Source: Marivita sp.
GTDB taxonomy: Bacteria; Pseudomonadota; Alphaproteobacteria; Rhodobacterales; Rhodobacteraceae
DNA: 64,000 bases
Direction of reading: 5' to 3'
Assembly: GCF_020055675.1 (NCBI RefSeq)
Contig: NZ_JAIPUS010000001.1
Coordinates: 310,001 to 374,000, forward strand
Part shown: in pieces, positions 1 through 64,000 of the stretch
Layout of the letters: each line of letters starts with the position of its first letter
Position numbering within the stretch: the first letter of the stretch is position 1
The notes under the pieces: generated by a model
The model's input: only the letters and a program-made list of their open reading frames with translations
Database searches by the model: none
What the model was told of the DNA's origin: nothing
Position numbers and translations under genes: made by a program

Positions 1-1
1 C

Positions 2-556
2 GGCGCCTACCTGATATTCGGGGAAACCTTCTCGGTCACGCAATGGCTCGGCCTGTCGGTCCTTCTGGCGGGGATATTCGGGCTGGCCATCTACAACCTT
101 TTCTTTCTCGTGGCCGAACGCGACACGCTGCCGGTTGCCCTGATGCTGGCCATCGCCACCGGCCTGTTCGTGGCGCTCTACACCACCTATGACGCCTACG
201 GCATCCGCGCCACTGCCGACCCGTTCACCTTCCTCGCGTGGTTCTTCATGATCGACGCCATCCCGATGCCGATCATCGCCGCGCTACGGTACCGCAACAT
301 GGTCCACAAACCCGAATTGGGCCCGCTCGCTGTCAGAGGTATGATCGGCGGGCTGGTGGCCTTTTTCAGCTTCGGCTCCATCATGCTCGCCACGCGCCTG
401 GACCAGGTGGGCGAGGCGGCGGTGCTGCGCGAAACCTCGACCGTCTTTGCCGCCATCATCGGTTGGGTGTTCCTGAAGGACACCGTCGGCCCGCGCAGGA
501 TTGCGCTCATGGCCCTGATCGCGCTAGGGGCTGTCATCGTGGAAATCGGAGGCTGA
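2..556 (+). CDS. EamA/DMT-family transporter, C-terminal part (5' partial)
   Basis: The frame is open from the first bases of the window, so the start lies outside it; about 184 residues are visible. The protein is almost wholly hydrophobic, with at least five membrane segments separated by short charged loops. The end of the chain shows the EamA pattern: a helix rich in small residues, then a loop with GEAAVLRETSTVFAA, then a last helix pair. EamA proteins are inner-membrane drug/metabolite transporters built from two repeats of five helices; the visible part is the second repeat plus a little of the first. The substrate cannot be read from sequence. It ends 3 nt before the ispZ gene, so the two are probably co-transcribed. 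Confidence 0.85.
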   Translation, partial: GAYLIFGETFSVTQWLGLSVLLAGIFGLAIYNLFFLVAERDTLPVALMLAIATGLFVALYTTYDAYGIRATADPFTFLAWFFMIDAIPMPIIAALRYRNMVHKPELGPLAVRGMIGGLVAFFSFGSIMLATRLDQVGEAAVLRETSTVFAAIIGWVFLKDTVGPRRIALMALIALGAVIVEIGG

Positions 557-559
557 GCC

Positions 560-1159
560 TTGACACAACATCACGTCCCGCAATGGCTGAAATCGACATT
601 GGAACTGGGTCCGGTGATCGGCTTTTTCGTCGCCTACCTCTGGCTCAAGGACCGGGTCTTTACCTATAACGGCATCGACTATGACGGGTTCATCGTCGTC
701 ACGGCAGGCTTCATCCCGGTAATCCTGGCCTCCATGGGCCTGCTCTGGTGGCTCACCGGCCATATCAGCCGCATGCAGATCGTCACCGCGGTGCTGGTTG
801 TCGTGTTCGGCGGTCTGACCGTGTGGCTCAATGATGACCGCTTCATCAAGATGAAGCCGACAATGGTCTACCTGCTGCTGGGCGGAGTGCTTGCGATCGG
901 GCTCTTGCGCGGTCAAAGCTATCTTCGCGTGGTGATGGGCGAGTTGCTGCCGATGGAGCAGGAGGGCTGGATGATCCTCACCAGACGCATGACCGCGTTC
1001 TTCCTGTTGCTGGCGGCGTCGAACGAAATCGTCTGGCGCACCCAAAGCACCGAGATCTGGGTCTATTTCGAAACCTTTGTCATCACCGGCGCGACCTTCG
1101 TCTTTTTCATCGCGCAAGCCGGGCTGATCCAGAAATACAGTACCGCCGAGGACGACTAG
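560..1159 (+). CDS. ispZ: Inner membrane-spanning protein YciB / septation protein A
   Basis: This 199-residue protein has the YciB/IspZ layout: a short N-terminal amphipathic stretch (KSTLELGPVIGFFVAY), then five or so membrane helices, with the family segment LNDDRFIKMKPTMVYLLLG near residue 95 and an EIVWRTQSTEIWVYFETF loop near residue 156. Length matches the family (about 180-210). YciB proteins sit in the inner membrane and act in cell-envelope synthesis and septation, probably with divisome proteins; no enzymatic reaction is known. The start is ATG three bases after the transporter stop. The gene is probably in one operon with the upstream EamA gene. Its 3' end abuts a fossil decarboxylase fragment. 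Confidence 0.9.
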   Translation: MTQHHVPQWLKSTLELGPVIGFFVAYLWLKDRVFTYNGIDYDGFIVVTAGFIPVILASMGLLWWLTGHISRMQIVTAVLVVVFGGLTVWLNDDRFIKMKPTMVYLLLGGVLAIGLLRGQSYLRVVMGELLPMEQEGWMILTRRMTAFFLLLAASNEIVWRTQSTEIWVYFETFVITGATFVFFIAQAGLIQKYSTAEDD

Positions 1160-1161
1160 GC

Positions 1162-1479
1162 GCCACGCAGGCGAAAGGCTGCTTCATCGCCGCGTCCGCC
1201 TATCCCCGCCGGTCGATCTTCGTTGACAGAACTGGCCAGCCCCGCCTGTCGGGTGCCCGGCCCTTCACCATCTTCGGGCCGACCTGCGACAGCCTCGACC
1301 GGGTTCCCGGCATCTGGAACCTGCCGGGCGATATCGCCGAAGACGACCATATCCTGATCACCGGGGCCGGGGCCTACAGCCTTGCGCTGGTGACCGCGTT
1401 CAACGGATATGGCACCGCCGGGCTTCTGGACCTGTCGAACCAGCATGTTCGGGCTGGACAGCAGCCTCTCGAAGTCTAG
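1162..1479 (+). pseudogene. Remnant of a type III PLP-dependent (ornithine-type) decarboxylase, C-terminal end
   Basis: A frame without its own start runs from just after ispZ to a stop at 1477-1479. It contains FTIFGPTCDSLDRV, then LPGDIAEDD and GAGAYSLALVTAFNGYGTAG. These match the end of alanine-racemase-fold ornithine/diaminopimelate decarboxylases, where GPTCDSxD carries the active-site cysteine and GAYS...FNG closes the PLP pocket. Only about the last 100 residues of a roughly 380-residue enzyme remain; the PLP-lysine domain is absent. I read this as the tail of a deleted gene. It could be tested by a protein search with the translated fragment. Confidence 0.7.
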
Positions 1480-1519
1480 TGTCGCCCCGGACACAGCAGG
1501 CCCAAGACGCGAGGAACGG

Positions 1520-3817
1520 ATGGAAAAGTTTGGCAAGTCGCAACCCGTAAAGCGGGTCGAGGATATACGATTTCTCAATGGAACGGGCCGCTATGTCGAT
1601 GACATCGCGCCAGCCGGCGCGCTGCGCGGCTATGTCCTCCGATCGTCGGTGGCCCATGCCGATATCGACACGCTGGACGTCACTGAGGCCCGAGATGCGC
1701 CCGGCGTTCATCTCGTCCTGACAGCCGCCGACCTGGCCGAGGCGGGTTACACCGAGGGTCTGTGGGGCACCACTGTCCCCAACCGCGACGGCTCCACGGG
1801 CGCGGCGCCGTTCCGCCCCTTGCTGGCCTCCGGCACAGTCCGCTATGTCGGTGAGGCGGTGGCCTTCATCGTGGCTGACACGCTCGATGCAGCGCGCGAC
1901 GCGGCAGAGCTGATCGAATTCGACTATACCGACAAACCGGTTCATCTGGGCCTTTCGTCCGGCGGGCCGCGACTGCATGACGATGTACCGGAAAACCGGG
2001 CCTTCGATTTCGGGCTGGGGGATGAAGACGCCACCGTGCAGGCCTTTGCCGACGCCCACCGCACCGTCAGGCTCGATGTCGAGGACAACCGCGTCATCGT
2101 CAACGCGATGGAGCCGCGCGGCTGCTATGCCGAGATCGAGGGCAACCGCCTGCATGTCGCCATCAACGCGCAGGGCGTCTGGGAGCACAAGAGACAGCTT
2201 GCGCGCATTCTTGGCATGTCCGAGGACGATATCCGCGTCACCAACCCCGACACCGGCGGCGGGTTCGGCATGAAGGGCATGCCGCATCCGGAAAACTTCC
2301 TGACCGCGATTGCCTGCAAGATGCTCGGTACCCCTGTGCGCTGGATGTCCGACCGCACCGAGGCGATGCTGTCCGACAACGCGGGCCGCGATCTCAGGCA
2401 CACCGCCGAACTCGCTTTCGATGAAACCAACCGCATCACGGCTTACCGCGTGCGAACGGTGGCCAACATGGGCGCATATAATTCGCATTTTGCGCAGGCC
2501 ATCCAGACCAACCTTTTCGCCAAGGTGCTGATGGGCACCTATGACGTGCAAACCACATGGCTGCAGGTCGAAGGGGTCTATACCAATACCACGCCGGTTG
2601 ATGCCTATCGCGGGGCCGGGCGACCCGAGGCGATCTATCTGCTGGAGCGGGTCATGGACCGGGCCGCGCGCGAGCTGGATGTCGACCCGTGGGAATTGCG
2701 CCGCATCAATTTCATCAAGCCGCAGCAATTCCCCTATACGACCGCCACGGGCGAAACCTACGACGTGGGCGATTTCGACCGCGTTCTGACCCGTGCCGAA
2801 ACCTTTGCCGACCGCGATGGCTTTGCCGCCCGCCGTGCCGCGTCCGAAGCGCAGGGAAAGCTGCGCGGGATTGGCCTGTGTTATTATATCGAAAGCATCC
2901 TCGGTGCGCCGAGCGAGGATGTGAAGGTCACCTTCGACGATGATGGTGGTGCGTCGATCTATGTCGGCACGCAATCCAATGGCCAGGGACACGAGACCGT
3001 GTTCACGCAATTCCTGGCCGATCAGACCGGCATCCCGGCTGACAAGATCCGCTTTGTCCAGGGCGACAGCGACCTGATCGCGCGGGGCGGCGGCACCGGC
3101 GGGTCGCGCTCTGTCACCGTGCAGAACACCGTGACACTGGCGGCGGTGGACCAGATCGTCACCGCGTTTACCGGTTTTCTGGCCGACACGCAGGGCGTGG
3201 ATGCCGCCGAGATCAGCTTTGACGACGAACAGTTCCGTGTCGGGACATCCAACGTCACGCCGACGATGCTCGAAGTGGCGCAGATGGCGCGGGACGCGGG
3301 CCGGGAAGACCTTTTGACGTTTGACGCGACGGCCACGCTGGACGGGCGCAGTTTCCCCAACGGCGCGCATGTGGCCGAGGTCGAGGTCGATCCCGAGACC
3401 GGCCATGTCACCGTTGATCGCTATACGGTGGTCGATGATTTCGGTAACCTGATCAACCCGATGCTGGCCGAAGGTCAAGTGCATGGCGGGGTGGTGCAGG
3501 GGATCGGCCAGGCGCTGACAGAGCGCGTTGTCTATGACGAAGACGGCCAATTGCTCACGGCCACCTTCATGGACTACGCCATGCCGCGCGCCGACGATGT
3601 GCCGATGATCGGCTTCAGCACCGAAGCTGTCCCGTCGGTGACCAACCCGATGGGCATGAAAGGCTGCGGCGAGGCGGGCACCGTCGGCGCGCTGGCGGCG
3701 GTGGCCAACGCGGCGCAGGACGCGATGTGGGGGCAGGGCGTACGCAAGGCCGATATGCCGTTCACACCGCAAAGGGTCTGGGGCATGTTGCAGGATGCGC
3801 GCGTCGCCGCTGAGTGA
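1520..3817 (+). CDS. Xanthine dehydrogenase/CO dehydrogenase-type molybdopterin-binding subunit
   Basis: A 765-residue protein of the aerobic CoxL/XdhB family, which hold molybdopterin-cytosine dinucleotide and hydroxylate heterocycles or aldehydes. Motifs in order: an N-terminal hammerhead region (KRVEDIRFLNGTGRYVDD, AHADI), the GGGFGMKG molybdopterin loop near 250, AYRGAGRPEAIYLLERVMD near 365, GTQSNGQGHETVF near 490, GGTGGSRS near 530, and KGCGEAGTVGA near 715, where the glutamate corresponds to the catalytic base. The ATG at 1520 was chosen because the family's conserved N-terminus begins there and GAGGAA lies just upstream; an earlier in-frame start would add 37 unrelated residues from the fossil. 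The usual FAD and 2Fe-2S subunit genes are not adjacent, so it is an orphan. Substrate unknown. Confidence 0.9.
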   Translation: MEKFGKSQPVKRVEDIRFLNGTGRYVDDIAPAGALRGYVLRSSVAHADIDTLDVTEARDAPGVHLVLTAADLAEAGYTEGLWGTTVPNRDGSTGAAPFRPLLASGTVRYVGEAVAFIVADTLDAARDAAELIEFDYTDKPVHLGLSSGGPRLHDDVPENRAFDFGLGDEDATVQAFADAHRTVRLDVEDNRVIVNAMEPRGCYAEIEGNRLHVAINAQGVWEHKRQLARILGMSEDDIRVTNPDTGGGFGMKGMPHPENFLTAIACKMLGTPVRWMSDRTEAMLSDNAGRDLRHTAELAFDETNRITAYRVRTVANMGAYNSHFAQAIQTNLFAKVLMGTYDVQTTWLQVEGVYTNTTPVDAYRGAGRPEAIYLLERVMDRAARELDVDPWELRRINFIKPQQFPYTTATGETYDVGDFDRVLTRAETFADRDGFAARRAASEAQGKLRGIGLCYYIESILGAPSEDVKVTFDDDGGASIYVGTQSNGQGHETVFTQFLADQTGIPADKIRFVQGDSDLIARGGGTGGSRSVTVQNTVTLAAVDQIVTAFTGFLADTQGVDAAEISFDDEQFRVGTSNVTPTMLEVAQMARDAGREDLLTFDATATLDGRSFPNGAHVAEVEVDPETGHVTVDRYTVVDDFGNLINPMLAEGQVHGGVVQGIGQALTERVVYDEDGQLLTATFMDYAMPRADDVPMIGFSTEAVPSVTNPMGMKGCGEAGTVGALAAVANAAQDAMWGQGVRKADMPFTPQRVWGMLQDARVAAE

Positions 3818-4862
3818 ACGCATATTCGGTTGGTTCCGCCGCGCCTTCACGGAGGGCCATTCCAGCGTCTCGCTGCGGCGCGGAGCCCGTGTTCATGTCA
3901 TCATACTCGATGGCACCCTGTCCTCGCTTGAGCGGGGCAGAAAAACCAATGCGGGGCGCCTTTATCACCTGCTGCAAGAGGTCGGCGGAGACCTGTCGCT
4001 GTACTACGAAGCGGGCCTGCAATGGTCCGACTGGCGCAGCATGTCCGACATCGTTGTCGGTCGCGGCATCAACCCGCAAATCCGCCGTGCCTACGGATTT
4101 CTGGCGTCGCGCTACAAACCGGGCGACCAAATCTACTTTTTCGGGTATTCGCGCGGGGCCTATGCCGTCCGCTCCTTGGCGGGCGTGATCGACACCATCG
4201 GGTTGCTCCGCGCCGAACATGCAACGGAACGCAATGTCCGTCAGGCCTATCGCCTGTACCGTTGCAACCGCCCCGGGTCAGATGTTGCAACGCGCTTTGC
4301 GGCGCTCCATTGCCACGAACAGGCGCCGATCCGGGTGGTGGGCGTCTGGGATACGGTCAAGGCTCTGGGCCTGCGCCTGCCGCTGATCTGGCGGATCACC
4401 AATGACGCCCATGCGTTCCACAATGCGCGGCTGGGCCCGTCGATCCAGCACGGCTTTCACGCGTTGGCCTACAACGAACGCCGCATGGCCTATGCCCCGG
4501 TGCTGTGGTCTGCGTCGCCCGGCTGGGACGGTCATGTCGAACAGGTCTGGTTCCGCGGTGTGCATGGCGATGTCGGCGGTCAATTGCGCGGCCATGAAGA
4601 GGCGCGGGGCCTGTCGAATATTCCGCTGGTCTGGATGCTCGACCGGGCGCATCATGTCGGCCTGCCGCTGCCCGAGGGATGGGCCGCGCGCTTCCCGCAA
4701 GACCCGGCCGCCCCGTCCTCCGGCAATTGGTCGGGCTGGGGGATGTTGTTCCTGCATCGCAGGATGCGCAGGACCTGCACCGACCCGTCCGAACGGCTGC
4801 ACGAAACGCTGGACCAGCCGCGGCGCGGCGAAACTCCGGCCCAATCCTGCCGCGCAACCTGA
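3795..4862 (+). CDS. DUF2235 alpha/beta-hydrolase-fold protein
   Basis: This 355-residue protein carries the DUF2235 core: VIILDGTLSS near residue 35, a YEAGLQW segment, the nucleophile elbow GYSRGAYAVRSLAG with Ser119, VGVWDTVKALG (the acid-bearing strand) and VWFRGVHGDVGG holding the candidate catalytic His. DUF2235 proteins are serine hydrolases related to Tle1 phospholipases; many are not T6SS effectors, and nothing here suggests secretion. No signal peptide is seen. The start overlaps the 3' end of the molybdopterin gene by 23 nt, implying translational coupling; another short in-frame start further in cannot be excluded. Physiological substrate unknown. Confidence 0.8.
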   Translation: MRASPLSERIFGWFRRAFTEGHSSVSLRRGARVHVIILDGTLSSLERGRKTNAGRLYHLLQEVGGDLSLYYEAGLQWSDWRSMSDIVVGRGINPQIRRAYGFLASRYKPGDQIYFFGYSRGAYAVRSLAGVIDTIGLLRAEHATERNVRQAYRLYRCNRPGSDVATRFAALHCHEQAPIRVVGVWDTVKALGLRLPLIWRITNDAHAFHNARLGPSIQHGFHALAYNERRMAYAPVLWSASPGWDGHVEQVWFRGVHGDVGGQLRGHEEARGLSNIPLVWMLDRAHHVGLPLPEGWAARFPQDPAAPSSGNWSGWGMLFLHRRMRRTCTDPSERLHETLDQPRRGETPAQSCRAT

Positions 4863-4986
4863 CGAACATGTGACCACACCGCATGGCGGCGGTCCCTTTA
4901 AACCCGGGGCATCGTGATTACCTTGATATCAGAGGCGCGGGCGTGGAACACCCGCTGCCCTTTCACTGTCCCTCGTTCCAACACTG

Positions 4987-5018
4987 GCGCCCAAGGTCTC
5001 CTTGGGCGCTTTTTCTTT
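4987..5018 (+). terminator. Rho-independent terminator
   Basis: A perfect 9-bp stem, GCGCCCAAG at 4987-4995 and CTTGGGCGC at 5001-5009, with a 5-nt loop, is followed by TTTTTCTTTT. It closes the plus-strand unit ending with the DUF2235 gene, or a short RNA in the 125 nt between; I see no tRNA or known RNA family there. Confidence 0.85.
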
Positions 5019-5046
5019 TCGGAGGATGCGTCTATAGGCTCGCGCC

Positions 5047-5514
5047 ATGACCTGTTCCGACGCGCATCTGCGCATGATTCTCCGACGGACCAAGCGAGTG
5101 GCGGTGGTCGGCGTGTCGACCAACCCCGTGCGCCCGAGCTATTACGTGGCGCGCTACCTGTCGCTCAAGGGGTTTACCGTGATCCCGGTCAATCCCGGCC
5201 ACGCGGGCAAGATGCTGTTCGGCTCTCGAATCAAGGCATCCCTGACCGATATCGACAGCCCGGTGGACATGGTCGACATCTTCCGCAAGTCCGAGGCGGT
5301 CCCGGCCATCGTGGACGAGGCGCTGAGCGCATGTCCCGATCTTCAGACCATCTGGATGCAGATCGGCGTCCAACACCCCGAGGCGGCCGCCAGGGCCGAA
5401 GCACGCGGCATCGACGTGGTGATGAACCGCTGCCCAAAGATCGAATACCAGCGCCTCTTCGGCGAGCTGCGCATGGGGGGCTTCAACACCGGGATCATCT
5501 CGTCCAAGCTCTGA
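5047..5514 (+). CDS. CoA-binding domain protein (YccU-like)
   Basis: A 155-residue single-domain protein of the CoA_binding_2 family. It has the Rossmann-type nucleotide loop VAVVGVSTNPVRPSYYVARY near residue 19, the strand VIPVNPGHAGK near 48, and the typical QIGVQHPEAAARAEARGIDVVMNRCPKIEY near 110. The fold is that of succinyl-CoA synthetase alpha subunit domain 1, standing alone; these proteins bind CoA but have no established reaction. Start is the ATG 28 nt after the terminator tail. It faces hisE, with four palindromes between the two genes. Confidence 0.88.
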   Translation: MTCSDAHLRMILRRTKRVAVVGVSTNPVRPSYYVARYLSLKGFTVIPVNPGHAGKMLFGSRIKASLTDIDSPVDMVDIFRKSEAVPAIVDEALSACPDLQTIWMQIGVQHPEAAARAEARGIDVVMNRCPKIEYQRLFGELRMGGFNTGIISSKL

Positions 5515-5523
5515 GGCCGGGGA

Positions 5524-5615
5524 AAGCCCGTTCGAACGGGCTTGGCCACGCGATTTCTAAATCGCGTTTCAAGGGCTTTCGCAAGCCCTTGAAACAAGCC
5601 GCTTCGAAGCGGCTT
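5524..5615. repeat. Cluster of four consecutive palindromes between convergent genes
   Basis: Four different inverted repeats stand back to back: AAGCCCGTTCGAACGGGCTT at 5524-5543 (perfect); 9-bp arms ACGCGATTT/AAATCGCGT at 5548-5567; 13-bp arms starting GTTTCAAGGG at 5566-5578 and 5583-5595; and AAGCCGCTTCGAAGCGGCTT at 5596-5615 (perfect), which reaches into the hisE stop codon. The outer two share a TTCGAA centre. They probably serve as bidirectional terminators or transcript-end stabilisers for the CoA-binding gene and hisE. Confidence 0.8.
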
Positions 5616-5922
5616 ATCCGCGCGCTGCCTTTTCTTTCAGGCCTGATTGCGCCTGCCGCCGGTCAAGTTCGGCCATCACGGCAGACACCGCGACATTCCG
5701 GGACTTCAGCATGACCAGCAGGTGAAACAGCACATCCGCCGCTTCCGAGGTCAGCCGGTCGGGATCATCCCGGACCGCCTCGATCACCGCTTCGACGGCT
5801 TCCTCGCCGAATTTCTCGGCGCATTTCTCCGGGCCCTTGGCCAGCAGCCTGGCGGTCCAGCTTTCGTCGGTGGAGGCCTTGGCGCGCGCCGCCACGATCT
5901 GTTCCAGTTCTTCGAGGGTCAT
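5614..5922 (-). CDS. hisE: Phosphoribosyl-ATP diphosphatase
   Basis: A 102-residue protein with the all-alpha MazG-like HisE fold: [22 protein letters not shown], then [14 protein letters not shown] with the metal-binding Glu residues, then [13 protein letters not shown]. HisE hydrolyses phosphoribosyl-ATP to phosphoribosyl-AMP and pyrophosphate, the second step of histidine synthesis, in the cytoplasm. Length is typical of a stand-alone HisE (not fused to HisI). The ATG at 5922 overlaps the hisF stop by 4 nt, so translation is coupled to hisF. Confidence 0.95.
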
Positions 5923-6680
5923 GTCAGCCTCACCGGTATCCCTGCATCGGCCATATGCGCCTTGGCCTGACCGATCGTGAATTCCCCGAAATGGAAGATC
6001 GACGCGGCCAGCACCGCGCTGGCTCCGCCCTCGGTCACGCCGTCCACAAGGTGGTCCAGCGTGCCAACGCCGCCCGATGCGATCACCGGGACATCCACCG
6101 CGTCGGAAATCGCGCGGGTCAGCGGCAGGTTGAACCCCGCCCTGGTGCCGTCGCGATCCATCGAGGTGAGCAGGATTTCCCCCGCGCCCTTTGCCACCAC
6201 GGTTTCGGCGAAGGCGACCGCGTCGATCCCCGTGGGCTTGCGGCCGCCATGGGTGAAAATCTCCCACCGGCCGGGGGCCACCGTCTTGGCGTCGATGGCG
6301 ACCACGATGCACTGGCTGCCGAACTGGTCGGCGGCCTCGGCCACCACGTCCGGGTTCGCCACGGCGGCCGAGTTGAACGACACCTTGTCGGCACCCGCCA
6401 GCAGCAGCGCGCGCACATCGGCGACGCTGCGGACCCCGCCCCCCACGGTCAGCGGGATGAAGCATTGCTCGGCCGTGCGGGTGACCACGTCGAACATCGT
6501 GCCGCGGTTTTCATGCGTTGCATGGATGTCGAGAAAGCAGATCTCGTCGGCGCCCGCGGCGTCATAGGCACGGGCAGCATCGACCGGGTCACCGGCGTCG
6601 CGCAAATCGACGAAATTGACGCCCTTGACCACACGGCCATCGGCAACGTCAAGACAGGGAATGATGCGGGTTTTCAACAT
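5919..6680 (-). CDS. hisF: Imidazole glycerol phosphate synthase, cyclase subunit
   Basis: A 253-residue TIM-barrel protein. [23 protein letters not shown] at the N-terminus carries the catalytic Asp of the C-L-D motif; the second catalytic Asp lies in LTSMDRDGT near residue 176; phosphate loops are TVGGGVRS near 80 and ASGGVG near 200. HisF closes the imidazole ring from PRFAR and ammonia channelled from HisH, giving IGP and AICAR. It leads a two-gene unit hisF-hisE. Its partner hisH is 2.2 kb away beyond two plus-strand genes, so the subunits are made from separate transcripts. Confidence 0.97.
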
Positions 6681-6764
6681 GGCCCTTCGCCTACTCCGAA
6701 GATCGTTGCTTGTGAAGCCTGCATGATGCGCATTATGCCCTGTGCGACAGAAACAGGAGGCCCC

Positions 6765-7523
6765 ATGTCAGATACATTCGCCCAATATCCCAGCCTTTCC
6801 GGCAAGACCGTGTTCCTCACCGGCGGTGCCTCGGGCATCGGGGCTGACATGGTCGCCGCCTTTGCCGCGCAGGGGGCCAAGGTCGGGTTTGTCGATCTGG
6901 ATGCGACAGCGGCACAGACGCTGGCCGACGCGACCCAGGGCACCGTGGTCTGGGAACAGGCCGATTTGCGCGACATCCCCGCGCTGCAAGACGCGTTTGC
7001 CAGGCTCAAGGCGCAGCTTGGCCCGGCGCAGGTGCTGGTCAATAACGCGGCCCGCGACGACCGGCACGATTGGCGCGACGTTACAGCCGACTACTGGGAC
7101 GAACGCCAGGCCGTCAACCTGCGCCACATGTTCTTTGCCATCCAGGCGGTGGCCCCCGACATGATCGACGCCGGCGGCGGGTCGATCATCAACATGGGAT
7201 CGAACAGCTGGTGGGAAGCGGCCGGCAACATGCCCGCCTACACGACCGCCAAGGCCGCGGTGCACGGCCTGACCCGCAGCATGGCGCGCGATCTGGGCGG
7301 GCATCGCATCCGCGTCAACACGGTGGTGCCCGGCTGGATCATGACCGAACGCCAGAAAGAGCTTTGGGCCACCCCCGATGCGCTCGAGGCGCAGCGCGAC
7401 ACCCAATGCCTGCCGGATTTGATCGACCCGGTCTATGTCGCCCGCATGGTGCTGTTCCTCGCGTCCGACGATGCCGCCATGTGCACGGCCAGCAATTACA
7501 TGGTCGAAGCCGGATCGATCTGA
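6765..7523 (+). CDS. SDR-family NAD(P)-dependent oxidoreductase
   Basis: A 252-residue classical short-chain dehydrogenase. It shows the cofactor loop TGGASGIG near residue 20, [14 protein letters not shown] near 88, a serine-bearing strand [11 protein letters not shown] near 138, and YTTAK with the catalytic Tyr/Lys near 155-159; it ends with MVEAGSI in place of the usual VDGG. Start: the ATG at 6765 has a strong AGGAGG four bases upstream; longer readings run antisense through hisF and are artefacts. The acidic end of beta-2 (FVDLDA) points to NAD rather than NADP. Substrate unknown; it sits alone between hisF and a DUF302 gene. Confidence 0.9.
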
Positions 7524-7554
7524 CCCGCAAATCGGCGCTCACGCCATCGTGCAT

Positions 7555-7598
7555 ATCAATTGATGCCCGACTGTCCCACCGTCGCGTGTGACAGTCGG
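7555..7598. promoter_or_regulatory. Palindrome and inverted repeat ahead of the DUF302 gene
   Basis: ATCAATTGAT at 7555-7564 is a perfect 10-bp palindrome. Just after it, CCGACTGTC at 7567-7575 pairs perfectly with GACAGTCGG at 7590-7598. The second arm runs into the GGAGGG ribosome binding site of the next gene. It could be a repressor operator or a hairpin that hides the ribosome site. Confidence 0.5.
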
Positions 7599-7608
7599 AG
7601 GGAATATC

Positions 7609-8061
7609 ATGAAACATGTGCTTTTTGCCGCCAGCCTCGCACTGGCGGCGGCCCCGGGTTTTGCGGGGGACAACGGGCTGGTGCGCAAGGACAGCGCCAT
7701 GGATGTGACCGAAACCGTCGACGCCATGGTTGCGTCGATGCAGGCGGCGGGGATCACTGTCTTCGCCCGCGTCGATCACGGTGCCGGGGCGCAGTCCATC
7801 GGCGAAGACATCGGCGCGTCACAGCTTCTGATCTTCGGCACCCCGAAGGTTGGCACTCCGGCGATCCAGGACGATCCTGTCGCGGGTCTTTATCTGCCTC
7901 TCAAGGTGTTGGTCTTCGAGAACGCGATGGGGGACACCAGGATTGTCTACCAGGACCCGGCGGCGATGCTCGGCGCGCTTGGCGGTGTGTCCGAAGATGC
8001 GCCCTATCTCAGGACGATGTCCGGCGCGCTGGTCCGGTTCACCGACACGACCGCGAATTAG
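7609..8061 (+). CDS. Secreted DUF302-domain protein
   Basis: A 150-residue protein with a clear signal peptide ([20 protein letters not shown], cleavage near residue 19) and a single DUF302 domain: [29 protein letters not shown], then [13 protein letters not shown], then [10 protein letters not shown] and [11 protein letters not shown]302 folds are small alpha/beta proteins of uncertain role, usually periplasmic. The ATG at 7609 is chosen for its GGAGGG site and because the signal peptide starts there. It overlaps the hisA stop by 4 nt tail-to-tail, so there is no room for a terminator between them. An inverted repeat upstream may control it. Confidence 0.85.
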
Positions 8062-8780
8062 CCGCGCAGCACCGCCAATGCCTCTGTCAGGTCGAGCGCG
8101 CCATCGTAAAGCGCCCGGCCCGAGATCGCGCCATTGAGCGGCGCGCCGCAATCGCGCAGCGCAATGAGATCGTCCAGCGAAGACACCCCGCCCGAGGCGA
8201 TCACCGGAATTTCCACCGCGCGCGCCAGATCGGCGGTCGCCTGCACATTCGGACCCTGCATCGCGCCATCGCGGCTGATGTCGGTGTAGATGATCGCGGC
8301 CACCCCCGCATCCTCGAAAGATCGGGCAAGATCGGTCACCATCACATCGGTCTCCTCGGCCCAGCCCTTGGTCGCCACACGCCCGTTGCGCGCGTCGATG
8401 CCGACGGCGACATGGCCGGGAAAGGCCTTCGCCGCGTCGCGGACAAGATCGGGGCTTTCGACCGCGACAGTGCCCAGGATCACCCGCTGCACCCCCTTGT
8501 CGAGCCAGGCTTCGATGGTCGCCATATCGCGGATGCCACCGCCCAGTTGCGCCGGCACCCGGGTCCGCTCCAGGATCGCCTCGACCGCCGCCGCGTTCAC
8601 CGGCGCGCCGGCAAAGGCCCCGTTCAGATCCACCAGATGCAGCCATTCGCACCCCGCTGCGATGAATTCCATCGCCTGCGCCGCGGGGTCGTCATTGAAC
8701 ACGGTGGATTTCTCCATGTCGCCGCGCAAAAGGCGCACGGCCTGGCCGTCCTTGAGGTCGATGGCAGGGTAGAGGATCAT
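8058..8780 (-). CDS. hisA: Phosphoribosylformimino-AICAR ribotide isomerase
   Basis: A 240-residue half-barrel-repeat TIM barrel: [21 protein letters not shown] at the start carries the catalytic Asp8; QLGGGIRD near residue 80 and ASGGV near 172 bind phosphates; TDISRDGAM near 128 holds the second Asp. It isomerises ProFAR to PRFAR in histidine synthesis. An earlier in-frame ATG would add 18 residues not typical of HisA, so the ATG at 8780 is used. It lies 108 nt downstream of hisH, same strand. Its 3' end overlaps the convergent DUF302 gene. Confidence 0.97.
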
Positions 8781-8888
8781 GGCGCGGTCTCCGATCGAAA
8801 TGCCTGCGCGCTTTGGCATGACCGACCGGCACATGCAACGCGACCGTGCGTCAGGCTCGCTCGCGGCCGGGCCCCGCCCGACACCGTC

Positions 8889-9521
8889 TCAGGGCCGCCA
8901 GCGCAGGAAATTCGCGATCATCCGCAGCCCGGCCCCCGCGCTTTTCTCGGGATGGAACTGAAATCCGACCATGGTATCGCGCGCCACGATCGCCGTTGCG
9001 TCGCCGCCATACTCCACATGCGCCACGCGCTGCGCCGGATCATCGACCCGCATCTGGTAGGAATGCACGAAATACGCATGTTCGCCTGTCTCGACCCCAT
9101 CGAGTACCGGGTGGGGCTGATCCACCACCAGATCGTTCCAGCCCATATGCGGAACTTTCTGCCCGTCCTCGGGGGTGATCCGCTCCACCACACCGTCGAT
9201 CCAGCCAAGCCCGGCGGTCGGTGCGTATTCCAACCCCTCCCGTGCCATCAGCTGCATGCCGACGCAGATGCCCAGGAAGGGCCGGGCCTTGACCTCGACC
9301 GCCTCCACCATCGCGGCGAACGCGCCGGAGGCGCGCAGGGCTGCTGCGCAGGCCGGGAACGCTCCGTCGCCAGGCAGAACGATCCGGTCGGCCCCGGCGA
9401 TCACCTCGGGGTTCGCCGTCACCACGACCGACCCGGCCCCAACTTCGGCTGCCATGCGCTGAAACGCCTTCTCGGCGGAATGCAGGTTGCCGCTCTCGTA
9501 GTCGATGATTGCCGTCAGCAC
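8889..9521 (-). CDS. hisH: Imidazole glycerol phosphate synthase, glutamine amidotransferase subunit
   Basis: A 210-residue class I glutamine amidotransferase. The nucleophile elbow is FLGICVGMQLM (Cys near residue 84); the His-Glu of the triad lies in FQFHPEKS near residue 192. HisH releases ammonia from glutamine and passes it through the HisF barrel. The start codon is GTG at 9521, directly abutting the hisB stop with no spacing, which implies translational coupling; no better ATG exists upstream because hisB occupies it. Confidence 0.96.
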   Translation of the reverse strand: MLTAIIDYESGNLHSAEKAFQRMAAEVGAGSVVVTANPEVIAGADRIVLPGDGAFPACAAALRASGAFAAMVEAVEVKARPFLGICVGMQLMAREGLEYAPTAGLGWIDGVVERITPEDGQKVPHMGWNDLVVDQPHPVLDGVETGEHAYFVHSYQMRVDDPAQRVAHVEYGGDATAIVARDTMVGFQFHPEKSAGAGLRMIANFLRWRP

Positions 9522-10109
9522 TTACAATGCACCCTTGGTTGAAGGAATCGCATCGCCCTTGCGGGGATCGACCTCCAGCGCGTCGCGCAAACTGCGCGCC
9601 ACTGCCTTGAACGCGGCCTCGGCGATGTGATGGCTGTTCACCCCGTGCAGCAGGTCCACATGCAGCGTGATCCCCCCATGCGTGGCAAAGGCCTGGAAGA
9701 ATTCGCGCACCAGCTCGGTGTCGAATGTTCCGATCTTGGCCGTCGGCATCTCCACGTTCCACACAAGGAACGGCCGCGCCGACAAATCCAGCGCCGCGCG
9801 CACCAGCGCATCATCCATCGGCAAGAGACACGCGCCATAGCGCACGATGCCACGCTTGTCGCCCATCGCCCGGGCCAGGGCCTGCCCCAGGGCAATGCCC
9901 ACATCCTCCACGGTGTGATGGTCATCGATATGCAGGTCACCGTCGCAGCGCACGCGCATGTCGATCAGCGCATGCCGCGCCAGCTGGTCCAGCATGTGAT
10001 CGAAGAACCCGACACCGGTCTGGTTGTCATAGACCCCCGACCCGTCTAGGGTGACCTCCACCGAGATCGTTGTCTCGGCTGTCTCGCGGGTGATCGTGGC
10101 GCTGCGCAT
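9522..10109 (-). CDS. hisB: Imidazoleglycerol-phosphate dehydratase
   Basis: A 195-residue monofunctional IGPD. The duplicated manganese-binding motifs are present: [17 protein letters not shown] near 34 and [19 protein letters not shown] near 62 in the first half, and the matching [32 protein letters not shown] near 140 in the second. It removes water from IGP to give imidazole acetol phosphate. It is the first gene of the hisB-hisH-hisA unit. Start ATG at 10109 gives the family-typical N-terminus [15 protein letters not shown]. Confidence 0.97.
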
Positions 10110-10201
10110 CTCGCCTCTCCTTCAGCAATCTCGCGGCCTTATAGGCGGGCGGAGACGCCGCGCCAAGCGGCAACGACCGGCAATGCGGGGCAGAAGATCG
10201 A

Positions 10202-10276
10202 TGGAGCGGGCGAGGCGATTCGAACGCCCGACCCTAACCTTGGCAAGGTTATGCTCTACCCCTGAGCTACGCCCGC
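10202..10276 (-). tRNA. tRNA-Gly(GCC), copy 1
   Basis: On the minus strand the 75-nt gene begins GCGGGCGTAGCTCAGGGG and ends with the paired CGCCCGC, discriminator T and an encoded CCA. The anticodon loop reads TTGCCAA, so the anticodon is GCC (glycine). T-arm TTCGAAT is present. Acceptor, D, anticodon and T stems all pair. Confidence 0.98.
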
Positions 10277-10298
10277 GCTGCCATCGATGTGACCGGAT

Positions 10299-10373
10299 TG
10301 GAGCGGGCGAGGCGATTCGAACGCCCGACCCTAACCTTGGCAAGGTTATGCTCTACCCCTGAGCTACGCCCGC
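10299..10373 (-). tRNA. tRNA-Gly(GCC), copy 2
   Basis: Identical over all 75 nt to the copy 22 bp away, with the same anticodon GCC and encoded CCA. The flanking GCTGCCA on the 5' side is also shared, so the pair came from a recent tandem duplication. On the minus strand this copy is upstream; both are probably in one transcript. Confidence 0.98.
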
Positions 10374-10972
10374 GCTGCCAATCTGGTAGCGCGGATTTAG
10401 TCGCTGTCGGGGCAGGGTGCAAGAAGAAAATTCGGAGGGCAGGGACACGCCGCCATCCCGCGCCGAGCGCACGGGACCGCCGGGCGCGATGCGGCTTGAT
10501 CGAACCGGGCCGTCACTGCGGCTGTTCAGTCGGGTAGATGCGGCCTCGCGGTCTACGGGACATGGCCGCCGCGCGTCTTGTGTCGTCAGTATATGTCATT
10601 TGTGGCAGAGTCCTTGCAGCGATCTTCGGCGTAATTTCTGAAAATGCCGAAAGATATCCCAAGGTTGATTTCGTTGTCGATATCTCTCCATCGACAGGCC
10701 GCGCCGAGCTTGAGGCCGGATTGCGCCGTGTCGACGCCGCAATATCGCTGTGCGGCCGACCCTGTCGGGCGTTGCGGTGTCGGCGCAAGCGGAGACCGCC
10801 ATGACCGCGCCGGGGATCCGCAGGACGCAGGTGTTTGATGCGGCCTTCAGAACAGATACACTGACCGAAATCGGGTCTTGTGACCGGCGTCCATTGTTTT
10901 GCTCTCAAATATTCCTTATTTGGAATGTGACGTCGAGCGGGAGTGGTCCGCGATTTTTGGATGGAGGCGCAC
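10374..10972. other. Intergenic stretch, no convincing gene
   Basis: About 600 bp separate the tRNA genes from the efflux operon. It probably holds the tRNA promoter (minus strand) and the efflux promoter (plus strand). ATTCC at 10911-10915 and GGAAT at 10922-10926 form a small inverted repeat in an AT-rich patch 50 bp before the adaptor start, a possible operator. A short plus-strand frame around 10620-10750 reads somewhat like a LysR effector domain, but it is too short and unsupported to call. Confidence 0.5.
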
Positions 10973-11938
10973 ATGAAGATGCAACTGTTGGCCCTGATCG
11001 GGTTTTTGGCCGCGGCTCCTGTCGCTTTTGCCGATACCGTGACCCTTTCATTGCAGCCTGTGACCGACTGGAAAGCCGTTTACGGCCAGATCGAGCCGCA
11101 GACCCGTCTGCCGGCCCGCGCGCGGCTTGGGGGAACCCTGGTCAGTCTTGATGTGGCCGAAGGCGATAGGGTCGAGGCAGGGCAGGTTCTGGCCCGTGTG
11201 GTCGATGAAAAGCTGGACCTGCGCCTGCGCTCCATTGATGCACAAGAGCAATCGCTGCAATCGCAACTGACCAATGCGCAAAGCGAACTGGACCGCGCCG
11301 AGGCGCTGCTGGAACGGGGCGTGACCACCGTTCAGCGTCTGGACGCGCTTCGGACGCAAGTGGATGTGCTTCGCGGGCAGATCGATGCCAACCGCGCCGA
11401 GCGTTCGGTCGTCGAGCAACAGGCCAGCGAGGGCGAGGTGCTGGCCCCGATCTCAGGGTTGGTGTTGACCGTCCCAGGCGCCGCCGGCGCCGTGGTGATG
11501 CCGGGCGAGGCCGTCGCAACGCTGGGAGGGGACGGGTTCTTCCTGCGTCTTGCCATTCCCGAACGCCATGCCAGCGCCCTGGCCGAAGGCGACGAAATCG
11601 CGATTGACGGCGCGGGTGACAGCGCGACAGGCCGCATTGCCCGCATCTATCCGCAGATCGACGAGGGCCGTGTCAGTGCTGATGTGTCGGTTGAAGGGTT
11701 GAGCGACGCGTTCGTTGCCGCCCGTGTTCTGGTGCGGCTGGCCGTGGGCAGCCGCAGCGCCCTTCTGGTGCCGCAAGACGCGATCACCACGCGCGCCGGG
11801 CTGGACTTTGTGACCGTGGACGCCCCGCAACAAGGCGACCGGGTCGTGATGTTGGGGCAACGGCACGAAATGGACGGCACGGTGATGCGCGAGATCCTGT
11901 CTGGTCTGTCCGCTGGTGACACGGTGGTGTTGAAATGA
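10973..11938 (+). CDS. RND efflux system periplasmic adaptor (membrane fusion protein)
   Basis: A 321-residue HlyD/AcrA-type adaptor. A signal peptide (MKMQLLALIGFLAAAPVAFA, cut near residue 20) is followed by the first lipoyl half (GGTLVSLDVAEGDRVEAGQVLARV near 55), a coiled coil rich in Q, L and E (about 75-130), the second lipoyl half (GEVLAPISGLVLTV near 155), and a beta-barrel domain. There is no lipobox, so it is probably soluble or docked by its partner. The ATG at 10973 has GGAGG upstream. It overlaps the permease gene by 4 nt (ATGA), so both parts are made together. No outer-membrane channel gene is adjacent; a TolC made elsewhere is expected. Confidence 0.93.
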   Translation: MKMQLLALIGFLAAAPVAFADTVTLSLQPVTDWKAVYGQIEPQTRLPARARLGGTLVSLDVAEGDRVEAGQVLARVVDEKLDLRLRSIDAQEQSLQSQLTNAQSELDRAEALLERGVTTVQRLDALRTQVDVLRGQIDANRAERSVVEQQASEGEVLAPISGLVLTVPGAAGAVVMPGEAVATLGGDGFFLRLAIPERHASALAEGDEIAIDGAGDSATGRIARIYPQIDEGRVSADVSVEGLSDAFVAARVLVRLAVGSRSALLVPQDAITTRAGLDFVTVDAPQQGDRVVMLGQRHEMDGTVMREILSGLSAGDTVVLK

Positions 11939-14900
11939 GCAGCCAGCAACACGCGCTGGGCATTGCCGGCAACCTGACCAAAGGGTTCATCCGCTCGCCC
12001 CTCACCCCGCTTATCATGCTGGCGGCGCTTGCGATGGGGCTGATCGCGCTGATGATCGTCCCGCGTGAAGAAGAGCCGCAAATTTCGGTTCCGATGGTGA
12101 ACATCCTGATGCAGGCGCCCGGTCTGAAGTCCGAGGATGCCGTGAAGCTGGTCTCCGAACCGATGGAAACCATCCTTCAGGCGATCGACGATGTCGAACA
12201 TGTCTATTCGCAGACAATGGATGACAACGCGGTCATCACCGCCCGCTTCAAGGTCGGCACCTCATCGGATGCCGCCATTCTCCGAGTGCATGAAAAGATC
12301 CGCGCCAACATGGACCGCATTCCAGTGGGCATTCCCGAACCGCTGATTATCGGGCGGGGGATTGATGATGTGGCCATCGTCACCTTGACCCTGACGGGGC
12401 AGGATGGCGCCGAGGTCAGCGCCAATGCGCTGACGCGACTGGCGCATGAAATGCGCGCCGATCTGTCCAAGGTGTCGGATGTCGGCCTGAGCTATATCGT
12501 TGGCGAAGCCTCCGAGGCGATCCGCATCGCGCCCGACCCCGAACGCATGGCCATTTACGGCGTCACGCTTCAGCAACTGGCGGGCAAGGTGCAATCGGCC
12601 AACCGCACCATGGCTGCGGGCGGGCTGCGCGACGGAGGCCAACAGATCGGGCTCGTGGCCGGCCAAAGCCTGACAGCGCCTGCCGAAATCGCAGGTCTGC
12701 TGCTGACCACCCGCGACAACCGCCCGGTCTATGTGGGCGATGTGACGACAATCGAATTCGTGCCGGACATGTCCGACCGGATCGTCGCGCATATCGACCG
12801 TGCCGCCGATGACAGCGTGACCCGCAGCCCCGCCGTGACGCTGGCCTTTGCCAAGCGGGCAGGCTCGAACGCCGTTGTTGTGGCCGATGATATCCTCGAT
12901 CGCGCCGCCGCGCTGCAAGAGACGCTGATCCCCGAAAGCGTTGCCGTCGAGATCACCCGCAACTACGGCGAAACCGCGCAGAAAAAGGCCGACACGCTGC
13001 TGGTAAAACTGTTTCTGGCCACGCTGTCGATCATCCTGTTGACGCTGGTGGCGATTGGCTGGCGCGAAAGCATCGTTGTCGCCGTGGTCATCCCGGTCAC
13101 CATCCTGCTCACGCTCTTTGGCGCGTGGATCATGGGGTACACGCTCAACCGCGTGTCGCTCTTCGCATTGATCTTCTCCATCGGTATCCTTGTCGATGAT
13201 GCCATCGTGGTGATCGAGAATATCGCCCGCCATTGGGGTATGAAAGACGGGCGCGACCGCGTGACCCGCGCCATTGATGCCGTGGCCGAGGTCGGCAACC
13301 CCACCATCGTGGCGACGCTCACGGTGGTTGCAGCCCTCATGCCGATGCTGTTCGTCTCCGGCCTGATGGGGCCGTACATGAGCCCGATTCCGGCGGTGGC
13401 CTCTGCGGCGATGATCATCTCGTTCTTCATCGCGGTCATGGTCACGCCATGGCTGATGGTCAAGATCGCGGGCAATGCTCCGATGCATGGTCATGACGCA
13501 AGCGATGGCGGCTTTCTGGGCCGGACCTTCACCCGTGTGGCAAGGCCCATTCTGGCCACCAAGGCGCGCAGCATTAGCTTCCTGCTGATCACGGCCCTGC
13601 TGTCTTTCGGCTCTCTCGGGCTGCTTTATACGCAGCATGTGACGGTCAAGCTGCTGCCCTTCGACAACAAGCAGGAACTGGCCGTGGTCATTGACATGCC
13701 CGAAGGCACGGCGGTGGAAACCACGGACGGCGTGGCGCAATCCGTGGCGCAGATCGCCATGGACATGCCCGAAGTGCTGAGCGTGCAGACCTATGCGGGC
13801 ACCGCCGCCCCCTTCAACTTCAACGGGCTGGTGCGCCATTATTTCCTGCGGTCCGACCCGCATATGGGCGATGTGCAGATCAACCTCTCCAAGGAGGGCG
13901 ACCGCGCCAGCCATGACATCGCGCTGGACCTGCGCGACCGTTTGCAGGCGCTGGACCTGCCCCGAGGGGCCAGCCTGAAGACCGTAGAGCCGCCCCCCGG
14001 ACCGCCCGTGATGGCCACGCTGCTGGCCGAGGTGTACGGCCCCTCGCCGGAGGCCCGCCGCGACACGGCCCGCAAGCTGCGGCAAGCCTTCGAGAGCGTC
14101 GATTTCATCGTCGATGTGGATGACAGTTTCGGCACCCCGCCGCGCCGCTTGCGGGCGCTGATCTCGCCCGATGATCTGGAGTTCTTCGCGGTGCAGGAAA
14201 GCGATGTGTTCGACACGATCGGCATCCTGAACGGCGAAACCGTGGTGGGCTATTCCCACCGCGAGGAAGGCCGGCGCCCGATCCCGATCACCGTGGCACG
14301 CGCCCTGTCCGACCGGGTGATGGATGAGCGGTTTCTCTCCACGCCGATCCCCGCCAACGTCCTGCCGGGCGCGCGCGGTGTGGTCGAGCTGGGCGATGTG
14401 GTGCAGATCGAAGAAGAGGTGATGTCCTATCCGGTGTTCCGCCGCAACGGTCGCCCGGCTGAAATGGTGATGGCCGAATTGGCCGGCCGTTTCGAGGCGC
14501 CCCTTTATGGCATCGTCGAAGTGGGCAAGGCACTGGATGCCATGGACTGGGCCGAGGGCGAGAAACCCTCGATCCTGCTGAACGGGCAACCGATTGACGA
14601 CAGCCGCCCCAAGATCCTTTGGGAAGGCGAATGGCAGGTGACATGGGTGACTTTCCGCGACATGGGCGCGGCCTTCGGCGTGGCACTGCTGGGGATTTAT
14701 GTGCTGGTCGTGGCGCAGTTCGGATCGTTCCGGGTGCCGCTGGTGGTGCTGACACCTGTGCCGCTGACCTTTCTGGGGATCATGTTTGGCCACTGGCTGT
14801 GGGCCGCGCCGTTTTCGGCCACCTCGATGATTGGATTTATTGCACTGGCGGGGATTATCGTGCGCAACTCGATCCTGCTGGTGGATTTCATCCGCCACAC

Positions 14901-15123
14901 CGACCCTGCAGGCAAGAACCCGGTGGATATCCTGCTGGAGGCCGGTGCGATCCGGTTCAAGCCGATCCTGCTCACGGCGCTGGCCGCGATGTTCGGGGCC
15001 ACGGTCATCCTTGCCGATCCGATCTTTCAGGGTCTGGCTTTGTCGCTGCTCTTCGGCTTGCTCACCTCGACCGTGCTGACAGTGTTGGTGATCCCGGCCA
15101 TCTACCGTGTGTTCAAGACCTGA
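11935..15123 (+). CDS. RND efflux transporter permease subunit
   Basis: A 1062-residue inner-membrane pump of the AcrB/HAE family: one N-terminal helix (PLIMLAALAMGLIALMIVP), a large periplasmic loop, helices 2-6, a second large loop (about 570-880), then helices 7-12. The proton-relay Asp pair D421-D422 is in GILVDDAIVVIENIARH on helix 4. The EEEPQI after helix 1 is typical of the subgroup. It exports compounds from the periplasm using the proton gradient. Specificity, drug or metal, cannot be read: the charged helix-4 signature of heavy-metal pumps is not evident, so a drug-type pump is more likely. Confidence 0.95.
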   Translation: MSSQQHALGIAGNLTKGFIRSPLTPLIMLAALAMGLIALMIVPREEEPQISVPMVNILMQAPGLKSEDAVKLVSEPMETILQAIDDVEHVYSQTMDDNAVITARFKVGTSSDAAILRVHEKIRANMDRIPVGIPEPLIIGRGIDDVAIVTLTLTGQDGAEVSANALTRLAHEMRADLSKVSDVGLSYIVGEASEAIRIAPDPERMAIYGVTLQQLAGKVQSANRTMAAGGLRDGGQQIGLVAGQSLTAPAEIAGLLLTTRDNRPVYVGDVTTIEFVPDMSDRIVAHIDRAADDSVTRSPAVTLAFAKRAGSNAVVVADDILDRAAALQETLIPESVAVEITRNYGETAQKKADTLLVKLFLATLSIILLTLVAIGWRESIVVAVVIPVTILLTLFGAWIMGYTLNRVSLFALIFSIGILVDDAIVVIENIARHWGMKDGRDRVTRAIDAVAEVGNPTIVATLTVVAALMPMLFVSGLMGPYMSPIPAVASAAMIISFFIAVMVTPWLMVKIAGNAPMHGHDASDGGFLGRTFTRVARPILATKARSISFLLITALLSFGSLGLLYTQHVTVKLLPFDNKQELAVVIDMPEGTAVETTDGVAQSVAQIAMDMPEVLSVQTYAGTAAPFNFNGLVRHYFLRSDPHMGDVQINLSKEGDRASHDIALDLRDRLQALDLPRGASLKTVEPPPGPPVMATLLAEVYGPSPEARRDTARKLRQAFESVDFIVDVDDSFGTPPRRLRALISPDDLEFFAVQESDVFDTIGILNGETVVGYSHREEGRRPIPITVARALSDRVMDERFLSTPIPANVLPGARGVVELGDVVQIEEEVMSYPVFRRNGRPAEMVMAELAGRFEAPLYGIVEVGKALDAMDWAEGEKPSILLNGQPIDDSRPKILWEGEWQVTWVTFRDMGAAFGVALLGIYVLVVAQFGSFRVPLVVLTPVPLTFLGIMFGHWLWAAPFSATSMIGFIALAGIIVRNSILLVDFIRHTDPAGKNPVDILLEAGAIRFKPILLTALAAMFGATVILADPIFQGLALSLLFGLLTSTVLTVLVIPAIYRVFKT

Positions 15124-15130
15124 AGACCAG

Positions 15131-15155
15131 GCCTGGGGGGCACCCCCCCCCAGGC
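15131..15155 (+). terminator. Probable terminator of the efflux operon
   Basis: GCCTGGGGGG at 15131-15140 pairs perfectly with CCCCCCAGGC at 15146-15155, eight bases after the permease stop. Only a weak GTTTAG follows instead of a T run, so termination may be inefficient. Confidence 0.6.
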
Positions 15156-15533
15156 GTTTAGGGCGAATGTCCATCTTTCTGGTCTGGATTGCCGCAAAAA
15201 GAGGCCAGGCGCCCATTGGGATAGCGGCTGGTTTGTCGCCGGCGCAAGCTCCGCGCGGCTGTCGCACATAACCGGACTCCGCCCGTAGCACTGGATGCCG
15301 CATTCGCGAAGGCCGGGTCAGTCCCCGTCCGCTGCGCACTTAAACAAAGCCGGGTCGGCCAGACCCGACACCGGTGGGTGGCCGCGGAGACGCGCTGTCC
15401 CGGCCCATCACGTCTGGGCAGCCGAATCCCATTGCGCGGGGCGTATTTTTCTGACTATGGCAGCGGGGTGTCGTCTGGCTGGGTCTCCGGGCGCGGCCCG
15501 CATCTTTCACGTCCCAACGAGGAAACCCCTCCG
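15156..15533. other. Intergenic stretch before the stress-protein gene
   Basis: About 380 bp with no gene I can support. Short frames have no recognisable protein. It should contain the promoter of the universal stress protein; I see no clear operator. Confidence 0.5.
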
Positions 15534-15947
15534 ATGTCCCAAGACACCTCCCTGATCCTCTGCCCTGTCAACCTGCGCCATGCCGAGTTTGACTATCGCG
15601 CCTATGACGAAGCTGTCGCCATGGCGCAGCGGCGCGATGCCAAGCTGCTGGTGGCGACGATCGCCCCCGAGATGGAGCGCAATCTCAACATCTGGGACTC
15701 CAACATCTATTGGGGCGAGCAACTGAAAAAATTCGTGGCCGCCCATCCCGCCGAGGGGATCGAGCTGGAAACCGTCGTTTGCAAGGGCGCCGTGCACCGC
15801 CAGATCGTCAAGCTGGCGCACGACCGCAAGGTCGATCTGATCGTGATGGAGGCGGCCAACCCGAAGGTCACGGATTACCTTCTGGGCACGACCGCCAGCC
15901 ACGTCGTGACCCATGCCGAGTGCTCCGTCTACGTCGTGCGCAACTAG
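15534..15947 (+). CDS. Universal stress protein (UspA family)
   Basis: A 137-residue single Usp domain: SLILCPVNLR as the first strand, a helix (YDEAVAMAQRRDAKLLVATIAP), KGAVHRQIVKLAHDRKVDLIVMEAA with the strand-4 region, and GTTASHVVTHAECSVYVVR at the end, which is the nucleotide-loop region. It is a cytoplasmic small protein, usually induced by growth arrest or stress; ATP binding is plausible but the loop is not fully canonical. The ATG at 15534 is used because the family fold starts there; earlier in-frame starts add unrelated sequence. It stands alone. Confidence 0.88.
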   Translation: MSQDTSLILCPVNLRHAEFDYRAYDEAVAMAQRRDAKLLVATIAPEMERNLNIWDSNIYWGEQLKKFVAAHPAEGIELETVVCKGAVHRQIVKLAHDRKVDLIVMEAANPKVTDYLLGTTASHVVTHAECSVYVVRN

Positions 15948-16234
15948 CCGACCCTCCGGGCGACACCGCCAGACAGCGCGCAAGTCTTAACGGACGGTAA
16001 ACACGTCGCCATAACCCCTTGAAATCCTTTGGGGCAGGGGGTGTCCCACCCGTGGGACGCCCGATCAAAGTGGCCGCGCGCCGTGCCGCCAACCGCCCCG
16101 ATCAGATGCGAAAATGTTACTTTTTGCCCAACTCTGCCAGCCGGCGCGACCCTTCGCTGGCGCCCTTTTCCAGAGTTCACTAGGATCGTCGTAAATCATG
16201 CGAAACCGGTGATATTGGTAAAGGATACAGAGTC

Positions 16235-17020
16235 GTGAGCAGTTCTGAAATCACCTTCGAAAAGGCCGAGAAAACGGCCCGTTTGCCGCGAATCGCGGAC
16301 CTCGATACATCGGCGTTCACCTCATCGGACGTGTTGAATCTCATTCTTCAACGCTCCGAAATTATCCGCGATCAGGCAAACCACAACCGCTACATCAAGT
16401 CCTGGATCCACGGTGACACGGCACCGCTGACAGAGCTTGTCACCACGATTGGCGCACAAGAACTCATCCGGCGCGCCGCGGCCTTCATCCTGCTGGAATA
16501 CGAAGAACTCCGACCGATTCTTGCCACGGCCCCGCCCCGCGCGGTGACGGATATCGGCTGTGGATACGCGCTCATCGACCTGTTTCTCGCGCAGGATTTC
16601 GACTGCGCGTTGACCCTGATCGACCTCGAACAGACCGACGAACGGCACTTCGGATTCGAGCCGACCGGGTCCGCCTACTCGGATCTCGAAACCGCCGCCT
16701 CCTTTCTGAAATCGAACGGGATCGCGCCAGGACGGATCACGACCATCAACCCGGACCGACAGCCCGTTGACGATATTCGGGATCAGGATCTTGTGATGAG
16801 CTTGATCTCCTGCGGGTTCCATTATCCTTGGACAACCTACGAATCCTTTTTCCGTGGCGCTGTCAGACCCGGCGGACGGATCATCCTGGACTTGAGACGA
16901 AAGACGGCCAGAGCGACGCTTGCAGAGATGTCGAGCCTTGGGTCGGCCGAGGACTTGAACGCGGGCGCAAGCCATAAGGCTGCCCGGGTTGTCGTGACAC
17001 GTGAGATGCGACCGGCTTGA
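16235..17020 (+). CDS. Putative SAM-dependent methyltransferase
   Basis: A 261-residue protein with a class I methyltransferase core: VTDIGCGYALIDLFLAQ at about 104-120 (SAM glycine loop), LTLIDLE as the acidic strand-2 end, QDLVMSLISCGFHYPW in the motif IV position near 185, and GGRIILDLRR after it. About 100 helical residues precede the core. The start is GTG at 16235 (MSSSEITFEK), with only a weak ribosome site. Substrate unknown. It is not in an obvious operon, although a second, different methyltransferase lies 700 bp further on. Confidence 0.72.
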   Translation: MSSSEITFEKAEKTARLPRIADLDTSAFTSSDVLNLILQRSEIIRDQANHNRYIKSWIHGDTAPLTELVTTIGAQELIRRAAAFILLEYEELRPILATAPPRAVTDIGCGYALIDLFLAQDFDCALTLIDLEQTDERHFGFEPTGSAYSDLETAASFLKSNGIAPGRITTINPDRQPVDDIRDQDLVMSLISCGFHYPWTTYESFFRGAVRPGGRIILDLRRKTARATLAEMSSLGSAEDLNAGASHKAARVVVTREMRPA

Positions 17021-17374
17021 CCCAAGCAGAGACAGGCTCATTCTGACCTTTCGCAGAGTTATGGATCGGACCGAAGCCTGCCCAACCCGTCACTGCAAAA
17101 GGGTGAAACCCCAGCGGTCGAAAGGGTCCGGACGTTTCAACGTCTGATCGTGGTGGCGTCCCTTTGAAGGCATCGCAGGGAACCAATCCCCCTGCGTGTC
17201 CGTTAATTGCTTGAACATTCCATCCGTCCAAGCGACCCTGACACAACGCTCAGGGACTCTGACGGTCCCGGCACCCTCGAGGTCGCGCATCATTCATGGC
17301 GTGCGCGCAGGGGAGCGCCAAGTCGCGCCGCCTCCGAGCCGCCGCGCCCAAACCGAACGCAAAGGAGCCTTTCC
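17021..17374. other. Intergenic stretch
   Basis: About 350 bp between a methyltransferase and a tiny membrane protein gene. No frame on either strand gives a protein I recognise. A minus-strand frame near 17090-17290 is open but lacks a ribosome site and family features. Confidence 0.45.
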
Positions 17375-17629
17375 TTGAACGCCCAACTGCTTGCCGCCCT
17401 TATCATGCTGCCCATCACCGCAGTTTTCGTCTACGCTGGCTTTCACGAGTACCGCCGCTACAAGATCGAAGGCCGGGCGACCTATGGGTTGTCCTATGAC
17501 GAGGAAACCGGCACGACCCACCTGACCGGCATCTCTGACGCGGACGACGCTTATAATCCCGAGGATTTCGATCCCAACGATTACAACGACCCGGACATCA
17601 AGAACGAGGATGACGCCGACAAGAGCTAG
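17375..17629 (+). CDS. Small single-helix membrane protein with acidic tail
   Basis: An 84-residue protein read from a TTG start at 17375, preceded by AAAGGAG at a good distance. The first 30 residues form one membrane helix (LLAALIMLPITAVFVYAGF), followed by HEYRRYKIEGRATYG with basic residues, suggesting N-out/C-in. The last 45 residues are extremely acidic (DADDAYNPEDFDPNDYNDPD and onward). I recognise no family. The acidic tail could bind a cation or a basic partner. The open frame also continues upstream of the TTG, but that part is Arg/Pro-rich with no start that has a ribosome site. Confidence 0.6.
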   Translation: MNAQLLAALIMLPITAVFVYAGFHEYRRYKIEGRATYGLSYDEETGTTHLTGISDADDAYNPEDFDPNDYNDPDIKNEDDADKS

Positions 17630-17707
17630 AGCCCGCCGCCCGAAAGGGCGGGCCGGCTTGGCATTTTGGGGACGAGGCTTGTCGGAAGGCGCGAGGACGC
17701 GCACCGC

Positions 17708-18760
17708 TTACTGCGGTTTTTCCAGCACCACAAGCTTGGTCATCGCAGGGATGAGGCTTTGCCCGCCGCTGGTCTTGAACCCGATATCCCGGCCCTTCTC
17801 GGCAAGCCAGCCGACCGACAGCGATCGCGCCTCCGGTGTGAACGCCATGTGCTGCAGCTGCCAGAGCGCGGCCAGCGGCGGGCCCGACCGGTCCTCATCG
17901 ACCATGAAATCGTGGATCATGAGCTTGCCGCCGGGTGCCAGTGCCCTGAAGGCATTGCGGATCAGGGTCTCTACGGCCGGTTCGGGCACGCCACTGAGCA
18001 GATATGACATCAGGATTGCGTCCTGGTCTCCCGGCCAGGCGACCTCGACCGCGTTGCCCGGAATATAGCGCACGCGATCCACCAGCCCTGCCTCTGTCAC
18101 GAAGCGCCACCCGATCTCGGCCACGTTTGGAAAGTCGATGATGGTCGAGTGCAAATCCGTATATGTCTTGCACAGCGAAATCGTCATCGCCCCGGTGCCT
18201 CCTCCGACGTCCAGCAGGCTGGCTGCGTCGGAGAGATCAACCCGCCGCGCAAGCGTCCTCCCGGGGCCGAGAGAGCCGGCGTGCTGGCTCTCTGAATAGA
18301 CCGAGGCCTGCGATTCGTCCGCCATCCAGTGCCGGTACGACGCGATGGCCGCGTCCGGCAGATCATCCTTGATCACCGCGTTCAATTGCAGAAGGAACGG
18401 GTACATCTGCTGGTCGATCTGGTAGCGCAGATAGTCGCCGAAATCGTATTTCGATTGCTTCGAGAGAAACGCCTCCGCCGCAGGTGCGTTCTGCAGACGC
18501 GTGTCATCCGCCCATGTCAGAAGGCCGATGCTTGTCAGCGCGGTGGTGAGCATCTCGATCCGGTTCACCGGCACGCCCGTGGCGGTGGACAGCGCCTCCG
18601 GGGTTTTCGGTCCATCGGAAAGTTCGGTGAAAAGATCGATGTGCAGCCCGGCAAACAGCGCCTTGGACGCGATGAAGCTGAACGCAATGGTTGAAAGCTC
18701 CTCTGCGGTTTCCACGCCGCTTGCGCCACGCGTCGTTGCACCCGATCCATCCGAGGACAT
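17708..18760 (-). CDS. O-methyltransferase of the acetylserotonin/hydroxyneurosporene type
   Basis: A 350-residue two-domain enzyme. The N-terminal 110 residues form the dimerisation/winged-helix part (FIASKALFAGLHIDLFTEL, GVPVNRIEMLTTALTSIGLL). The SAM loop is LLDVGGGTGAMTISLCKTYTD near 182, followed by IDFPNVAEI (acidic strand 2) and GGKLMIHDFMVDED near 285, which has the H-D expected near the catalytic base. It is in the Methyltransf_2 family, which methylate hydroxyl groups of small aromatic or isoprenoid substrates. No carotenoid or bacteriochlorophyll gene is next to it, so I do not name it crtF. The ATG at 18760 is chosen because the domain begins soon after it. Confidence 0.8.
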   Translation of the reverse strand: MSSDGSGATTRGASGVETAEELSTIAFSFIASKALFAGLHIDLFTELSDGPKTPEALSTATGVPVNRIEMLTTALTSIGLLTWADDTRLQNAPAAEAFLSKQSKYDFGDYLRYQIDQQMYPFLLQLNAVIKDDLPDAAIASYRHWMADESQASVYSESQHAGSLGPGRTLARRVDLSDAASLLDVGGGTGAMTISLCKTYTDLHSTIIDFPNVAEIGWRFVTEAGLVDRVRYIPGNAVEVAWPGDQDAILMSYLLSGVPEPAVETLIRNAFRALAPGGKLMIHDFMVDEDRSGPPLAALWQLQHMAFTPEARSLSVGWLAEKGRDIGFKTSGGQSLIPAMTKLVVLEKPQ

Positions 18761-19053
18761 GCCAAAACTCCAGATTATTCCTGATCCAAGCACCCTAACC
18801 GGATTCCGCCACAGTGCAACATGCGCATCCCGCTGGGTTTGCAAAGGCACCGCAACTGTGAAGCGGTAGGCAAAAAGGTCGAAGAGCAGGGGGCGCCGAA
18901 ATCCTGACATGACCTGTCACGCGCACCCGCTGCGCTCCGATGAGTGTGGTCTGCGCTGCGGCCCGCATGGACTGTGATTTGGGGGCGGTCGACCAACCAG
19001 AGGAAAGCGATACAGTATAACATACTGAGCGCAAACCAAATTCTACGGTCCGT
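18761..19053. other. Divergent promoter region of the methyltransferase and phosphatase genes
   Basis: About 390 bp in all (18761-19148) separate the minus-strand methyltransferase from the plus-strand phosphatase. CTGACAT at 18904-18910 and CTGTCAC at 18914-18920 resemble Pho half-sites, but their 10-bp period is one short of the usual 11. The better site is the inverted repeat at 19054-19088. Confidence 0.4.
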
Positions 19054-19088
19054 ACGTCAGTTTCGCCAAACTGTTACGAAACTGACGT
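19054..19088 (+). promoter_or_regulatory. Pho-box-like site within a perfect 12-bp inverted repeat
   Basis: ACGTCAGTTTCG at 19054-19065 and CGAAACTGACGT at 19077-19088 are perfect inverted repeats around an 11-bp spacer. Inside, CTGTTAC-GAAA-CTGACGT at 19071-19088 fits the 7-4-7 layout of a PhoB box, 60 bp before the alkaline phosphatase start. Control by phosphate starvation is the natural reading. Confidence 0.65.
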
Positions 19089-19148
19089 CCCAATTTCACA
19101 TGCCGACCCTAGCGACCATCGCAGACACAACACAAAGAGAGATGTCTT

Positions 19149-20621
19149 ATGAGAACTTCAATGCTCGCGATGACGGCCACCCTGCTCGGGACCAGCGCTC
19201 TGGCCCAGGATATACCGCAGGCCGACAGTGACTGGTTCACCGCCGCCCAGGAGCGCCTGCAAACGCAACTGGACGCGCAGCCCAACACCAACACCGCCAA
19301 GAACGTGATCGTCCTGGTGTCGGACGGCAATGGAGTCGGCACCAACTACGCCTCGCGCCTTTGGGCCGGCCAGCAGGAAGGCGGGCTGGGTGACGACTAC
19401 AACCAGCCCCACGACCTGTTCCCGAACCTCGCACTGGTCAAGACCTACAACGTCAATGCCCAGACCCCCGACAGCGCCGGCACCGGCACCGCGATGATGT
19501 CCGGCATCAAGACCAAGGCCGGGATCATCGGCGTGACCGAAGACGTCAACCGTGGCGACTGCTCGACCCTGCCAGGAAACACCGTGGCCTCGCTGAACGA
19601 GATCATGACCGAGATGGGCAAGGAAACCGGCATCGTCTCGACCGCCCGCATCACTCACGCCACCCCGGCCTCGGCCTATGCCAAGACCGCCGACCGCAAC
19701 TTCGAAGCCTCCGTGCCCGAAGGCTGCACCGAGCAGGCCGACATCGCCACCCAATTGATCGAAGCGATGCGTTCGGGCGTCATCGACCTTGCCATTGGCG
19801 GCGGCATGCGCAACTTCCACGCCGACGACGGCGGTCGCCGCGAAGATGGCGTGAACTTGATCGAAATCGCGCAGACCGAACTGGGCGCGCATTTCGCCAT
19901 GGACCAGGCGTCGTTCGAAGCGGCCCCGCTGGATGGCACCCCGATCCTGGGCCTGTTCGAAAACAGCCACATGATGTACGAGGCCGACCGCACCGACGAG
20001 CCGAGCCTCGCCGAAATGACTGCCGCCGCGATCACCGCTCTGGAAGCCAAGTCGGGCGACAACGGCTTTTTCCTGCAGATCGAAGCGGGCCGCGTCGATC
20101 ACGCCAACCACGCCGGCAACCTTGCCCGCGTCGTGCAGGACCAGAAGGCCTTTGCCGATGCCGTCGCCATGGCCGACGAACTGACCGATGACGAAGAAAC
20201 CCTGATCGTCGTCACGGCCGACCACGAGCATGCCATTGCCTTCAACGGCTACTGTGGCCGCGGCTCGAACATCCTCGGCCTGTGCATGGGCATCAACGGC
20301 GATGGCGTTGAGCATACCGGCGAAGCCGAACTGGCCTCGGACGGCAAGCCCTTCACCGTCGCTGGCTACCTCAACGGCGCCGGTTCGGTCCTGATCGAGC
20401 AGCCCGATGGCTCCTACTTCGGCACCCGTCCGAACGTGACCGAAGAAGAAGCCACCGACATCGACTACCCGCAGCAGGCGCTGGTCCCCAAATCGTCGGA
20501 AACCCACTCGGGTGAAGACGTGGCAGTCTATGCCAAGGGCCCTTGGGCGCACCTGTTCAACGGCACCATCGAGCAGAACCTGATTTTCCACGTGATGCAT
20601 CACGCTGCCACGGCCGAGTAA
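19149..20621 (+). CDS. Alkaline phosphatase (PhoA family), periplasmic
   Basis: A 490-residue alkaline phosphatase. The signal peptide is MRTSMLAMTATLLGTSALAQ. Metal and catalytic sites are visible: VIVLVSDGNG with Asp59, PDSAGTGTAMMSG with the nucleophile Ser109, STARITHATPASAYAKTADRN, IEAGRVDHANHAGN, and VVTADHEHA near 358. These are the ligands of the two zinc ions and magnesium. It hydrolyses phosphate monoesters in the periplasm to supply phosphate. It is monocistronic: a Pho-box-like site lies upstream and a terminator follows. The single pair of Cys residues in the ACYGTxxx region of E. coli is not conserved; Cys residues lie elsewhere (EGCTEQ, GYCGRG, LGLCMG). Confidence 0.93.
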   Translation: MRTSMLAMTATLLGTSALAQDIPQADSDWFTAAQERLQTQLDAQPNTNTAKNVIVLVSDGNGVGTNYASRLWAGQQEGGLGDDYNQPHDLFPNLALVKTYNVNAQTPDSAGTGTAMMSGIKTKAGIIGVTEDVNRGDCSTLPGNTVASLNEIMTEMGKETGIVSTARITHATPASAYAKTADRNFEASVPEGCTEQADIATQLIEAMRSGVIDLAIGGGMRNFHADDGGRREDGVNLIEIAQTELGAHFAMDQASFEAAPLDGTPILGLFENSHMMYEADRTDEPSLAEMTAAAITALEAKSGDNGFFLQIEAGRVDHANHAGNLARVVQDQKAFADAVAMADELTDDEETLIVVTADHEHAIAFNGYCGRGSNILGLCMGINGDGVEHTGEAELASDGKPFTVAGYLNGAGSVLIEQPDGSYFGTRPNVTEEEATDIDYPQQALVPKSSETHSGEDVAVYAKGPWAHLFNGTIEQNLIFHVMHHAATAE

Positions 20622-20640
20622 TCGGATAGAAACTCCGGGA

Positions 20641-20669
20641 GGGGGCTGTCCGCAGCCCCCTTTCCTTGT
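20641..20669 (+). terminator. Rho-independent terminator
   Basis: GGGGGCTG at 20641-20648 pairs with CAGCCCCC at 20653-20660 around a TCCG loop, followed by TTTCCTTGTT, just after the alkaline phosphatase gene. Confidence 0.85.
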
Positions 20670-20708
20670 TCCGGATCAATGCAAATCCGCCCGGCGTTTC
20701 TTATGATT

Positions 20709-20721
20709 GTTATATCGTAAC
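20709..20721 (+). promoter_or_regulatory. Candidate Zur box
   Basis: GTTATATCGTAAC is a near-palindrome 25 bp before the start of the zinc-type operon. It resembles the alphaproteobacterial Zur core GTTATA-ATAAC with one arm imperfect. The call rests as much on the operon content as on the motif. Confidence 0.5.
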
Positions 20722-20745
20722 GCCACACTGACATCGGAGACCGCC

Positions 20746-21168
20746 ATGCGCCGCAGACAGTTCCTTACCCTTGCCCCCGCCCTGATTGCCGCGCCCGTCG
20801 TGCTGCGCGCGCAGGACGACACCCTCAAGCTGCGCGAGCTTTACGAGGGCCGGGATTTTTCCCCGCTCGCCCGTGACCTGGAAGGCACCACCATCGACGT
20901 GGACGGCTACATGGCCCCGCCGCTTCAGGCCGATTCCAGTTTTTTCGTGCTGACCAAGATCCCAATGTCGGTTTGCCCGTTCTGCGAAACCGAAGCGGAA
21001 TGGCCCGACGACATCGTTGCTATCTACACCCGGCGCAAGTTCGACACCGTCCCCTTCAACCGCAAGATCGTTGTCACCGGCGCGCTTGCATTGGGCAGCT
21101 ACCGCGACCCCGATACCGGATTCCTGAGCATGGTACGCCTCGAGAACGCGCGGCTGCGCTTCGGATGA
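20746..21168 (+). CDS. Exported DUF3299-like protein of a zinc-type operon
   Basis: A 140-residue protein with a twin-arginine-like signal (MRRRQFLTLAPALIAAPVVL, followed by RAQD). The mature part has LEGTTIDVDGYMAPPLQADSSFFVL, a PMSVCPFCETEAEWPDD loop with a CxxC pair, and VTGALALGSYRDPDTGFLSMVRLENA. This matches the DUF3299 family, which in gammaproteobacteria (for example Pseudomonas aeruginosa PA4066) sits in a zinc-starvation operon with an ABC ATPase, a FtsX-type permease and a His-rich protein, exactly the partners found here. CPFC could bind metal. Start ATG 20746 begins the signal peptide. The stop overlaps the ATPase start (ATGA). Confidence 0.78.
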   Translation: MRRRQFLTLAPALIAAPVVLRAQDDTLKLRELYEGRDFSPLARDLEGTTIDVDGYMAPPLQADSSFFVLTKIPMSVCPFCETEAEWPDDIVAIYTRRKFDTVPFNRKIVVTGALALGSYRDPDTGFLSMVRLENARLRFG

Positions 21169-21854
21169 CCGGGATCAGTCTGTCCATATCAGACCTCGAG
21201 GTGACGGGGCAGGGTGGCCGCCGCATCCTGTCCGTACCTCGGCTGGAGGTGCCCGCCGGCACTGCCGTCGCCGTGCGCGGGCCATCGGGTGCCGGCAAGT
21301 CAACGCTTCTTTACGCTTTGGCCGGGATCATCGCCCCGTCCCGCGGATGCATCACCTGGGGTGACACCGACATCGCCGGCCTCGATGACAGCGGGCGGGC
21401 GGCCTTCCGGCGCGGCACAGTCGGCTTCATCTTTCAGGAACACCTGCTTTTCGAAGAGTTGTCGGCGCTTGGCAACGCAGGGGTGACGGCGCTTTACGCT
21501 CCGCGCCGCGACCGGCGCCGCATCCGCGACAGTGCCGAAGGCCTTCTGACCCGTTTTGGTCTGGGCAAGAGCGCGGCCCGTCGCTCCGACACTTTTTCCG
21601 GCGGAGAACGCCAGCGCATTGCAGTGGTCAGGGCCCTGGCCGGGGATGCGCCTGTGATCCTCGCCGACGAGCCCACCGCAAGCCTCGACCGGGCCAATGC
21701 CGACGCGCTGGCCGATGACCTCATGCGGCTCGCCCGCGATGACGGGCGCACCCTGGTCGCGGTCAGCCATGACCCGAGCCTGCACGACCGCGCAGACCGC
21801 GTGATAGACGTCCGCGACGGCCAACTTGAACTCCCGGAGGCGCAGAATGCCTGA
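21165..21854 (+). CDS. ABC transporter ATP-binding protein (MacB/LolD type) of a zinc-type operon
   Basis: A 229-residue ATPase: Walker A GPSGAGKST at 39-47, Q-loop FIFQEHLLFEEL near 89, signature FSGGERQRIA near 144, Walker B VILADEPTASLD near 164 and the switch His in AVSHDP near 199. Sequence type is that of LolD/MacB/FtsE partners of FtsX-like permeases, not of metal importers such as ZnuC. It overlaps its neighbours on both sides (4 nt and 8 nt). With the next gene it forms the transporter homologous to PA4064-PA4065/ZrgBC, which respond to zinc limitation in gammaproteobacteria. What it moves is unproved. Confidence 0.85.
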   Translation: MTGISLSISDLEVTGQGGRRILSVPRLEVPAGTAVAVRGPSGAGKSTLLYALAGIIAPSRGCITWGDTDIAGLDDSGRAAFRRGTVGFIFQEHLLFEELSALGNAGVTALYAPRRDRRRIRDSAEGLLTRFGLGKSAARRSDTFSGGERQRIAVVRALAGDAPVILADEPTASLDRANADALADDLMRLARDDGRTLVAVSHDPSLHDRADRVIDVRDGQLELPEAQNA

Positions 21855-23166
21855 CCCGATCGCCGATCTGCTGGCCCGGCTGCCCCTGTGGATGGAAAAT
21901 ACCGTTATACTGCTGGGCGCGTTGCTGCCGGTGCTGGTGATCGGGGCGTTGGTTCTGCGCGGTTTCGCGATATGGCCGCTTCTTTCGGCGCTGCTGCGAC
22001 GCCAGGTCTGGGTAAGTGTGGTTTTCACCATGCTCATCGCAGTGTCGATCGGGCTGGGGGTCGGCCTGATCGCCCAGGAACGTGGCCTGCGACAAGGCAC
22101 TGCCCGTGCCGCCGACAAGTTCGAATTGGTCATTGCCGCCCCGGGCAGCGAGATCACAGCCATGCTTGCAGCGGTCTACCTGCAACCCTCGGCGATCCCG
22201 CTCATTGACGGGCCGACCTATGCACAGGTCGCGGCGCATCCCAATGCCGATCTCGTGGCGCCGCTGGCCTTCGGCGACAGCTACGAGAACGCGCCGGTCG
22301 TCGGGTCTACGCCTGCCTTTGTCGACTATCTCTCTGAGGGGCTGGCCGAAGGTCGCGTTTTTGCAACAGAAACCGAGGCCATTGCAGGTGCGCGCACACC
22401 CCTCGCTGTGGGCGACAGCTTCACGCCTCAGCATGGGCAGGGCAATGAGGCCGAGGGCGCGCACGGCGGTTTCGAATACCAGGTTGTCGGGCGGATGCCA
22501 CTGACCGGCTCGCCTTGGGACCGTGCCTATATCGTGCCCGCCGAATCCGTCTGGATGGTGCACGGGCTGGCCAATGGCCATGCGCCGGGCTGGGACGGCA
22601 CCGTCGGTGGCCCCTTCGATCCGGATTATTTCCCCGGGACCCCCGCCGCGCTGGTCAAGGCCGATTCGCTGGGTGGTGCCTATGTCATGCAGGCCCAGTT
22701 CAACACCGACCGGACCATGGCCCTGTTTCCGGGCACGGTCCTGTCGCGGCTTCACGCGCTGATGGGGGATATCCGGCAGGTGATGTCCATCCTGGCCATT
22801 GTCACCCAGGTGCTTGTGACCGTGGGTGTTCTGGCCGGACTGATGATGCTGACGCGCCTTTTGGCGCGCCGCCTTGCCTTGCTGCGGGCGCTGGGCGCGC
22901 CACGTCGGTTCAATTTCGCCCTGACCTGGTCCTATGCCGTCACGCTCATCGTGCTGGGAGCCGGGCTGGGGCTTGCGCTTGGGGTCCTGCTGACGCGGGC
23001 GATCTCGGGCGTGATCACGGACCGGACGGACATTCTTGTGACCGCCTCGCTGGGCTGGTCCGAACTGCACCTTGTTGGCGCCTTCGTGAGCCTCACGGCC
23101 CTGCTGGCGCTGATCCCCGCCTGGTTGACGATGACCCGACCGGTCGTGCGCGACCTGCGCGGCTGA
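21847..23166 (+). CDS. FtsX-like ABC transporter permease of a zinc-type operon
   Basis: A 439-residue permease. Two N-terminal helices (about 20-38 and 50-70, the latter VWVSVVFTMLIAVSIGLGVGLIA) flank a loop with LLRRQ; a periplasmic domain of about 210 residues follows (EITAMLAAVYLQPSAIPLIDGPTY and on), then three C-terminal helices (from about 310) with RLLARRLALLRALGAPRRF between them, the usual FtsX cytoplasmic loop contacting the ATPase. Such mechanotransmission-type permeases usually act on lipids, lipoproteins or periplasmic proteins rather than importing ions. In the zinc context it may load or release metal through the His-rich partner. Confidence 0.85.
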   Translation: MPDPIADLLARLPLWMENTVILLGALLPVLVIGALVLRGFAIWPLLSALLRRQVWVSVVFTMLIAVSIGLGVGLIAQERGLRQGTARAADKFELVIAAPGSEITAMLAAVYLQPSAIPLIDGPTYAQVAAHPNADLVAPLAFGDSYENAPVVGSTPAFVDYLSEGLAEGRVFATETEAIAGARTPLAVGDSFTPQHGQGNEAEGAHGGFEYQVVGRMPLTGSPWDRAYIVPAESVWMVHGLANGHAPGWDGTVGGPFDPDYFPGTPAALVKADSLGGAYVMQAQFNTDRTMALFPGTVLSRLHALMGDIRQVMSILAIVTQVLVTVGVLAGLMMLTRLLARRLALLRALGAPRRFNFALTWSYAVTLIVLGAGLGLALGVLLTRAISGVITDRTDILVTASLGWSELHLVGAFVSLTALLALIPAWLTMTRPVVRDLRG

Positions 23167-23184
23167 CCCATGATGGAGAGACCC

Positions 23185-23940
23185 ATGACACCGAAGTACC
23201 TGATCCCCTTCGCGCTTCTGGCCGCCCTTGCCGGGCTGCCTGCACAGGCCCATGACGATCATGCCGCCGAAACGGCCGCGGACCACGCCAACGACGACGA
23301 ACATGGCCACGACGACGAACATGGCCACGATGACGAACATGGCCACGATGACGAACATGGCCACGATGACGAACATGGCGACGATGATGAACACGCTCAT
23401 GACCAGGAGCATGGGCATGAAGACGACCACGGCCATGACGAAGATCACGCGCACGAAGAAGATCACGCCCACGACGACGAGCACGCCCACGAAGAAGACC
23501 ACGCCCGCGAGGAAGAGGCCGCCAGCGACGACGCGCACCTGTCGACCGTGGGCGACGTGCGCCTGCTGCACGGCTGGACTAGGGCAACCGGCGCCGACAC
23601 CGCGCTCGTCTTCGTCGAGATCGAGAACACCGGCGACACGCCCGTGACCCTGACCGGAGGCGCTGCGGATTTGGCCGAAAGCGCGGCGCTGGTGGGCTTC
23701 ACGCTCGAGGACGGCACGCCCGTCTATCCCGAACTGCCGGCCCTGCCGGTGGCCCCGGGCACCGAGATGGTGCTGGCCCCGCAGGGTGTGGCGCTGCGGC
23801 TGGACGGACTGTCGCGCGAGCTGGCCGAGGGCGACAGCTTTGACCTGACCCTGTCCTTCGCCGAGGCCGAGGTGGAGCTGACCGTCGAGGTCGAGGCCGC
23901 CGACGCCACCCAGCACAGCCATGCGGGACACGCGCACTGA
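23185..23940 (+). CDS. Periplasmic His/Asp/Glu-rich protein with PCuAC-like domain
   Basis: A 251-residue exported protein. The signal peptide (MTPKYLIPFALLAALAGLPAQA) is followed by about 100 residues made almost wholly of H, D and E, with tandem six-residue units like GHDDEH. The last 130 residues (TVGDVRLLHGWTRATGADTALVFVEIENTGDTPVTL, ELAEGDSFDLTLSFAEA) look like a PCuAC/DUF461 beta-domain, but the H...M...HxM copper ligands of that family are replaced (LVGF, YPEL and ALRLD stand at those places). The chain ends HSHAGHAH. A metal, probably zinc, store or carrier is the best reading: metal binding moved from domain to low-complexity arm. Gammaproteobacterial counterparts use a DUF2796 domain instead. 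Confidence 0.75.
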   Translation: MTPKYLIPFALLAALAGLPAQAHDDHAAETAADHANDDEHGHDDEHGHDDEHGHDDEHGHDDEHGDDDEHAHDQEHGHEDDHGHDEDHAHEEDHAHDDEHAHEEDHAREEEAASDDAHLSTVGDVRLLHGWTRATGADTALVFVEIENTGDTPVTLTGGAADLAESAALVGFTLEDGTPVYPELPALPVAPGTEMVLAPQGVALRLDGLSRELAEGDSFDLTLSFAEAEVELTVEVEAADATQHSHAGHAH

Positions 23941-24273
23941 AGCACAAGTTCCAGAAGGCAGGCCGCTTTCATACTGGTGCGGGCCTCACAGGCCGCATGA
24001 TGGTGGCGTGCGCGATCCCGTTTCCCCCATCGGGACAGGACACGGACAGGGGTGTGCCGCCACTCGCCATCGCCGCAGCGGCGATCGACAGCGATGTTCC
24101 GCTCAGGCAGTGGCCGGCAGCGCGCAGGTTCATGATGCCCGGCTGGCGGTCCGTGACATGACAGGCAAACAAGCGCCTGCGAACTGCGGCACCAAGCCCA
24201 TGTTAACTTTTTCCTTTGCCGGTGGAGCCGCGCTTCGTTTAAGTAACATGCGTGTGATGACAAGGCTGCCAAT
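23941..24273. other. Intergenic stretch, possible minus-strand enzyme remnant
   Basis: About 330 bp. On the minus strand a frame at 24172-23969 has PGIMNLRAAGHCLSG and then SIAAAAMASGGTPL, which faintly recalls the C-terminal FAD loop of FAD-dependent oxidoreductases. The rest of such a gene is missing, so at most this is a fossil. Confidence 0.3.
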
Positions 24274-24474
24274 ATGACAACGGACAACATTCTTTATATC
24301 GCCGAAACCGATGAATTGGGCCGCGTGGTCTGTGTGTGGAGCACCGACGAAACCAAATCGCGCCCCAAACCGCTGCGGCGACCGGTTACACGGCGATTCG
24401 ATCTGCAGGCGACACAATGTTTTGGTGCGTCGCCTGTGGACATCGCGACATGGATGCACGACGGCGCGCATTGA
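24274..24474 (+). CDS. Hypothetical small protein
   Basis: A 66-residue frame beginning MTTDNILYIAETDELGRVVCVWSTDE. It has a hydrophobic start that is not a signal peptide, a basic middle (KSRPKPLRRPVTRRF) and a Trp/His end. A weak AAGG lies upstream. I recognise no family. It could be a chance frame in GC-rich DNA. Confidence 0.35.
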   Translation: MTTDNILYIAETDELGRVVCVWSTDETKSRPKPLRRPVTRRFDLQATQCFGASPVDIATWMHDGAH

Positions 24475-24697
24475 CCGTAAACGCGGTGTCGGTCGGTATG
24501 GACGGAGAGGGCTGAAACCCGTGTCTCAGCCAGGGCTGTCGTTCGCGGTCTTTGTGGACACGCATCCGTGTCGCTTGGAGCCGGCCGGCACGCACGCGGG
24601 CCTGCGCAAGATTGGTCTGCCGGACCAGCGGGCGGGCCGGATGCGCACCCGCTGACCAAGCTCGGACCGTGGCCAGATTGGCCAAGGCGGACGGGGA

Positions 24698-27313
24698 TCA
24701 GAAATAGTTCAGATCCGCGTTCAGCATAAGACCCACCGCCAACAGGTCGGCCGTGGCGGTCTCCATGGCGTCACTCGTTGCAACATCATAGAGCACGTCT
24801 CCGCGCGTGTCGGTCCCGGTCTCAAGCGCTTCGACGAACGAATCGATTTGCCGTGCGTCGAACAGGTCCGTTGCATTGGCGTTCGAGACCAATGTGTCCA
24901 CGAAGGCCTGATTGCTGAGATCGTCACCGAAGCTCGCCATGAATTCGTCACTCGCCACGAAGAAATCCGCGACCTCGTCTTCTTGGATCAGGTTTTCTTC
25001 AACCACTTCCGTCCAGAACGATGCCCCGGCCACATCCGCATAGCGTCCGAACGCGGTGTAATACATCTGTCCAAGATCGATCTGCGCCTCGTCGGTGGAT
25101 GCGGTCCAGGTGGCATCGTCGAAAGAGATGGTTTCGACCCCGAAGAGCAACGAACCTCCCGCCTCGCCGAGCAGTGCAACGCCGCCGCCCGTTCCGCTTA
25201 CGCTCAGACCGTCTGCGCTGGATGCGACGGTCACGTTGCGTGCTGAAACGACGTCGGTTTCTCCGAGCACCGCGTTTGCCGAAGCGTCGATGTCGCGATC
25301 ACCAAAGATCGACTCCGCGCGGAAATCGAGGTTCTGGATACGGTCATCCAGCCGGGGTGTCGTATCGACAAGATCGACGGTCGGTGCGTTTGTCTCGATC
25401 CCGAACTCCGCCAGCAGATATTCGGCCAGCGCGTCCTGTTCACTGCCGGTTGCGGCAAAATCCGCGCCGCCATCGAAGCCCGGATTTTCGTCATCTACGA
25501 GATCGACACGATTGGTGGCGGCGGCCACTGTCTCGTCAAAGCCCTCTTCGCTGTCGACGGTGACAGGCAGACCATCGGCCCCGCCATTGGCAAGGAAATT
25601 GAGCGTCACGGTGCGGAAGGTCGCATCACCGTTGTCGACCACAGACCCATCACGCACGAGTTCTGCTATGACATCGCCGGTGTCTTCGTCCACCAGCGCC
25701 GCATTCACCAGGCGATTGCCCGGTTCAAGGTCGGCAGAGAACGAGAACCGAAGCCCCGAGAACTGGCCCCAGCCGCCGGCGCTTTCTTCGAGGCTTGTGT
25801 AATTTGCCAGCGTGGCTTCGACCGTATCCACGATCTGCTGCGTTGTCAGGCTCAATAGCGTCAGCCCATTGTTGAAAGCGAGCGTGTTGGCGATGTCGTT
25901 CGTGCTGATGCCGCCATCGGGCTTGCCGCCTTCGATGCCCTCTGTCGGCAGGCGCACCGGCCCCCCGTCACCCGCTGGCTGTTCGATGCGGCCGATATTT
26001 GCGCGAATGCCGCCGCCGTTTTTGAACGAGAACACCACGCTGTCATCGAACTGCTGAACATAATCGAGGTTGGCATCCGCCGTCAGGTTGCCGAGATTCG
26101 TTTCCTGGGTCCGCACGCCATCTGCACCACCGCCGGCGCGTTCGGCATTCAAGAACTCGGTCGCGACTGCGAAGAACGTGGACTCACCAGCGAGGATGGT
26201 TTGCTCGACCGCTTCCGTGATGGCGATGATCTCCGGGTCGGCCAGCCCTTCGGCGCCAAGCGCCGTGACACCCGCATCCGAGGTTTCATAGGCCCCCGAA
26301 ATCTCGGGGTCATAGCTGTCGGGCAGAATGACGCCGTTTTCGTCGAAGTCGATCACGAGACGACCGACGTAATTGTAGGCGGCATCGGTGTTGACCACGG
26401 CCACCGGGTTGTCATCCGCGCCGGTAAAGAAGGCGGGATAGACCCCGTCAGCGGCCTCGCCATCGAAACCCGGATCGTTTTCATCCAGCAGGACAGAGTT
26501 CGATCCACCTGCCATGATGATATCGACGCCTTCCAGCATCGTGGCAAGCTCTTGTTCACGAGACAACACCTGTTGGTGGCTCATCAGGATGACCTTGTCC
26601 AAACCCGGATTGGCCGCGAGGAGCGCGTCGACATCTTGCTGGATGATCGCTGCGAGCTCGGTAAGGTCATTCGATTCCGGGAAGACGCCAAGATCGGGGC
26701 CGGGGCTTGTCAGCCCGTCGTCAATGGTCGGAACCACCGAGCTGACGAGACCCAGAAGTTCGCCCCCTTCGGTTTGAACCACGGCTGAGCCCGTCACCTT
26801 TCCGGCGATGTCCTGCACGTTCTGACCATCAGCCGTGGCGATCGGTGCGAGGTTGGGGTCGGTGGGATAATCCAGGTTGCCTGCCAGGTAGGGGAATGCC
26901 GCTCCGTCAAAGGGCAAGAAGCCGGATGTGTCCGCGTCTTCGTCGAACGCGATGTTTCCGCTTACGAGTTGCGCGATGATCGACGTGCCGTTGTCGAATT
27001 CGTGGTTGCCGAATGAGATTGCCTGAACCCCGAGCTCGTTCTGGATCTGGACGTCGGCGGCCCCCGGCGCACCGTAGATCGAGGTCGACGCGTCGTAGAA
27101 CAAGCCGGGTATCCAGGCGTCCCCGGAGGACAACAAGAGCGTGTCCGCAAATCCGTCTTGGCCATCATCGTCGATATCCTGAGCGCGCAATGCGTTCAAA
27201 ACCGCCGAAAAATTTGGCGCGAGGTCGATCGATGTCGTGTTCGCCTCTTGATCGGAAAGATGGAAAAGCTGGAGCGTGAAAGCACCGTCAAAATTATTCA
27301 TGTCAGGGTCCAT
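24698..27313 (-). CDS. Secreted bifunctional metallophosphatase/5'-nucleotidase with DUF4214-like tail
   Basis: An 871-residue protein. Residues 10-350 are a calcineurin-type metallophosphatase: LFHLSDQEANT (D-x-E in place of the usual NDxHG), SSGDAWIPG, SFGNHEFDNG, LMSHQQ and AGGSN. Residues 375-660 match the 5'-nucleotidase C-terminal substrate domain (VATEFLNAERAGG, GNLTADANLDY, FSFKNGGGIRANI, FNNGLTLLSLT). The last 110 residues (MYYTAFGRYADVAGASFWTEVV and FFVASDEFMASFGD) resemble DUF4214 units seen at the C-terminus of type I secreted or surface proteins. There is no N-terminal signal peptide, and the chain is very acidic, both fitting type I secretion. Likely role: releasing phosphate from nucleotides outside the cell. 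No T1SS genes are adjacent. Confidence 0.85.
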   Translation of the reverse strand: MDPDMNNFDGAFTLQLFHLSDQEANTTSIDLAPNFSAVLNALRAQDIDDDGQDGFADTLLLSSGDAWIPGLFYDASTSIYGAPGAADVQIQNELGVQAISFGNHEFDNGTSIIAQLVSGNIAFDEDADTSGFLPFDGAAFPYLAGNLDYPTDPNLAPIATADGQNVQDIAGKVTGSAVVQTEGGELLGLVSSVVPTIDDGLTSPGPDLGVFPESNDLTELAAIIQQDVDALLAANPGLDKVILMSHQQVLSREQELATMLEGVDIIMAGGSNSVLLDENDPGFDGEAADGVYPAFFTGADDNPVAVVNTDAAYNYVGRLVIDFDENGVILPDSYDPEISGAYETSDAGVTALGAEGLADPEIIAITEAVEQTILAGESTFFAVATEFLNAERAGGGADGVRTQETNLGNLTADANLDYVQQFDDSVVFSFKNGGGIRANIGRIEQPAGDGGPVRLPTEGIEGGKPDGGISTNDIANTLAFNNGLTLLSLTTQQIVDTVEATLANYTSLEESAGGWGQFSGLRFSFSADLEPGNRLVNAALVDEDTGDVIAELVRDGSVVDNGDATFRTVTLNFLANGGADGLPVTVDSEEGFDETVAAATNRVDLVDDENPGFDGGADFAATGSEQDALAEYLLAEFGIETNAPTVDLVDTTPRLDDRIQNLDFRAESIFGDRDIDASANAVLGETDVVSARNVTVASSADGLSVSGTGGGVALLGEAGGSLLFGVETISFDDATWTASTDEAQIDLGQMYYTAFGRYADVAGASFWTEVVEENLIQEDEVADFFVASDEFMASFGDDLSNQAFVDTLVSNANATDLFDARQIDSFVEALETGTDTRGDVLYDVATSDAMETATADLLAVGLMLNADLNYF

Positions 27314-27695
27314 TGCTTGTCTGGTTTTGCCGTCTTCGCAGGTGACTCATGCCGCGCGCGATACTGTGCGAGGCAGAGTAACGATGCGCGACGCACGTAC
27401 GCCTGAGTGGGTCTGGTGATCACCTGCTTATCCGCAGGTGTGTGAAGTGTTCTCAACGGTTTTGTAATAATCGCATGTCGCGTCCGATCGCTCGGGAAAC
27501 AGGCAAGCCGTCGCGGACCGGGTCCGGGACTGTCGTGCGACACGGGTGCCATTTGACGGCCACTGACACAACTATACCAACGGCGTGACAGGGCAGCTTT
27601 TGAGGCCTAGCCTTCGTGAGACATGCAATGTTCAGAATTGAGCGCAAAATTGATATGCATAAGGTGATGTTTGGACAGGATATGATGGTGCGGCA
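27314..27695. other. Divergent promoter region with a small hairpin
   Basis: About 380 bp between the nucleotidase (minus) and MlaE-type permease (plus). CACCTGC at 27421-27427 and GCAGGTG at 27434-27440 form a perfect 7-bp hairpin with loop TTATCC, about 110 bp upstream of the nucleotidase. AT-rich sequence at 27630-27680 probably holds the permease promoter. No convincing Pho box is seen. Confidence 0.45.
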
Positions 27696-28829
27696 ATGGT
27701 GACCGGGGATGCTGCCGGCACCGTGGACGTCGTATCGGAAGGTGATTCCAATCTTGTCGCCTTGTCCGGAGAGGTGACGATCCGAACGGTTACGGCTTTG
27801 AGCGAGAAGATTGCGCGGATCACGGCCGAGTGTCCCGTTGAGGTGGACCTTGGCGACGTTAGCCGTCTGGATACCGCTGGCGCTTGGATGCTGACGACCT
27901 TTCGAAACCGGATCGAGGCGGACGGGGCGACCTTTGCGATCATCAACGCAAGTTCCGAGGCGGACAGTCTTTTGGAAAGCGTGGCGGAGTCCATGCCGGA
28001 GGTCGAGGAAGCCGCACAAAACCCCACCACGCTTGTCTCGATCCTTGAGACAGTCGGACAGGGCACATCCAATGGCACGCGTTTTCTGCTGGCGCTGACC
28101 GGTTATCTTGGGATGTTCCTGTCCCGGCTGTTCCGGACATTGCTGCACCCGAAGGAGTTTCGGTTCACGTCACTTGTTCATCACTGTCAGGAAGTTGGAT
28201 TGAAGGCTGTGCCGATCGTCGCGTTGATGGCGTTTCTGATCGGTGTTGTCCTTGCGTTCCAGGGGTCAACCCAGTTGCGGCAATTCGGGGCGGAAGTCTT
28301 TGTGGTGGATCTGATTGCGATCTCGATCCTTCGCGAATTGGGGATATTGCTGACCTCCATTATCGTCGCGGGCCGGACGGCCTCGGCATTTACGGCTTCC
28401 ATCGGATCCATGAAGATGCGCGAGGAGATCGACGCGATGCGCACATTGGGCCTTGATCCTGCAATCGTATTGTTCGTGCCGCGCATCCTTGCCTTGTTGC
28501 TGATGCTGCCGATCCTGGGCTTGATTGCCAATCTTTCGGGCCTTTTCGGCGGTGCCTTGATGGCGTGGATCGATCTGGATATTTCACCCCAGATGTTTCG
28601 CACCCGGCTTATCGAGGGGACTGATATCGATCATGTTATTGTCGGATTGGTAAAGGCGCCTGTCTTTGCGCTGATCATCGGGGTGGTTGGCTGTCATGCG
28701 GGCATGCAAGTCGAAAGCAATGCAGAGTCGCTGGGACGGATGACATCGAACGCGGTCGTTACCGCGATTTTCGCAGTCATCGTGGCCGACGCCATCTTTT
28801 CCGTCTTTTTCGCGAGCCTTGGCATATGA
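27696..28829 (+). CDS. MlaE-family ABC permease with N-terminal STAS domain
   Basis: A 377-residue protein joining two domains. Residues 10-110 form a STAS domain (VALSGEVTIRTVTALSEKI, VEVDLGDVSRLDTAGAWML), which elsewhere is the separate protein MlaB. Residues 145-377 are the MlaE permease: helices with KAVPIVALMAFLIGVVLAFQ, the coupling region GRTASAFTASIGSMKMREEIDAMRTLGLDP, and three more helices. MlaE permeases move phospholipids between inner and outer membranes with an MCE protein. The ATG at 27696 is weakly preceded by a ribosome site. It overlaps the ATPase gene by 4 nt. Confidence 0.93.
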   Translation: MVTGDAAGTVDVVSEGDSNLVALSGEVTIRTVTALSEKIARITAECPVEVDLGDVSRLDTAGAWMLTTFRNRIEADGATFAIINASSEADSLLESVAESMPEVEEAAQNPTTLVSILETVGQGTSNGTRFLLALTGYLGMFLSRLFRTLLHPKEFRFTSLVHHCQEVGLKAVPIVALMAFLIGVVLAFQGSTQLRQFGAEVFVVDLIAISILRELGILLTSIIVAGRTASAFTASIGSMKMREEIDAMRTLGLDPAIVLFVPRILALLLMLPILGLIANLSGLFGGALMAWIDLDISPQMFRTRLIEGTDIDHVIVGLVKAPVFALIIGVVGCHAGMQVESNAESLGRMTSNAVVTAIFAVIVADAIFSVFFASLGI

Positions 28830-29605
28830 CCTCGAAGGAAACAGTAATTTCCGTGCGCGGACTGGAAAACCGGTTTGGAAGTCATGTCGTCCATGAAAAT
28901 CTCGATCTTGATGTCTTTCGTGGCGAGATCCTGGGTGTTGTTGGCGGATCGGGTACTGGAAAATCGGTCCTTCTGCGCAGCATTACCGGGCTGCAACGGT
29001 CCACGGCCGGACATATCGATGTGCTCGGGACCGAGGTGCAGGAGGCGGATGAAGACGCGCGTGCAGCGCTCGAGGCCCGCTGGGGCGTCATGTTTCAGGA
29101 TGGCGCGCTCTTTTCGTCTTTGACCGTGCGCGAAAATGTCGAAGTGCCAATGCGCGCGATCACAGGGCTGGACCCGGAAATCAGGCGCGCGTTGGCAGAT
29201 TTGAAAATCTCCATGGTCGGCTTGCCCTATCTGGCCGGCGGCAAATACCCTTCCGAGCTGTCGGGAGGCATGCGCAAACGCGCCGGGCTTGCGCGGGCCC
29301 TCTCGCTCGATCCGGAGATCGTGTTTCTGGACGAACCGACCGCAGGCCTTGATCCAATTGGTGCCTCCGCCTTTGACTCGCTCATCCGTGGCCTGAGCCG
29401 GTCACTAGGACTGACGGTCTTTCTGGTGACGCATGATCTTGATACGCTGCACGCGGTTTGTGATCGTATTGCCGTGTTGGCGGAAAAACGCGTCCTGGTT
29501 ACCGGTACCATGCAAGAGATGTTGCAGGTCGAACACCCATGGGTGCATGAATATTTCCATGGGCCAAGGGCTCGGGCGGCGCTTGACGCGGCGCAGAACG
29601 CGTAG
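28826..29605 (+). CDS. MlaF-type ABC ATP-binding protein
   Basis: A 259-residue ATPase: Walker A GGSGTGKSVLL near 44, Q-loop MFQDGALFSSLTV near 89, signature LSGGMRKRAGLARAL near 147, Walker B IVFLDEPTAGLDPIG near 167, switch His in VTHDLD near 203. The MFQDGALF and GGMRKR forms are typical of lipid-transport ATPases MlaF/Mkl. It powers the MlaE-type permease encoded just upstream (ATGA overlap). The C-terminal HPWVHEYFHGPRARAAL is a family tail that contacts MlaB/STAS domains. Confidence 0.95.
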   Translation: MTSKETVISVRGLENRFGSHVVHENLDLDVFRGEILGVVGGSGTGKSVLLRSITGLQRSTAGHIDVLGTEVQEADEDARAALEARWGVMFQDGALFSSLTVRENVEVPMRAITGLDPEIRRALADLKISMVGLPYLAGGKYPSELSGGMRKRAGLARALSLDPEIVFLDEPTAGLDPIGASAFDSLIRGLSRSLGLTVFLVTHDLDTLHAVCDRIAVLAEKRVLVTGTMQEMLQVEHPWVHEYFHGPRARAALDAAQNA

Positions 29606-29618
29606 AAAGGGATCTCGT

Positions 29619-31358
29619 TTGGAGACCAAGGCCAATTATGTCCTGATCGGCGCATTCACCCTGCTTGGTTTCTTCGGGATCATGGGCTTTCTGCTCTGGT
29701 TTGCCAGTTTCGAATTGGACCGACAATTCGACTATTATGATATCAACTTCTCATCCGTCTCGGGCCTTGGAAATGCGTCTGACGTGCGGTTCAGCGGCCT
29801 TCCCGTCGGGCAGGTCGTTGACGTAAAGCTGGCTCCGGAACGCGATGGCTCCATTGAAGTGCGCGTTGAAGTGGCCGCAGATACGCCGGTGCGGACTGAC
29901 AGTATCGCAACCATCGAGGCGCAGGGAGTCACCGGCGTCTCCTTTGTCAGCATTGGTCCCGGCACCCCTGACGCGCCGCTCCTGACCCAACCGGAGGATG
30001 GCACTGTCCCCGAGATCGAGGCCGGTCGCTCGACACTTCAATCGCTGTCAGAGGATGCGCCCAGATTGCTGGAAGAGATGTTGCAGGTGGTGCAAGACGT
30101 CAGCGGCCTTCTGAGCGGGGAAAACCAGGGCCGCCTCGAACGCATACTGGTGAATATCGAGGGCGCGTCGGCGGATTTTTCCCAGACTCTTGAAGATTTT
30201 TCAGCCGTCGCCACAACGATCAGCGATTTCGCCACGCAGATCGAGAGGTTCAATACCACTCTTGATACGCTGTCCACAGACCTGACCGGTGTCCTGGAAA
30301 ATGCCGACAGTACCGTCACATCCATCGGCGCGTTGTCCGAAGAGGCCAGGTCTGTTTTGTCCGACGGGACAGAGACCCTCGACAGCGCACAAGAGATGAT
30401 CACGGTCTCCCAGCGCTATGTGTCCACCGATCTGATGGCGATGACACAGGACCTGCGCGACACCTTGGCGGATATCCGCAGCGAGATCGACGGCCTTGGC
30501 GGTCGCGCACACCAGGTGTTGGAGACATTCGACACGACCGGGTCAACCGCGACGGCGCGGCTGGACGAATCCAAAGCCACTTTGGCTGCCGTTGACGATC
30601 TTGTTGCGCGGCTCGATGCCTCCGCCGGCGCTGTTACCGCGGCGGCGGACCAGTTGACTGAAATGATCGAAACGCAAGGTGCGCCGCTGTTGTCAGAGAC
30701 ACGGGACATGGTTGCTCAGGCCAACGGCGCGATCGCCTCCATCGCGGATGTGGCAAACACCGATCTGCCCGCCATTGTCACGGATATCCGCGAGGCGACA
30801 GAGGCTTCCTCGGCTGTCATTTCGGAGGTCGGAGCGAGCCTGAAAAGCGCAAGCGGGAATGTTGACGCCATCTTGAACAGCGGCCAATCCACGCTCGAAG
30901 AAGCCAACCGCGCCTTTGCCAACGCCAATGATACGCTTGGCGCGATCAACTCTGCCCTTGAGACAGGAGACCGCGCGCTGGCCGCCGCCGAAGGCACCTT
31001 TACCGGCGCGGAGAAAGTGATCAACGAAGATTTGGCTGGTATCATCTCTGGCCTGGAGACAACGCTGGCCTCTCTGAATGGTGCCATTGCTGAAGTATCA
31101 GGAGACCTGCCGGAGGTGACCGCGGATTTGCGGGCCGCGAGCCAGTCCGCAGCAAACGCGTTCGCTGAGATTCGCAGGCTGGCGGACACCTCCGCGCCTG
31201 CAATTTCCGATTTCACATCCTCTGCACTCCCGCTTTACGCGCGCCTGGCGAGTGAAACGCGGACCTTGATCTCGAACCTCAACCGTCTCACAAACCAGAT
31301 CCAGCGGGACCCGACACGTTTCCTGCTCGATCAAGAAACACCGGAATTCAGGAGATGA
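29619..31358 (+). CDS. MlaD-family MCE protein with long helical C-terminus
   Basis: A 579-residue protein. The start is taken as TTG at 29619 (ETKANYVLIGAFTLLGF), because the family N-terminus begins there and AGAAAGGGA precedes it; no ATG fits. One membrane anchor (about 8-28) is followed by the MCE domain (DINFSSVSGLGNASDVRFSG and VEVAADTPVRTDSIATIEAQGVTG, about 38-118). The remaining 440 residues are helical, with heptad-like Ala/Leu/Thr/Asp patterns and no domain I know. MCE proteins form hexameric rings; long helical tails can make a tube crossing the periplasm, as in PqiB or mycobacterial Mce proteins. It is the substrate-carrying part of this lipid transporter. Confidence 0.88.
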   Translation: METKANYVLIGAFTLLGFFGIMGFLLWFASFELDRQFDYYDINFSSVSGLGNASDVRFSGLPVGQVVDVKLAPERDGSIEVRVEVAADTPVRTDSIATIEAQGVTGVSFVSIGPGTPDAPLLTQPEDGTVPEIEAGRSTLQSLSEDAPRLLEEMLQVVQDVSGLLSGENQGRLERILVNIEGASADFSQTLEDFSAVATTISDFATQIERFNTTLDTLSTDLTGVLENADSTVTSIGALSEEARSVLSDGTETLDSAQEMITVSQRYVSTDLMAMTQDLRDTLADIRSEIDGLGGRAHQVLETFDTTGSTATARLDESKATLAAVDDLVARLDASAGAVTAAADQLTEMIETQGAPLLSETRDMVAQANGAIASIADVANTDLPAIVTDIREATEASSAVISEVGASLKSASGNVDAILNSGQSTLEEANRAFANANDTLGAINSALETGDRALAAAEGTFTGAEKVINEDLAGIISGLETTLASLNGAIAEVSGDLPEVTADLRAASQSAANAFAEIRRLADTSAPAISDFTSSALPLYARLASETRTLISNLNRLTNQIQRDPTRFLLDQETPEFRR

Positions 31359-31362
31359 ATCT

Positions 31363-32001
31363 GTGAAACATGGTCCCATACTGACCCGGTTGCTTTCTGC
31401 CGTCGTCGTCCTTCTGACTGTCTCGGGATGTGCGACGCTGTCGGCGCTGAGTGATGCGTCAACACCGTTGGAGGTCTATGAACTGCGCAGTCCCGCCGAC
31501 ATCACGCCGCGTTCGGGACAACCCTTGCCGGTTGATGTGATCATCGAATTGCCAACGACATCGGGGTCGCTCGAAACGGAGCGGATCATGATCCGCCCCA
31601 GCCCGCTTCAGGCGCAGTATTTGCCTGATGTCCGGTGGAGCGATCCGACGCCACTGATGGTTCAGAACCTGATGCTGCGCGCGCTCGAGCGAACGCAGGC
31701 TTTGCGCTACACGGGGCGGGTCCCACTGGGGTCTAGCGGGGACTACGCCGTTGTCACCGAATTGCTGGATTTCGAGGCCGAACTTCAGGAAGGCGGCGAA
31801 ACCGCCATGATCCGGCAACAGTTCATCGCAAGGCTGGTCCGGGAGGGCGATGCCCGCATCATGGCAAGCAGAACCTTCACGGCAAGCGCTGCATCAACCT
31901 CTTTGGACGCGCCAGACCTTCTGATTGCTTTCGACGCCGCATCGCAGCGTCTTTTTGCAGAGTTTGCAACTTGGGTCGTGGGGGAATTGGCCGGTCGCTA
32001 G
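31363..32001 (+). CDS. ABC-type transport auxiliary lipoprotein (PqiC-like)
   Basis: A 212-residue lipoprotein. Signal sequence and lipobox (VVLLTVSGC, lipidated Cys23) are followed by the ABC_trans_aux domain: LEVYELRSPAD, MIRPSPLQAQYLPDVRWSDPTPLMVQNLMLRALE, YAVVTELLDFEAE, and a C-terminal helix FDAASQRLFAEFATWV. Start is GTG at 31363 with AGGAG nine bases before. Family members (PqiC, YmbA) are outer-membrane lipoproteins that dock MCE tubes. Being last in this operon completes a permease-ATPase-MCE-lipoprotein set. Confidence 0.9.
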   Translation: MKHGPILTRLLSAVVVLLTVSGCATLSALSDASTPLEVYELRSPADITPRSGQPLPVDVIIELPTTSGSLETERIMIRPSPLQAQYLPDVRWSDPTPLMVQNLMLRALERTQALRYTGRVPLGSSGDYAVVTELLDFEAELQEGGETAMIRQQFIARLVREGDARIMASRTFTASAASTSLDAPDLLIAFDAASQRLFAEFATWVVGELAGR

Positions 32002-32035
32002 GAGCCACGCCGGGCGATCACGCAGGATTTCCTGC

Positions 32036-32310
32036 CTAGGCCGTGGCCACTTTGTGACCCAGCCCCGTGAGCTTCGCCGTCAGGGGCTGCAGGAGCATGG
32101 CGTCTTTTCGACGACCAGAATGGTTTCTTGCCCCCGCACACCTGATGATGTCCACTTTGTCACCCTGCGCGACATTGTCGCCAAAATCCCTCGGGAAAGA
32201 TCGCTTGATTGTCGTGCCTTCATTCAATTCCGCGAATATCCGGATGGGGCTATCCGATTGCCTGATGACGCCGACCGGAATCCCCGGGTCCAGGCCCTTC
32301 TGCGGTGAAA
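32036..32310 (-). pseudogene. Decayed hybrid histidine kinase (end of ATPase domain and start of receiver)
   Basis: On the minus strand, one frame reads GVIRQSDSPIRIFAELNEGTTIKRSFPRD, matching the end of PAS/HATPase kinases (FVRQSGG-IRIYSE-GEGTTVKLYLPR). About 20 codons later a neighbouring frame gives ILVVEK, the start of a receiver domain, and after a frameshift the first frame resumes with DAMLLQPLTAKLTGLGHKVATA, then a stop. So a kinase-receiver junction remains, broken by a frameshift and cut at both ends. No intact part of the gene is nearby. It fills most of the 424 bp between the lipoprotein and Hint genes. Confidence 0.65.
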
Positions 32311-32425
32311 CCGGGGTGGTTCACCGACCTTGAACGCGCCCCGGTCACGTCGTGCACAGCAGCAGGCAGCGTCGCATGCTCGCACTTAAAGGAAGCGTTA
32401 AGCCCGCGCGGATTGACCTGGCACC

Positions 32426-33478
32426 GTGGCGACAATTTTCGATCTCATCGAAGTCACTGACATCAGTGCACATACGACCTACTCTCAGGCGAACGGGAAC
32501 CTGTTGGGTGTCGTTGAGAGCGCCGTTTCTTCGGAATTTGATGACGGGGAATTCGACGGGGGGGATCTCTTCACGCTTGAGGGTCAGACCTACCGCATAG
32601 ACCAGATCCAGGAGCCTGACAGCAGCGGGCAGTTTACCACGGCTGATGGAACCGACATCAGCTTCAACCCACAAAGTGAATCCGATCTCGATGTGATCTT
32701 CCTGACTGTTTCGAACGGCGTCGAAACGCGTCACTTCATCATTCCCAAAGACAGCTATGGGCCCCTGGATCTCGAGGAAATCCGAACCGGAGAGATAAAG
32801 GATGTTGCCGGAAACGACGCGGCGCTGGTGTCCACCCAGGACAACGATGTGAAGGTGGTTTGTTTCTGCGCCGGAACGATGATCAGGCGCGCCGACGGGT
32901 CCGATATTGCGGTCGAAAACCTCAAAGTCGGTGAATGTGTTGAAACGCTCGACAATGGCGCACAGGCTGTGCGCTGGGTGGGGCAAAAATCGCTATCGTT
33001 ACCTGCACTTCTCCGACATCCGAATTTGCGGCCGATCCGGATACCTTCCGGCTCCCTTGGCCCGGGCCTTCCGAAGGCTGATCTTTTCGTGTCGCCACAA
33101 CATCGGATCCTCGTTCGCTCGCGGATTGCGCGCCGCATGTTCGGAGTGGAGGACGTGTTGGTCGCGGCAAAGAAACTGGTTGGCGTAAACGGGATCGCAA
33201 TTGCCAACCCGGCTTGGCAGACGACTTACCTGCATGTTCTTTTGGACCACCACAACATATTGGTTGCCAATGGGGCCCCGTGTGAAAGCTTGTTTCTTGG
33301 GCCTCAGGCCCGTCAATCCCTCGGGTCCAAAGCCATCGAAGAGATTTCATTGATCTTCAACGGCGTACCGGGGGTTTCCCCGCCTCGGGATACGGCGCAT
33401 CTTCTTCCAGGCGGTCGCCGTGTTCGGCGTCTGGCCAAACGCCATCAGCAAAATGGCAAGTGGCTTTTTCAAATGTAG
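32426..33478 (+). CDS. Hint-domain protein
   Basis: A 350-residue protein starting at GTG 32426 (MATIFDLIEV). The first 140 residues are acidic and beta-rich without a known domain. Around residue 150, VVCFCAGTMIRRADGSDIAVENLKVGECVETLDNG is the start of a Hint (hedgehog/intein-type, Hint_2) domain, with the candidate nucleophile Cys in CFCAGT; LFVSPQHRILV near 226 is the conserved His block. The domain continues to about 320 with LHVLLDHHNILVANGAPCESL. Hint_2 proteins are abundant in Rhodobacteraceae and often type I secreted or self-cleaving; the substrate is unknown. No signal peptide is seen. Confidence 0.85.
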   Translation: MATIFDLIEVTDISAHTTYSQANGNLLGVVESAVSSEFDDGEFDGGDLFTLEGQTYRIDQIQEPDSSGQFTTADGTDISFNPQSESDLDVIFLTVSNGVETRHFIIPKDSYGPLDLEEIRTGEIKDVAGNDAALVSTQDNDVKVVCFCAGTMIRRADGSDIAVENLKVGECVETLDNGAQAVRWVGQKSLSLPALLRHPNLRPIRIPSGSLGPGLPKADLFVSPQHRILVRSRIARRMFGVEDVLVAAKKLVGVNGIAIANPAWQTTYLHVLLDHHNILVANGAPCESLFLGPQARQSLGSKAIEEISLIFNGVPGVSPPRDTAHLLPGGRRVRRLAKRHQQNGKWLFQM

Positions 33479-33726
33479 AGTACCGAGACACGGAACTTTT
33501 GTGAAAAAAGGCGATAACGGGGACCGCCGCCGCGTCTGGTTGGTATTAACAGCGGACGATCGATCCCGAAGCAGCACCCAACACTTTGGTGTTGGAAAAC
33601 TGCGCAGACCGGTGCGGTGTCGAACTTCAGCCCCGCCGCGAACGGGGCCACCGGTACGTCGGACATTTGCCTTACGGGGTCGAGCGAGCCGGTCTTTCGA
33701 TTGACCTTGGTCCGCCTGAATACGCG

Positions 33727-34647
33727 TCAAGCGAACCGATCGATCAAGCTCTGGTCGATCTGGACAAGCGCACCCTTGCCCTGGATGACGTGGCGGGCCA
33801 GGCGGTTGGCCGTCTCTATGCTGAATTTACGGGACCATCCCGCCATTTGCCCAGCCAGAAGCGCCGCGTTGAAACTGTCCCCCGCAGCGGTTGTGTCCAC
33901 CACATCGGACAGCGGTTCGACCTCGATTATGCCGTGCGCGTCGCTATCGCGGTAATGCACATCCGCCGCGCCGTTCTTGACGACGACCGTGTCTGCGCCT
34001 GCCTGACAATACCGTCCCACGGTTGCAGCCGGGTCTGCATCCCCAAACCAGCTGGTTTCGTCCTCGAACGAGGGCAGGATCATGGTGCTCACCGCTGCGG
34101 CTTGCATCACCGCTTCGGTCATGTCTGAGGGGCTGTCCCAAAGACGCGGGCGCAGGTTGGGATCAAACACCACCTCTTTGCCGGCACGCCGCGCTTTTCC
34201 GATCCCATCGAGCAGCGTCGCCCGGTCCTGGCGGTCGAGGATCGCAAGCGTGATTCCGGAGAAATAGATGATGTCTGCCCGTGACTGCGCGGCCCCCAAT
34301 GCGGCCGCATCCCGCGCGAGACATCGCGCCGCGGACTGCCCGCGCCAGTACGAAAAGCTGCGTTCTCCGGCGTTCAAGGTGATCAGGTAAAGGCCGACCG
34401 ACCGGCCCGGTATGACCTGCACATGTTCTGTGCCGATCCCAGATGTGCTCATCATATCCAGCATTTGCCCGGAGATCGCATCCTCCCCGACCGCGGTGAA
34501 ATAGGACACATCCGCCTGTGAGCAAAGCTGCGCGAGATACCACGCGGTATTGAACGTGTCCCCTGCAAACCCCAGGCTGTAGCTCCCCGGGGTCGACGCC
34601 GGGGCCAGTTCTGCCATGCATTCGCCTATGAAAAGGACACGTACCAT
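33727..34647 (-). CDS. kdgK: PfkB-family sugar kinase, probably 2-keto-3-deoxygluconate kinase
   Basis: A 306-residue ribokinase-fold enzyme: MVRVLFIGECMAEL and GFAGDTFNTAWYLAQL at the start (sugar-binding Gly motif), YFTAVGEDAISGQML near 55, FDPNLRPRLW near 165, and VDTTAAGDSFNAALLAG near 250, with catalytic Asp in the AAGDS motif. Together with kduD next to it, phosphorylation of 2-keto-3-deoxygluconate to KDPG is the likely reaction, feeding the Entner-Doudoroff aldolase. Start at ATG 34647 gives a family-typical N-terminus. It is divergent from kduD, sharing a 158-bp control region. Confidence 0.82.
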   Translation of the reverse strand: MVRVLFIGECMAELAPASTPGSYSLGFAGDTFNTAWYLAQLCSQADVSYFTAVGEDAISGQMLDMMSTSGIGTEHVQVIPGRSVGLYLITLNAGERSFSYWRGQSAARCLARDAAALGAAQSRADIIYFSGITLAILDRQDRATLLDGIGKARRAGKEVVFDPNLRPRLWDSPSDMTEAVMQAAAVSTMILPSFEDETSWFGDADPAATVGRYCQAGADTVVVKNGAADVHYRDSDAHGIIEVEPLSDVVDTTAAGDSFNAALLAGQMAGWSRKFSIETANRLARHVIQGKGALVQIDQSLIDRFA

Positions 34648-34805
34648 GAACCATCCGTCCGTTTTGAGCTGAGCCTCGACAGCACAATCGTATCGCTTGG
34701 GATATGTCAACGAAACAGGCCGACAAGCGACGAAGCGGCTGGTCACCTCCGGGGTGGTCCGGTTACACTTGCCTGCAACCGACGCCGACCCGAAAGGACA
34801 ACAAG

Positions 34806-35561
34806 ATGACCCGATTTTCCTTGACCGGTACGCGCGCTTTCGTGACCGGCGCAAATACCGGGATCGGGCAGGCGATTGCCCTTGATCTTGCCCGCCACGG
34901 CAGCGCGGTGGTCGCGGTTGGACGATCCTCGATGCAAGAAACCCTCGATGGCATTGCAGCCGAAGGTGGACAGGGTGTCGAACTGCGCGCTGACCTGGCA
35001 AGCCCGTCCAGCGCGGTTGCCGCATTCGAAGAGACGCTTGCCACGCAGGGCCCGGTCGATATCCTCGTGAACAATGCCGGGATCATTCGCCGCAATGACA
35101 GCATCGACTTCACCGAAGAAGACTGGGACGCGGTGATGGATATCAACCTAAAGGTCGTGTTCTTCCTGAGTCAGGCATTTGCCCGCGCACGCCTGTCCGC
35201 AGGGCAGGGTGGGAGTATCGTGAACATCGCCTCTCTTTTGTCGTTTCAGGGCGGCATCCGTGTGCCCAGCTATACAGCGTCGAAAAGCGGCGTGGCTGGC
35301 CTGACACAGACCTTGTCCAACGAATGGTCGCCCAAGGGAATCACGGTCAATTCCGTGGCGCCTGGATATGTCGAGACAAACAACACCGAGGATTTGCTCA
35401 AGGACCCGGAGCGGCGTCAGGCGATCCTCGACCGCATTCCCGTCGGGAGATGGGCGAGGCCGGACGATATCGCGGGCGCGGTGACATTCCTTGCCTCGCC
35501 CGCCGCGCGTTACGTGACCGGGATCACCATGCCGGTGGATGGCGGGTGGCTGGGGCGGTAG
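34806..35561 (+). CDS. kduD: 2-dehydro-3-deoxy-D-gluconate 5-dehydrogenase
   Basis: A 251-residue SDR with the features of KduD: FSLTGTRAFVTGANTGIGQAIA, DILVNNAGIIRRNDSIDFTEEDWDAVMDINLK (typical of KduD), IVNIASLLSFQGGIRVPSYTASKSG with catalytic Tyr/Lys, and PVDGGWLGR at the end. KduD interconverts 2,5-diketo-3-deoxygluconate and 2-keto-3-deoxygluconate with NAD(H), in breakdown of uronates and pectin or alginate products. The ATG at 34806 has AAGGACAAC before it. No kduI is adjacent. Confidence 0.87.
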   Translation: MTRFSLTGTRAFVTGANTGIGQAIALDLARHGSAVVAVGRSSMQETLDGIAAEGGQGVELRADLASPSSAVAAFEETLATQGPVDILVNNAGIIRRNDSIDFTEEDWDAVMDINLKVVFFLSQAFARARLSAGQGGSIVNIASLLSFQGGIRVPSYTASKSGVAGLTQTLSNEWSPKGITVNSVAPGYVETNNTEDLLKDPERRQAILDRIPVGRWARPDDIAGAVTFLASPAARYVTGITMPVDGGWLGR

Positions 35562-35585
35562 CCGATTGGATGACCACCCTGTGTG

Positions 35586-36515
35586 TCATATGTTGACGCG
35601 ATCCGCGCCTTTCAGGCCAAGGATCTCGCGTGTTTGATCCGGTGTCGCGACCTGCATGCCCAATGTCTCGATGAGCGTTCTGGCGGTTTCGACCTGCTGT
35701 GCGTTCGATGTCGCGGGCACACCCGGCCCGGCCCAGAGAGAATCCTCCAGCCCGACGCGCACATGCCCACCTTGCGCCAGTGCCATCGCGGCAAGGGGCA
35801 TCTGGTGCCGCCCGGCGCCCAGCACCGACCATTGCCAATTGTATCCGAACAGCCGGTCCGCCGTTCGCTTCATGTGGGCCACGTCATCCGGGTGCGCGCC
35901 GATTCCCCCCATCAGGCCGAATACCGTCTGGATGAAAAGCGGTGGCTTGACCAGGCCGCGGTCCAGGAAGTGCCGCAGGTTATACAGATGTGCGGTGTCA
36001 TAACATTCGAACTCGAACCGCGTGTCATGCGCCGACAGTGTCGTGATGATGTCCTCGATCTGACCGAAGGTGTTGTTGAAAATGATGTTGCGGTTCGACA
36101 GGTAGTCCCGTTCCCAGTCATGTTGCAGATCGGGGTAGCGGTCGAGCATCGGATAAAGCCCGAAATTCATCGATCCCATGTTGAGCGATGCCAACTCCGG
36201 CTGCACGGTGGCGGCGGGACGCAGGCGGTCTTCGACACTCATGGTCGGGGCACCGCCGGTGGTGATGTTGATGATGCAATCGCATTGCGCGCGGATAGCC
36301 TTCAGGATGGGCGCGAAGGCTTCGGGTGTTTGCACGGGCCGTCCATCCGCGTCATCTCGGGCGTGCAGGTGCAGGATTGACGCTCCGGCGCGTGCGGCCG
36401 CGATGGCAGAGGCGGCGATCTGTTCGGACGTGACCGGCAGCGCGTCGGACATGGACGGCGTGTGGATCGCCCCGGTTATGGCGCAGGTCAGGATGACAGG
36501 TCGTGATTTGGTCAT
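35586..36515 (-). CDS. BKACE-family beta-keto acid cleavage enzyme (DUF849)
   Basis: A 309-residue TIM barrel of the BKACE (3-keto-5-aminohexanoate cleavage) family: VILTCAITGAIHTPSMSDALPVT at the start, ILHLHARDDADGRP near 47 (zinc His pair), INITTGGAPTMSVEDRL near 98, ASLNMGSMNFG near 128, and HVRVGLEDSLW near 250. BKACEs condense a beta-keto acid with acetyl-CoA, giving acetoacetate and a new acyl-CoA. The actual keto acid cannot be read. It lies tail-to-tail with kduD (24 bp gap) and head-to-head with an SDR gene. Confidence 0.9.
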   Translation of the reverse strand: MTKSRPVILTCAITGAIHTPSMSDALPVTSEQIAASAIAAARAGASILHLHARDDADGRPVQTPEAFAPILKAIRAQCDCIINITTGGAPTMSVEDRLRPAATVQPELASLNMGSMNFGLYPMLDRYPDLQHDWERDYLSNRNIIFNNTFGQIEDIITTLSAHDTRFEFECYDTAHLYNLRHFLDRGLVKPPLFIQTVFGLMGGIGAHPDDVAHMKRTADRLFGYNWQWSVLGAGRHQMPLAAMALAQGGHVRVGLEDSLWAGPGVPATSNAQQVETARTLIETLGMQVATPDQTREILGLKGADRVNI

Positions 36516-36543
36516 TTCATCACCTTACAGGTTTTGCATTGTC

Positions 36544-36565
36544 CCGCCACGTTCTAACGTGGCGG
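36544..36565. promoter_or_regulatory. Inverted repeat between divergent BKACE and SDR genes
   Basis: CCGCCACGTT at 36544-36553 and AACGTGGCGG at 36556-36565 are perfect inverted repeats with a 2-bp gap. Lying 29 bp from both gene starts in a 78-bp divergent spacer, it is placed as an operator for both genes. Confidence 0.6.
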
Positions 36566-36593
36566 TGGAACGGTCGCGATGGGAGGACGCATC

Positions 36594-37361
36594 ATGAGCT
36601 TTGGATTGAACGGCGCACGGGTGATTGTCACCGGGGCAGGGGCCGGCATTGGCCGCGCCATTGCCGAGGCGTTCGTGGCGCAGGGCGCGCGCGTGCATGT
36701 CTGTGACATCGACGTGACCACGCTGCGCGATTTGCCCAAGGGCATGGAGGGGATGCAGGCCGATATGGGTGATGCAACGCAGATCGACTGCTACATGACG
36801 GCGGCGATCACCGCGCTCCGGGGGGTGGATACGCTGGTGAACAACGCGGGCATTGCCGGGCCGACAGGCCGGGTGGACGACATCGACCCCGACGATTGGG
36901 ACGCCTGCCTGAGGGTCTGCCTGACCTCGCAATTTCATACCGTGCGCATGGCGGCGGATGCGCTGCGCCAGAGCGATAATGCCGCGATCGTCAATCTGTC
37001 TTCGCTTGCCGGGCGGTTGGGGTTCGGGTTGCGCACGCCTTACGCGGCCGCGAAATGGGGGGTGATCGGGCTGACCAAATCGCTTGCGATCGAGCTTGGG
37101 CCGGACGGTGTGCGGGTCAACGCGGTGCTGCCGGGCGTTGTTGCCGGAGATCGCCAGACGCGGGTCCTGCAAGCCAAGGCAGACCGGCAGGGCCGCAGTT
37201 TTGAAGAGGTGGAGGCCGAGGCCCTGCGCTACACCTCGACCGGACGCTATGTCCAACCCGAGGATATCGCCAACCAGGTGCTTTACCTTGCCAGCCCCAT
37301 GGGCGCGGCGGTGTCGGGTCAGGCGATCTCGGTCTGCGGGGATACCCAGATGTTGACCTGA
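36594..37361 (+). CDS. SDR-family oxidoreductase of the sugar-acid island
   Basis: A 255-residue SDR: VIVTGAGAGIGRAIAEAF, ADMGDATQ (Asp end of a strand near the adenine), DTLVNNAGIAGPTGRVDDIDPDDWDACL, NLSSLAGRLGFGLRTPYAAAKWG with catalytic Ser/Tyr/Lys near 140-160, and SGQAISVCGDTQML at the end. The FVAQGARVHVCDID strand ends in Asp, pointing to NAD. The start at 36594 follows GGGAGGAC. It is divergent from the BKACE gene, so the pair may oxidise a hydroxy acid to the keto acid that BKACE then cleaves; this is inference. Confidence 0.87.
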   Translation: MSFGLNGARVIVTGAGAGIGRAIAEAFVAQGARVHVCDIDVTTLRDLPKGMEGMQADMGDATQIDCYMTAAITALRGVDTLVNNAGIAGPTGRVDDIDPDDWDACLRVCLTSQFHTVRMAADALRQSDNAAIVNLSSLAGRLGFGLRTPYAAAKWGVIGLTKSLAIELGPDGVRVNAVLPGVVAGDRQTRVLQAKADRQGRSFEEVEAEALRYTSTGRYVQPEDIANQVLYLASPMGAAVSGQAISVCGDTQMLT

Positions 37362-37399
37362 TCGCCTGACCCGACAGGGGCGTGGTTCATGTTTTCCCG

Positions 37400-38677
37400 T
37401 CACCTGTAGATCAGCGTCGGCAGCCACATCGCGATTCCCGGCACAAAGGTCATCAGCAGAAGGCACGCGACCAGCGGGATGAGGAACGGTGCAGTCGAGA
37501 CGACACAGTGTTCGAACCGCACACCGGACACACGGCTCAGGACGTAGAGCACCATTCCCACGGGTGGTGTCAGCAGTCCCAGCATCAGGTTGAGCACCAT
37601 GATCACGCCGAAATGTACCGGGTCGATCCCCAGTTCGACTGCAACCGGCAAAAGCACGGGAACAAGAATGGTGATTGCGGCCACGGTCTCCATGAAGCAC
37701 CCGACGATCAACAGGATCAGGTTGATCATGAGCAGGATCACCCAGGGTCGATCCGACAGGGCCAGCAATACGGTTGCCGCTGCTTCAGGCACCCGGTTCG
37801 ATGTCAGGATCCAGGCGAAGATCGACGCCGCAGCGACCACGAACAGCACGACCGCGGTGGTCTCGATGGTGTCAAAGCTGACCCGCAGGAACCGTTTGAG
37901 TGTCAGCGTACGGTAGACGACAAGTCCCAGAAACAATGCATAGGCGCAGGCCGCGATGGCCGCCTCGGTCGGGGTGAAGGCACCCGACAGAATGCCTCCG
38001 ACGATGATGACCGGTGTCAGCAGTGACAGGAACGCCCGTGTAAAGGTCACCCACAGCAATTTCCACGCAAAGGGCTGGTCGCGCTTGAAATTTCGCACCC
38101 GGGCGAAATAGGCGACCATCAGCATGAGCGATGCGGCCATGATCATGCCCGGCAGGAAGCCCGCCGCAAAAAGTTGTCCGATGGAGGCACCTGAGACCAC
38201 GCCGTAGATCACCATCGGCAGCGATGGCGGGATGATCGGACCGATAGTCGACGACGCCGCGGTGACACCCACGGCAAAGCCCGGCTCGTAGCCCGCGTCA
38301 CGCATCGCCTTGATTTCGATGGAGCCAAGCCCGCCGGCATCGGCCACGGCCGCGCCGGACATGCCGGCAAAGATCACCGACGCACCCACGTTGACATGAC
38401 CAAGCCCGCCGCGCATCCACCCGACGAGCGCAAGCGCAAAGCTGAAAATCCGTTCGGTGATCCCGGCGCTGTTCATCAGGTTCCCGGCAAGGATGAAGAA
38501 CGGCACCGCCAGCAGCGGAAAGCTGTCCACCCCGTTGATGACCCGGTGTGCCACGATCAAAGGCGGCACGTCGCCCGTCAGGATGAAAAGGGCCGATCCG
38601 CCGATCAGCGCGATTGCCACCGGCACACCGCAAACCAGCAGCACACCGATGATGAGGAACAAAATGGTGAATGTCAT
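37400..38677 (-). CDS. dctM: TRAP transporter large permease (DctM type)
   Basis: A 425-residue membrane protein with about twelve helices. Family motifs: LLVCGVPVAIALIGGSALFI, a FPLLAVPFFILAGNLMNSAGITERI loop near 50, VIFAGMSGAAVADAGGLGSIEIKAM near 100, and IIPPSLPMVIYG near 150. It is the transport channel of a tripartite ATP-independent periplasmic uptake system driven by sodium or proton gradient. It is last of the dctP-dctQ-dctM order, 4 bp after dctQ. The neighbourhood suggests a sugar acid as substrate. Confidence 0.95.
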   Translation of the reverse strand: MTFTILFLIIGVLLVCGVPVAIALIGGSALFILTGDVPPLIVAHRVINGVDSFPLLAVPFFILAGNLMNSAGITERIFSFALALVGWMRGGLGHVNVGASVIFAGMSGAAVADAGGLGSIEIKAMRDAGYEPGFAVGVTAASSTIGPIIPPSLPMVIYGVVSGASIGQLFAAGFLPGMIMAASLMLMVAYFARVRNFKRDQPFAWKLLWVTFTRAFLSLLTPVIIVGGILSGAFTPTEAAIAACAYALFLGLVVYRTLTLKRFLRVSFDTIETTAVVLFVVAAASIFAWILTSNRVPEAAATVLLALSDRPWVILLMINLILLIVGCFMETVAAITILVPVLLPVAVELGIDPVHFGVIMVLNLMLGLLTPPVGMVLYVLSRVSGVRFEHCVVSTAPFLIPLVACLLLMTFVPGIAMWLPTLIYR

Positions 38678-38681
38678 CGGA

Positions 38682-39248
38682 TCAATCGACCCCTTTCATA
38701 TCGACATGATCGTCGGGATCAATCAGGTGGCTGGTTCCCAGGCGAATATGCTTCGCGGTGTTCCAGATCGCGTAAAGTGTCATGGCGGCAAAACAGACCG
38801 CGACATAGTAGTAGACCGCCGATTTCGGCACCTCGATGGACACCATGAGCTGTGTGGTGCGCCCGGCGAGCTGCATTGTCAGGTATGTCATGCCCGCGTA
38901 GAAGGCGACTGCGATGAGATCGATCGCGAATTGTGCAAACCTGCGCACCGTGCGAGGGACGTATCGGTACAGGAATTCGACCGCGATATGAGAATTCTTG
39001 CGCGTCGCCATGATCGCGCCGGTGAATGTCAGCGCGATGAGCAGGAAGCGGGCGATCTCTTCGGTCCATCCCAAAGAGTTGTTCAGGACGTAGCGGGTAA
39101 AGAACTGGAGAAAGACGACAAAGGCGAGAACCCAGAAAACCGTCAGCAGAGCGTAATCCTCGACGGAGATATCCGACAGGTCGATCTGCTCGTCTTCGTC
39201 TTCTATGTCGATTTTGGTGACTTGGAGTTCGTCCTGGATCTGCGACAT
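38682..39248 (-). CDS. dctQ: TRAP transporter small permease (DctQ type)
   Basis: A 188-residue four-helix protein. An acidic cytoplasmic start (KIDIEDEDEQIDLSDISVEDY) precedes FWVLAFVVFLQFFTRYVLNNSLGWTEEIARFLLIALTFTGAIMATRK, the classic DctQ signature; KNSHIAVEFLYRYVP follows. The ATG at 39248 has GAGG before it; an upstream codon would add six residues. DctQ binds DctM in the inner membrane and is required for transport. A hairpin separates it from dctP. Confidence 0.93.
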   Translation of the reverse strand: MSQIQDELQVTKIDIEDEDEQIDLSDISVEDYALLTVFWVLAFVVFLQFFTRYVLNNSLGWTEEIARFLLIALTFTGAIMATRKNSHIAVEFLYRYVPRTVRRFAQFAIDLIAVAFYAGMTYLTMQLAGRTTQLMVSIEVPKSAVYYYVAVCFAAMTLYAIWNTAKHIRLGTSHLIDPDDHVDMKGVD

Positions 39249-39288
39249 CGACGGAACCTCATGCAAGCGCGTGTCAGGGCATCAAAGA

Positions 39289-39310
39289 GGCCGCGCGCAT
39301 CCGCGCGGCC
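39289..39310 (-). terminator. Intra-operon hairpin between dctP and dctQ
   Basis: GGCCGCGCG at 39289-39297 and CGCGCGGCC at 39302-39310 form a perfect 9-bp stem, 28 bp after the dctP stop. On the minus strand it is followed by TCTTTGAT, not a strong T run. It probably stabilises the dctP message or ends part of the transcripts, giving more binding protein than permease. Confidence 0.6.
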
Positions 39311-39337
39311 CCATGTCTTCAAACCTGTGCCGGGCGA

Positions 39338-40336
39338 TCAGCCTTCGGCACCGATCGCTTGCAAGCGGTCATAGGTATCCTGATCCCAGGTTGCCATGTC
39401 GCCGTTGTGCATCTCCATCACGGCCTCGCGGAACGGCGTGATGTCGACCTCGTTCACATTGGTGCCTTGCTCGCGGAACCAGTCGGCCAATTCTGCTTCT
39501 GCATCGCGGATTTGCGATGTCACACAGCCCGCGGCATCTTCGATGATGCCTGTCAGGGTTTCCTGGTCTGCGGCATCAAGGCTGCCCCAGGTCGGACCGC
39601 CGACGATGCCAAGCAGGGAATCCACGATGTGGCCCGTCAGGTTGATGTCGGATTGCACTTCGTGGAATTTCTTGGCCTGGATCGTGGGCAGTGGGTTTTC
39701 CTGGCCGTCGACGGTGCCTTGCTGCAAGGCCAGGTAGACCTCTGCAAAGGCAATCGGGGTCGGATTGGCATCAACCGCACGCGGGAACATCATGTAAAGC
39801 GGCGCGTTCGGCACCCGCAACTTCATGTCCTCCATATCCGCAGGTGTCTGGATCGGCATGTTCGACGTGGTATGCCGCGCGCCGTAATAGGCCAATGTGA
39901 TGGCGTGGTTGCCGGTTGCGTCGTTGTAGCCCTGGAGCATATCGGCAAAAAGATCACTGCCGCGATAGGCTTCCCAGTGATCATAGTCCCGGAACATGAA
40001 CGGCGCGCCGCCGATTGCAATGGGCCCGTAGGAGCGCCCGGCAAACAGCTGTCCGGTCCAGATCATGTCGACGGTGCCAAGGCCCAGGCCTTCGTTGATA
40101 TCGACTTCCTTGCCCAACGAGGATGCCGGGAAAACTTCGATCCCGAGCCGGTTGTCGGTCGCTTCGGCCAGCTTGTCGCCCGCTTCGACCGCACATGTGT
40201 GATAGGGTTCGCTGGCTTCGTAGACATGCGCCCATTTCAGAACACGGTCTGCCTCTTGGGCGGTGGCCGGAAGCGCCATTGCCAAGGCGGTGGTTGCGGA
40301 CAGAGTGATCTTTAACATGTTTCGTTGAATTGTCAT
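39338..40336 (-). CDS. dctP: TRAP transporter substrate-binding protein (DctP type)
   Basis: A 332-residue periplasmic binding protein. After the signal peptide (MTIQRNMLKITLSATTALAMALPATAQ), family segments appear: VLKWAHVYEASEPYHTCAVEAGDKLAEATDNRL, FPASSLGKEVDINEGLGLGTVDMIW near 80, a MKLRVPNAPLYMMFPRAVDANPTPIAFAEVYLALQQGTVDGQENP stretch near 180-220 holding the Arg that binds the substrate carboxylate. Thus an organic acid, here probably a sugar acid, is the ligand. Start ATG 40336 has AGGGAGGA upstream. It follows the regulator-enzyme fusion gene by 39 bp on the same strand. Confidence 0.95.
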   Translation of the reverse strand: MTIQRNMLKITLSATTALAMALPATAQEADRVLKWAHVYEASEPYHTCAVEAGDKLAEATDNRLGIEVFPASSLGKEVDINEGLGLGTVDMIWTGQLFAGRSYGPIAIGGAPFMFRDYDHWEAYRGSDLFADMLQGYNDATGNHAITLAYYGARHTTSNMPIQTPADMEDMKLRVPNAPLYMMFPRAVDANPTPIAFAEVYLALQQGTVDGQENPLPTIQAKKFHEVQSDINLTGHIVDSLLGIVGGPTWGSLDAADQETLTGIIEDAAGCVTSQIRDAEAELADWFREQGTNVNEVDITPFREAVMEMHNGDMATWDQDTYDRLQAIGAEG

Positions 40337-40375
40337 TTTAGGTCCTCCCTTTTTGTCGTCGTTCACCCGCACGTC

Positions 40376-42148
40376 TCAGTCGGCAGTCTCCTCGCAGCTG
40401 AGCAGTGGGATGTCTTGGCGCGCGGCAAAATCGTTCAATGCCGTCACGGTCGTCTGGTCGAGGCCGAGGCCACCCTCCAGGCGGCGCTCGGCCTCGGCCC
40501 ATTCGCGGTCGCCAGCGGCCATTACGGTCTCCAGCGGTGCGGTGGCAGAGTGGCGAATGCTGTCGCGATAGCGGCGGATCACCGCTTCGGCGGTTGCCCG
40601 CCCCACGAAGGCATCCGGGTCGAGGGCAAGGACGAACGCCCCCAATCGGCGCGGTGTTGTCAGGTCGTCCGAGATCATTGGCGGCAATTCGCGGCTCAAC
40701 GGCGAGTCCGACAAAGCCGCCGACAGGATTTCCGAGATCCCGGCAAGACCGGCCCCCTTGTACCCGAAGGCACCGCCCAACGGGGCGAGCATCGTGGCCA
40801 ATTCCGGGGTGACGGTGTCGATTCCGTTGCTGTCAGACGCGGTGCGCGCCGGCAGGGTATTGCCCAGGGCCTGCGCAAGCTGCACCTTGTTGAAGGGAAT
40901 GGCGCTGGTCGCCATGTCGAAAAGCCAGGGTGGCTCATCCGATCCGGTACTGGCAGCAAAGGCGATCGGGTTGGTCCCGTGGAACCGTTCGGCCCCGCCA
41001 TGCAGGCGCACGTAAGGGTCTGAATTGCAGACGCACAGCCCGATCATGCCGGCCTCGGCAATGGCAAGCGCATAAGCGCCGGCCGCGCCAAAATGCGACG
41101 AATTCTGGATCGCAACTGCACCGATACCCGACTGGCCCGCCATGCCCACCGCAGCTTCGACCGCGGCATAGGTTGCACGGGCGCCATGCCCGTCATCCGC
41201 GTCCAGGAGGGCAACTGCGCCCGATGTGGTATCAAGCCTGATCTCGGGGTTGGTTTTCACCCGGCCATGTTCGAGCACTTTCAGGTAGTGCGGCAAGAGC
41301 CTGTAGCCGTGGCTGTCTACGCCATGCAGGGAGGCATGGCTGAGCGCGCGCAGGATGGCGTCCGTGGTGGACGCATCCGCCTTCACCTTGCCAAGAGCCA
41401 GGCGCGAGAAGTGCTCCATCTCGGACAGCATCACCCGCCGCCGTCCCGTCTCAAGCGGCGCGTCCGATTGCATTGCGTTGTAATCTTCGACGTTGCTGCG
41501 GATATGCTTACTCAACAACTCCGCAGCAAGATCGCCGTCATTTGCCCGGACAGCCTCTAGGATGGCGATATGGGTCGCATGGGAGCGGCTGATCCGGCGG
41601 CGATCTCCGGTCAGGCGCGCGCGAATGGACTGTATCCGCGACGCGATGGTGACAAACGACTTTTCGAGGTAGCGGTTGCCGCAGCGCCGGAACATTTCCA
41701 TGTGGAAATCGTGATCGGCCCGGGAAAATGCCGCGATATCGTTTTTTTCCAGCGCGGCCGCACCCAACTGTATCGACCGATCCAGATCTTTCGCCAGCCC
41801 GGCCTGGTCCTTCGCGATGGCAAGCCGAACAGCCTGCGTTTCAAGCACGTCGCGCAGGTAGCCCAGTTCCTTGACATCAGCGGTGTCGAGGGTGATCACC
41901 CGCGCCGACCGGTTCGGCGACATCACGACCAGGCCTTCCTGCGCGAGTTCAAGCAATGCCTCGCGGATCGGGCTCTTGCTCATGTTCAAAAGCGCCGACA
42001 GATCCGATTCCCGCAATGTCCGACCGAAGGCGAATTCATCCGTGACGATGCGCTCGCGTATCCAGTCGCGCGCCTGCTCTGACAGCTTGCGGCGCGTCTT
42101 GCCCTCTTGCGAGGGGGCGGTTCGAGGTAATGACGACTCTATCTCCAT
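40376..42148 (-). CDS. GntR/FCD transcriptional regulator fused to Ldh2-family dehydrogenase
   Basis: One uninterrupted 590-residue frame holds two proteins that are normally separate. Residues 20-85 are a GntR winged helix (QARDWIRERIVTDEFAFGRTL, LSALLNMSKSPIREALLELAQEGLV). Residues 92-220 are an FCD effector domain with candidate metal ligands Asp145, His149, His192 and His215. Residues 240-585 are a full malate/L-lactate dehydrogenase of the Ldh2/YlbC family: ASLHGVDSHGYRLLPHYL with His280, AIQNSSHFGAAGAYAL, VCNSDPYVRLHGG, GTNPIAFA and GAFGYKGAGLAGISEILSAAL. No stop or frameshift separates them. Met240 could be an internal start, but only a weak GGACGG precedes it. The gene heads the operon with dctPQM and has an operator-like repeat just upstream. 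Confidence 0.9.
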   Translation of the reverse strand: MEIESSLPRTAPSQEGKTRRKLSEQARDWIRERIVTDEFAFGRTLRESDLSALLNMSKSPIREALLELAQEGLVVMSPNRSARVITLDTADVKELGYLRDVLETQAVRLAIAKDQAGLAKDLDRSIQLGAAALEKNDIAAFSRADHDFHMEMFRRCGNRYLEKSFVTIASRIQSIRARLTGDRRRISRSHATHIAILEAVRANDGDLAAELLSKHIRSNVEDYNAMQSDAPLETGRRRVMLSEMEHFSRLALGKVKADASTTDAILRALSHASLHGVDSHGYRLLPHYLKVLEHGRVKTNPEIRLDTTSGAVALLDADDGHGARATYAAVEAAVGMAGQSGIGAVAIQNSSHFGAAGAYALAIAEAGMIGLCVCNSDPYVRLHGGAERFHGTNPIAFAASTGSDEPPWLFDMATSAIPFNKVQLAQALGNTLPARTASDSNGIDTVTPELATMLAPLGGAFGYKGAGLAGISEILSAALSDSPLSRELPPMISDDLTTPRRLGAFVLALDPDAFVGRATAEAVIRRYRDSIRHSATAPLETVMAAGDREWAEAERRLEGGLGLDQTTVTALNDFAARQDIPLLSCEETAD

Positions 42149-42161
42149 GCGGAGACGATAG

Positions 42162-42180
42162 GTGATATCCGATATATCAC
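42162..42180. promoter_or_regulatory. Operator-like inverted repeat GTGATAT-N5-ATATCAC (site 1)
   Basis: GTGATAT at 42162-42168 and ATATCAC at 42174-42180 are perfect 7-bp inverted repeats, 13 bp before the start of the GntR-dehydrogenase fusion. The same half-sites and spacing recur at 47641-47659. Size and symmetry fit a FadR-type GntR operator, so it is probably the autoregulatory site of the fusion protein. Confidence 0.75.
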
Positions 42181-42348
42181 AAGAAAAATTTTCGCCATTT
42201 TGAACGTTCGGCAGGTGTGCGGATGCGCTGGTCGTTGGAGGCGCGACACATCGGGCGGCGCAGCAAAAAGCCCCGGACGCCGACTGCGGACCTCCGGGGC
42301 TTGGCTGGATGACCGGGATCACGTCATCCGTTCGGGATGCGCTTGGGC

Positions 42349-43194
42349 CTACTTGGCTGCTTCGGCAACCTGCCGCTGACGGCCCAGACCTTCGACTTCG
42401 ATCTCCATCACGTCGCCGGGCTTCAGGAAACGTTGCGGCTTCATGCCCATCCCGACACCCGAGGGCGTTCCGGTCGCGATGATGTCGCCGGGAACCAGCT
42501 CCATGAATTGGCTCATGTAGGAAACGATTTCCCGCACTGTGAAGATCATGTCATCCGTGTTGGAATCCTGCACCACCTCGTCATTGAGTGTGAGCGACAC
42601 GCGCAGGTCCTGCGGGTTCGGCACGTCGTCGGCGGTCACGAGATACGGGCCGGTCGGACCAAAGGTAGGGGCGGATTTGCCCTTGATCCATTGCCCGCCC
42701 TTTTCGATCTGGAAGGCGCGTTCGGACACGTCGTTGATGGTGCAATAGCCCGCAACATGGTCAAGCGCGTCCTCCTCCGAGACGTAGAGCGCGCGGCGTC
42801 CGATCACGACACCCAGTTCCACTTCCCAATCGCCCTTGACCGAGCCGCGCGGCAGGATCACCGGATCGAACGGTCCCGACAGGGCGGATGTGGCCTTGGA
42901 AAACAGGATCGGCTCGGTTGGCGGGAGGGCGCCGGTTTCCTCGGCGTGTTTGGCGTAGTTGAGGCCAATGCAATAGAAATTGGGTACCGAGGCAAGACAA
43001 CTGCCGATGCGACCGGGCGTTTCGACAAGTGGCAGGTTCCGGAGGTCAATTTCTTTCAACGCGGCAAGCGCCTCGATCGAAACGGAAGCGCCCGAGAAAT
43101 CCGTCACGTGCTCGGACAGGTCCCGGATATTGCCATCGGCATCCAGAACGCCGGGTTTTTCCTGGCCCTTGGGGCCAAAGCGCAGAAATTTCAT
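42349..43194 (-). CDS. FAH-family hydrolase, probably 2,4-diketo-3-deoxy sugar acid hydrolase
   Basis: A 281-residue fumarylacetoacetate-hydrolase-fold enzyme. An N-terminal lid of about 70 residues is followed by FYCIGLNYAKHAEETG (catalytic His), ILFSKATSALSGPFDPVILPRG, DWEVELGVVIG with metal Glu residues, GYCTINDVSERAFQ, GKSAPTFGPTGPYLVT and GDIIATGTPSGVGMG. This is the type found with SDR and dehydratase genes in L-fuconate and L-rhamnonate breakdown, where it cleaves the 2,4-diketo-3-deoxy acid to pyruvate and a hydroxy acid. Start ATG 43194 gives the family N-terminus MKFLRFG. It is divergent from the hydroxyacid dehydrogenase gene. Confidence 0.88.
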   Translation of the reverse strand: MKFLRFGPKGQEKPGVLDADGNIRDLSEHVTDFSGASVSIEALAALKEIDLRNLPLVETPGRIGSCLASVPNFYCIGLNYAKHAEETGALPPTEPILFSKATSALSGPFDPVILPRGSVKGDWEVELGVVIGRRALYVSEEDALDHVAGYCTINDVSERAFQIEKGGQWIKGKSAPTFGPTGPYLVTADDVPNPQDLRVSLTLNDEVVQDSNTDDMIFTVREIVSYMSQFMELVPGDIIATGTPSGVGMGMKPQRFLKPGDVMEIEVEGLGRQRQVAEAAK

Positions 43195-43435
43195 GATACC
43201 TATCCTATCCAGCTTTGCAGAAATGACGCGGTCGCACCGCGCATCGCAATACGGTCGCACCGAGCAACCCGGTACCGCTTCCGCTATACGGTGTAAAGTT
43301 CAACAGGCTTTTCCGGGCTTTGGCTCGACATTGGCGAGTTGGCGGATGGGTCCGGCGCATCTATCAGCGTTGACACGCCCCGAATCACCGCGCACCTTTC
43401 GCCAGATTTCATGACTGGCGCAGGACAGGTGACGC

Positions 43436-44374
43436 ATGACACGAACGCTCGCGATCGGACCTTACAACGACGCAGAAAAACAGGGCTTGGCCACGGCATT
43501 CGATCCGGTTTTCCTTGACCATCCGGGCGCGATTGCGGGTCTGGATGCTCAACACCGCGACCTGGTCACCACCGTTGCCTACAAGGGACACAGTGCATTC
43601 GGAGCCGCAGAGATGGGCCATTTGCCCCAGCTTGGCCTCGTTGCAAATTACGGCGTCGGGTATGATTCGATCGACGTTGCAACAGCGACGGCACGCGGGG
43701 TCAAGGTGACGAACACGCCGGATGTCCTGAACGACGATGTGGCCGATCTTGCCGTTGCCATGCTGATCATGCAGGCGCGCGAAATGGAGCGGGCCAGCCG
43801 CTGGGCGCGTTCGGGCAAATGGGCGGAGCGGGGTGAATATCGGTTGACCCGCAAGGTCAGCGGCGGCCGCGTCGGGATCGTCGGCCTGGGCCGGATCGGT
43901 CGCGACATCGCAGAGCGTTTGGCGGCGTTCAAGATGGAGGTGCACTACTGGTCGCGCACCGAGAAAGACACGCCTGGCTGGACCTATCACCCTGATCCGG
44001 TGGCCTTGGCCGGGCGTGTAGATTACCTGGTCGTGGCCCTGGTCGGCGGGCCGGAGACAGAAGCCTTCGTGTCTCGCGACGTGATCCAAGCCTTGGGACC
44101 GCATGGCATCCTTGTCAATATATCGCGCGGGTCGACAGTAGAGGAAGCAGCCTTGCTCGAGGCGCTGGAAACCGGCAGGATCGCGGGCGCGGCGCTGGAT
44201 GTCTTTTGCAACGAACCAAAAATCGACCCACGCTTCTACGCTCTGGACAACGTGGTAATCCAGCCGCACACGGGGTCGGGGACGGTCGAGACCCGCGCGG
44301 CGATGGCGAAGCTGCAACGCGACAATATCGGCGCTTTCCTTGCCGGCGCGCCTTTGATGACCCCGGTAAATTGA
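43436..44374 (+). CDS. D-isomer-specific 2-hydroxyacid dehydrogenase
   Basis: A 312-residue NAD(P)-dependent enzyme: LVANYGVGYDSIDVATATARGVKVTNTP near 65, DVADLAVAMLIMQAREM, the cofactor loop VGIVGLGRIGRDIAERL near 145, NISRGSTVEEAALLEAL near 223 (catalytic Arg), ALDVFCNEPKID near 255 (Glu), and VIQPHTGSGTVETR near 275 (His). The WSRTEKD end of the strand suggests NADP preference. It resembles GhrB-like glyoxylate/hydroxypyruvate reductases and could handle the glycolate/glyoxylate or lactate-type product of the nearby FAH hydrolase. Confidence 0.92.
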   Translation: MTRTLAIGPYNDAEKQGLATAFDPVFLDHPGAIAGLDAQHRDLVTTVAYKGHSAFGAAEMGHLPQLGLVANYGVGYDSIDVATATARGVKVTNTPDVLNDDVADLAVAMLIMQAREMERASRWARSGKWAERGEYRLTRKVSGGRVGIVGLGRIGRDIAERLAAFKMEVHYWSRTEKDTPGWTYHPDPVALAGRVDYLVVALVGGPETEAFVSRDVIQALGPHGILVNISRGSTVEEAALLEALETGRIAGAALDVFCNEPKIDPRFYALDNVVIQPHTGSGTVETRAAMAKLQRDNIGAFLAGAPLMTPVN

Positions 44375-44418
44375 GCCTCCCGCCGCGATGTATGGCCCCG
44401 CCGTGGCGGGGCCCGGCT

Positions 44419-45147
44419 TCAGATCGTCATGCCGCCGTCGATGCTGATACACTGGCCGGTCAGGTAGCAGGTGTCGTCGCCGGACAAGTACACGACAAGA
44501 TCCGCGATCTCCTGCGCGGTTCCGATGCGTCCCATTGGCTGCCGCGCGACAAAGGCTGACATGGCGCTTTCGTAATCGCCCGTCGCCCGGAGCCTTTCAT
44601 GCAGAGAGGGGCTGTCCACTGTTCCTGGCGCGATGGCGTTGCAGGTGATACCCTTGCTGACGAAATCCGCCGCGACCGATTTGGTCAGACCGATCAGCGC
44701 GGCCTTGGACGTGCCATAGATACAGCGGTTCGGCAGTCCCCGGACACTGGATGCGACCGACGCGATATTCACGATGGCCCCGCGCCCCTTGTCGAGCATT
44801 CCCGGCAACGCCGCCTGGATCGCATGCAGATGCGCCCGCACGTTGAGGTGCATCGCATCGGCAAAATCGTCGTCGCTCACATCCAGAACGCTGCCGCCGT
44901 GCACATGGCCCGCGCAATTGACAAGGATGTCGGGCGCGGCGCTTTGAACAGCGTGCTGCAAGGCGGCCCTGTCCAGTACATCAAGGGCAAATGAGTCATC
45001 GCAGGCGATGCCCTCCAGAAGGTCGGCGCGCAGATCGGTCGCCACGACCTTGGCACCGGCGGCGGTCAGGGCTTCGACGCTGGCCCGCCCGATCCCCTGG
45101 CCGGCAGCAGTCACGAAGGCACGTTTGCCAGAAAGTCTTTGTGTCAT
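44419..45147 (-). CDS. SDR, probably 2-keto-3-deoxy-L-fuconate-type dehydrogenase
   Basis: A 242-residue SDR: RAFVTAAGQGIGRASVEAL, ATDLRAD (NAD-type Asp), DILVNCAGHVHGGSVLDVSDDDF, IVNIASVASSVRGLPNRCIYGTSKAALIGLTKSVAADF with catalytic Ser/Tyr/Lys, CNAIAPGTVDSPSLHERL, and CISIDGGMTI at the end. The RGLPNRCIYGTSKAA and GTVDSPSL segments are those of the BDH2/DHRS6-like group, which includes bacterial 2-keto-3-deoxy-L-fuconate 4-dehydrogenase. The likely step is oxidation of a 2-keto-3-deoxy sugar acid to the 2,4-diketo acid for the FAH hydrolase. Its start overlaps the preceding gene by 4 nt. Confidence 0.85.
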   Translation of the reverse strand: MTQRLSGKRAFVTAAGQGIGRASVEALTAAGAKVVATDLRADLLEGIACDDSFALDVLDRAALQHAVQSAAPDILVNCAGHVHGGSVLDVSDDDFADAMHLNVRAHLHAIQAALPGMLDKGRGAIVNIASVASSVRGLPNRCIYGTSKAALIGLTKSVAADFVSKGITCNAIAPGTVDSPSLHERLRATGDYESAMSAFVARQPMGRIGTAQEIADLVVYLSGDDTCYLTGQCISIDGGMTI

Positions 45148-46022
45148 GATGTCCTCATGTTCTTGCTCATCCAATCGACCATTTCCGACACCATCCTGTC
45201 GCCGTCACCATCTTCCCTGGCGCTTTGCAGGACGTCGTCGGCGCAACCCGACATGCGGCTGTCGAGCCCCAAATCACGTGTCATCTGCCGGTAATAGCCA
45301 ACGTCCTTGGACGCGTTCGCAATCGAGAAGGCAAGGCTCTGCTCGCCCTCCACGGCGTAGTTTCGAACGAATTCCATCATGCCCGATCGCAAGGGACCGG
45401 CGGCCATGACCTCGAACAGGGTCTGCCTGTCGATCCCCGCGGCATCGGCGGTGGCAAAGGCTTCGGACATCGCGCAGGCCACGGTCATGCCGAAGTAGTT
45501 GTTTATCAGCTTGATCGTATGGCCGTTGGGCAATGCGCCAAGGTGGAAGACGTTTTCCCCCAGAACGTCGAGCACCGGCTTCACCCGGTCGAAGGCGGCA
45601 CGGTCGCCGGAGCACATCAGGTTGAGCATCCCCTTTGCGGCGTGCGCCGGCGTCCGCCCCAGCGGCGCGGCGAGATAGGCTGCGCCTTTTGTCGCGAGAT
45701 CATCCCCGATCTGGAGTGTCGATGCGGGCAGGGAGGTTCCGAAATCGATCACCACCTGACCTGCACGCACCCCGGAAAGGATACCGTTTTCACCATAGAC
45801 ATTGGCCTCCACATGCTCGGAGGTGCCAACGCACAACATGACGATATCCGAAGAGTCCGTCAGCGCGCCCGCGTTGGCGGCCTCGGTGGCCCCGCGCGCC
45901 AATGCCTGTTCGATACCGCTGCGGTCGCGGTTGCCCAACACGCAAACGTCGTATCCCGCGTTTTGCAAACATTCGACCATGGCCCGGCCCATGAGGCCCA
46001 AGCCGATAAACCCGATCTTCAT
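45144..46022 (-). CDS. NAD(P)-dependent beta-hydroxyacid dehydrogenase (HIBADH-like)
   Basis: A 292-residue enzyme of the 3-hydroxyisobutyrate/tartronate-semialdehyde reductase family: MKIGFIGLGLMGRAMVECL (cofactor loop), VIDFGTSLPASTLQIGDDL near 115, AAPLGRTPAHAAKGMLNLMCSG near 130, and GHTIKLINNYFGMTVACAMSEAF near 170 with the catalytic Lys. Tartronate-semialdehyde reductase or 3-hydroxyacid dehydrogenase activity would fit a sugar-acid route. Start ATG 46022 is chosen; upstream in-frame sequence is the tail of the dehydratase region read out of frame. It is the middle gene of a three-gene operon. Confidence 0.9.
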   Translation of the reverse strand: MKIGFIGLGLMGRAMVECLQNAGYDVCVLGNRDRSGIEQALARGATEAANAGALTDSSDIVMLCVGTSEHVEANVYGENGILSGVRAGQVVIDFGTSLPASTLQIGDDLATKGAAYLAAPLGRTPAHAAKGMLNLMCSGDRAAFDRVKPVLDVLGENVFHLGALPNGHTIKLINNYFGMTVACAMSEAFATADAAGIDRQTLFEVMAAGPLRSGMMEFVRNYAVEGEQSLAFSIANASKDVGYYRQMTRDLGLDSRMSGCADDVLQSAREDGDGDRMVSEMVDWMSKNMRTS

Positions 46023-46062
46023 TTGATGTCCTCCCTTGGTGTCCCTGTCCGTGCCGGTCCGG

Positions 46063-47553
46063 TCACATGGTGGCGCCGATTTGCCAGGGCACGAATTCGG
46101 AATCGCCAAGACCTTGCAATTCGGATTTTGACGGCGCGCCAGAGGCCATTGCCAGCCACATCCGGTAGATTTCGCGCCCCACCTCTTCGACCGATTTTCC
46201 GTCCGAAATGACCGTGCCCGCGTTGACATCCATGTCGTCCGGCATGCGCTGGTACATCTCGGTATTGGTGGCGACCTTCATCGACGGGCTTGGTTTCGCG
46301 CCAAAGGCCGACCCGCGCCCGGTTGTGAAACAGACCAGGGTGCATCCGCTGGCGATCTGCCCTGTCACCGAAACCGGATCGTAGCCGGGGCTGTCCATGA
46401 AGGTGAACCCCTTGGCGGTCACTGGCTCGGCGTATTTGTAAACGCCGGTCAATGGCGTCGTGCCACCCTTGGCCGCCGCGCCAAGCGATTTTTCCAGGAT
46501 CGTCGTCAAGCCACCCGTCTTGTTGCCGGGGGAGGGGTTGTTGTCCATGCTGCCATTGTTGCGGGCGGTGTAGTCCTCCCACCACGCGATCAGGTCCAGC
46601 AGGCGCTGGCCTGTCGCGGTGTCGGCGGCGCGTGCCGTCAGCAAATGCTCTGCGCCGTATATCTCGGGTGTTTCGGCCAGAACCCCGGTGCCGCCCTGTG
46701 CCACCAACAGATCGCAGGCATGGCCCACGGCCGGGTTGGCCGTGACCCCGGACCAGGCATCGGATCCGCCGCATTGCAGGGCCACCATCAATTCCGAGGC
46801 GGGCGCCTGCTCGCGGGTGACGCCATTGACGACCGGCAACATGGCTTCGATTTTCTGGATGCCGAGGTCGATGGTTTTCTGCAACCCCCCGACATCCTGG
46901 ATATTCATGCGCTGGAACAATGGACCGGGGGTCAGGCCATAAGCCTCGATCAGCCAGTCAATCTGGTTCATTTCACAGCCGAGGCCCGCCATCAGCACGC
47001 CGCCGACATTGGGGTTCTTCGCATATCCCCACATGACCCGTTGCAGGGCCTCGAACCCGTCGCCAGAGCCAGCCATGCCGCACCCCGTGCCGTGCACGAA
47101 GGCGACAACACCGTCGACGTTCGGATAGTCCACCAACCGCTCCGGCGTGAAATGCGCGGCAATCATCCGGGCCGCGGTGGCGGAACAATTCACCGAGGTG
47201 AGAACGGCGATATAGTTGCGCGTGCCGAAGCGCCCGGACTCCCGCTTGTACCCCATGAAGTAGTCCTGCTGCCCAGGCGTGGGCGCGGGGCGCAGGTTGG
47301 TGGAGAACGTGTAGTCCGTATCCACCCCCCTGAATTCAAGGTTATGCGTATGCACATGCGCGCCCTTGGCGATATCCTCGGCCGCGTAGCCGATGATCTG
47401 CGCGTATTTGCGCACCGGCTGCCCCTTGGCAATATCGGCAATGGCCATCTTGTGCCCGCGGGGAATAAGCTGGCTCGCGCCCTCTGATCCGACATCAAGC
47501 GGTTTGATGGCGGTGACTACATTGTCGTCGTCTGACAGTTGAATGGTGGTCAT
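46063..47553 (-). CDS. UxaA-family sugar-acid dehydratase (altronate/galactarate dehydratase type)
   Basis: A 496-residue protein with both parts of altronate dehydratase. Residues 1-95 are the SAF domain (IPRGHKMAIADIAKGQPVRKYAQIIGYA, GAHVHTHNLEF). Residues 110-496 are the catalytic dehydratase region: RESGRFGTRNYIAVLTSVNCSATAARMIA, FVHGTGCGMAGSG, VLMAGLGCEMNQIDWL, VALQCGGSDAWSGVTANPAVG near 265, and CTLVCFTTGRGSAFGAKPSP near 400. These enzymes use iron to remove water from altronate or related hexonates, giving 2-keto-3-deoxy acids. Start ATG 47553; 88 bp upstream is a copy of the regulator's operator. It leads the dehydratase-HIBADH-SDR operon. Confidence 0.92.
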   Translation of the reverse strand: MTTIQLSDDDNVVTAIKPLDVGSEGASQLIPRGHKMAIADIAKGQPVRKYAQIIGYAAEDIAKGAHVHTHNLEFRGVDTDYTFSTNLRPAPTPGQQDYFMGYKRESGRFGTRNYIAVLTSVNCSATAARMIAAHFTPERLVDYPNVDGVVAFVHGTGCGMAGSGDGFEALQRVMWGYAKNPNVGGVLMAGLGCEMNQIDWLIEAYGLTPGPLFQRMNIQDVGGLQKTIDLGIQKIEAMLPVVNGVTREQAPASELMVALQCGGSDAWSGVTANPAVGHACDLLVAQGGTGVLAETPEIYGAEHLLTARAADTATGQRLLDLIAWWEDYTARNNGSMDNNPSPGNKTGGLTTILEKSLGAAAKGGTTPLTGVYKYAEPVTAKGFTFMDSPGYDPVSVTGQIASGCTLVCFTTGRGSAFGAKPSPSMKVATNTEMYQRMPDDMDVNAGTVISDGKSVEEVGREIYRMWLAMASGAPSKSELQGLGDSEFVPWQIGATM

Positions 47554-47640
47554 ATCGGTGGTCCAATTTGTTCCGTGTCCAACGCTGCGCAGGGCCAGAT
47601 TTCCACGCAGTTCCAAGCGCGCCGTGGCAGGTGTTTCAAA

Positions 47641-47659
47641 GTGATATACCAAATATCAC
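47641..47659. promoter_or_regulatory. Operator-like inverted repeat GTGATAT-N5-ATATCAC (site 2)
   Basis: GTGATAT at 47641-47647 and ATATCAC at 47653-47659 repeat exactly the half-sites and spacing of the site ahead of the GntR-dehydrogenase fusion; only the 5-bp centre differs. It lies 88 bp upstream of the dehydratase gene, suggesting control of that operon by the fusion protein. Confidence 0.75.
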
Positions 47660-48001
47660 CGAAAACCTACCACCCAAATAGCCAGGTTTGCGACGGAATT
47701 TCCAAGCCCCGGAGTGCGATTGGAGGAGACGCCAAGAACTGCGGTGTCGCAAACAAATCGCGCCGCCACACCCCCTTGGTTTGGTTGGCGCATGCAGGCG
47801 CGCTTCGGCATCGTGTTCGGGATCATTTTGATCAATATCGCCGGCATCACCTCCGGGCGGGCCACGCCCGACCCCGAGAACGTGCAAGATGCTCGGTGAC
47901 CGTGCTTCATTTCCCTGGTTGACAAATTATGCTCTGGTTCAATCCATCTGGAAGGCAAGGATGCAAAGAAACCCAACCGGCCGCTGAAAAGGACCCGCGC
48001 C
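47660..48001. other. Intergenic stretch
   Basis: About 340 bp between the operator of the dehydratase operon and the next plus-strand gene. Short frames on both strands have no family features. AT-rich patches near 47680 and 47920 probably hold promoters for the two directions. Confidence 0.45.
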
Positions 48002-48553
48002 ATGGATCAACCCACGCAAGCGACTGCATGTTCCCTTACCAAATCCGTTGCGGCGCGGGTGTTCATGGCGGCGTGGCTTGTGTGGGCTTCAACAGGGGCC
48101 TCGGCGGCGGAGGGTGATCTTCCTGTGCCCTCGGGCGAGGTCTTGCTGCGGGTCGATGGCGGTATCGCGCGCCATAACACCGATGGTGGCGCAGCCCTTG
48201 ATCGCGAGATGCTTGCAGCGCTTCCGCGCGCGACGCTGGAGACCAGGACAGTCGTGACAGACGGGGTGCGCCACTTCACCGGCTTTTACATGCGTGACCT
48301 GTTGGACCTGTTGGGCGCTGAGGGCGAAACGGTGGTTGCCACCGCCCTCAACGATTACGAGATCGAGATCCCGCGGGAGGATTTCCGGCAGTTCGACGTG
48401 ATCGTGGCCACGCATATGGATGGCGCGCGGCTGGAGCCATGGGACAAGGGGCCGCTATGGATCGTTTACCCGCGCGACGACCACGCCGAACTGCAGGACC
48501 TGCGCTATGATTATCGCTGGGTCTGGCAGTTGACCCATCTCGAGATCCAATGA
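48002..48553 (+). CDS. Periplasmic SUOX-fold protein without catalytic Cys, coupled to a sensor kinase
   Basis: A 183-residue protein with an N-terminal export segment (AARVFMAAWLVWASTGASAA, cut near 36) and a mature domain resembling the oxidoreductase molybdopterin-binding fold: LDREMLAALPRATLETRT, GVRHFTGFYMRDLLDLLGAEGETVVATALNDYEIEIP, and PLWIVYPRDD near 150. The Cys that ligates molybdenum in sulfite-oxidase-type proteins is absent: the only Cys (residue 10) is in the leader. It is therefore probably not a redox enzyme but a binding or sensing domain. The stop overlaps the kinase start by 4 nt, which fits a sensor partner. Confidence 0.78.
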   Translation: MDQPTQATACSLTKSVAARVFMAAWLVWASTGASAAEGDLPVPSGEVLLRVDGGIARHNTDGGAALDREMLAALPRATLETRTVVTDGVRHFTGFYMRDLLDLLGAEGETVVATALNDYEIEIPREDFRQFDVIVATHMDGARLEPWDKGPLWIVYPRDDHAELQDLRYDYRWVWQLTHLEIQ

Positions 48554-49860
48554 CGGGCCGACGCGGGCTTCTGGCCTATCCCCTCAGCATGATCGGAGTG
48601 GTGCTCTTTGCCGGGCTTCTTGTCTTCGCCCTGTGGCGTCTGCTGGATCAGGAGGCCGACCTGCGCGGTACGGCAACCGACAACATGCTCTGGACGATTT
48701 CACAGGCGCAAGTCGCGGCTTACCAGCTGGACGCGGCGCTTGGCCGGGCCCGGCATGGCGAGGTCGGCGACGACAGTTTGCGCTTGCGCTACAACGTGCT
48801 GCACAGCCGCATGGCATTGCTCGAGGCCGGACCGCAAGCGAGATATCTTGAAACGCTCGGCCAACGCGCGGAGATTGAACGCATCGCCGATGACATCCGC
48901 TCTCAAGAGACGGCGTTTCTGGACGCCAGCGCGCAGACAGACGGGACGTTGCAGGTTCTGCTCGACAGCTATGCAAGGGCTACCGGGCGCGCGGCCAATG
49001 CGGCGATGGTCACGCAGCTGGAACAGATCGGCGGGCTGTTGGATCGTCAGCATGGCGCGATCTTGCAGGTGATCGGGGCGATCACCGCCATCGTCGCGAT
49101 CGGCACGCTGATCTCTTGGCGGATGCTCAGCTCTTTGCAGGCGGAATACCGGGCGCAGGTCTCGCTGACGCGCGAGCGCGAGATGCGCGAGGCCTACCGG
49201 GGGTTCGTGGCCCTGGTGGCGCATCAGTTCCAGACGCCGCTTGCTGCAATCGATTCATCGATGCAGCGCATCTTGCGCAAGGGCGCAGCGATGACCCGCG
49301 ATGAGATCCAGCAGCGCGCGCGCCGCGTGCGCGGATCCGTGGCACAATTGACCGACCTGATGCGCGCCACTCGCGAATCCGTGCGTCTGGATGCCGGCCA
49401 GATCGACATGCAGCCGACAACATGCGACGTCTGCAAGGAACTCGACACGGCGCGCCGCAGCCAGCTTGACGCCCATCCCGAGCGGACGATCCATCTCGAA
49501 ATCGGTGAAAGCGTCCCGGCCATGCTGGTCGCCGATCCAGTCTTGCTGCAACAGATCCTCGACAACCTGCTGGCCAACGCTCTTGCCTATTCGCCGCCGA
49601 ATGAACCCGTCGCGATGCAGGCCGAGGCCAGCGCGGGGCGGCTTCTGATCTCGGTTAAGGACAGGGGGACCGGCATACCGCTGGCGGAAATGCCCATGGT
49701 GTTCGAGCCGTTTTTTCGCACGAGCTACACAACGCAAATCGCCGGCTCGGGGATGGGGCTTCACCTGTCACGGCAACTGGCGCGCCTCATGGGCGGTGAT
49801 ATCCGGGCACAGAGCAGCCCGGGCGTCGGATCGACCTTTGTGCTTGATGTGCCGCTGTGA
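48550..49860 (+). CDS. Sensor histidine kinase
   Basis: A 436-residue membrane kinase. Helix 1 (about 10-30) and helix 2 (about 168-190) enclose a 135-residue helical periplasmic region. The dimerisation box VALVAHQFQTPLAAIDSSMQR has the phospho-acceptor His225. The ATPase domain shows LDNLLANALAYSPP near 337 (N box), VKDRGTGIPLAEMP (G1), FEPFFR (F box) and GSGMGLHLSRQLARLMGG (G2). It autophosphorylates in the cytoplasm in response to a periplasmic signal, perhaps bound by the preceding SUOX-fold protein. The convergent response regulator is the obvious partner. Confidence 0.95.
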   Translation: MTGRRGLLAYPLSMIGVVLFAGLLVFALWRLLDQEADLRGTATDNMLWTISQAQVAAYQLDAALGRARHGEVGDDSLRLRYNVLHSRMALLEAGPQARYLETLGQRAEIERIADDIRSQETAFLDASAQTDGTLQVLLDSYARATGRAANAAMVTQLEQIGGLLDRQHGAILQVIGAITAIVAIGTLISWRMLSSLQAEYRAQVSLTREREMREAYRGFVALVAHQFQTPLAAIDSSMQRILRKGAAMTRDEIQQRARRVRGSVAQLTDLMRATRESVRLDAGQIDMQPTTCDVCKELDTARRSQLDAHPERTIHLEIGESVPAMLVADPVLLQQILDNLLANALAYSPPNEPVAMQAEASAGRLLISVKDRGTGIPLAEMPMVFEPFFRTSYTTQIAGSGMGLHLSRQLARLMGGDIRAQSSPGVGSTFVLDVPL

Positions 49861-49942
49861 CGTCTGGCTGGAGGACCATTGCCGCAAGTGTCGCGCAAAT
49901 CCCGACCCGAACGAGACGGCACCGCGCCCCGGCCTGCGAGAT

Positions 49943-50986
49943 CTAGCCTATGGCGGCAAAGGCCCGCATGACGCGGCCAAGAAGTTCGGCCTGACGATTG
50001 GTGCCCGTCTTTTCAAAGATGTTGCGCAAGTGGAAGGCAACGGTTGTCTGGCTTATTCCCAGGTCGCGCGCCACTTCGGCCCGCTGACGTCCGCCCACAA
50101 GCGCCTGCGTCACCTGGGCCTCTGTCGGTGTCAGGCCGAAAAGACAGGTCAGCGCGTCGGACGGGCAAGTGACGGGATGCGACGGGTCAGAGACGAAAAC
50201 CGCGACGCCCGATTGCCGCGTGCCGGCCTCGACGGGCACGCAGATCAGCGACAGCTCCGTGGCCGCGCCGGTCATGCAGGGCACCGTCATGCCGCGCATG
50301 ATGTCATCGTTGCGCGCGGCGGCATGGGCGACGCTGCTGATGATCTTGCGCAGTTGCGCCGTCAGGTTGGTGGATGCCATGGGCAGGCGATCATCGAGGG
50401 AAAAGGCACCGGTCCGGGCCGACAGCGCGCGGGCCTGATCGTTGGAAAAGGCGATTTGCCCGTCGGGGTCGACAAGCAGGACACCGATACTCAGCCGGTC
50501 AAGCAATGCCAGCTTGATCTGATCCCCATGCAGTCCGTCAAGGCCACGCGCGTTGTCTTCATGTGCATCGCGGGCGGCGCGGCGGCGCGCATGGGCAAGA
50601 CGCGCGTCCACGCTGGCAAGCATGAGTTCGAAATCAACAGGCTTGAAGAGATAATCCTCCGCGCCGGATCGCTTGCCCTCGAGAAGGTCCTCGCGGGTGT
50701 CCCGAGCTGTCAGGAAAACGACGGGAATGTCCGCCAGGTCTTTGTCCGGCGCGCGCATGTGGGCAAGCAGCTCGAGACCGTCCATCCCCGGCATGGTGAT
50801 ATCGCACAGAACCATGTCCGGCCGCGTGGATCGAACACAGGCGAGCGCTTCATGCCCATTCGAGGCCGCGATGGCGTCGTGTCCGGCCGCGCAGAGTTCC
50901 TCGACAATATCGGCGCGCAGGTTCGGTTCATCCTCGACGCAAAGGATCAGGCTTTGCCCTGCGGTCTGGCTTGCCGAGAGTGTCAT
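49943..50986 (-). CDS. Response regulator with central sensor-like domain and LuxR-type HTH
   Basis: A 347-residue regulator. Receiver domain (about 12-130): LILCVEDEPNLRADI, phospho-acceptor Asp62 in VLCDITMPGMDG, VFLTARD and DYLFKPVD with the conserved Lys. A middle region (about 150-265), LLDRLSIGVLLVDPDGQIAFSNDQARAL, looks like a PAS-type fold. The end (about 285-340), LTPTEAQVTQALVGGRQRAEVARDLGISQTTVAFHLRNIFEKTG, is a GerE/LuxR helix-turn-helix. It lies tail-to-tail with the histidine kinase, 82 bp apart. Targets are unknown. Confidence 0.93.
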   Translation of the reverse strand: MTLSASQTAGQSLILCVEDEPNLRADIVEELCAAGHDAIAASNGHEALACVRSTRPDMVLCDITMPGMDGLELLAHMRAPDKDLADIPVVFLTARDTREDLLEGKRSGAEDYLFKPVDFELMLASVDARLAHARRRAARDAHEDNARGLDGLHGDQIKLALLDRLSIGVLLVDPDGQIAFSNDQARALSARTGAFSLDDRLPMASTNLTAQLRKIISSVAHAAARNDDIMRGMTVPCMTGAATELSLICVPVEAGTRQSGVAVFVSDPSHPVTCPSDALTCLFGLTPTEAQVTQALVGGRQRAEVARDLGISQTTVAFHLRNIFEKTGTNRQAELLGRVMRAFAAIG

Positions 50987-51143
50987 TCTTTAACGTCCTG
51001 CATGTCGGGCGCTCTATTCGCCTCTATGCCGCGATCTTACCACACCCGATGGGCAGGGTCCCCCGTTCATCCGAACGGGGACAGCACAGCGCGTGGCAGG
51101 TTATCTGTCAACCACCTCAGTCATTTCATGGAAAGATGCGCGC

Positions 51144-52124
51144 ATGTGGGATTTCTCGGCTAGGCAGGCGATGGCCATGATGGCGCGAACCGCGCCGTTC
51201 ATCGTGTTCCGCATGGCGGTCTATTTCGGCGCGGCTGTTGCCTACATGCTGATGACCGGTGTCGGCGCGGGGGTTGGCTGGGGTGTTGGCGGCTTTGGCG
51301 ACGAAGACTTTCGGGCGGCGGCCACGCTCTGGGGTGGGGTCGCGGGCTTCGGCATCACTGCGGCGGTCATGTATCTTCTGCGCGAATACCTGCTTTATGT
51401 GGTGAAAGCGGGCCATGTGGCTGTGCTGGTCGACCTGATCGACGGCAAGACGCTGTCTCAGGGCCGGTCGCAGATTTCCCATGCCCGCGCGGAAGTGACG
51501 GCACGCTTTGGCCAGACCAGCACGCTCTTTGCGGTCGACCAGTTGATCAAGGGCGTTCTGAAGGCGATCACGGGTCTGTTGCGCGGCATGATGAGCATCA
51601 TTCCCGTTCCCGGCGCGCGTCAGATCGTGTCCGTCGTGCAGGCCTTTCTGAAGATCGCCGTCGGCTTCATCGACGAGGTGATCCTGGCCTATGCCATACG
51701 CACCGGATCCGACAACGCCTGGCAGTCGGCCCGCGAGGGACTGGTACTGTACGGGCAGAATTACAAGGTCATGCTGAAGAATGCCGCTTGGCTTGCGCTC
51801 ATTGTCTATGGGCTGTCGTTCGTGGTGTTCCTGATCATGCTGGCGCCGGCGGGGCTGGCCGTCTACCTGATCCCCGGCGCATGGTCCGCAGGCGGCATGG
51901 TCTTTGCGCTTCTCCTGGCCTGGAGCGTGAAGGTCGCACTGCTGGAGCCTTTCGCGATCGCCTGCATGATGCAGGTCTATTTCCGCACCATCGAGGGCCA
52001 GACCCCTGACCCGGCATGGGAACAGCGGCTCGACAGCCTGTCGGCGAAGTTCCGCAAGCTCAAGGAAAAGGCCGTGTCGGTGACGGACCCGGACCCGCAA
52101 CCGGCGGCCGCCCGGGCAACATGA
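51144..52124 (+). CDS. Hypothetical multi-helix membrane protein
   Basis: A 326-residue protein with an N-terminal helix pair (TAPFIVFRMAVYFGAAVAYMLMT and a Gly-rich GVGAGVGWGVGGFG link), another helix near 70, a long amphipathic section (about 90-185) and two or three helices at 220-290. The C-terminal 45 residues are charged (LDSLSAKFRKLKEKAVSV). I do not recognise a named family. ATG 51144 was chosen because the hydrophobic protein starts there; an earlier in-frame ATG would add 17 residues. The VWA-protein gene follows 76 bp later. Confidence 0.7.
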   Translation: MWDFSARQAMAMMARTAPFIVFRMAVYFGAAVAYMLMTGVGAGVGWGVGGFGDEDFRAAATLWGGVAGFGITAAVMYLLREYLLYVVKAGHVAVLVDLIDGKTLSQGRSQISHARAEVTARFGQTSTLFAVDQLIKGVLKAITGLLRGMMSIIPVPGARQIVSVVQAFLKIAVGFIDEVILAYAIRTGSDNAWQSAREGLVLYGQNYKVMLKNAAWLALIVYGLSFVVFLIMLAPAGLAVYLIPGAWSAGGMVFALLLAWSVKVALLEPFAIACMMQVYFRTIEGQTPDPAWEQRLDSLSAKFRKLKEKAVSVTDPDPQPAAARAT

Positions 52125-52200
52125 TCCGACCGACTGTGGATCAACCGGCAGGCCCCGAGTTTCAAAAATGCAAGCCCGTCAACAGGACGAGGATAAAACA

Positions 52201-53388
52201 ATGGCAAATCCCCGATACATAATGCTGACAACCGCGGTCCTGTCGGCCCTGGTCGTGACCAAATCGCACGCCGAAACGGCAAGCGTGATCGTGTTCGACG
52301 CCTCGGGGTCAATGTGGGCGCAGTTTGAGAATGGCAAATCCCGCATCGAGATCGCCCGCGACGTGATGGATGATTTCGCAGCCGACCGCGATGCGCAGGG
52401 CGTCATCGGCGTGGTGAGCTATGGCCACACGCGGCGCGGCGATTGCGGCGATATCGAGACGGTGCTGCCCGTCGCGCCGCATGCGGCGGGCGACCTCGCG
52501 GCGACCATCCGCACCCTGGACCCCAAGGGCAAGACGCCCCTGACCGACGCGATGGCACAGGCCCGCGACCTGGTCCCGCGCACCGCGGAGGCTGCGGATA
52601 TCATCCTGATCACCGACGGGCTGGAAAACTGTGGTGGCGACCCCTGCGCGCTGGCGGCGGAGTTCGCCGCCGAGGGGATCGATCTGCGCGCCCACGTCGT
52701 CGGCTTCGCGATGGAGGCCGAGGCGGTCGAGACACTGTCCTGTATCCCCGATCAGACCGGTGGGCAGCTTTTCACCACGCAGTCCGGCGCCGAGTTGGCC
52801 GCCGCGTTGACCGACGTGGCCTTGGCCGCGCCCGCGGTCGAGGTGGACCTTGCCGCGCCTTTCGAAGTCACCGCCGGGGCGACCTTTGAAGTCACGGTCG
52901 AAGGCGGGGACAGCGACAAGGATTACCTGCTGATCGCCCGCGACGGCAGCCCGGAAGAGGCCAGCCGCTATCAGCGCATGGGCAACCGCGTGGGCGGCGA
53001 TGGCACCTATGAATATACGGCTCCCTCCGACTCCGGAGAGTACGAACTGCGTTACCATCTGGTTCGCGACAACACCATCGCGGCGCGCCATCCGCTGACC
53101 GTCCTTGCCGCAAATACCCGCATGGAGGTGCCGACTGCGGTAGATGCCGAGGCAAAGTTCGAGGTGTCGATCGCCGGGGGTGTCTCCGGCTATGTCGTGA
53201 TCGTCGAAGAGGGCCGCGCCCCCGACGATATCGTGTCGCGCTATGCCCGCATGAAGAATTCGGTCGATGGCGACGAAGGCACGCTCACCCGCACCGCCCC
53301 CGAGACGCCGGGCCGCTACCTGCTGCGCTATCACGCCGGGGATGATCAGCGCCTGCTGGTCGAACAGCCTCTCGTGGTCTCCGAATGA
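52201..53388 (+). CDS. Exported VWA-domain protein
   Basis: A 395-residue protein with a signal peptide (YIMLTTAVLSALVVTKSHA). Residues 25-205 are a von Willebrand factor A domain with an intact MIDAS metal site: VIVFDASGSMWAQ (DxSxS), GKTPLTD (Thr) and IILITDGLENCGGDPC (Asp). Two beta-rich repeats of about 85 residues follow (VEVDLAAPFEVTAGATFEVTVEGG with LLIARDG; then MEVPTAVDAEAKFEVSIAGG with VVIVEEG), each ending in an YELRYH- or YLLRYH-type strand. They suggest a periplasmic binding scaffold. Function unknown. Confidence 0.85.
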   Translation: MANPRYIMLTTAVLSALVVTKSHAETASVIVFDASGSMWAQFENGKSRIEIARDVMDDFAADRDAQGVIGVVSYGHTRRGDCGDIETVLPVAPHAAGDLAATIRTLDPKGKTPLTDAMAQARDLVPRTAEAADIILITDGLENCGGDPCALAAEFAAEGIDLRAHVVGFAMEAEAVETLSCIPDQTGGQLFTTQSGAELAAALTDVALAAPAVEVDLAAPFEVTAGATFEVTVEGGDSDKDYLLIARDGSPEEASRYQRMGNRVGGDGTYEYTAPSDSGEYELRYHLVRDNTIAARHPLTVLAANTRMEVPTAVDAEAKFEVSIAGGVSGYVVIVEEGRAPDDIVSRYARMKNSVDGDEGTLTRTAPETPGRYLLRYHAGDDQRLLVEQPLVVSE

Positions 53389-53468
53389 CGTTTTCCCGAC
53401 GCGGCGCTTGCGCGCTCTCGCCGATCAGGGGATAGTCCCCGCCGGCGCTCTGGCCTCGGCCGATCCAG

Positions 53469-53504
53469 CACGGGTTGGGAGACATGCACGGGTTGGGAGA
53501 CATG
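53469..53504. repeat. Tandem 18-bp repeat, two copies
   Basis: CACGGGTTGGGAGACATG occurs twice head-to-tail without mismatch (53469-53486 and 53487-53504), just ahead of a longer dispersed repeat. There is no gene in this spacer. Confidence 0.9.
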
Positions 53505-53517
53505 ACGCCGTAGACCT

Positions 53518-53679
53518 GGGATGTGGCGCGCGCGTGCGGACAGAGACGCGTCTCCGTCGCGCGTTTCATGTCATCAATGGTGGGATGTGGCGCGCGCGCG
53601 TGCGGACAGAGACACGGCTTATGATCGAAACAGACAACGAGCGGATGGGGATGTGGCGCGCGCGCGCGCGGACAGAGAC
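53518..53679. repeat. Three GC-rich direct repeats with 34-bp spacers
   Basis: A unit of 30-32 bp beginning GGGATGTGGCGCGCGCG and ending GCGGACAGAGAC occurs at 53518-53547, 53582-53613 and 53648-53679. Copies differ only in the length and phase of the CG run. The two spacers are unrelated and each 34 bp. No cas genes occur in the window, so I do not call it CRISPR. With the 18-bp tandem repeat it occupies the 389-bp gene-free gap between the VWA and aldo/keto reductase genes. Confidence 0.85.
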
Positions 53680-53777
53680 CCCTTGGCACCGACAGTGGCG
53701 GGGCACGGCATATCGCTCAGGCCGCAGACACCACCGCCGTCAGTTCCTCGGTCTTGCCGTCGACCCTTTTCGTATTT

Positions 53778-54782
53778 TCAGCAATATTTCTCCGGTCCGT
53801 TGTTCTGAGCCACTGAATAGCGATCTCCATGCGCCCATCCGACGGGCAGGCGGCGGTCGATTTCCGCAAGGATGTCGGGTGTCAGATCAAGCGCGGTTCC
53901 CGCCGCGAGGTCGCGCAGGTGCTGCGGGCTGTGCGTGCCGGGGATCGGGATCACGCGATCACCCTGCTGCAGCAGCCAGGCGATGGCAAGCGCGGCAGTT
54001 GGCTGGCCCATGTCGGTCGCAATTTCGCGCAGCGCGTCGCTTGCGCGCCGGTTGCGCATCAGATTCTTGCCGGTGAACCGCGGATTGTCCGACAGAAAGG
54101 CCGAACGCGCGATGCTTTCCGGCGTCGGCGGGCGGTCGGTCAGAAGCCCGCGCCCGACGGGCGAAAACGCCACCAGCGCGGTGCCCAATTCGGCGCAGGT
54201 CTGCACAAGGCCCAGGTCGGGCAGGCGGGTTTGCAGCGAATATTCCGACTGCACAGCGGCCACCGGGTGCACCGCTGCCGCCCGGCGCAGCGATGTGGGC
54301 GCGATCTCGGAAAACCCGAAACGGGCGATTTTGCCCTTTTGCACCAGCCGCGCGAGGCTTTCCGTCACGTCCTCGATCTCGATATCGGGGTCGCGCCGAT
54401 GCACGTAGAACAGTTCCACCTGTTCGAGGCCAAGGCGCTTGAGGCTCTTGTCGAGTTCCTGCTCGAGGTGTGGCGCGCTGTTGTCGAACTTGCGGGGGCC
54501 GGAGTCACGGCCTCGCACGATCCCGGCCTTGGTGGCGATCCGGAAGGGCAGGGCGCCCTTGGCGCGATAGCGGTCAAGATGCGCGCCGATGATCTCTTCC
54601 GAGCGCCCCATGCCATAGACATTTGACGTGTCCAGATGGGTGATCCCGCACTCGATGGCAGCATCCAGCGTGGCGTGGCAGTCGGTTTCGGCCACGTCAC
54701 CGTAGAAGGCGGTAAAGGACATCGCACCCACGCCGATGGCCGAAACTTCCGGCCCATCGGGCCCCAGCTTGCGCATCTGCAT
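53778..54782 (-). CDS. Aldo/keto reductase
   Basis: A 334-residue AKR: LGPDGPEVSAIGVGAMSFTAFYG, ITHLDTSNVYGMGRSEEIIG with catalytic Asp and Tyr, RIATKAGIVRG (Lys), LFYVHRRDPDIEIEDV (His), and IPIPGTHSPQHLRDLAAG near 295 for cofactor phosphate. It is of the YajO/IolS-like group reducing aldehydes with NADPH; substrate unknown. ATG 54782 is chosen because its A is shared with the stop codon (TGATG) of a small upstream gene, which indicates coupled translation. Confidence 0.9.
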   Translation of the reverse strand: MQMRKLGPDGPEVSAIGVGAMSFTAFYGDVAETDCHATLDAAIECGITHLDTSNVYGMGRSEEIIGAHLDRYRAKGALPFRIATKAGIVRGRDSGPRKFDNSAPHLEQELDKSLKRLGLEQVELFYVHRRDPDIEIEDVTESLARLVQKGKIARFGFSEIAPTSLRRAAAVHPVAAVQSEYSLQTRLPDLGLVQTCAELGTALVAFSPVGRGLLTDRPPTPESIARSAFLSDNPRFTGKNLMRNRRASDALREIATDMGQPTAALAIAWLLQQGDRVIPIPGTHSPQHLRDLAAGTALDLTPDILAEIDRRLPVGWAHGDRYSVAQNNGPEKYC

Positions 54783-54937
54783 CACTGAACCTCGCCGCTT
54801 CGCAAACGCGGGTTGGCCGACAGGACAAGGTCAAGCTGCGGGCAAGCCGGGGTCTTCGCAGAAAGGGGCGTGGCCTTGTCCTTTGCGCGCGCGCGAACAG
54901 GCGCGTCTTGCGGTGTGAGGGCGTGGTCGTCGGGCAT
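54782..54937 (-). CDS. 51-residue hypothetical protein coupled to the aldo/keto reductase
   Basis: On the minus strand ATG at 54937 is preceded by ACGGAGGCTGC, a strong ribosome site, and opens a 51-codon frame that ends TGA at 54784-54782, sharing its A with the reductase start codon. The product starts MPDDHALTPQDAPVRARAKD and ends with ANPRLRSGEVQ. It is hydrophilic, has one Cys and no membrane segment. I know no family. Good ribosome site plus exact stop-start overlap argue that it is real and controls reductase translation or works with it. Confidence 0.6.
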   Translation of the reverse strand: MPDDHALTPQDAPVRARAKDKATPLSAKTPACPQLDLVLSANPRLRSGEVQ

Positions 54938-55396
54938 GCAGCCTCCGTGTCGTTCCGTGGGGTTTCTCGATCAGCCCCTCTATGCGCATCTGCGACAGGG
55001 TCTTCAACATAAATGCCTGTGCAGGTCTCTGCTTGCAGCGTGGTTTTCAAAGCAGCCGCGAGGGAACCGCGAATCAAAGGCCCGGATGAATACCGCCCGG
55101 CCGGTGAAAGCGATGTTGCCGGATGCAATGCTTTGGCATGTAAAGGCCATGGTTGCCAGCTTCAGGTTTTGGCCGGTAGCGACGCGCGTCTCGCTTGACA
55201 TGACGGTTGGCCGGAATTGCCATTGCGGTCTGGTTCGACTTGGTCGTATGTCTGCGCGGGACCCGCCCGACGCCCCGGATGAGACCCGCCTGTGGTAGGG
55301 CAACGTGCTGATCGGCGCCCAGACGCGGGGGCTGGTCAATTGTTTTGCCGCCTGTGTTGCCCTGTGTTTCTGTGACCAAGAGAAACTGGAGATACC
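54938..55396. other. Intergenic stretch
   Basis: About 460 bp between the minus-strand small gene and the dipeptidase gene. Several short frames exist on both strands but none has a ribosome site together with recognisable features. It should contain divergent promoters. Confidence 0.45.
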
Positions 55397-56449
55397 ATGA
55401 CCGACTTTCCCGTCTTTGACGGCCACAATGACCTGGTTTTACGCATTCTGCGCGGGCACGTGACCGCTGACGCCGTTGCGTCGGGGCTGTCAGATGGGCA
55501 TATCGACAAGCCGCGTGCGCAGAAAGGCGGCTTGGGTGGCGGCATGTTCGCGATTTTCGTGCCCAGCCCTGATGACAAGGCCGTGCGCCATGACGAAATG
55601 CGCAACCCGCCTTACGACATTGCCTTGCCGACCCGCGTGACCGAGGCCGAGGCGACGGACTGGACCGAACGCGGCCTTGACGCGATGGACGCCCTGGAGG
55701 CTGCTGGCGCCATCCGCATCTGCCGCACCGCGCAAGAGATCGAAGCGGCGCTGGCGGCCGAGGAAATGGCCGCCGTCCTGCATATCGAGGGTGCCGAGGC
55801 GATCGACCGCGACTTCGAAAAGCTCAACGCGTGGCATGCCCGCGGGCTGCGGTCGCTTGGGCCGGTCTGGAGCCGCGACACCGTCTGGGGCCACGGCGTG
55901 CCGTTCCGCTACCCGTCCGATCCCGACACGGGGCCGGGCCTGACGGAAGACGGCAAGGCGCTGGTCCGCGAATGCAATCGACTGAAAATCCTCGTGGACC
56001 TGTCGCACCTCAATGCCAAGGGCGTCGAGGACGTGGCCCGGATCACCGATGCGCCACTGGTGGCAACGCATTCCAACGCCTGGGCGGTGTGCCCGCATTC
56101 GCGCAACGTGACCGACCGCCAACTGGCGATGATCCGCGACAGCGATGGAATGGTGGGCATCAACTTTGCCAGCGCCTTTTTGCGGCCCGACGGGCGGATG
56201 GAGTCCGAGTTTGAGCTTGACATCATGCTCCGACACTTTGACGATCTTATCAGCAGCCTTGGCGAGGATCGTGTCGGCCTTGGGTCCGATTTCGACGGTG
56301 CGCTTGTTCCTGATCGGATCGGGGATTGTGCGGGCCTGCCCAACCTGCTCACTGCATTGCGGTCTCATGGCGTGGACGATGGTCTTATGACTAAGATCAC
56401 ACATGGGAATTGGCTAAGGGTCCTGCGGAAAACGTGGGGCGAACAATAA
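55397..56449 (+). CDS. Membrane dipeptidase (peptidase M19)
   Basis: A 350-residue TIM-barrel zinc peptidase of the renal dipeptidase family: VFDGHNDLVLRIL (HxD), AVLHIEGAEAIDRD (bridging Glu), RGLRSLGPVWSRDTVWGHGVPF, VDLSHLNAKGVEDVARITDAPLVATHSNAWAVCPHSRNVTD (His ligands and catalytic region) and VGLGSDFDG (Asp). It splits dipeptides and may act on D-amino-acid dipeptides or peptidoglycan products. No signal peptide is present, so it is cytoplasmic. It stands just ahead of a dipeptide-type ABC transporter, which suggests it hydrolyses what that system imports. Start ATG 55397 follows AGAAACTGGAG. Confidence 0.93.
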   Translation: MTDFPVFDGHNDLVLRILRGHVTADAVASGLSDGHIDKPRAQKGGLGGGMFAIFVPSPDDKAVRHDEMRNPPYDIALPTRVTEAEATDWTERGLDAMDALEAAGAIRICRTAQEIEAALAAEEMAAVLHIEGAEAIDRDFEKLNAWHARGLRSLGPVWSRDTVWGHGVPFRYPSDPDTGPGLTEDGKALVRECNRLKILVDLSHLNAKGVEDVARITDAPLVATHSNAWAVCPHSRNVTDRQLAMIRDSDGMVGINFASAFLRPDGRMESEFELDIMLRHFDDLISSLGEDRVGLGSDFDGALVPDRIGDCAGLPNLLTALRSHGVDDGLMTKITHGNWLRVLRKTWGEQ

Positions 56450-56469
56450 TTGGAACGGGGACTTACACC

Positions 56470-58065
56470 ATGAAATCACCCTTTGTTGCAGCTGCGGTTG
56501 CGTCGCTTCTGGCCGTAGGCGTGGCCGCGCCGAGCGTTGCCCAGACACCGCCGAACATGCTGGTCATCGCGAACCGGATCGACGACATCAAGACCTTCGA
56601 TCCGGCCGAAAGCTTTGAATTCGCCGGCGCCGATGTCAGCCGGAATGTCTACCAGAAGCTGGTCAACTTCGATCCGCTCGACCTTGATGCCGGTTTTCAG
56701 CCGCAACTGGCCGAAAGCTGGGAAATCTCCGACGATGGCATGACCATCACCTTCACGATGGCCGAGGGGCACACTTTTGCCTCAGGCAACCCGGTGACGG
56801 CCAAGGACGCCGAATTCTCTCTGCGTCGCGCGGTGACACTGAACAAGACGCCGTCCTTCATCCTGACGCAGTTCGGCTTCACCCCGGAAAACGTCGAACA
56901 GACCATCGTGGCCCCGGATGACAGCACGCTGGTGCTGACACTGGACAAGCCCTACGCGCTTTCTTTCGTGCTGAACTGCCTTACGGCCACCATCGGCGGC
57001 ATCGTCGACATGGAAACCGCGATGGCGAATGAAGCCGATGGCGACATGGGCAACGCCTGGCTGCGCACCAACACGGCCGGCTCGGGCCCCTACAAGGTTG
57101 TCGAATGGCGGCCGAGCGAAAGCGTGCTGATGGATCTCAATCCCAATTACAGCGGTGAAACCCCCGCCATGGAGCGGGTGATCGTCCAGCACATTCAGGA
57201 AAGCGCGACCCAGCGTCTTCAGCTCGAACGCGGCGATGTCGACGTTGCGCGCAACCTGTCGACCGAAGACGTGGCGGGCCTGTCGGATGTCGACAGCGTC
57301 AAGATCGTCGACGAACTGCGTGGCCGCCTGATGTATTTCGCGGCCAACCAGAAGAACGAGATGCTGTCCGATCCCAAGGTTCTGGAGGCGCTGAAGCTGG
57401 CGGCTGATTACCAAGGCATGTCGGATTCCTTCCTCAAGGGGCAGTACACCGTGCATCAGGCATTCCTGCCGCGCACCTTCCTGGGTGCGCTTGAGGAAAC
57501 GCCGTTCTCCTATGACATGGAGGCTGCACAGGCGGCACTGGCGGACTCGGCTTATCCCGATTGTGGCCCGATCAAGATCTCGGTCCGCGATGCGCAGGAA
57601 CGCATGGACATCGCCCAGTCGCTTCAGAACACATGGGGCCAGCTTGGCTGCGATATCGAACTGATCGTCGGCACCGGCGCACAGACGCTGGACCGCTACC
57701 GCGCCCGCGAACACGATATCTATCTCGGCGCCTGGGGGCCGGATTATCCCGATCCCAACACCAACGCGGGCACTTTCGCCTTCAACCCCGACAATTCGGA
57801 TGAAGCGGGGGCCACTGGCCTGCTGGCATGGCGTAACGCTTGGGCCATCCCCGAGATGAGCGAAAAAACCCTGGCCGCAGTGGTCGAGAACGACACCGAA
57901 ACGCGCGCTGAAATGTATCGTGACTTGCAACGCGAGCATCAGCAGATCAGCCCGTTCGGCGTGATGTTCCAGCAGATCGAACAGAACGGCATGCAGTCGA
58001 GTGTCGAGAACTTCGTCGCGGGTGGCGCAACCACGGCCGTGTCCTATTGGGTGATCACCAAGTAA
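56470..58065 (+). CDS. ABC transporter substrate-binding protein (dipeptide/oligopeptide, SBP_bac_5)
   Basis: A 531-residue periplasmic binding protein. After the signal peptide (MKSPFVAAAVASLLAVGVAAPSVAQ) come family segments: IKTFDPAESFEFAGADVSRNVYQKLVNFD, QPQLAESWEISDDGMTITFTMAEGHTFASGNPVTAKDAEFSLRR, GSGPYKVVEWRPSESVLMDLNPNYSG near 205, and a C-terminal domain with DIYLGAWGPDYPDPNTNAGTF near 415. It binds peptides or related solutes for the permeases that follow. ATG 56470 begins the signal peptide. It is 20 bp after the dipeptidase stop and directly abuts the next gene. Confidence 0.95.
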   Translation: MKSPFVAAAVASLLAVGVAAPSVAQTPPNMLVIANRIDDIKTFDPAESFEFAGADVSRNVYQKLVNFDPLDLDAGFQPQLAESWEISDDGMTITFTMAEGHTFASGNPVTAKDAEFSLRRAVTLNKTPSFILTQFGFTPENVEQTIVAPDDSTLVLTLDKPYALSFVLNCLTATIGGIVDMETAMANEADGDMGNAWLRTNTAGSGPYKVVEWRPSESVLMDLNPNYSGETPAMERVIVQHIQESATQRLQLERGDVDVARNLSTEDVAGLSDVDSVKIVDELRGRLMYFAANQKNEMLSDPKVLEALKLAADYQGMSDSFLKGQYTVHQAFLPRTFLGALEETPFSYDMEAAQAALADSAYPDCGPIKISVRDAQERMDIAQSLQNTWGQLGCDIELIVGTGAQTLDRYRAREHDIYLGAWGPDYPDPNTNAGTFAFNPDNSDEAGATGLLAWRNAWAIPEMSEKTLAAVVENDTETRAEMYRDLQREHQQISPFGVMFQQIEQNGMQSSVENFVAGGATTAVSYWVITK

Positions 58066-59127
58066 ATGGCGGATCAGAACGTCAATCAGACAGGCGGGCG
58101 GCTGCGGCCGCCCGTCCCTATCTGGGTCAGGAAATCCCTGGCCACCTCCGCGACCGTGGCCTTCACGATCCTGGGCCTGCTTTTTGTCACCTTCATGATC
58201 GGCCGCGTGATGCCGATCGACCCGGTTCTGGCCGTGATCGGCGAACGCGCGACACAGGCCCAATACGAGCAGACCTTCCGGGATCTCGGGCTGGATCAGC
58301 CCTTGCTGGTGCAGTTCTGGATCTATGTCACCGACGTGCTCAAGGGCGATTTCGGCACGTCCATCCGAACCGGGCAGGAGGTCACGACCGACATCGCCCG
58401 CGTGTTCCCGGCAACGCTGGAACTGGCAACGCTTGGCACCTTGTTCGGCGTCGTTCTGGGCGTTCCTCTGGGTGTGATCGCCGCCGTCCGCCAAGGCAGC
58501 TGGATCGACCAGCTCGCGCGGTTCGTCGGCCTGATCGGCTATTCCATGCCGATCTTCTGGCTGGGCCTTGTGGGGTTGCTGATCTTCTACGGCATCCTTG
58601 GCTGGGTGGCCGGTCCGGGGCGCTTGGGCATCTTCTATCAAGGCATTGTCGAACCCATCACCGGCCTGATCCTGGTCGACAGCGCGCTGCGCGGTGAATG
58701 GGCCGTGTTCCGCAACGCGTTCTCGCACATCATCCTGCCCGCGTCCCTGCTGGGCTATTACAGCCTTGCCTATATCAGCCGCATGACGCGGTCCTTCATG
58801 CTCGAACAGCTTGGGTCGGAATACGTCACCACCGCGCGGGTCAAGGGGCTCAGCGAGTGGCAGGTGGTCTGGGGTCATGCCTTCCGCAACATCCGCATCC
58901 AGCTGGTGACGGTCATCGCGCTGGCCTATGCCAACCTTCTGGAAGGGTCCGTCCTGACCGAGATCATCTTTGCCTGGCCCGGTCTGGGGCAATACATCAC
59001 CACGTCGCTGCTGGCGAATGACATGAATTCCGTGCTGGGCGGCACGATCGTGATCGGCACGATCTTCGTGGGGATCAACATCTTCTCCGACCTGCTCTAC
59101 CGCTTCTTAGATCCGAGGTCCAAATGA
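58066..59127 (+). CDS. ABC transporter permease (DppB type)
   Basis: A 353-residue permease with six helices: SLATSATVAFTILGLLFVTFMIGRVMPIDP at the start, a periplasmic loop (RDLGLDQPLLVQFWIYVTDVLKGDFGTSI), and the BPD_transp_1 domain with LLGYYSLAYISRMTRSFMLEQLGSEYVTTARVKGLSEWQVVWGHAFRN, the EAA loop contacting the ATPases, followed by EIIFAWPGLGQYI. It starts at ATG immediately after the SBP stop and overlaps the next permease by 4 nt. Confidence 0.95.
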   Translation: MADQNVNQTGGRLRPPVPIWVRKSLATSATVAFTILGLLFVTFMIGRVMPIDPVLAVIGERATQAQYEQTFRDLGLDQPLLVQFWIYVTDVLKGDFGTSIRTGQEVTTDIARVFPATLELATLGTLFGVVLGVPLGVIAAVRQGSWIDQLARFVGLIGYSMPIFWLGLVGLLIFYGILGWVAGPGRLGIFYQGIVEPITGLILVDSALRGEWAVFRNAFSHIILPASLLGYYSLAYISRMTRSFMLEQLGSEYVTTARVKGLSEWQVVWGHAFRNIRIQLVTVIALAYANLLEGSVLTEIIFAWPGLGQYITTSLLANDMNSVLGGTIVIGTIFVGINIFSDLLYRFLDPRSK

Positions 59128-60038
59128 GCACTTCGCAAGGTTTGCGCGACTGGCTTCTCAGCGAAGAACCGACCTCCCGGCGACAGGCGAAATACGCATC
59201 CTGGTACAAGGGGTGGCTGACGCTGCGATCCAATACGCTGGCCATGATGGGCCTGTTCGTGCTGGCGTTCCTGATCCTGTGCGCAATCTTTGCACCGTTT
59301 CTGGCAACGCATGATCCTTTTGCACAGGATCTGGGACAACGGCTGCTGCCGCCTGGCGAAGATGGGCACCTCTTCGGCACCGACAGCCTGGGGCGGGACA
59401 TCTATTCCCGGCTGCTTTATGGCGCGCGGATCTCGATCTACATCGTCCTGCTCGTAATCATGGTGGCACCCCTCGTCGGCCTGATCGTGGGCACGGTGTC
59501 CGGCTACGCGGGCGGCTGGATCGACGTTGTGCTGATGCGGGTCACCGACATCTTCCTGGCCTTTCCACGCCTCATCCTGGCGCTGGCCTTCGTGGCGGCC
59601 CTTGGCGCGGGGATTGAAAACGCGGTGCTTGCGATCTCGCTCACCGCGTGGCCGCCCTATGCGCGGATCGCGCGGGCCGAAACGCTGACCATCCGCAATT
59701 CCGACTATATCCACGCGATCAAGCTTCAGGGTGCGGGACCATTCCGCATTGTTACCAAGCATATCTGGCCGCTCTGCATCTCGTCGCTGGTGATCCGCGT
59801 GACGCTCGACATGGCGGGCATCATCCTGACGGCGGCGGGACTGGGGTTTCTGGGCCTCGGTGCACAACCGCCCAGCCCGGAATGGGGCGCGATGATCTCG
59901 GAGGGGCGTCAATACATCCTGGATTACTGGTGGGTCGCCACGATCCCCGGCATCGCGATCTTTGCCATCAGCCTGGCTTTCAACCTGCTGGGCGACGGGA
60001 TGCGCGACGTGCTTGACCCGAAAGAGGACAATTCATGA
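59124..60038 (+). CDS. ABC transporter permease (DppC type)
   Basis: A 304-residue permease with an N-terminal OppC leader (TLRSNTLAMMGLFVLAFLILCAIFAPFLATHDPF), then HLFGTDSLGRDIYSRLLYGARIS near 90 and the EAA region LTAWPPYARIARAETLTIRNSDYIHAIKLQGAG near 175. Six helices. It pairs with the DppB-type permease to form the channel. ATGA overlaps join it to both neighbours. Confidence 0.95.
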   Translation: MSTSQGLRDWLLSEEPTSRRQAKYASWYKGWLTLRSNTLAMMGLFVLAFLILCAIFAPFLATHDPFAQDLGQRLLPPGEDGHLFGTDSLGRDIYSRLLYGARISIYIVLLVIMVAPLVGLIVGTVSGYAGGWIDVVLMRVTDIFLAFPRLILALAFVAALGAGIENAVLAISLTAWPPYARIARAETLTIRNSDYIHAIKLQGAGPFRIVTKHIWPLCISSLVIRVTLDMAGIILTAAGLGFLGLGAQPPSPEWGAMISEGRQYILDYWWVATIPGIAIFAISLAFNLLGDGMRDVLDPKEDNS

Positions 60039-60898
60039 CCGACGCGCCGCTTCTCGACGTGGAAAACCTCTGGGTGAAGTTCCGCACCCGCACAGGTGTC
60101 TTCGACGCTGTGCGGGGGATCTCCTTTACCCTGGGCAAGGAACGGCTTGGCATCGTTGGCGAAAGCGGATCCGGAAAGTCGATGACCGGCCGCGCCGTGC
60201 TGCGTCTGATCCGGCCCCCGGGGTTCATCGAGGCCGACAGGCTGAACGTGCATGGCGAAGACATCCTGTCGCTGCCGGAAAAGGGCATGCGCAAGCTGCG
60301 CGGCGGGCGGGTGTCGATGATCATGCAGGACCCGAAATTCTCGCTCAACCCGGTGATGACGGTGGGTCAGCAACTGGTCGAGGCGCTGCGCGCGCATGAA
60401 AACGTGTCGCGCAGCCAGGCGCACAAGCGCGCCCTGGAGGTGCTTGACGAAGTGGCGATCCGCGATCCCCAGCGGGTCATCGACCTGTATCCGCACGAGG
60501 TGTCGGGCGGCATGGGCCAGCGGATCATGATTGCCATGATGCTGCTGCCCAACCCCGAGATTCTTATCGCCGATGAACCCACCTCGGCGCTGGATGTGTC
60601 GGTGCAGCTTCAGGTGCTCGACATCATCGACAAGCTGGTGCGCGACCGGGGCATGGGGCTGATGTTCATCAGTCACGATTTGAACCTGGTGGCCAAGTTC
60701 TGCGACCGCATCGTCATCATGTATGCCGGCCGCATCGTCGAGACCTGCAAGGCCAGCGAGCTGCGCAACGCGCAACACCCCTACACGCTTGGCCTGCTCA
60801 ATTCGGTGCCCGACCTGGAACGCCCGCGCGATCACCTCGAGGTGCTGAAACGCGATCCGGCCTGGCGCGACGCTCCCTCCGTGAGTGCCCGCCAATGA
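60035..60898 (+). CDS. ABC transporter ATP-binding protein (DppD type)
   Basis: A 287-residue ATPase: Walker A GESGSGKSMTGR near 42, Q-loop MIMQDPKFSLNPVMTVG near 93, signature VSGGMGQRIMIAMMLL near 155, Walker B ILIADEPTSALDVS near 177, switch His in FISHDLN. The C-terminal QHPYTLGLLNSVPDLERP is the oligopeptide-type tail; the Cys cluster often seen there is missing. It works as a heterodimer with the next protein. Confidence 0.95.
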   Translation: MTDAPLLDVENLWVKFRTRTGVFDAVRGISFTLGKERLGIVGESGSGKSMTGRAVLRLIRPPGFIEADRLNVHGEDILSLPEKGMRKLRGGRVSMIMQDPKFSLNPVMTVGQQLVEALRAHENVSRSQAHKRALEVLDEVAIRDPQRVIDLYPHEVSGGMGQRIMIAMMLLPNPEILIADEPTSALDVSVQLQVLDIIDKLVRDRGMGLMFISHDLNLVAKFCDRIVIMYAGRIVETCKASELRNAQHPYTLGLLNSVPDLERPRDHLEVLKRDPAWRDAPSVSARQ

Positions 60899-61647
60899 GT
60901 GCGGTCATGGTCAAGGACCTGAATGTCTGGTTCGGCGTCGGTGCGGATCGCTCCTATGCGGTGCGTGATGTGACTTTCGACGTCGCCGATGGCGAAAGCT
61001 TTGGCCTCGTGGGCGAAAGCGGGTCGGGCAAGTCGACGATCCTGCGCGCCATCGCCGGCCTGGTACCCACGTGGTCGGGCGACATGACGGTCGCGGGCGA
61101 AACCCTTGGACCCAAGCGCAGCAAATCCTTCTACAGCAAGGTGCAGATGGTCTTCCAGGACCCCTACGCGTCGCTGCACCCGCGCCAGACGGTGGATCGG
61201 GTACTTTCCGAGGCGATGGGCCTGCACGGCGTTCAGAACATCAACACCCGCATCGGTAAATTGCTGGATGACGTGGGCCTTGGCGCCGGCTTCCGGTTTC
61301 GGTATCCGCACCAGCTTTCGGGCGGTCAGCGCCAGCGCGTCGCCATTGCGCGGTCGCTGGCCTGCAATCCGTCGATCCTGCTGCTCGATGAACCTACCTC
61401 GGCGCTGGACGTGTCGGTGCAGGCGGAGATCCTCAACCTGCTGGTCGATCTGCGCCGTGAACACAAGCTGACCTACATCATGGTCTCGCATGATCTGGGC
61501 GTCGTCGGTCATCTGTGCGAACGCATCGGCGTGATGCGGGAAGGCCGGTTCGAAGAGGTGCTGACCGTCGAGGACATGCGCCGGTCCAAGGCAGAATCGC
61601 CCTACACTCAGCATCTTCTGGAAAGCTCGATCAACTCGGTTCGGTGA
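60895..61647 (+). CDS. ABC transporter ATP-binding protein (DppF type)
   Basis: A 250-residue ATPase: Walker A GESGSGKSTILR near 40, MVFQDPYASLHPRQTV near 85, signature LSGGQRQRVAIARSL near 142, Walker B SILLLDEPTSALDVS near 160, VSHDLGVV near 198, and a short tail ending SPYTQHLLESSINSVR. It is shorter than usual DppF (about 330) because the C-terminal extension is cut down. It is the last gene of the five-gene transporter set with the dipeptidase in front. No strong terminator is seen after it. Confidence 0.94.
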   Translation: MSAVMVKDLNVWFGVGADRSYAVRDVTFDVADGESFGLVGESGSGKSTILRAIAGLVPTWSGDMTVAGETLGPKRSKSFYSKVQMVFQDPYASLHPRQTVDRVLSEAMGLHGVQNINTRIGKLLDDVGLGAGFRFRYPHQLSGGQRQRVAIARSLACNPSILLLDEPTSALDVSVQAEILNLLVDLRREHKLTYIMVSHDLGVVGHLCERIGVMREGRFEEVLTVEDMRRSKAESPYTQHLLESSINSVR

Positions 61648-61797
61648 AAAAACTGTCCTGCCGAAGTTGAGGCCACACCTGCCGCAACGTTTACACCGTC
61701 GTTTACCGAATCGCGATCAGTAGAATCCGCGTGCTCGAACCGACCGCAGAGCCCGATATAGACACGGGGTGCACACTAACACCATCCATGAACTGAC

Positions 61798-62136
61798 TTG
61801 GTCCAAGTCAAAATGGACCAGTTCGAGGACACACCGCACGGCAAGCGCCTTCGTTTCCGCACCAGCAAGCGCGGCCAGATCGCGTATATCCCAGCCACAT
61901 CAGCGCTTGAGCATCTGATCGCAGAGACGCCCAAGGAGCAAGAGATACTGCTGGTGTCAGAGCTCGGCAGGCCTTTGACCGCCCGTTGGGCATCCAACCA
62001 GATCACCAAGTGGCGGCGAGAGGCGCAGATACCCCCGTGGATCGATGGTCGAGAGATGACCTTGTCTGATACACGCGGGACGGCTGCGACCAGATTGAAA
62101 CGCTCCGAGTTTGTCGGAGACCATCAACTTAAGTAA
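61798..62136 (+). pseudogene. Tyrosine recombinase/phage integrase fragment
   Basis: About 110 residues of an integrase catalytic domain: KRLRFRTSKRGQIAYIPATSALEHLI, PLTARWASNQITKWRREA, and MTLSDTRGTAATRL, in which SDTRG holds one Arg of the R-H-R-Y set. Both ends are missing: a stop lies just upstream, and the frame passes at about 62112 into the end of an insertion element before the second His and the Tyr. It is therefore inactive. It marks a former integrated element, cut by the IS. Confidence 0.75.
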
Positions 62137-62138
62137 GG

Positions 62139-62518
62139 ATGATGGTTATGACAAAAAGCAAAATGGCAAATCGGTATGCGCCCGAGGTCCGCGCACGTGC
62201 GGTCCGGATGGTGTTCGAGCATCAGGGCTCATATGAAACGCGGGCGGGCGCGATTGCGGCCATTGCACCCAAGATTGGCTGCATTCCCCAGACCCTGCGC
62301 GAATGGGTCAAGCAGGCCGAAAAAGACAGCGGGATGCGCGATGGCGTGACCACTGAGGAACGGGACCGGAGTGAGCCATTGAAGGCGCCATTGGTTCAAG
62401 CCCAATGGCGAACGCCCTGGAACGTGAGGTTCGAGAACTGCGCCAGGCGAACGAAATCCTCCGCAAGGCGTCAGCTTATTTTGCGCAGGCGGAACTCGAC
62501 CGCCCACTGAAGCGATGA
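62139..62518 (+). pseudogene. IS3-family transposase orfA, frameshifted
   Basis: The first 75 residues form the HTH_Tnp_1 domain ([39 protein letters not shown]). At about 62370 the frame shifts: the leucine-zipper part [35 protein letters not shown] lies in another frame and ends at 62518. The break contains a hairpin, CGCCATTGG at 62386-62394 with CCAATGGCG at 62402-62410, that appears to be added sequence. Stop overlaps the orfB start (ATGA). Confidence 0.8.
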
Positions 62519-63146
62519 TTGCCTTCATTGAAGACCAGCGCATTGTTTACGGCGTCGAGTCGATCTGCAGGGTTCTGCCGATCGCGCCGTCCATTGCCCG
62601 GCAGGTGATTGCGCAGCAATCTGCCGAGAGGGGACATATTACCACCGCCTGACGTGCCTCGCTGATCCGTCCAAAGCTTCGGAACGCCATCAGCGGGACG
62701 CAGTGCTACGGCCAGAAATCAAGCGTGTCTGGGATGAGAATTACCAGGTCTACGGGGTCCGCAAGGCATGGCATCAGCTGAAGCGCGAGGGCTTTGATCT
62801 GGCGCGTTGCACGGTAGAGCGGCTGATGAAACAGATCGGCATCCGTGGGGCAGTGCGCGACAAGGTGGTCAAAACAACCGTCCCTGACACGTCAGCCCCT
62901 TGTCCGCGTGACAAGGTCAACCGGGTGTTCCGTGCGCCCGCACCGAACCTGTTGTGGGTCAGCGACTTCACCTACGTGTCCACGTGGCAAGGCTTTGTCT
63001 ATGTTGCCTTCGTCATCGACACGTTTGCAGATTGCATTGTCGGCTGGCGGGTCTCACGGTCGGCCAAAACAGACTTTGTTCTCGATGCTTTGGAACAGGC
63101 CCTGCACGATCGACGGCCAGTTCGGAAAAGCGGATTGGGTGTTTAA
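62515..63146 (+). pseudogene. IS3-family transposase orfB (rve integrase), frameshifted and truncated
   Basis: The start [26 protein letters not shown] is in the first frame, which stops at 62650-62652. The shifted frame gives LADPSKASERHQRDAVLRPEIKRVWDENYQVYGVRKAWHQLKREG, then NLLWVSDFTYVSTWQGFVYVAFVIDTFADCIVGWRVS with the first catalytic Asp. It ends at RRPVRKSGLGV before the second Asp (usually HHSDRGSQY) and the Glu, so the protein cannot be active. Confidence 0.85.
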
Positions 63147-63467
63147 TCGCACGTCCGGAGTCAAGCCTTTTGCACAACAGACTGTGGAACCAGAGGCGTC
63201 GTGGTATCGTCCTGGCAGACGCCGTAGCATTTCCGTAGCGACCGGGTACCGCACAAGAGAGACCGCATACCGGGAGCGGGGTTGTTTCCGCGGTTGGCAA
63301 AAGCCGCCGCAGGATGGTCTTCGCAGGATGGCCTTCCTATGTTCAACACGCAGCATCCGAAGGAACTGCATCCAATCTTAACGGAATGGCCAGACCCACG
63401 TCCGCGGCAAGGACGTCCTGCGCGTTTGCTATGGACGCGCTGGAATGGTTGACTTGCGAATTCTTGG
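63147..63467. other. Junction stretch between two insertion sequences
   Basis: About 320 bp between the cut IS3 element and the IS110-type transposase gene. No gene is supported. It probably holds scrambled IS ends and the downstream flank of the IS110 element. Confidence 0.45.
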
Positions 63468-64000
63468 TTACGCGGGAGCGCCGGCCAACTTGTTGAATGG
63501 CTCTCCTGTTTTCAGCATACTGTGCATGATGACGACCAGCTTGCGCGCCACAGCGACTGCCGCGCGCTTGATGCCAAGGCGCTCTCTAAGCTTGAGCCCC
63601 CAATCCTTAAGGCTGCTTTCATGCCGCGAGCTGGGTCGCGTGAGCATCACCACCGCTGCCTCATAAAGAAGGCTACGCAGGTGGCTGTCTCCCCGCCGGG
63701 AGATGTGCCCGTCAAAATCTATTTCTCCGGATTGATAGCGCCGCGTAGTCAACCCAAGCCAGGCACCGACCGAACGCGAACGCTTGAAATTGCACGGATC
63801 CTCAATTGCAGCTGAGAAAGAAAGCGACGTGATGGCCCCGATGCCGGGGATCGTCATCAATAACTGCGTCGCCCTGCTATTCCGTGCCGCGTCCAGCAAC
63901 TGGCGGTCGAGGTTGGCCGTGTGCTTGCGAATGTCGCGCCAAGCATCGAGCAGCGGCAATATGATCCTTGCCAGACCATCATTGCCAGCGAGCAGTTCCC
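63468..64000 (-). CDS. IS110-family transposase, C-terminal part (runs off the window)
   Basis: The frame is open to the last base, so the N-terminal RuvC-like DEDD domain lies outside. Visible are DAWRDIRKHTANLDRQLLDAARNSRATQLLMTIPGIGAITSLSFSAAI, RSVGAWLGLTTRRYQSGEIDFDGHISRRGDSHLRSLLYEAAVVMLTRPS, and KRAAVAVARKLVVIMHSMLKTGEPF. These are the Transposase_20 (IS116/IS110/IS902) domain with its serine, which acts in strand exchange. IS110 elements move by a circular intermediate without terminal inverted repeats; recent work shows they use a bridge RNA encoded in the non-coding end. Confidence 0.9.
   Translation of the reverse strand, partial: ELLAGNDGLARIILPLLDAWRDIRKHTANLDRQLLDAARNSRATQLLMTIPGIGAITSLSFSAAIEDPCNFKRSRSVGAWLGLTTRRYQSGEIDFDGHISRRGDSHLRSLLYEAAVVMLTRPSSRHESSLKDWGLKLRERLGIKRAAVAVARKLVVIMHSMLKTGEPFNKLAGAPA

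Follow-up and report, generated by a model that had tools for sequence, protein, structure and literature searches.

Autoregulated FadR-type regulons are common. Operators of the FadR subfamily are in general built from TKGT/ACMA boxes, with the consensus GT-N2-3-AC (PMC4494728). The closest described regulators come from E. coli. NanR has the half-site GGTATA, arranged in direct repeats and occupied by three dimers (PMC8012715), and DgoR, a FadR-subfamily regulator for D-galactonate, has an Asp-His-His metal site (PMC7674646). These descriptions, and the comparisons below that build on them, follow the available excerpts of the three papers. The locus reported here lies in a window of 64,000 nucleotides (the whole stretch of DNA that was analyzed) from a Marivita genome. 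It contains two copies of the palindrome GTGATAT-N5-ATATCAC, one ahead of a gene encoding a GntR-dehydrogenase fusion with its TRAP transporter, and the other ahead of a sugar-acid breakdown operon (Table 1).

Table 1. The two candidate operators and the operons behind them (window positions)
Feature	Position	Strand	Remarks
Operator 1, GTGATATCCGATATATCAC	42162..42180	.	exact motif copy, 13 bp before fusion start codon; profile 24.1 bits
Operator 2, GTGATATACCAAATATCAC	47641..47659	.	exact motif copy, 87 bp before dehydratase start codon; profile 24.6 bits
GntR-FCD-Ldh_2 fusion (590 aa), proposed to regulate both sites	40376..42148	-	PF00392, PF07729, PF02615 above cut-off
DctP-type TRAP binding protein, behind fusion gene	39338..40336	-	PF03480
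DctQ-like TRAP small permease	38682..39266	-	open frame, label by reading; order same in 13/13 loci
DctM-like TRAP large permease	37400..38677	-	open frame, label by reading; order same in 13/13 loci
Galactarate/altronate-type dehydratase, first gene of second operon	46063..47553	-	PF20629, PF04295, PF08666
HIBADH-type dehydrogenase, second operon	45144..46022	-	PF03446, PF14833
SDR dehydrogenase, second operon	44419..45147	-	PF13561, PF00106

The fusion gene is a single open frame that joins GntR, FCD, and Ldh_2 parts. Its GntR winged helix (PF00392, 47.2 bits, cut-off 27) is followed by an FCD domain (PF07729, 81.1 bits, cut-off 24.3), and the protein is a member of the GntR superfamily, FadR/FCD subfamily. 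The Ldh_2 domain is full-length (PF02615 profile positions 4-332 of 333, 287.5 bits), and the fusion reaches no NCBIfam equivalog cut-off that would name the Ldh_2 enzyme. Four FCD residues (D145, H149, H193, and H215) are kept in 17/17 fusions; they were assigned as metal ligands by motif and by comparison with the available DgoR text (PMC7674646), rather than from a solved structure. A structure model of the fusion has a mean pLDDT of 73.6 with 110 residues below 50, and is weak in the Ldh_2 part. The full fusion is present in 2/17 genomes of the genus, the window genome included, and the genus member G410 has the same sequence at the fusion as Marivita sp. XM-24bin2 (locus L032). When 394 genomes of the family were searched with the fusion, 25 matched at E 1e-60 or better, five of them over near the whole length (own genome included), and the remaining matches cover mainly the dehydrogenase part. 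A word-based search of open-access papers found no GntR-Ldh_2 protein. A BKACE-family gene (35586-36515) passes the NCBIfam equivalog cut-off for 3,5-dioxohexanoate:acetyl-CoA acetone transferase (512.5 versus 430 bits). This gene and the adjoining SDR gene come after the fusion-TRAP genes in 4/13 ortholog loci, and in L034 the SDR gene alone does. The dehydratase that opens the second operon does not reach the equivalog cut-off for galactarate dehydratase.

An earlier note on this DNA had described the two 19-mers as the same perfect operator. Direct sequence comparison agrees, all 14 half-site bases being in common and the 5-bp centers unlike. Operator 1 is indeed 13 bp from the fusion ATG, whereas operator 2 lies 87 bp from the dehydratase ATG, and not 88 bp as claimed. 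With up to three mismatches allowed, GTGATAT-N5-ATATCAC has four matches in the window, versus an average of 0.69 and a maximum of three in 100 shuffles. A scan of the whole genome (3,604,362 bases, 82 contigs), which the note had proposed, returned exactly two exact copies, both in the window. Within two mismatches there are five places, i.e. the two exact copies, one copy with one mismatch, and two copies with two. The three near copies were rejected as operators because all are within mechanically called open reading frames.

Beyond this genome, an exact copy of the motif is found in 8/394 family genomes (own included), and only the window genome has two. Each of the seven copies in the seven other genomes is within at least one mechanical frame of at least 130 codons, and tblastn of the window proteins against the 3-kb loci around them gave no match. 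In the family genome G092, the exact motif (L146:1501-1519) immediately precedes a frame of 364 aa; there is no fusion in the vicinity and no match to the window island proteins within 3 kb. This copy may be a genuine site that belongs to another system, and it indicates that the motif can occur at an unrelated promoter. As a control, we scanned 16 other genomes of the genus, nine of which have a match at zero or one mismatch (10 places, one of them exact, at the G410 fusion gene). One-mismatch copies are thus commoner than exact ones and not rare in the genus. A scan for sigma-70 consensus promoters found none at operator 1 or operator 2, and overlap between operator and promoter is therefore an assumption.

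We compared 17 distinct full-fusion loci, namely the window, 13 further loci, and G315, G152, and G188. This set was obtained by merging L007 into L033, and L153 and L162 into L032, and by replacing L008-L010 with the longer L144, L145, and L136. A profile built from 14 other fusion loci, with the window left out, gives its two highest scores in the window to operator 2 (24.6 bits) and operator 1 (24.1 bits). The next match (15.6 bits, at 1560) was rejected as a third operator because it sits within open frames, in line with the report of only two copies. Under leave-one-out scoring, the window and 15/16 other loci have their best site immediately before the fusion gene, and a similar palindrome thus emerged from the comparison of orthologous upstream regions that had been suggested. 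Scores of these sites range from 14.9 to 32.1 bits. The weak ones are those of L039 (14.9 bits, with other bins up to 12.3) and of G152 (18.0 bits, with a degenerate core). The sole exception among the 16 is G188 (L136), which has no recognizable site upstream of its fusion (-2.5 bits), and whose recognition helix reads GTGRREIREAL, versus MSK[SI]P[IV]REAL in the 16 other fusions. The conservation in 15/16 loci, the ranking by a window-free profile, and the altered helix of the one fusion lacking a site together tie the operator to the fusion. The ortholog set includes close relatives (L035/L054 and L038/L041/L042), so there are fewer independent cases than loci.

Mirror symmetry, assessed over 14 sites, holds at positions 3-17 in 10 to 14 of them, but at the outer two positions in only four and one. 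The conserved core is therefore the 15-bp GRTATAYNRTATAYC. This part of the originally proposed motif stands as a conserved element, whereas the outer GTG...CAC (GT...AC) does not. When the 16 other fusion genomes were scanned for exact GRTATAYNRTATAYC, 10 gave a match, at one place each, and these matches have the fusion-promoter sequences; the one place in G395 holds two overlapping registers. An operator at the regulator's own gene that is conserved in orthologs is what autoregulation predicts, and the fusion gene appears to have one. We also considered covariation between helix and operator, in which SKIPV fusions have right half-sites ATACC/ATACA and SKSP fusions ATATC, ATATG, or ATAAC. 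This was dropped because the SKSP loci L033 and L034 carry GGTAT, which is that same half-site read from the opposite strand, and because the groups coincide with clades. Two sites are of separate interest. At L033:8968-8993, two overlapping palindrome registers, 7 bp apart, form a longer palindrome, GGTATATGATATATCATATACC, where there might be room for two dimers. At an unfused Ldh_2 locus, a 19.6-bit site, TTTGTATACCGTATACCTT (L015:3319-3337), lies just upstream of an SDR gene and is perhaps a relative of the operator from before the fusion arose.

The second operon has a different background. Dehydratase homologs are present in 16/16 distinct genomes searched. Near the homologs at 24 loci (22 distinct, L059/L060 and L075/L076 each being one genome reached twice), the core at zero or one mismatch was found in none; two loci have a one-mismatch core match far upstream, at about -0.8 and -1.1 kb. 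We also hand-picked 20 regions, a non-random set made up of the best HIBADH/dehydratase matches and the fusion genomes, which became 19 on removal of L136, where there is no dehydratase. None of these 19 regions has the GTGATAT-N5 motif within two mismatches, and one (L129) has two matches at three mismatches. In the loci and regions examined, operator 2 is not conserved at the second operon. A standalone GntR homolog is found in 15 of the 19 regions (that of L120 being the reference, itself included), at least one TGGTATACCA site in 15, both together in 14, and a homolog of the L120 TRAP large permease in 16 (one at 28% only). In L120, from the same-genus genome G371, two TGGTATACCA sites lie between divergent GntR and TRAP genes. 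L129 comes from the same Marivita genome as L032. The fusion is present there, and the dehydratase operon, on a separate contig, goes with two TGGTATACCA sites and a standalone GntR that is 84% identical to that of L120. Going by position, the standalone GntR likely regulates the homologous dehydratase operon in relatives, which seem to place the sugar-acid breakdown operon under a different regulator.

In the window genome, the FAHD, SDR, HIBADH, and dehydratase proteins share 79-88% identity with their G371 counterparts. A search of the window genome for the standalone GntR found no close relative. The best match (53% identical) is on contig C2, in a separate TRAP/dehydrogenase operon (L143) that has three TGGTATACCA sites of its own. 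Descent of operator 2 from a TGGTATACCA operator was examined: both contain TTTGGTATA, but when the operator 2 region was aligned locally with the TGGTATACCA regions from 15 loci, no alignment attained the threshold score. We infer that in this lineage the fusion took control of the dehydratase module, which in other genomes mostly comes with a standalone GntR, TGGTATACCA sites, and TRAP genes of its own. The simplest account is that the old regulator and transporter were lost, and the operator of the fusion gained, in this lineage. Elsewhere, the fusion-TRAP genes of L039 and L040 are followed, on the same strand, by dehydratase genes, and this gene order is another route to the same coupling of fusion and dehydratase.

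Taken together, these findings make it likely that the GntR/FCD-Ldh_2 fusion protein has both palindromes as its operators. Our confidence is good rather than complete because the G152 site is degenerate, because covariation is weak apart from G188, and because the L146 copy precedes a gene-like frame. One fusion regulator would thus probably control its own transporter operon and the sugar-acid breakdown operon, and the best reading of the sequences is an autoregulated FadR-subfamily regulator whose regulon was joined here by a second operon. The compact regulon that had been predicted is supported by conservation at the fusion promoter (15/16 loci) and by the rarity of the motif in the genome; operator 2 was found in no other genome examined. 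In the mechanism that we propose, a dimer of the fusion protein would bind each operator and repress both operons. A sugar acid imported by the TRAP transporter, or a derivative, would bind the FCD pocket at the metal site and release the repressor, whereupon transport, the dehydrogenase of the fusion, and the dehydratase pathway would be induced together. The Ldh_2 part may be only a co-expressed enzyme. It is possible, but on the unlikely side, that the fusion is an enzyme-repressor that took over the second operon as this lost its own GntR, and in which turnover of substrate or NAD(P)H in the Ldh_2 domain gates operator binding, so that the protein senses flux through the pathway in addition to the level of ligand.

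There is a small chance that the fusion binds both sites as an activator or dual regulator. The sign of control is unreadable from sequence and a consensus promoter was not located, but a position 13 bp before the start codon, as for operator 1, generally suits blocking better than activation. We consider it improbable that operator 1 alone works and that operator 2 is a chance or non-functional copy, which would reduce the regulon to the fusion-TRAP operon. Although none of the dehydratase homologs examined has a counterpart of operator 2, and the single place of the core in 10/16 other fusion genomes suggests a single-operon regulon there, two exact copies in one genome occur in 0/393 other family genomes, and operator 2, which scores as high as operator 1, is only 5.5 kb from it and 87 bp before a pathway operon. 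Finally, that another transcription factor binds both sites, the fusion gene being merely a target, is very improbable: the genome does encode 15 FCD-domain proteins, and similar half-sites, of the GGTATA type, are known from related GntR proteins (PMC8012715), but with exact copies nowhere else in the genome and near copies within frames, no other regulator gene carries the motif, and the operator tracks the fusion gene across genera while the ortholog with a changed recognition helix has no site.

Under the preferred reading of fusion control over both operons, what is new here is a GntR-Ldh_2 fusion, an operator of an unusual type, and a second operon that was apparently captured. Such a capture is testable: within one genus, a single catabolic module has two apparent control systems that differ, and several genera have a fusion of regulator and enzyme whose operator is sharply defined. 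Should the dehydrogenase domain influence DNA binding, an enzyme would directly set transcription of its own pathway.

How does this system compare with those already described? Standalone GntR proteins of the dehydratase regions, e.g. that of L120, are unfused, are 27-37% identical to the GntR part of the fusion where matched, and go with TGGTATACCA sites. Against the NanR model, the GntR-FCD part of the fusion scores 73.3 bits, where the cut-off is 260; it also matches a NanR structure, and the GGTATA half-site of NanR, which belongs to the FadR subfamily, resembles the GRTATA of the fusion operator. As far as the available NanR text goes, NanR uses direct repeats, whereas the fusion has a conserved inverted repeat and a dehydrogenase domain. 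With DgoR, going by the available portion of PMC7674646, the fusion shares a sugar-acid operon, an inverted-repeat operator, a regulator gene that comes first in its operon, and an Asp-His-His site; unlike the fusion, DgoR has no enzyme domain there and belongs to a different operon. The fusion operator is an A/T-rich palindrome, like the general FadR-subfamily operator in the excerpt of PMC4494728, but its core, GRTATAYNRTATAYC, does not fit the GT-N2-3-AC consensus, GT and AC being set otherwise. NanR was left out of that consensus for a like reason and, since the same excerpt lists exceptions to it, membership of the fusion in the FadR subfamily stands.
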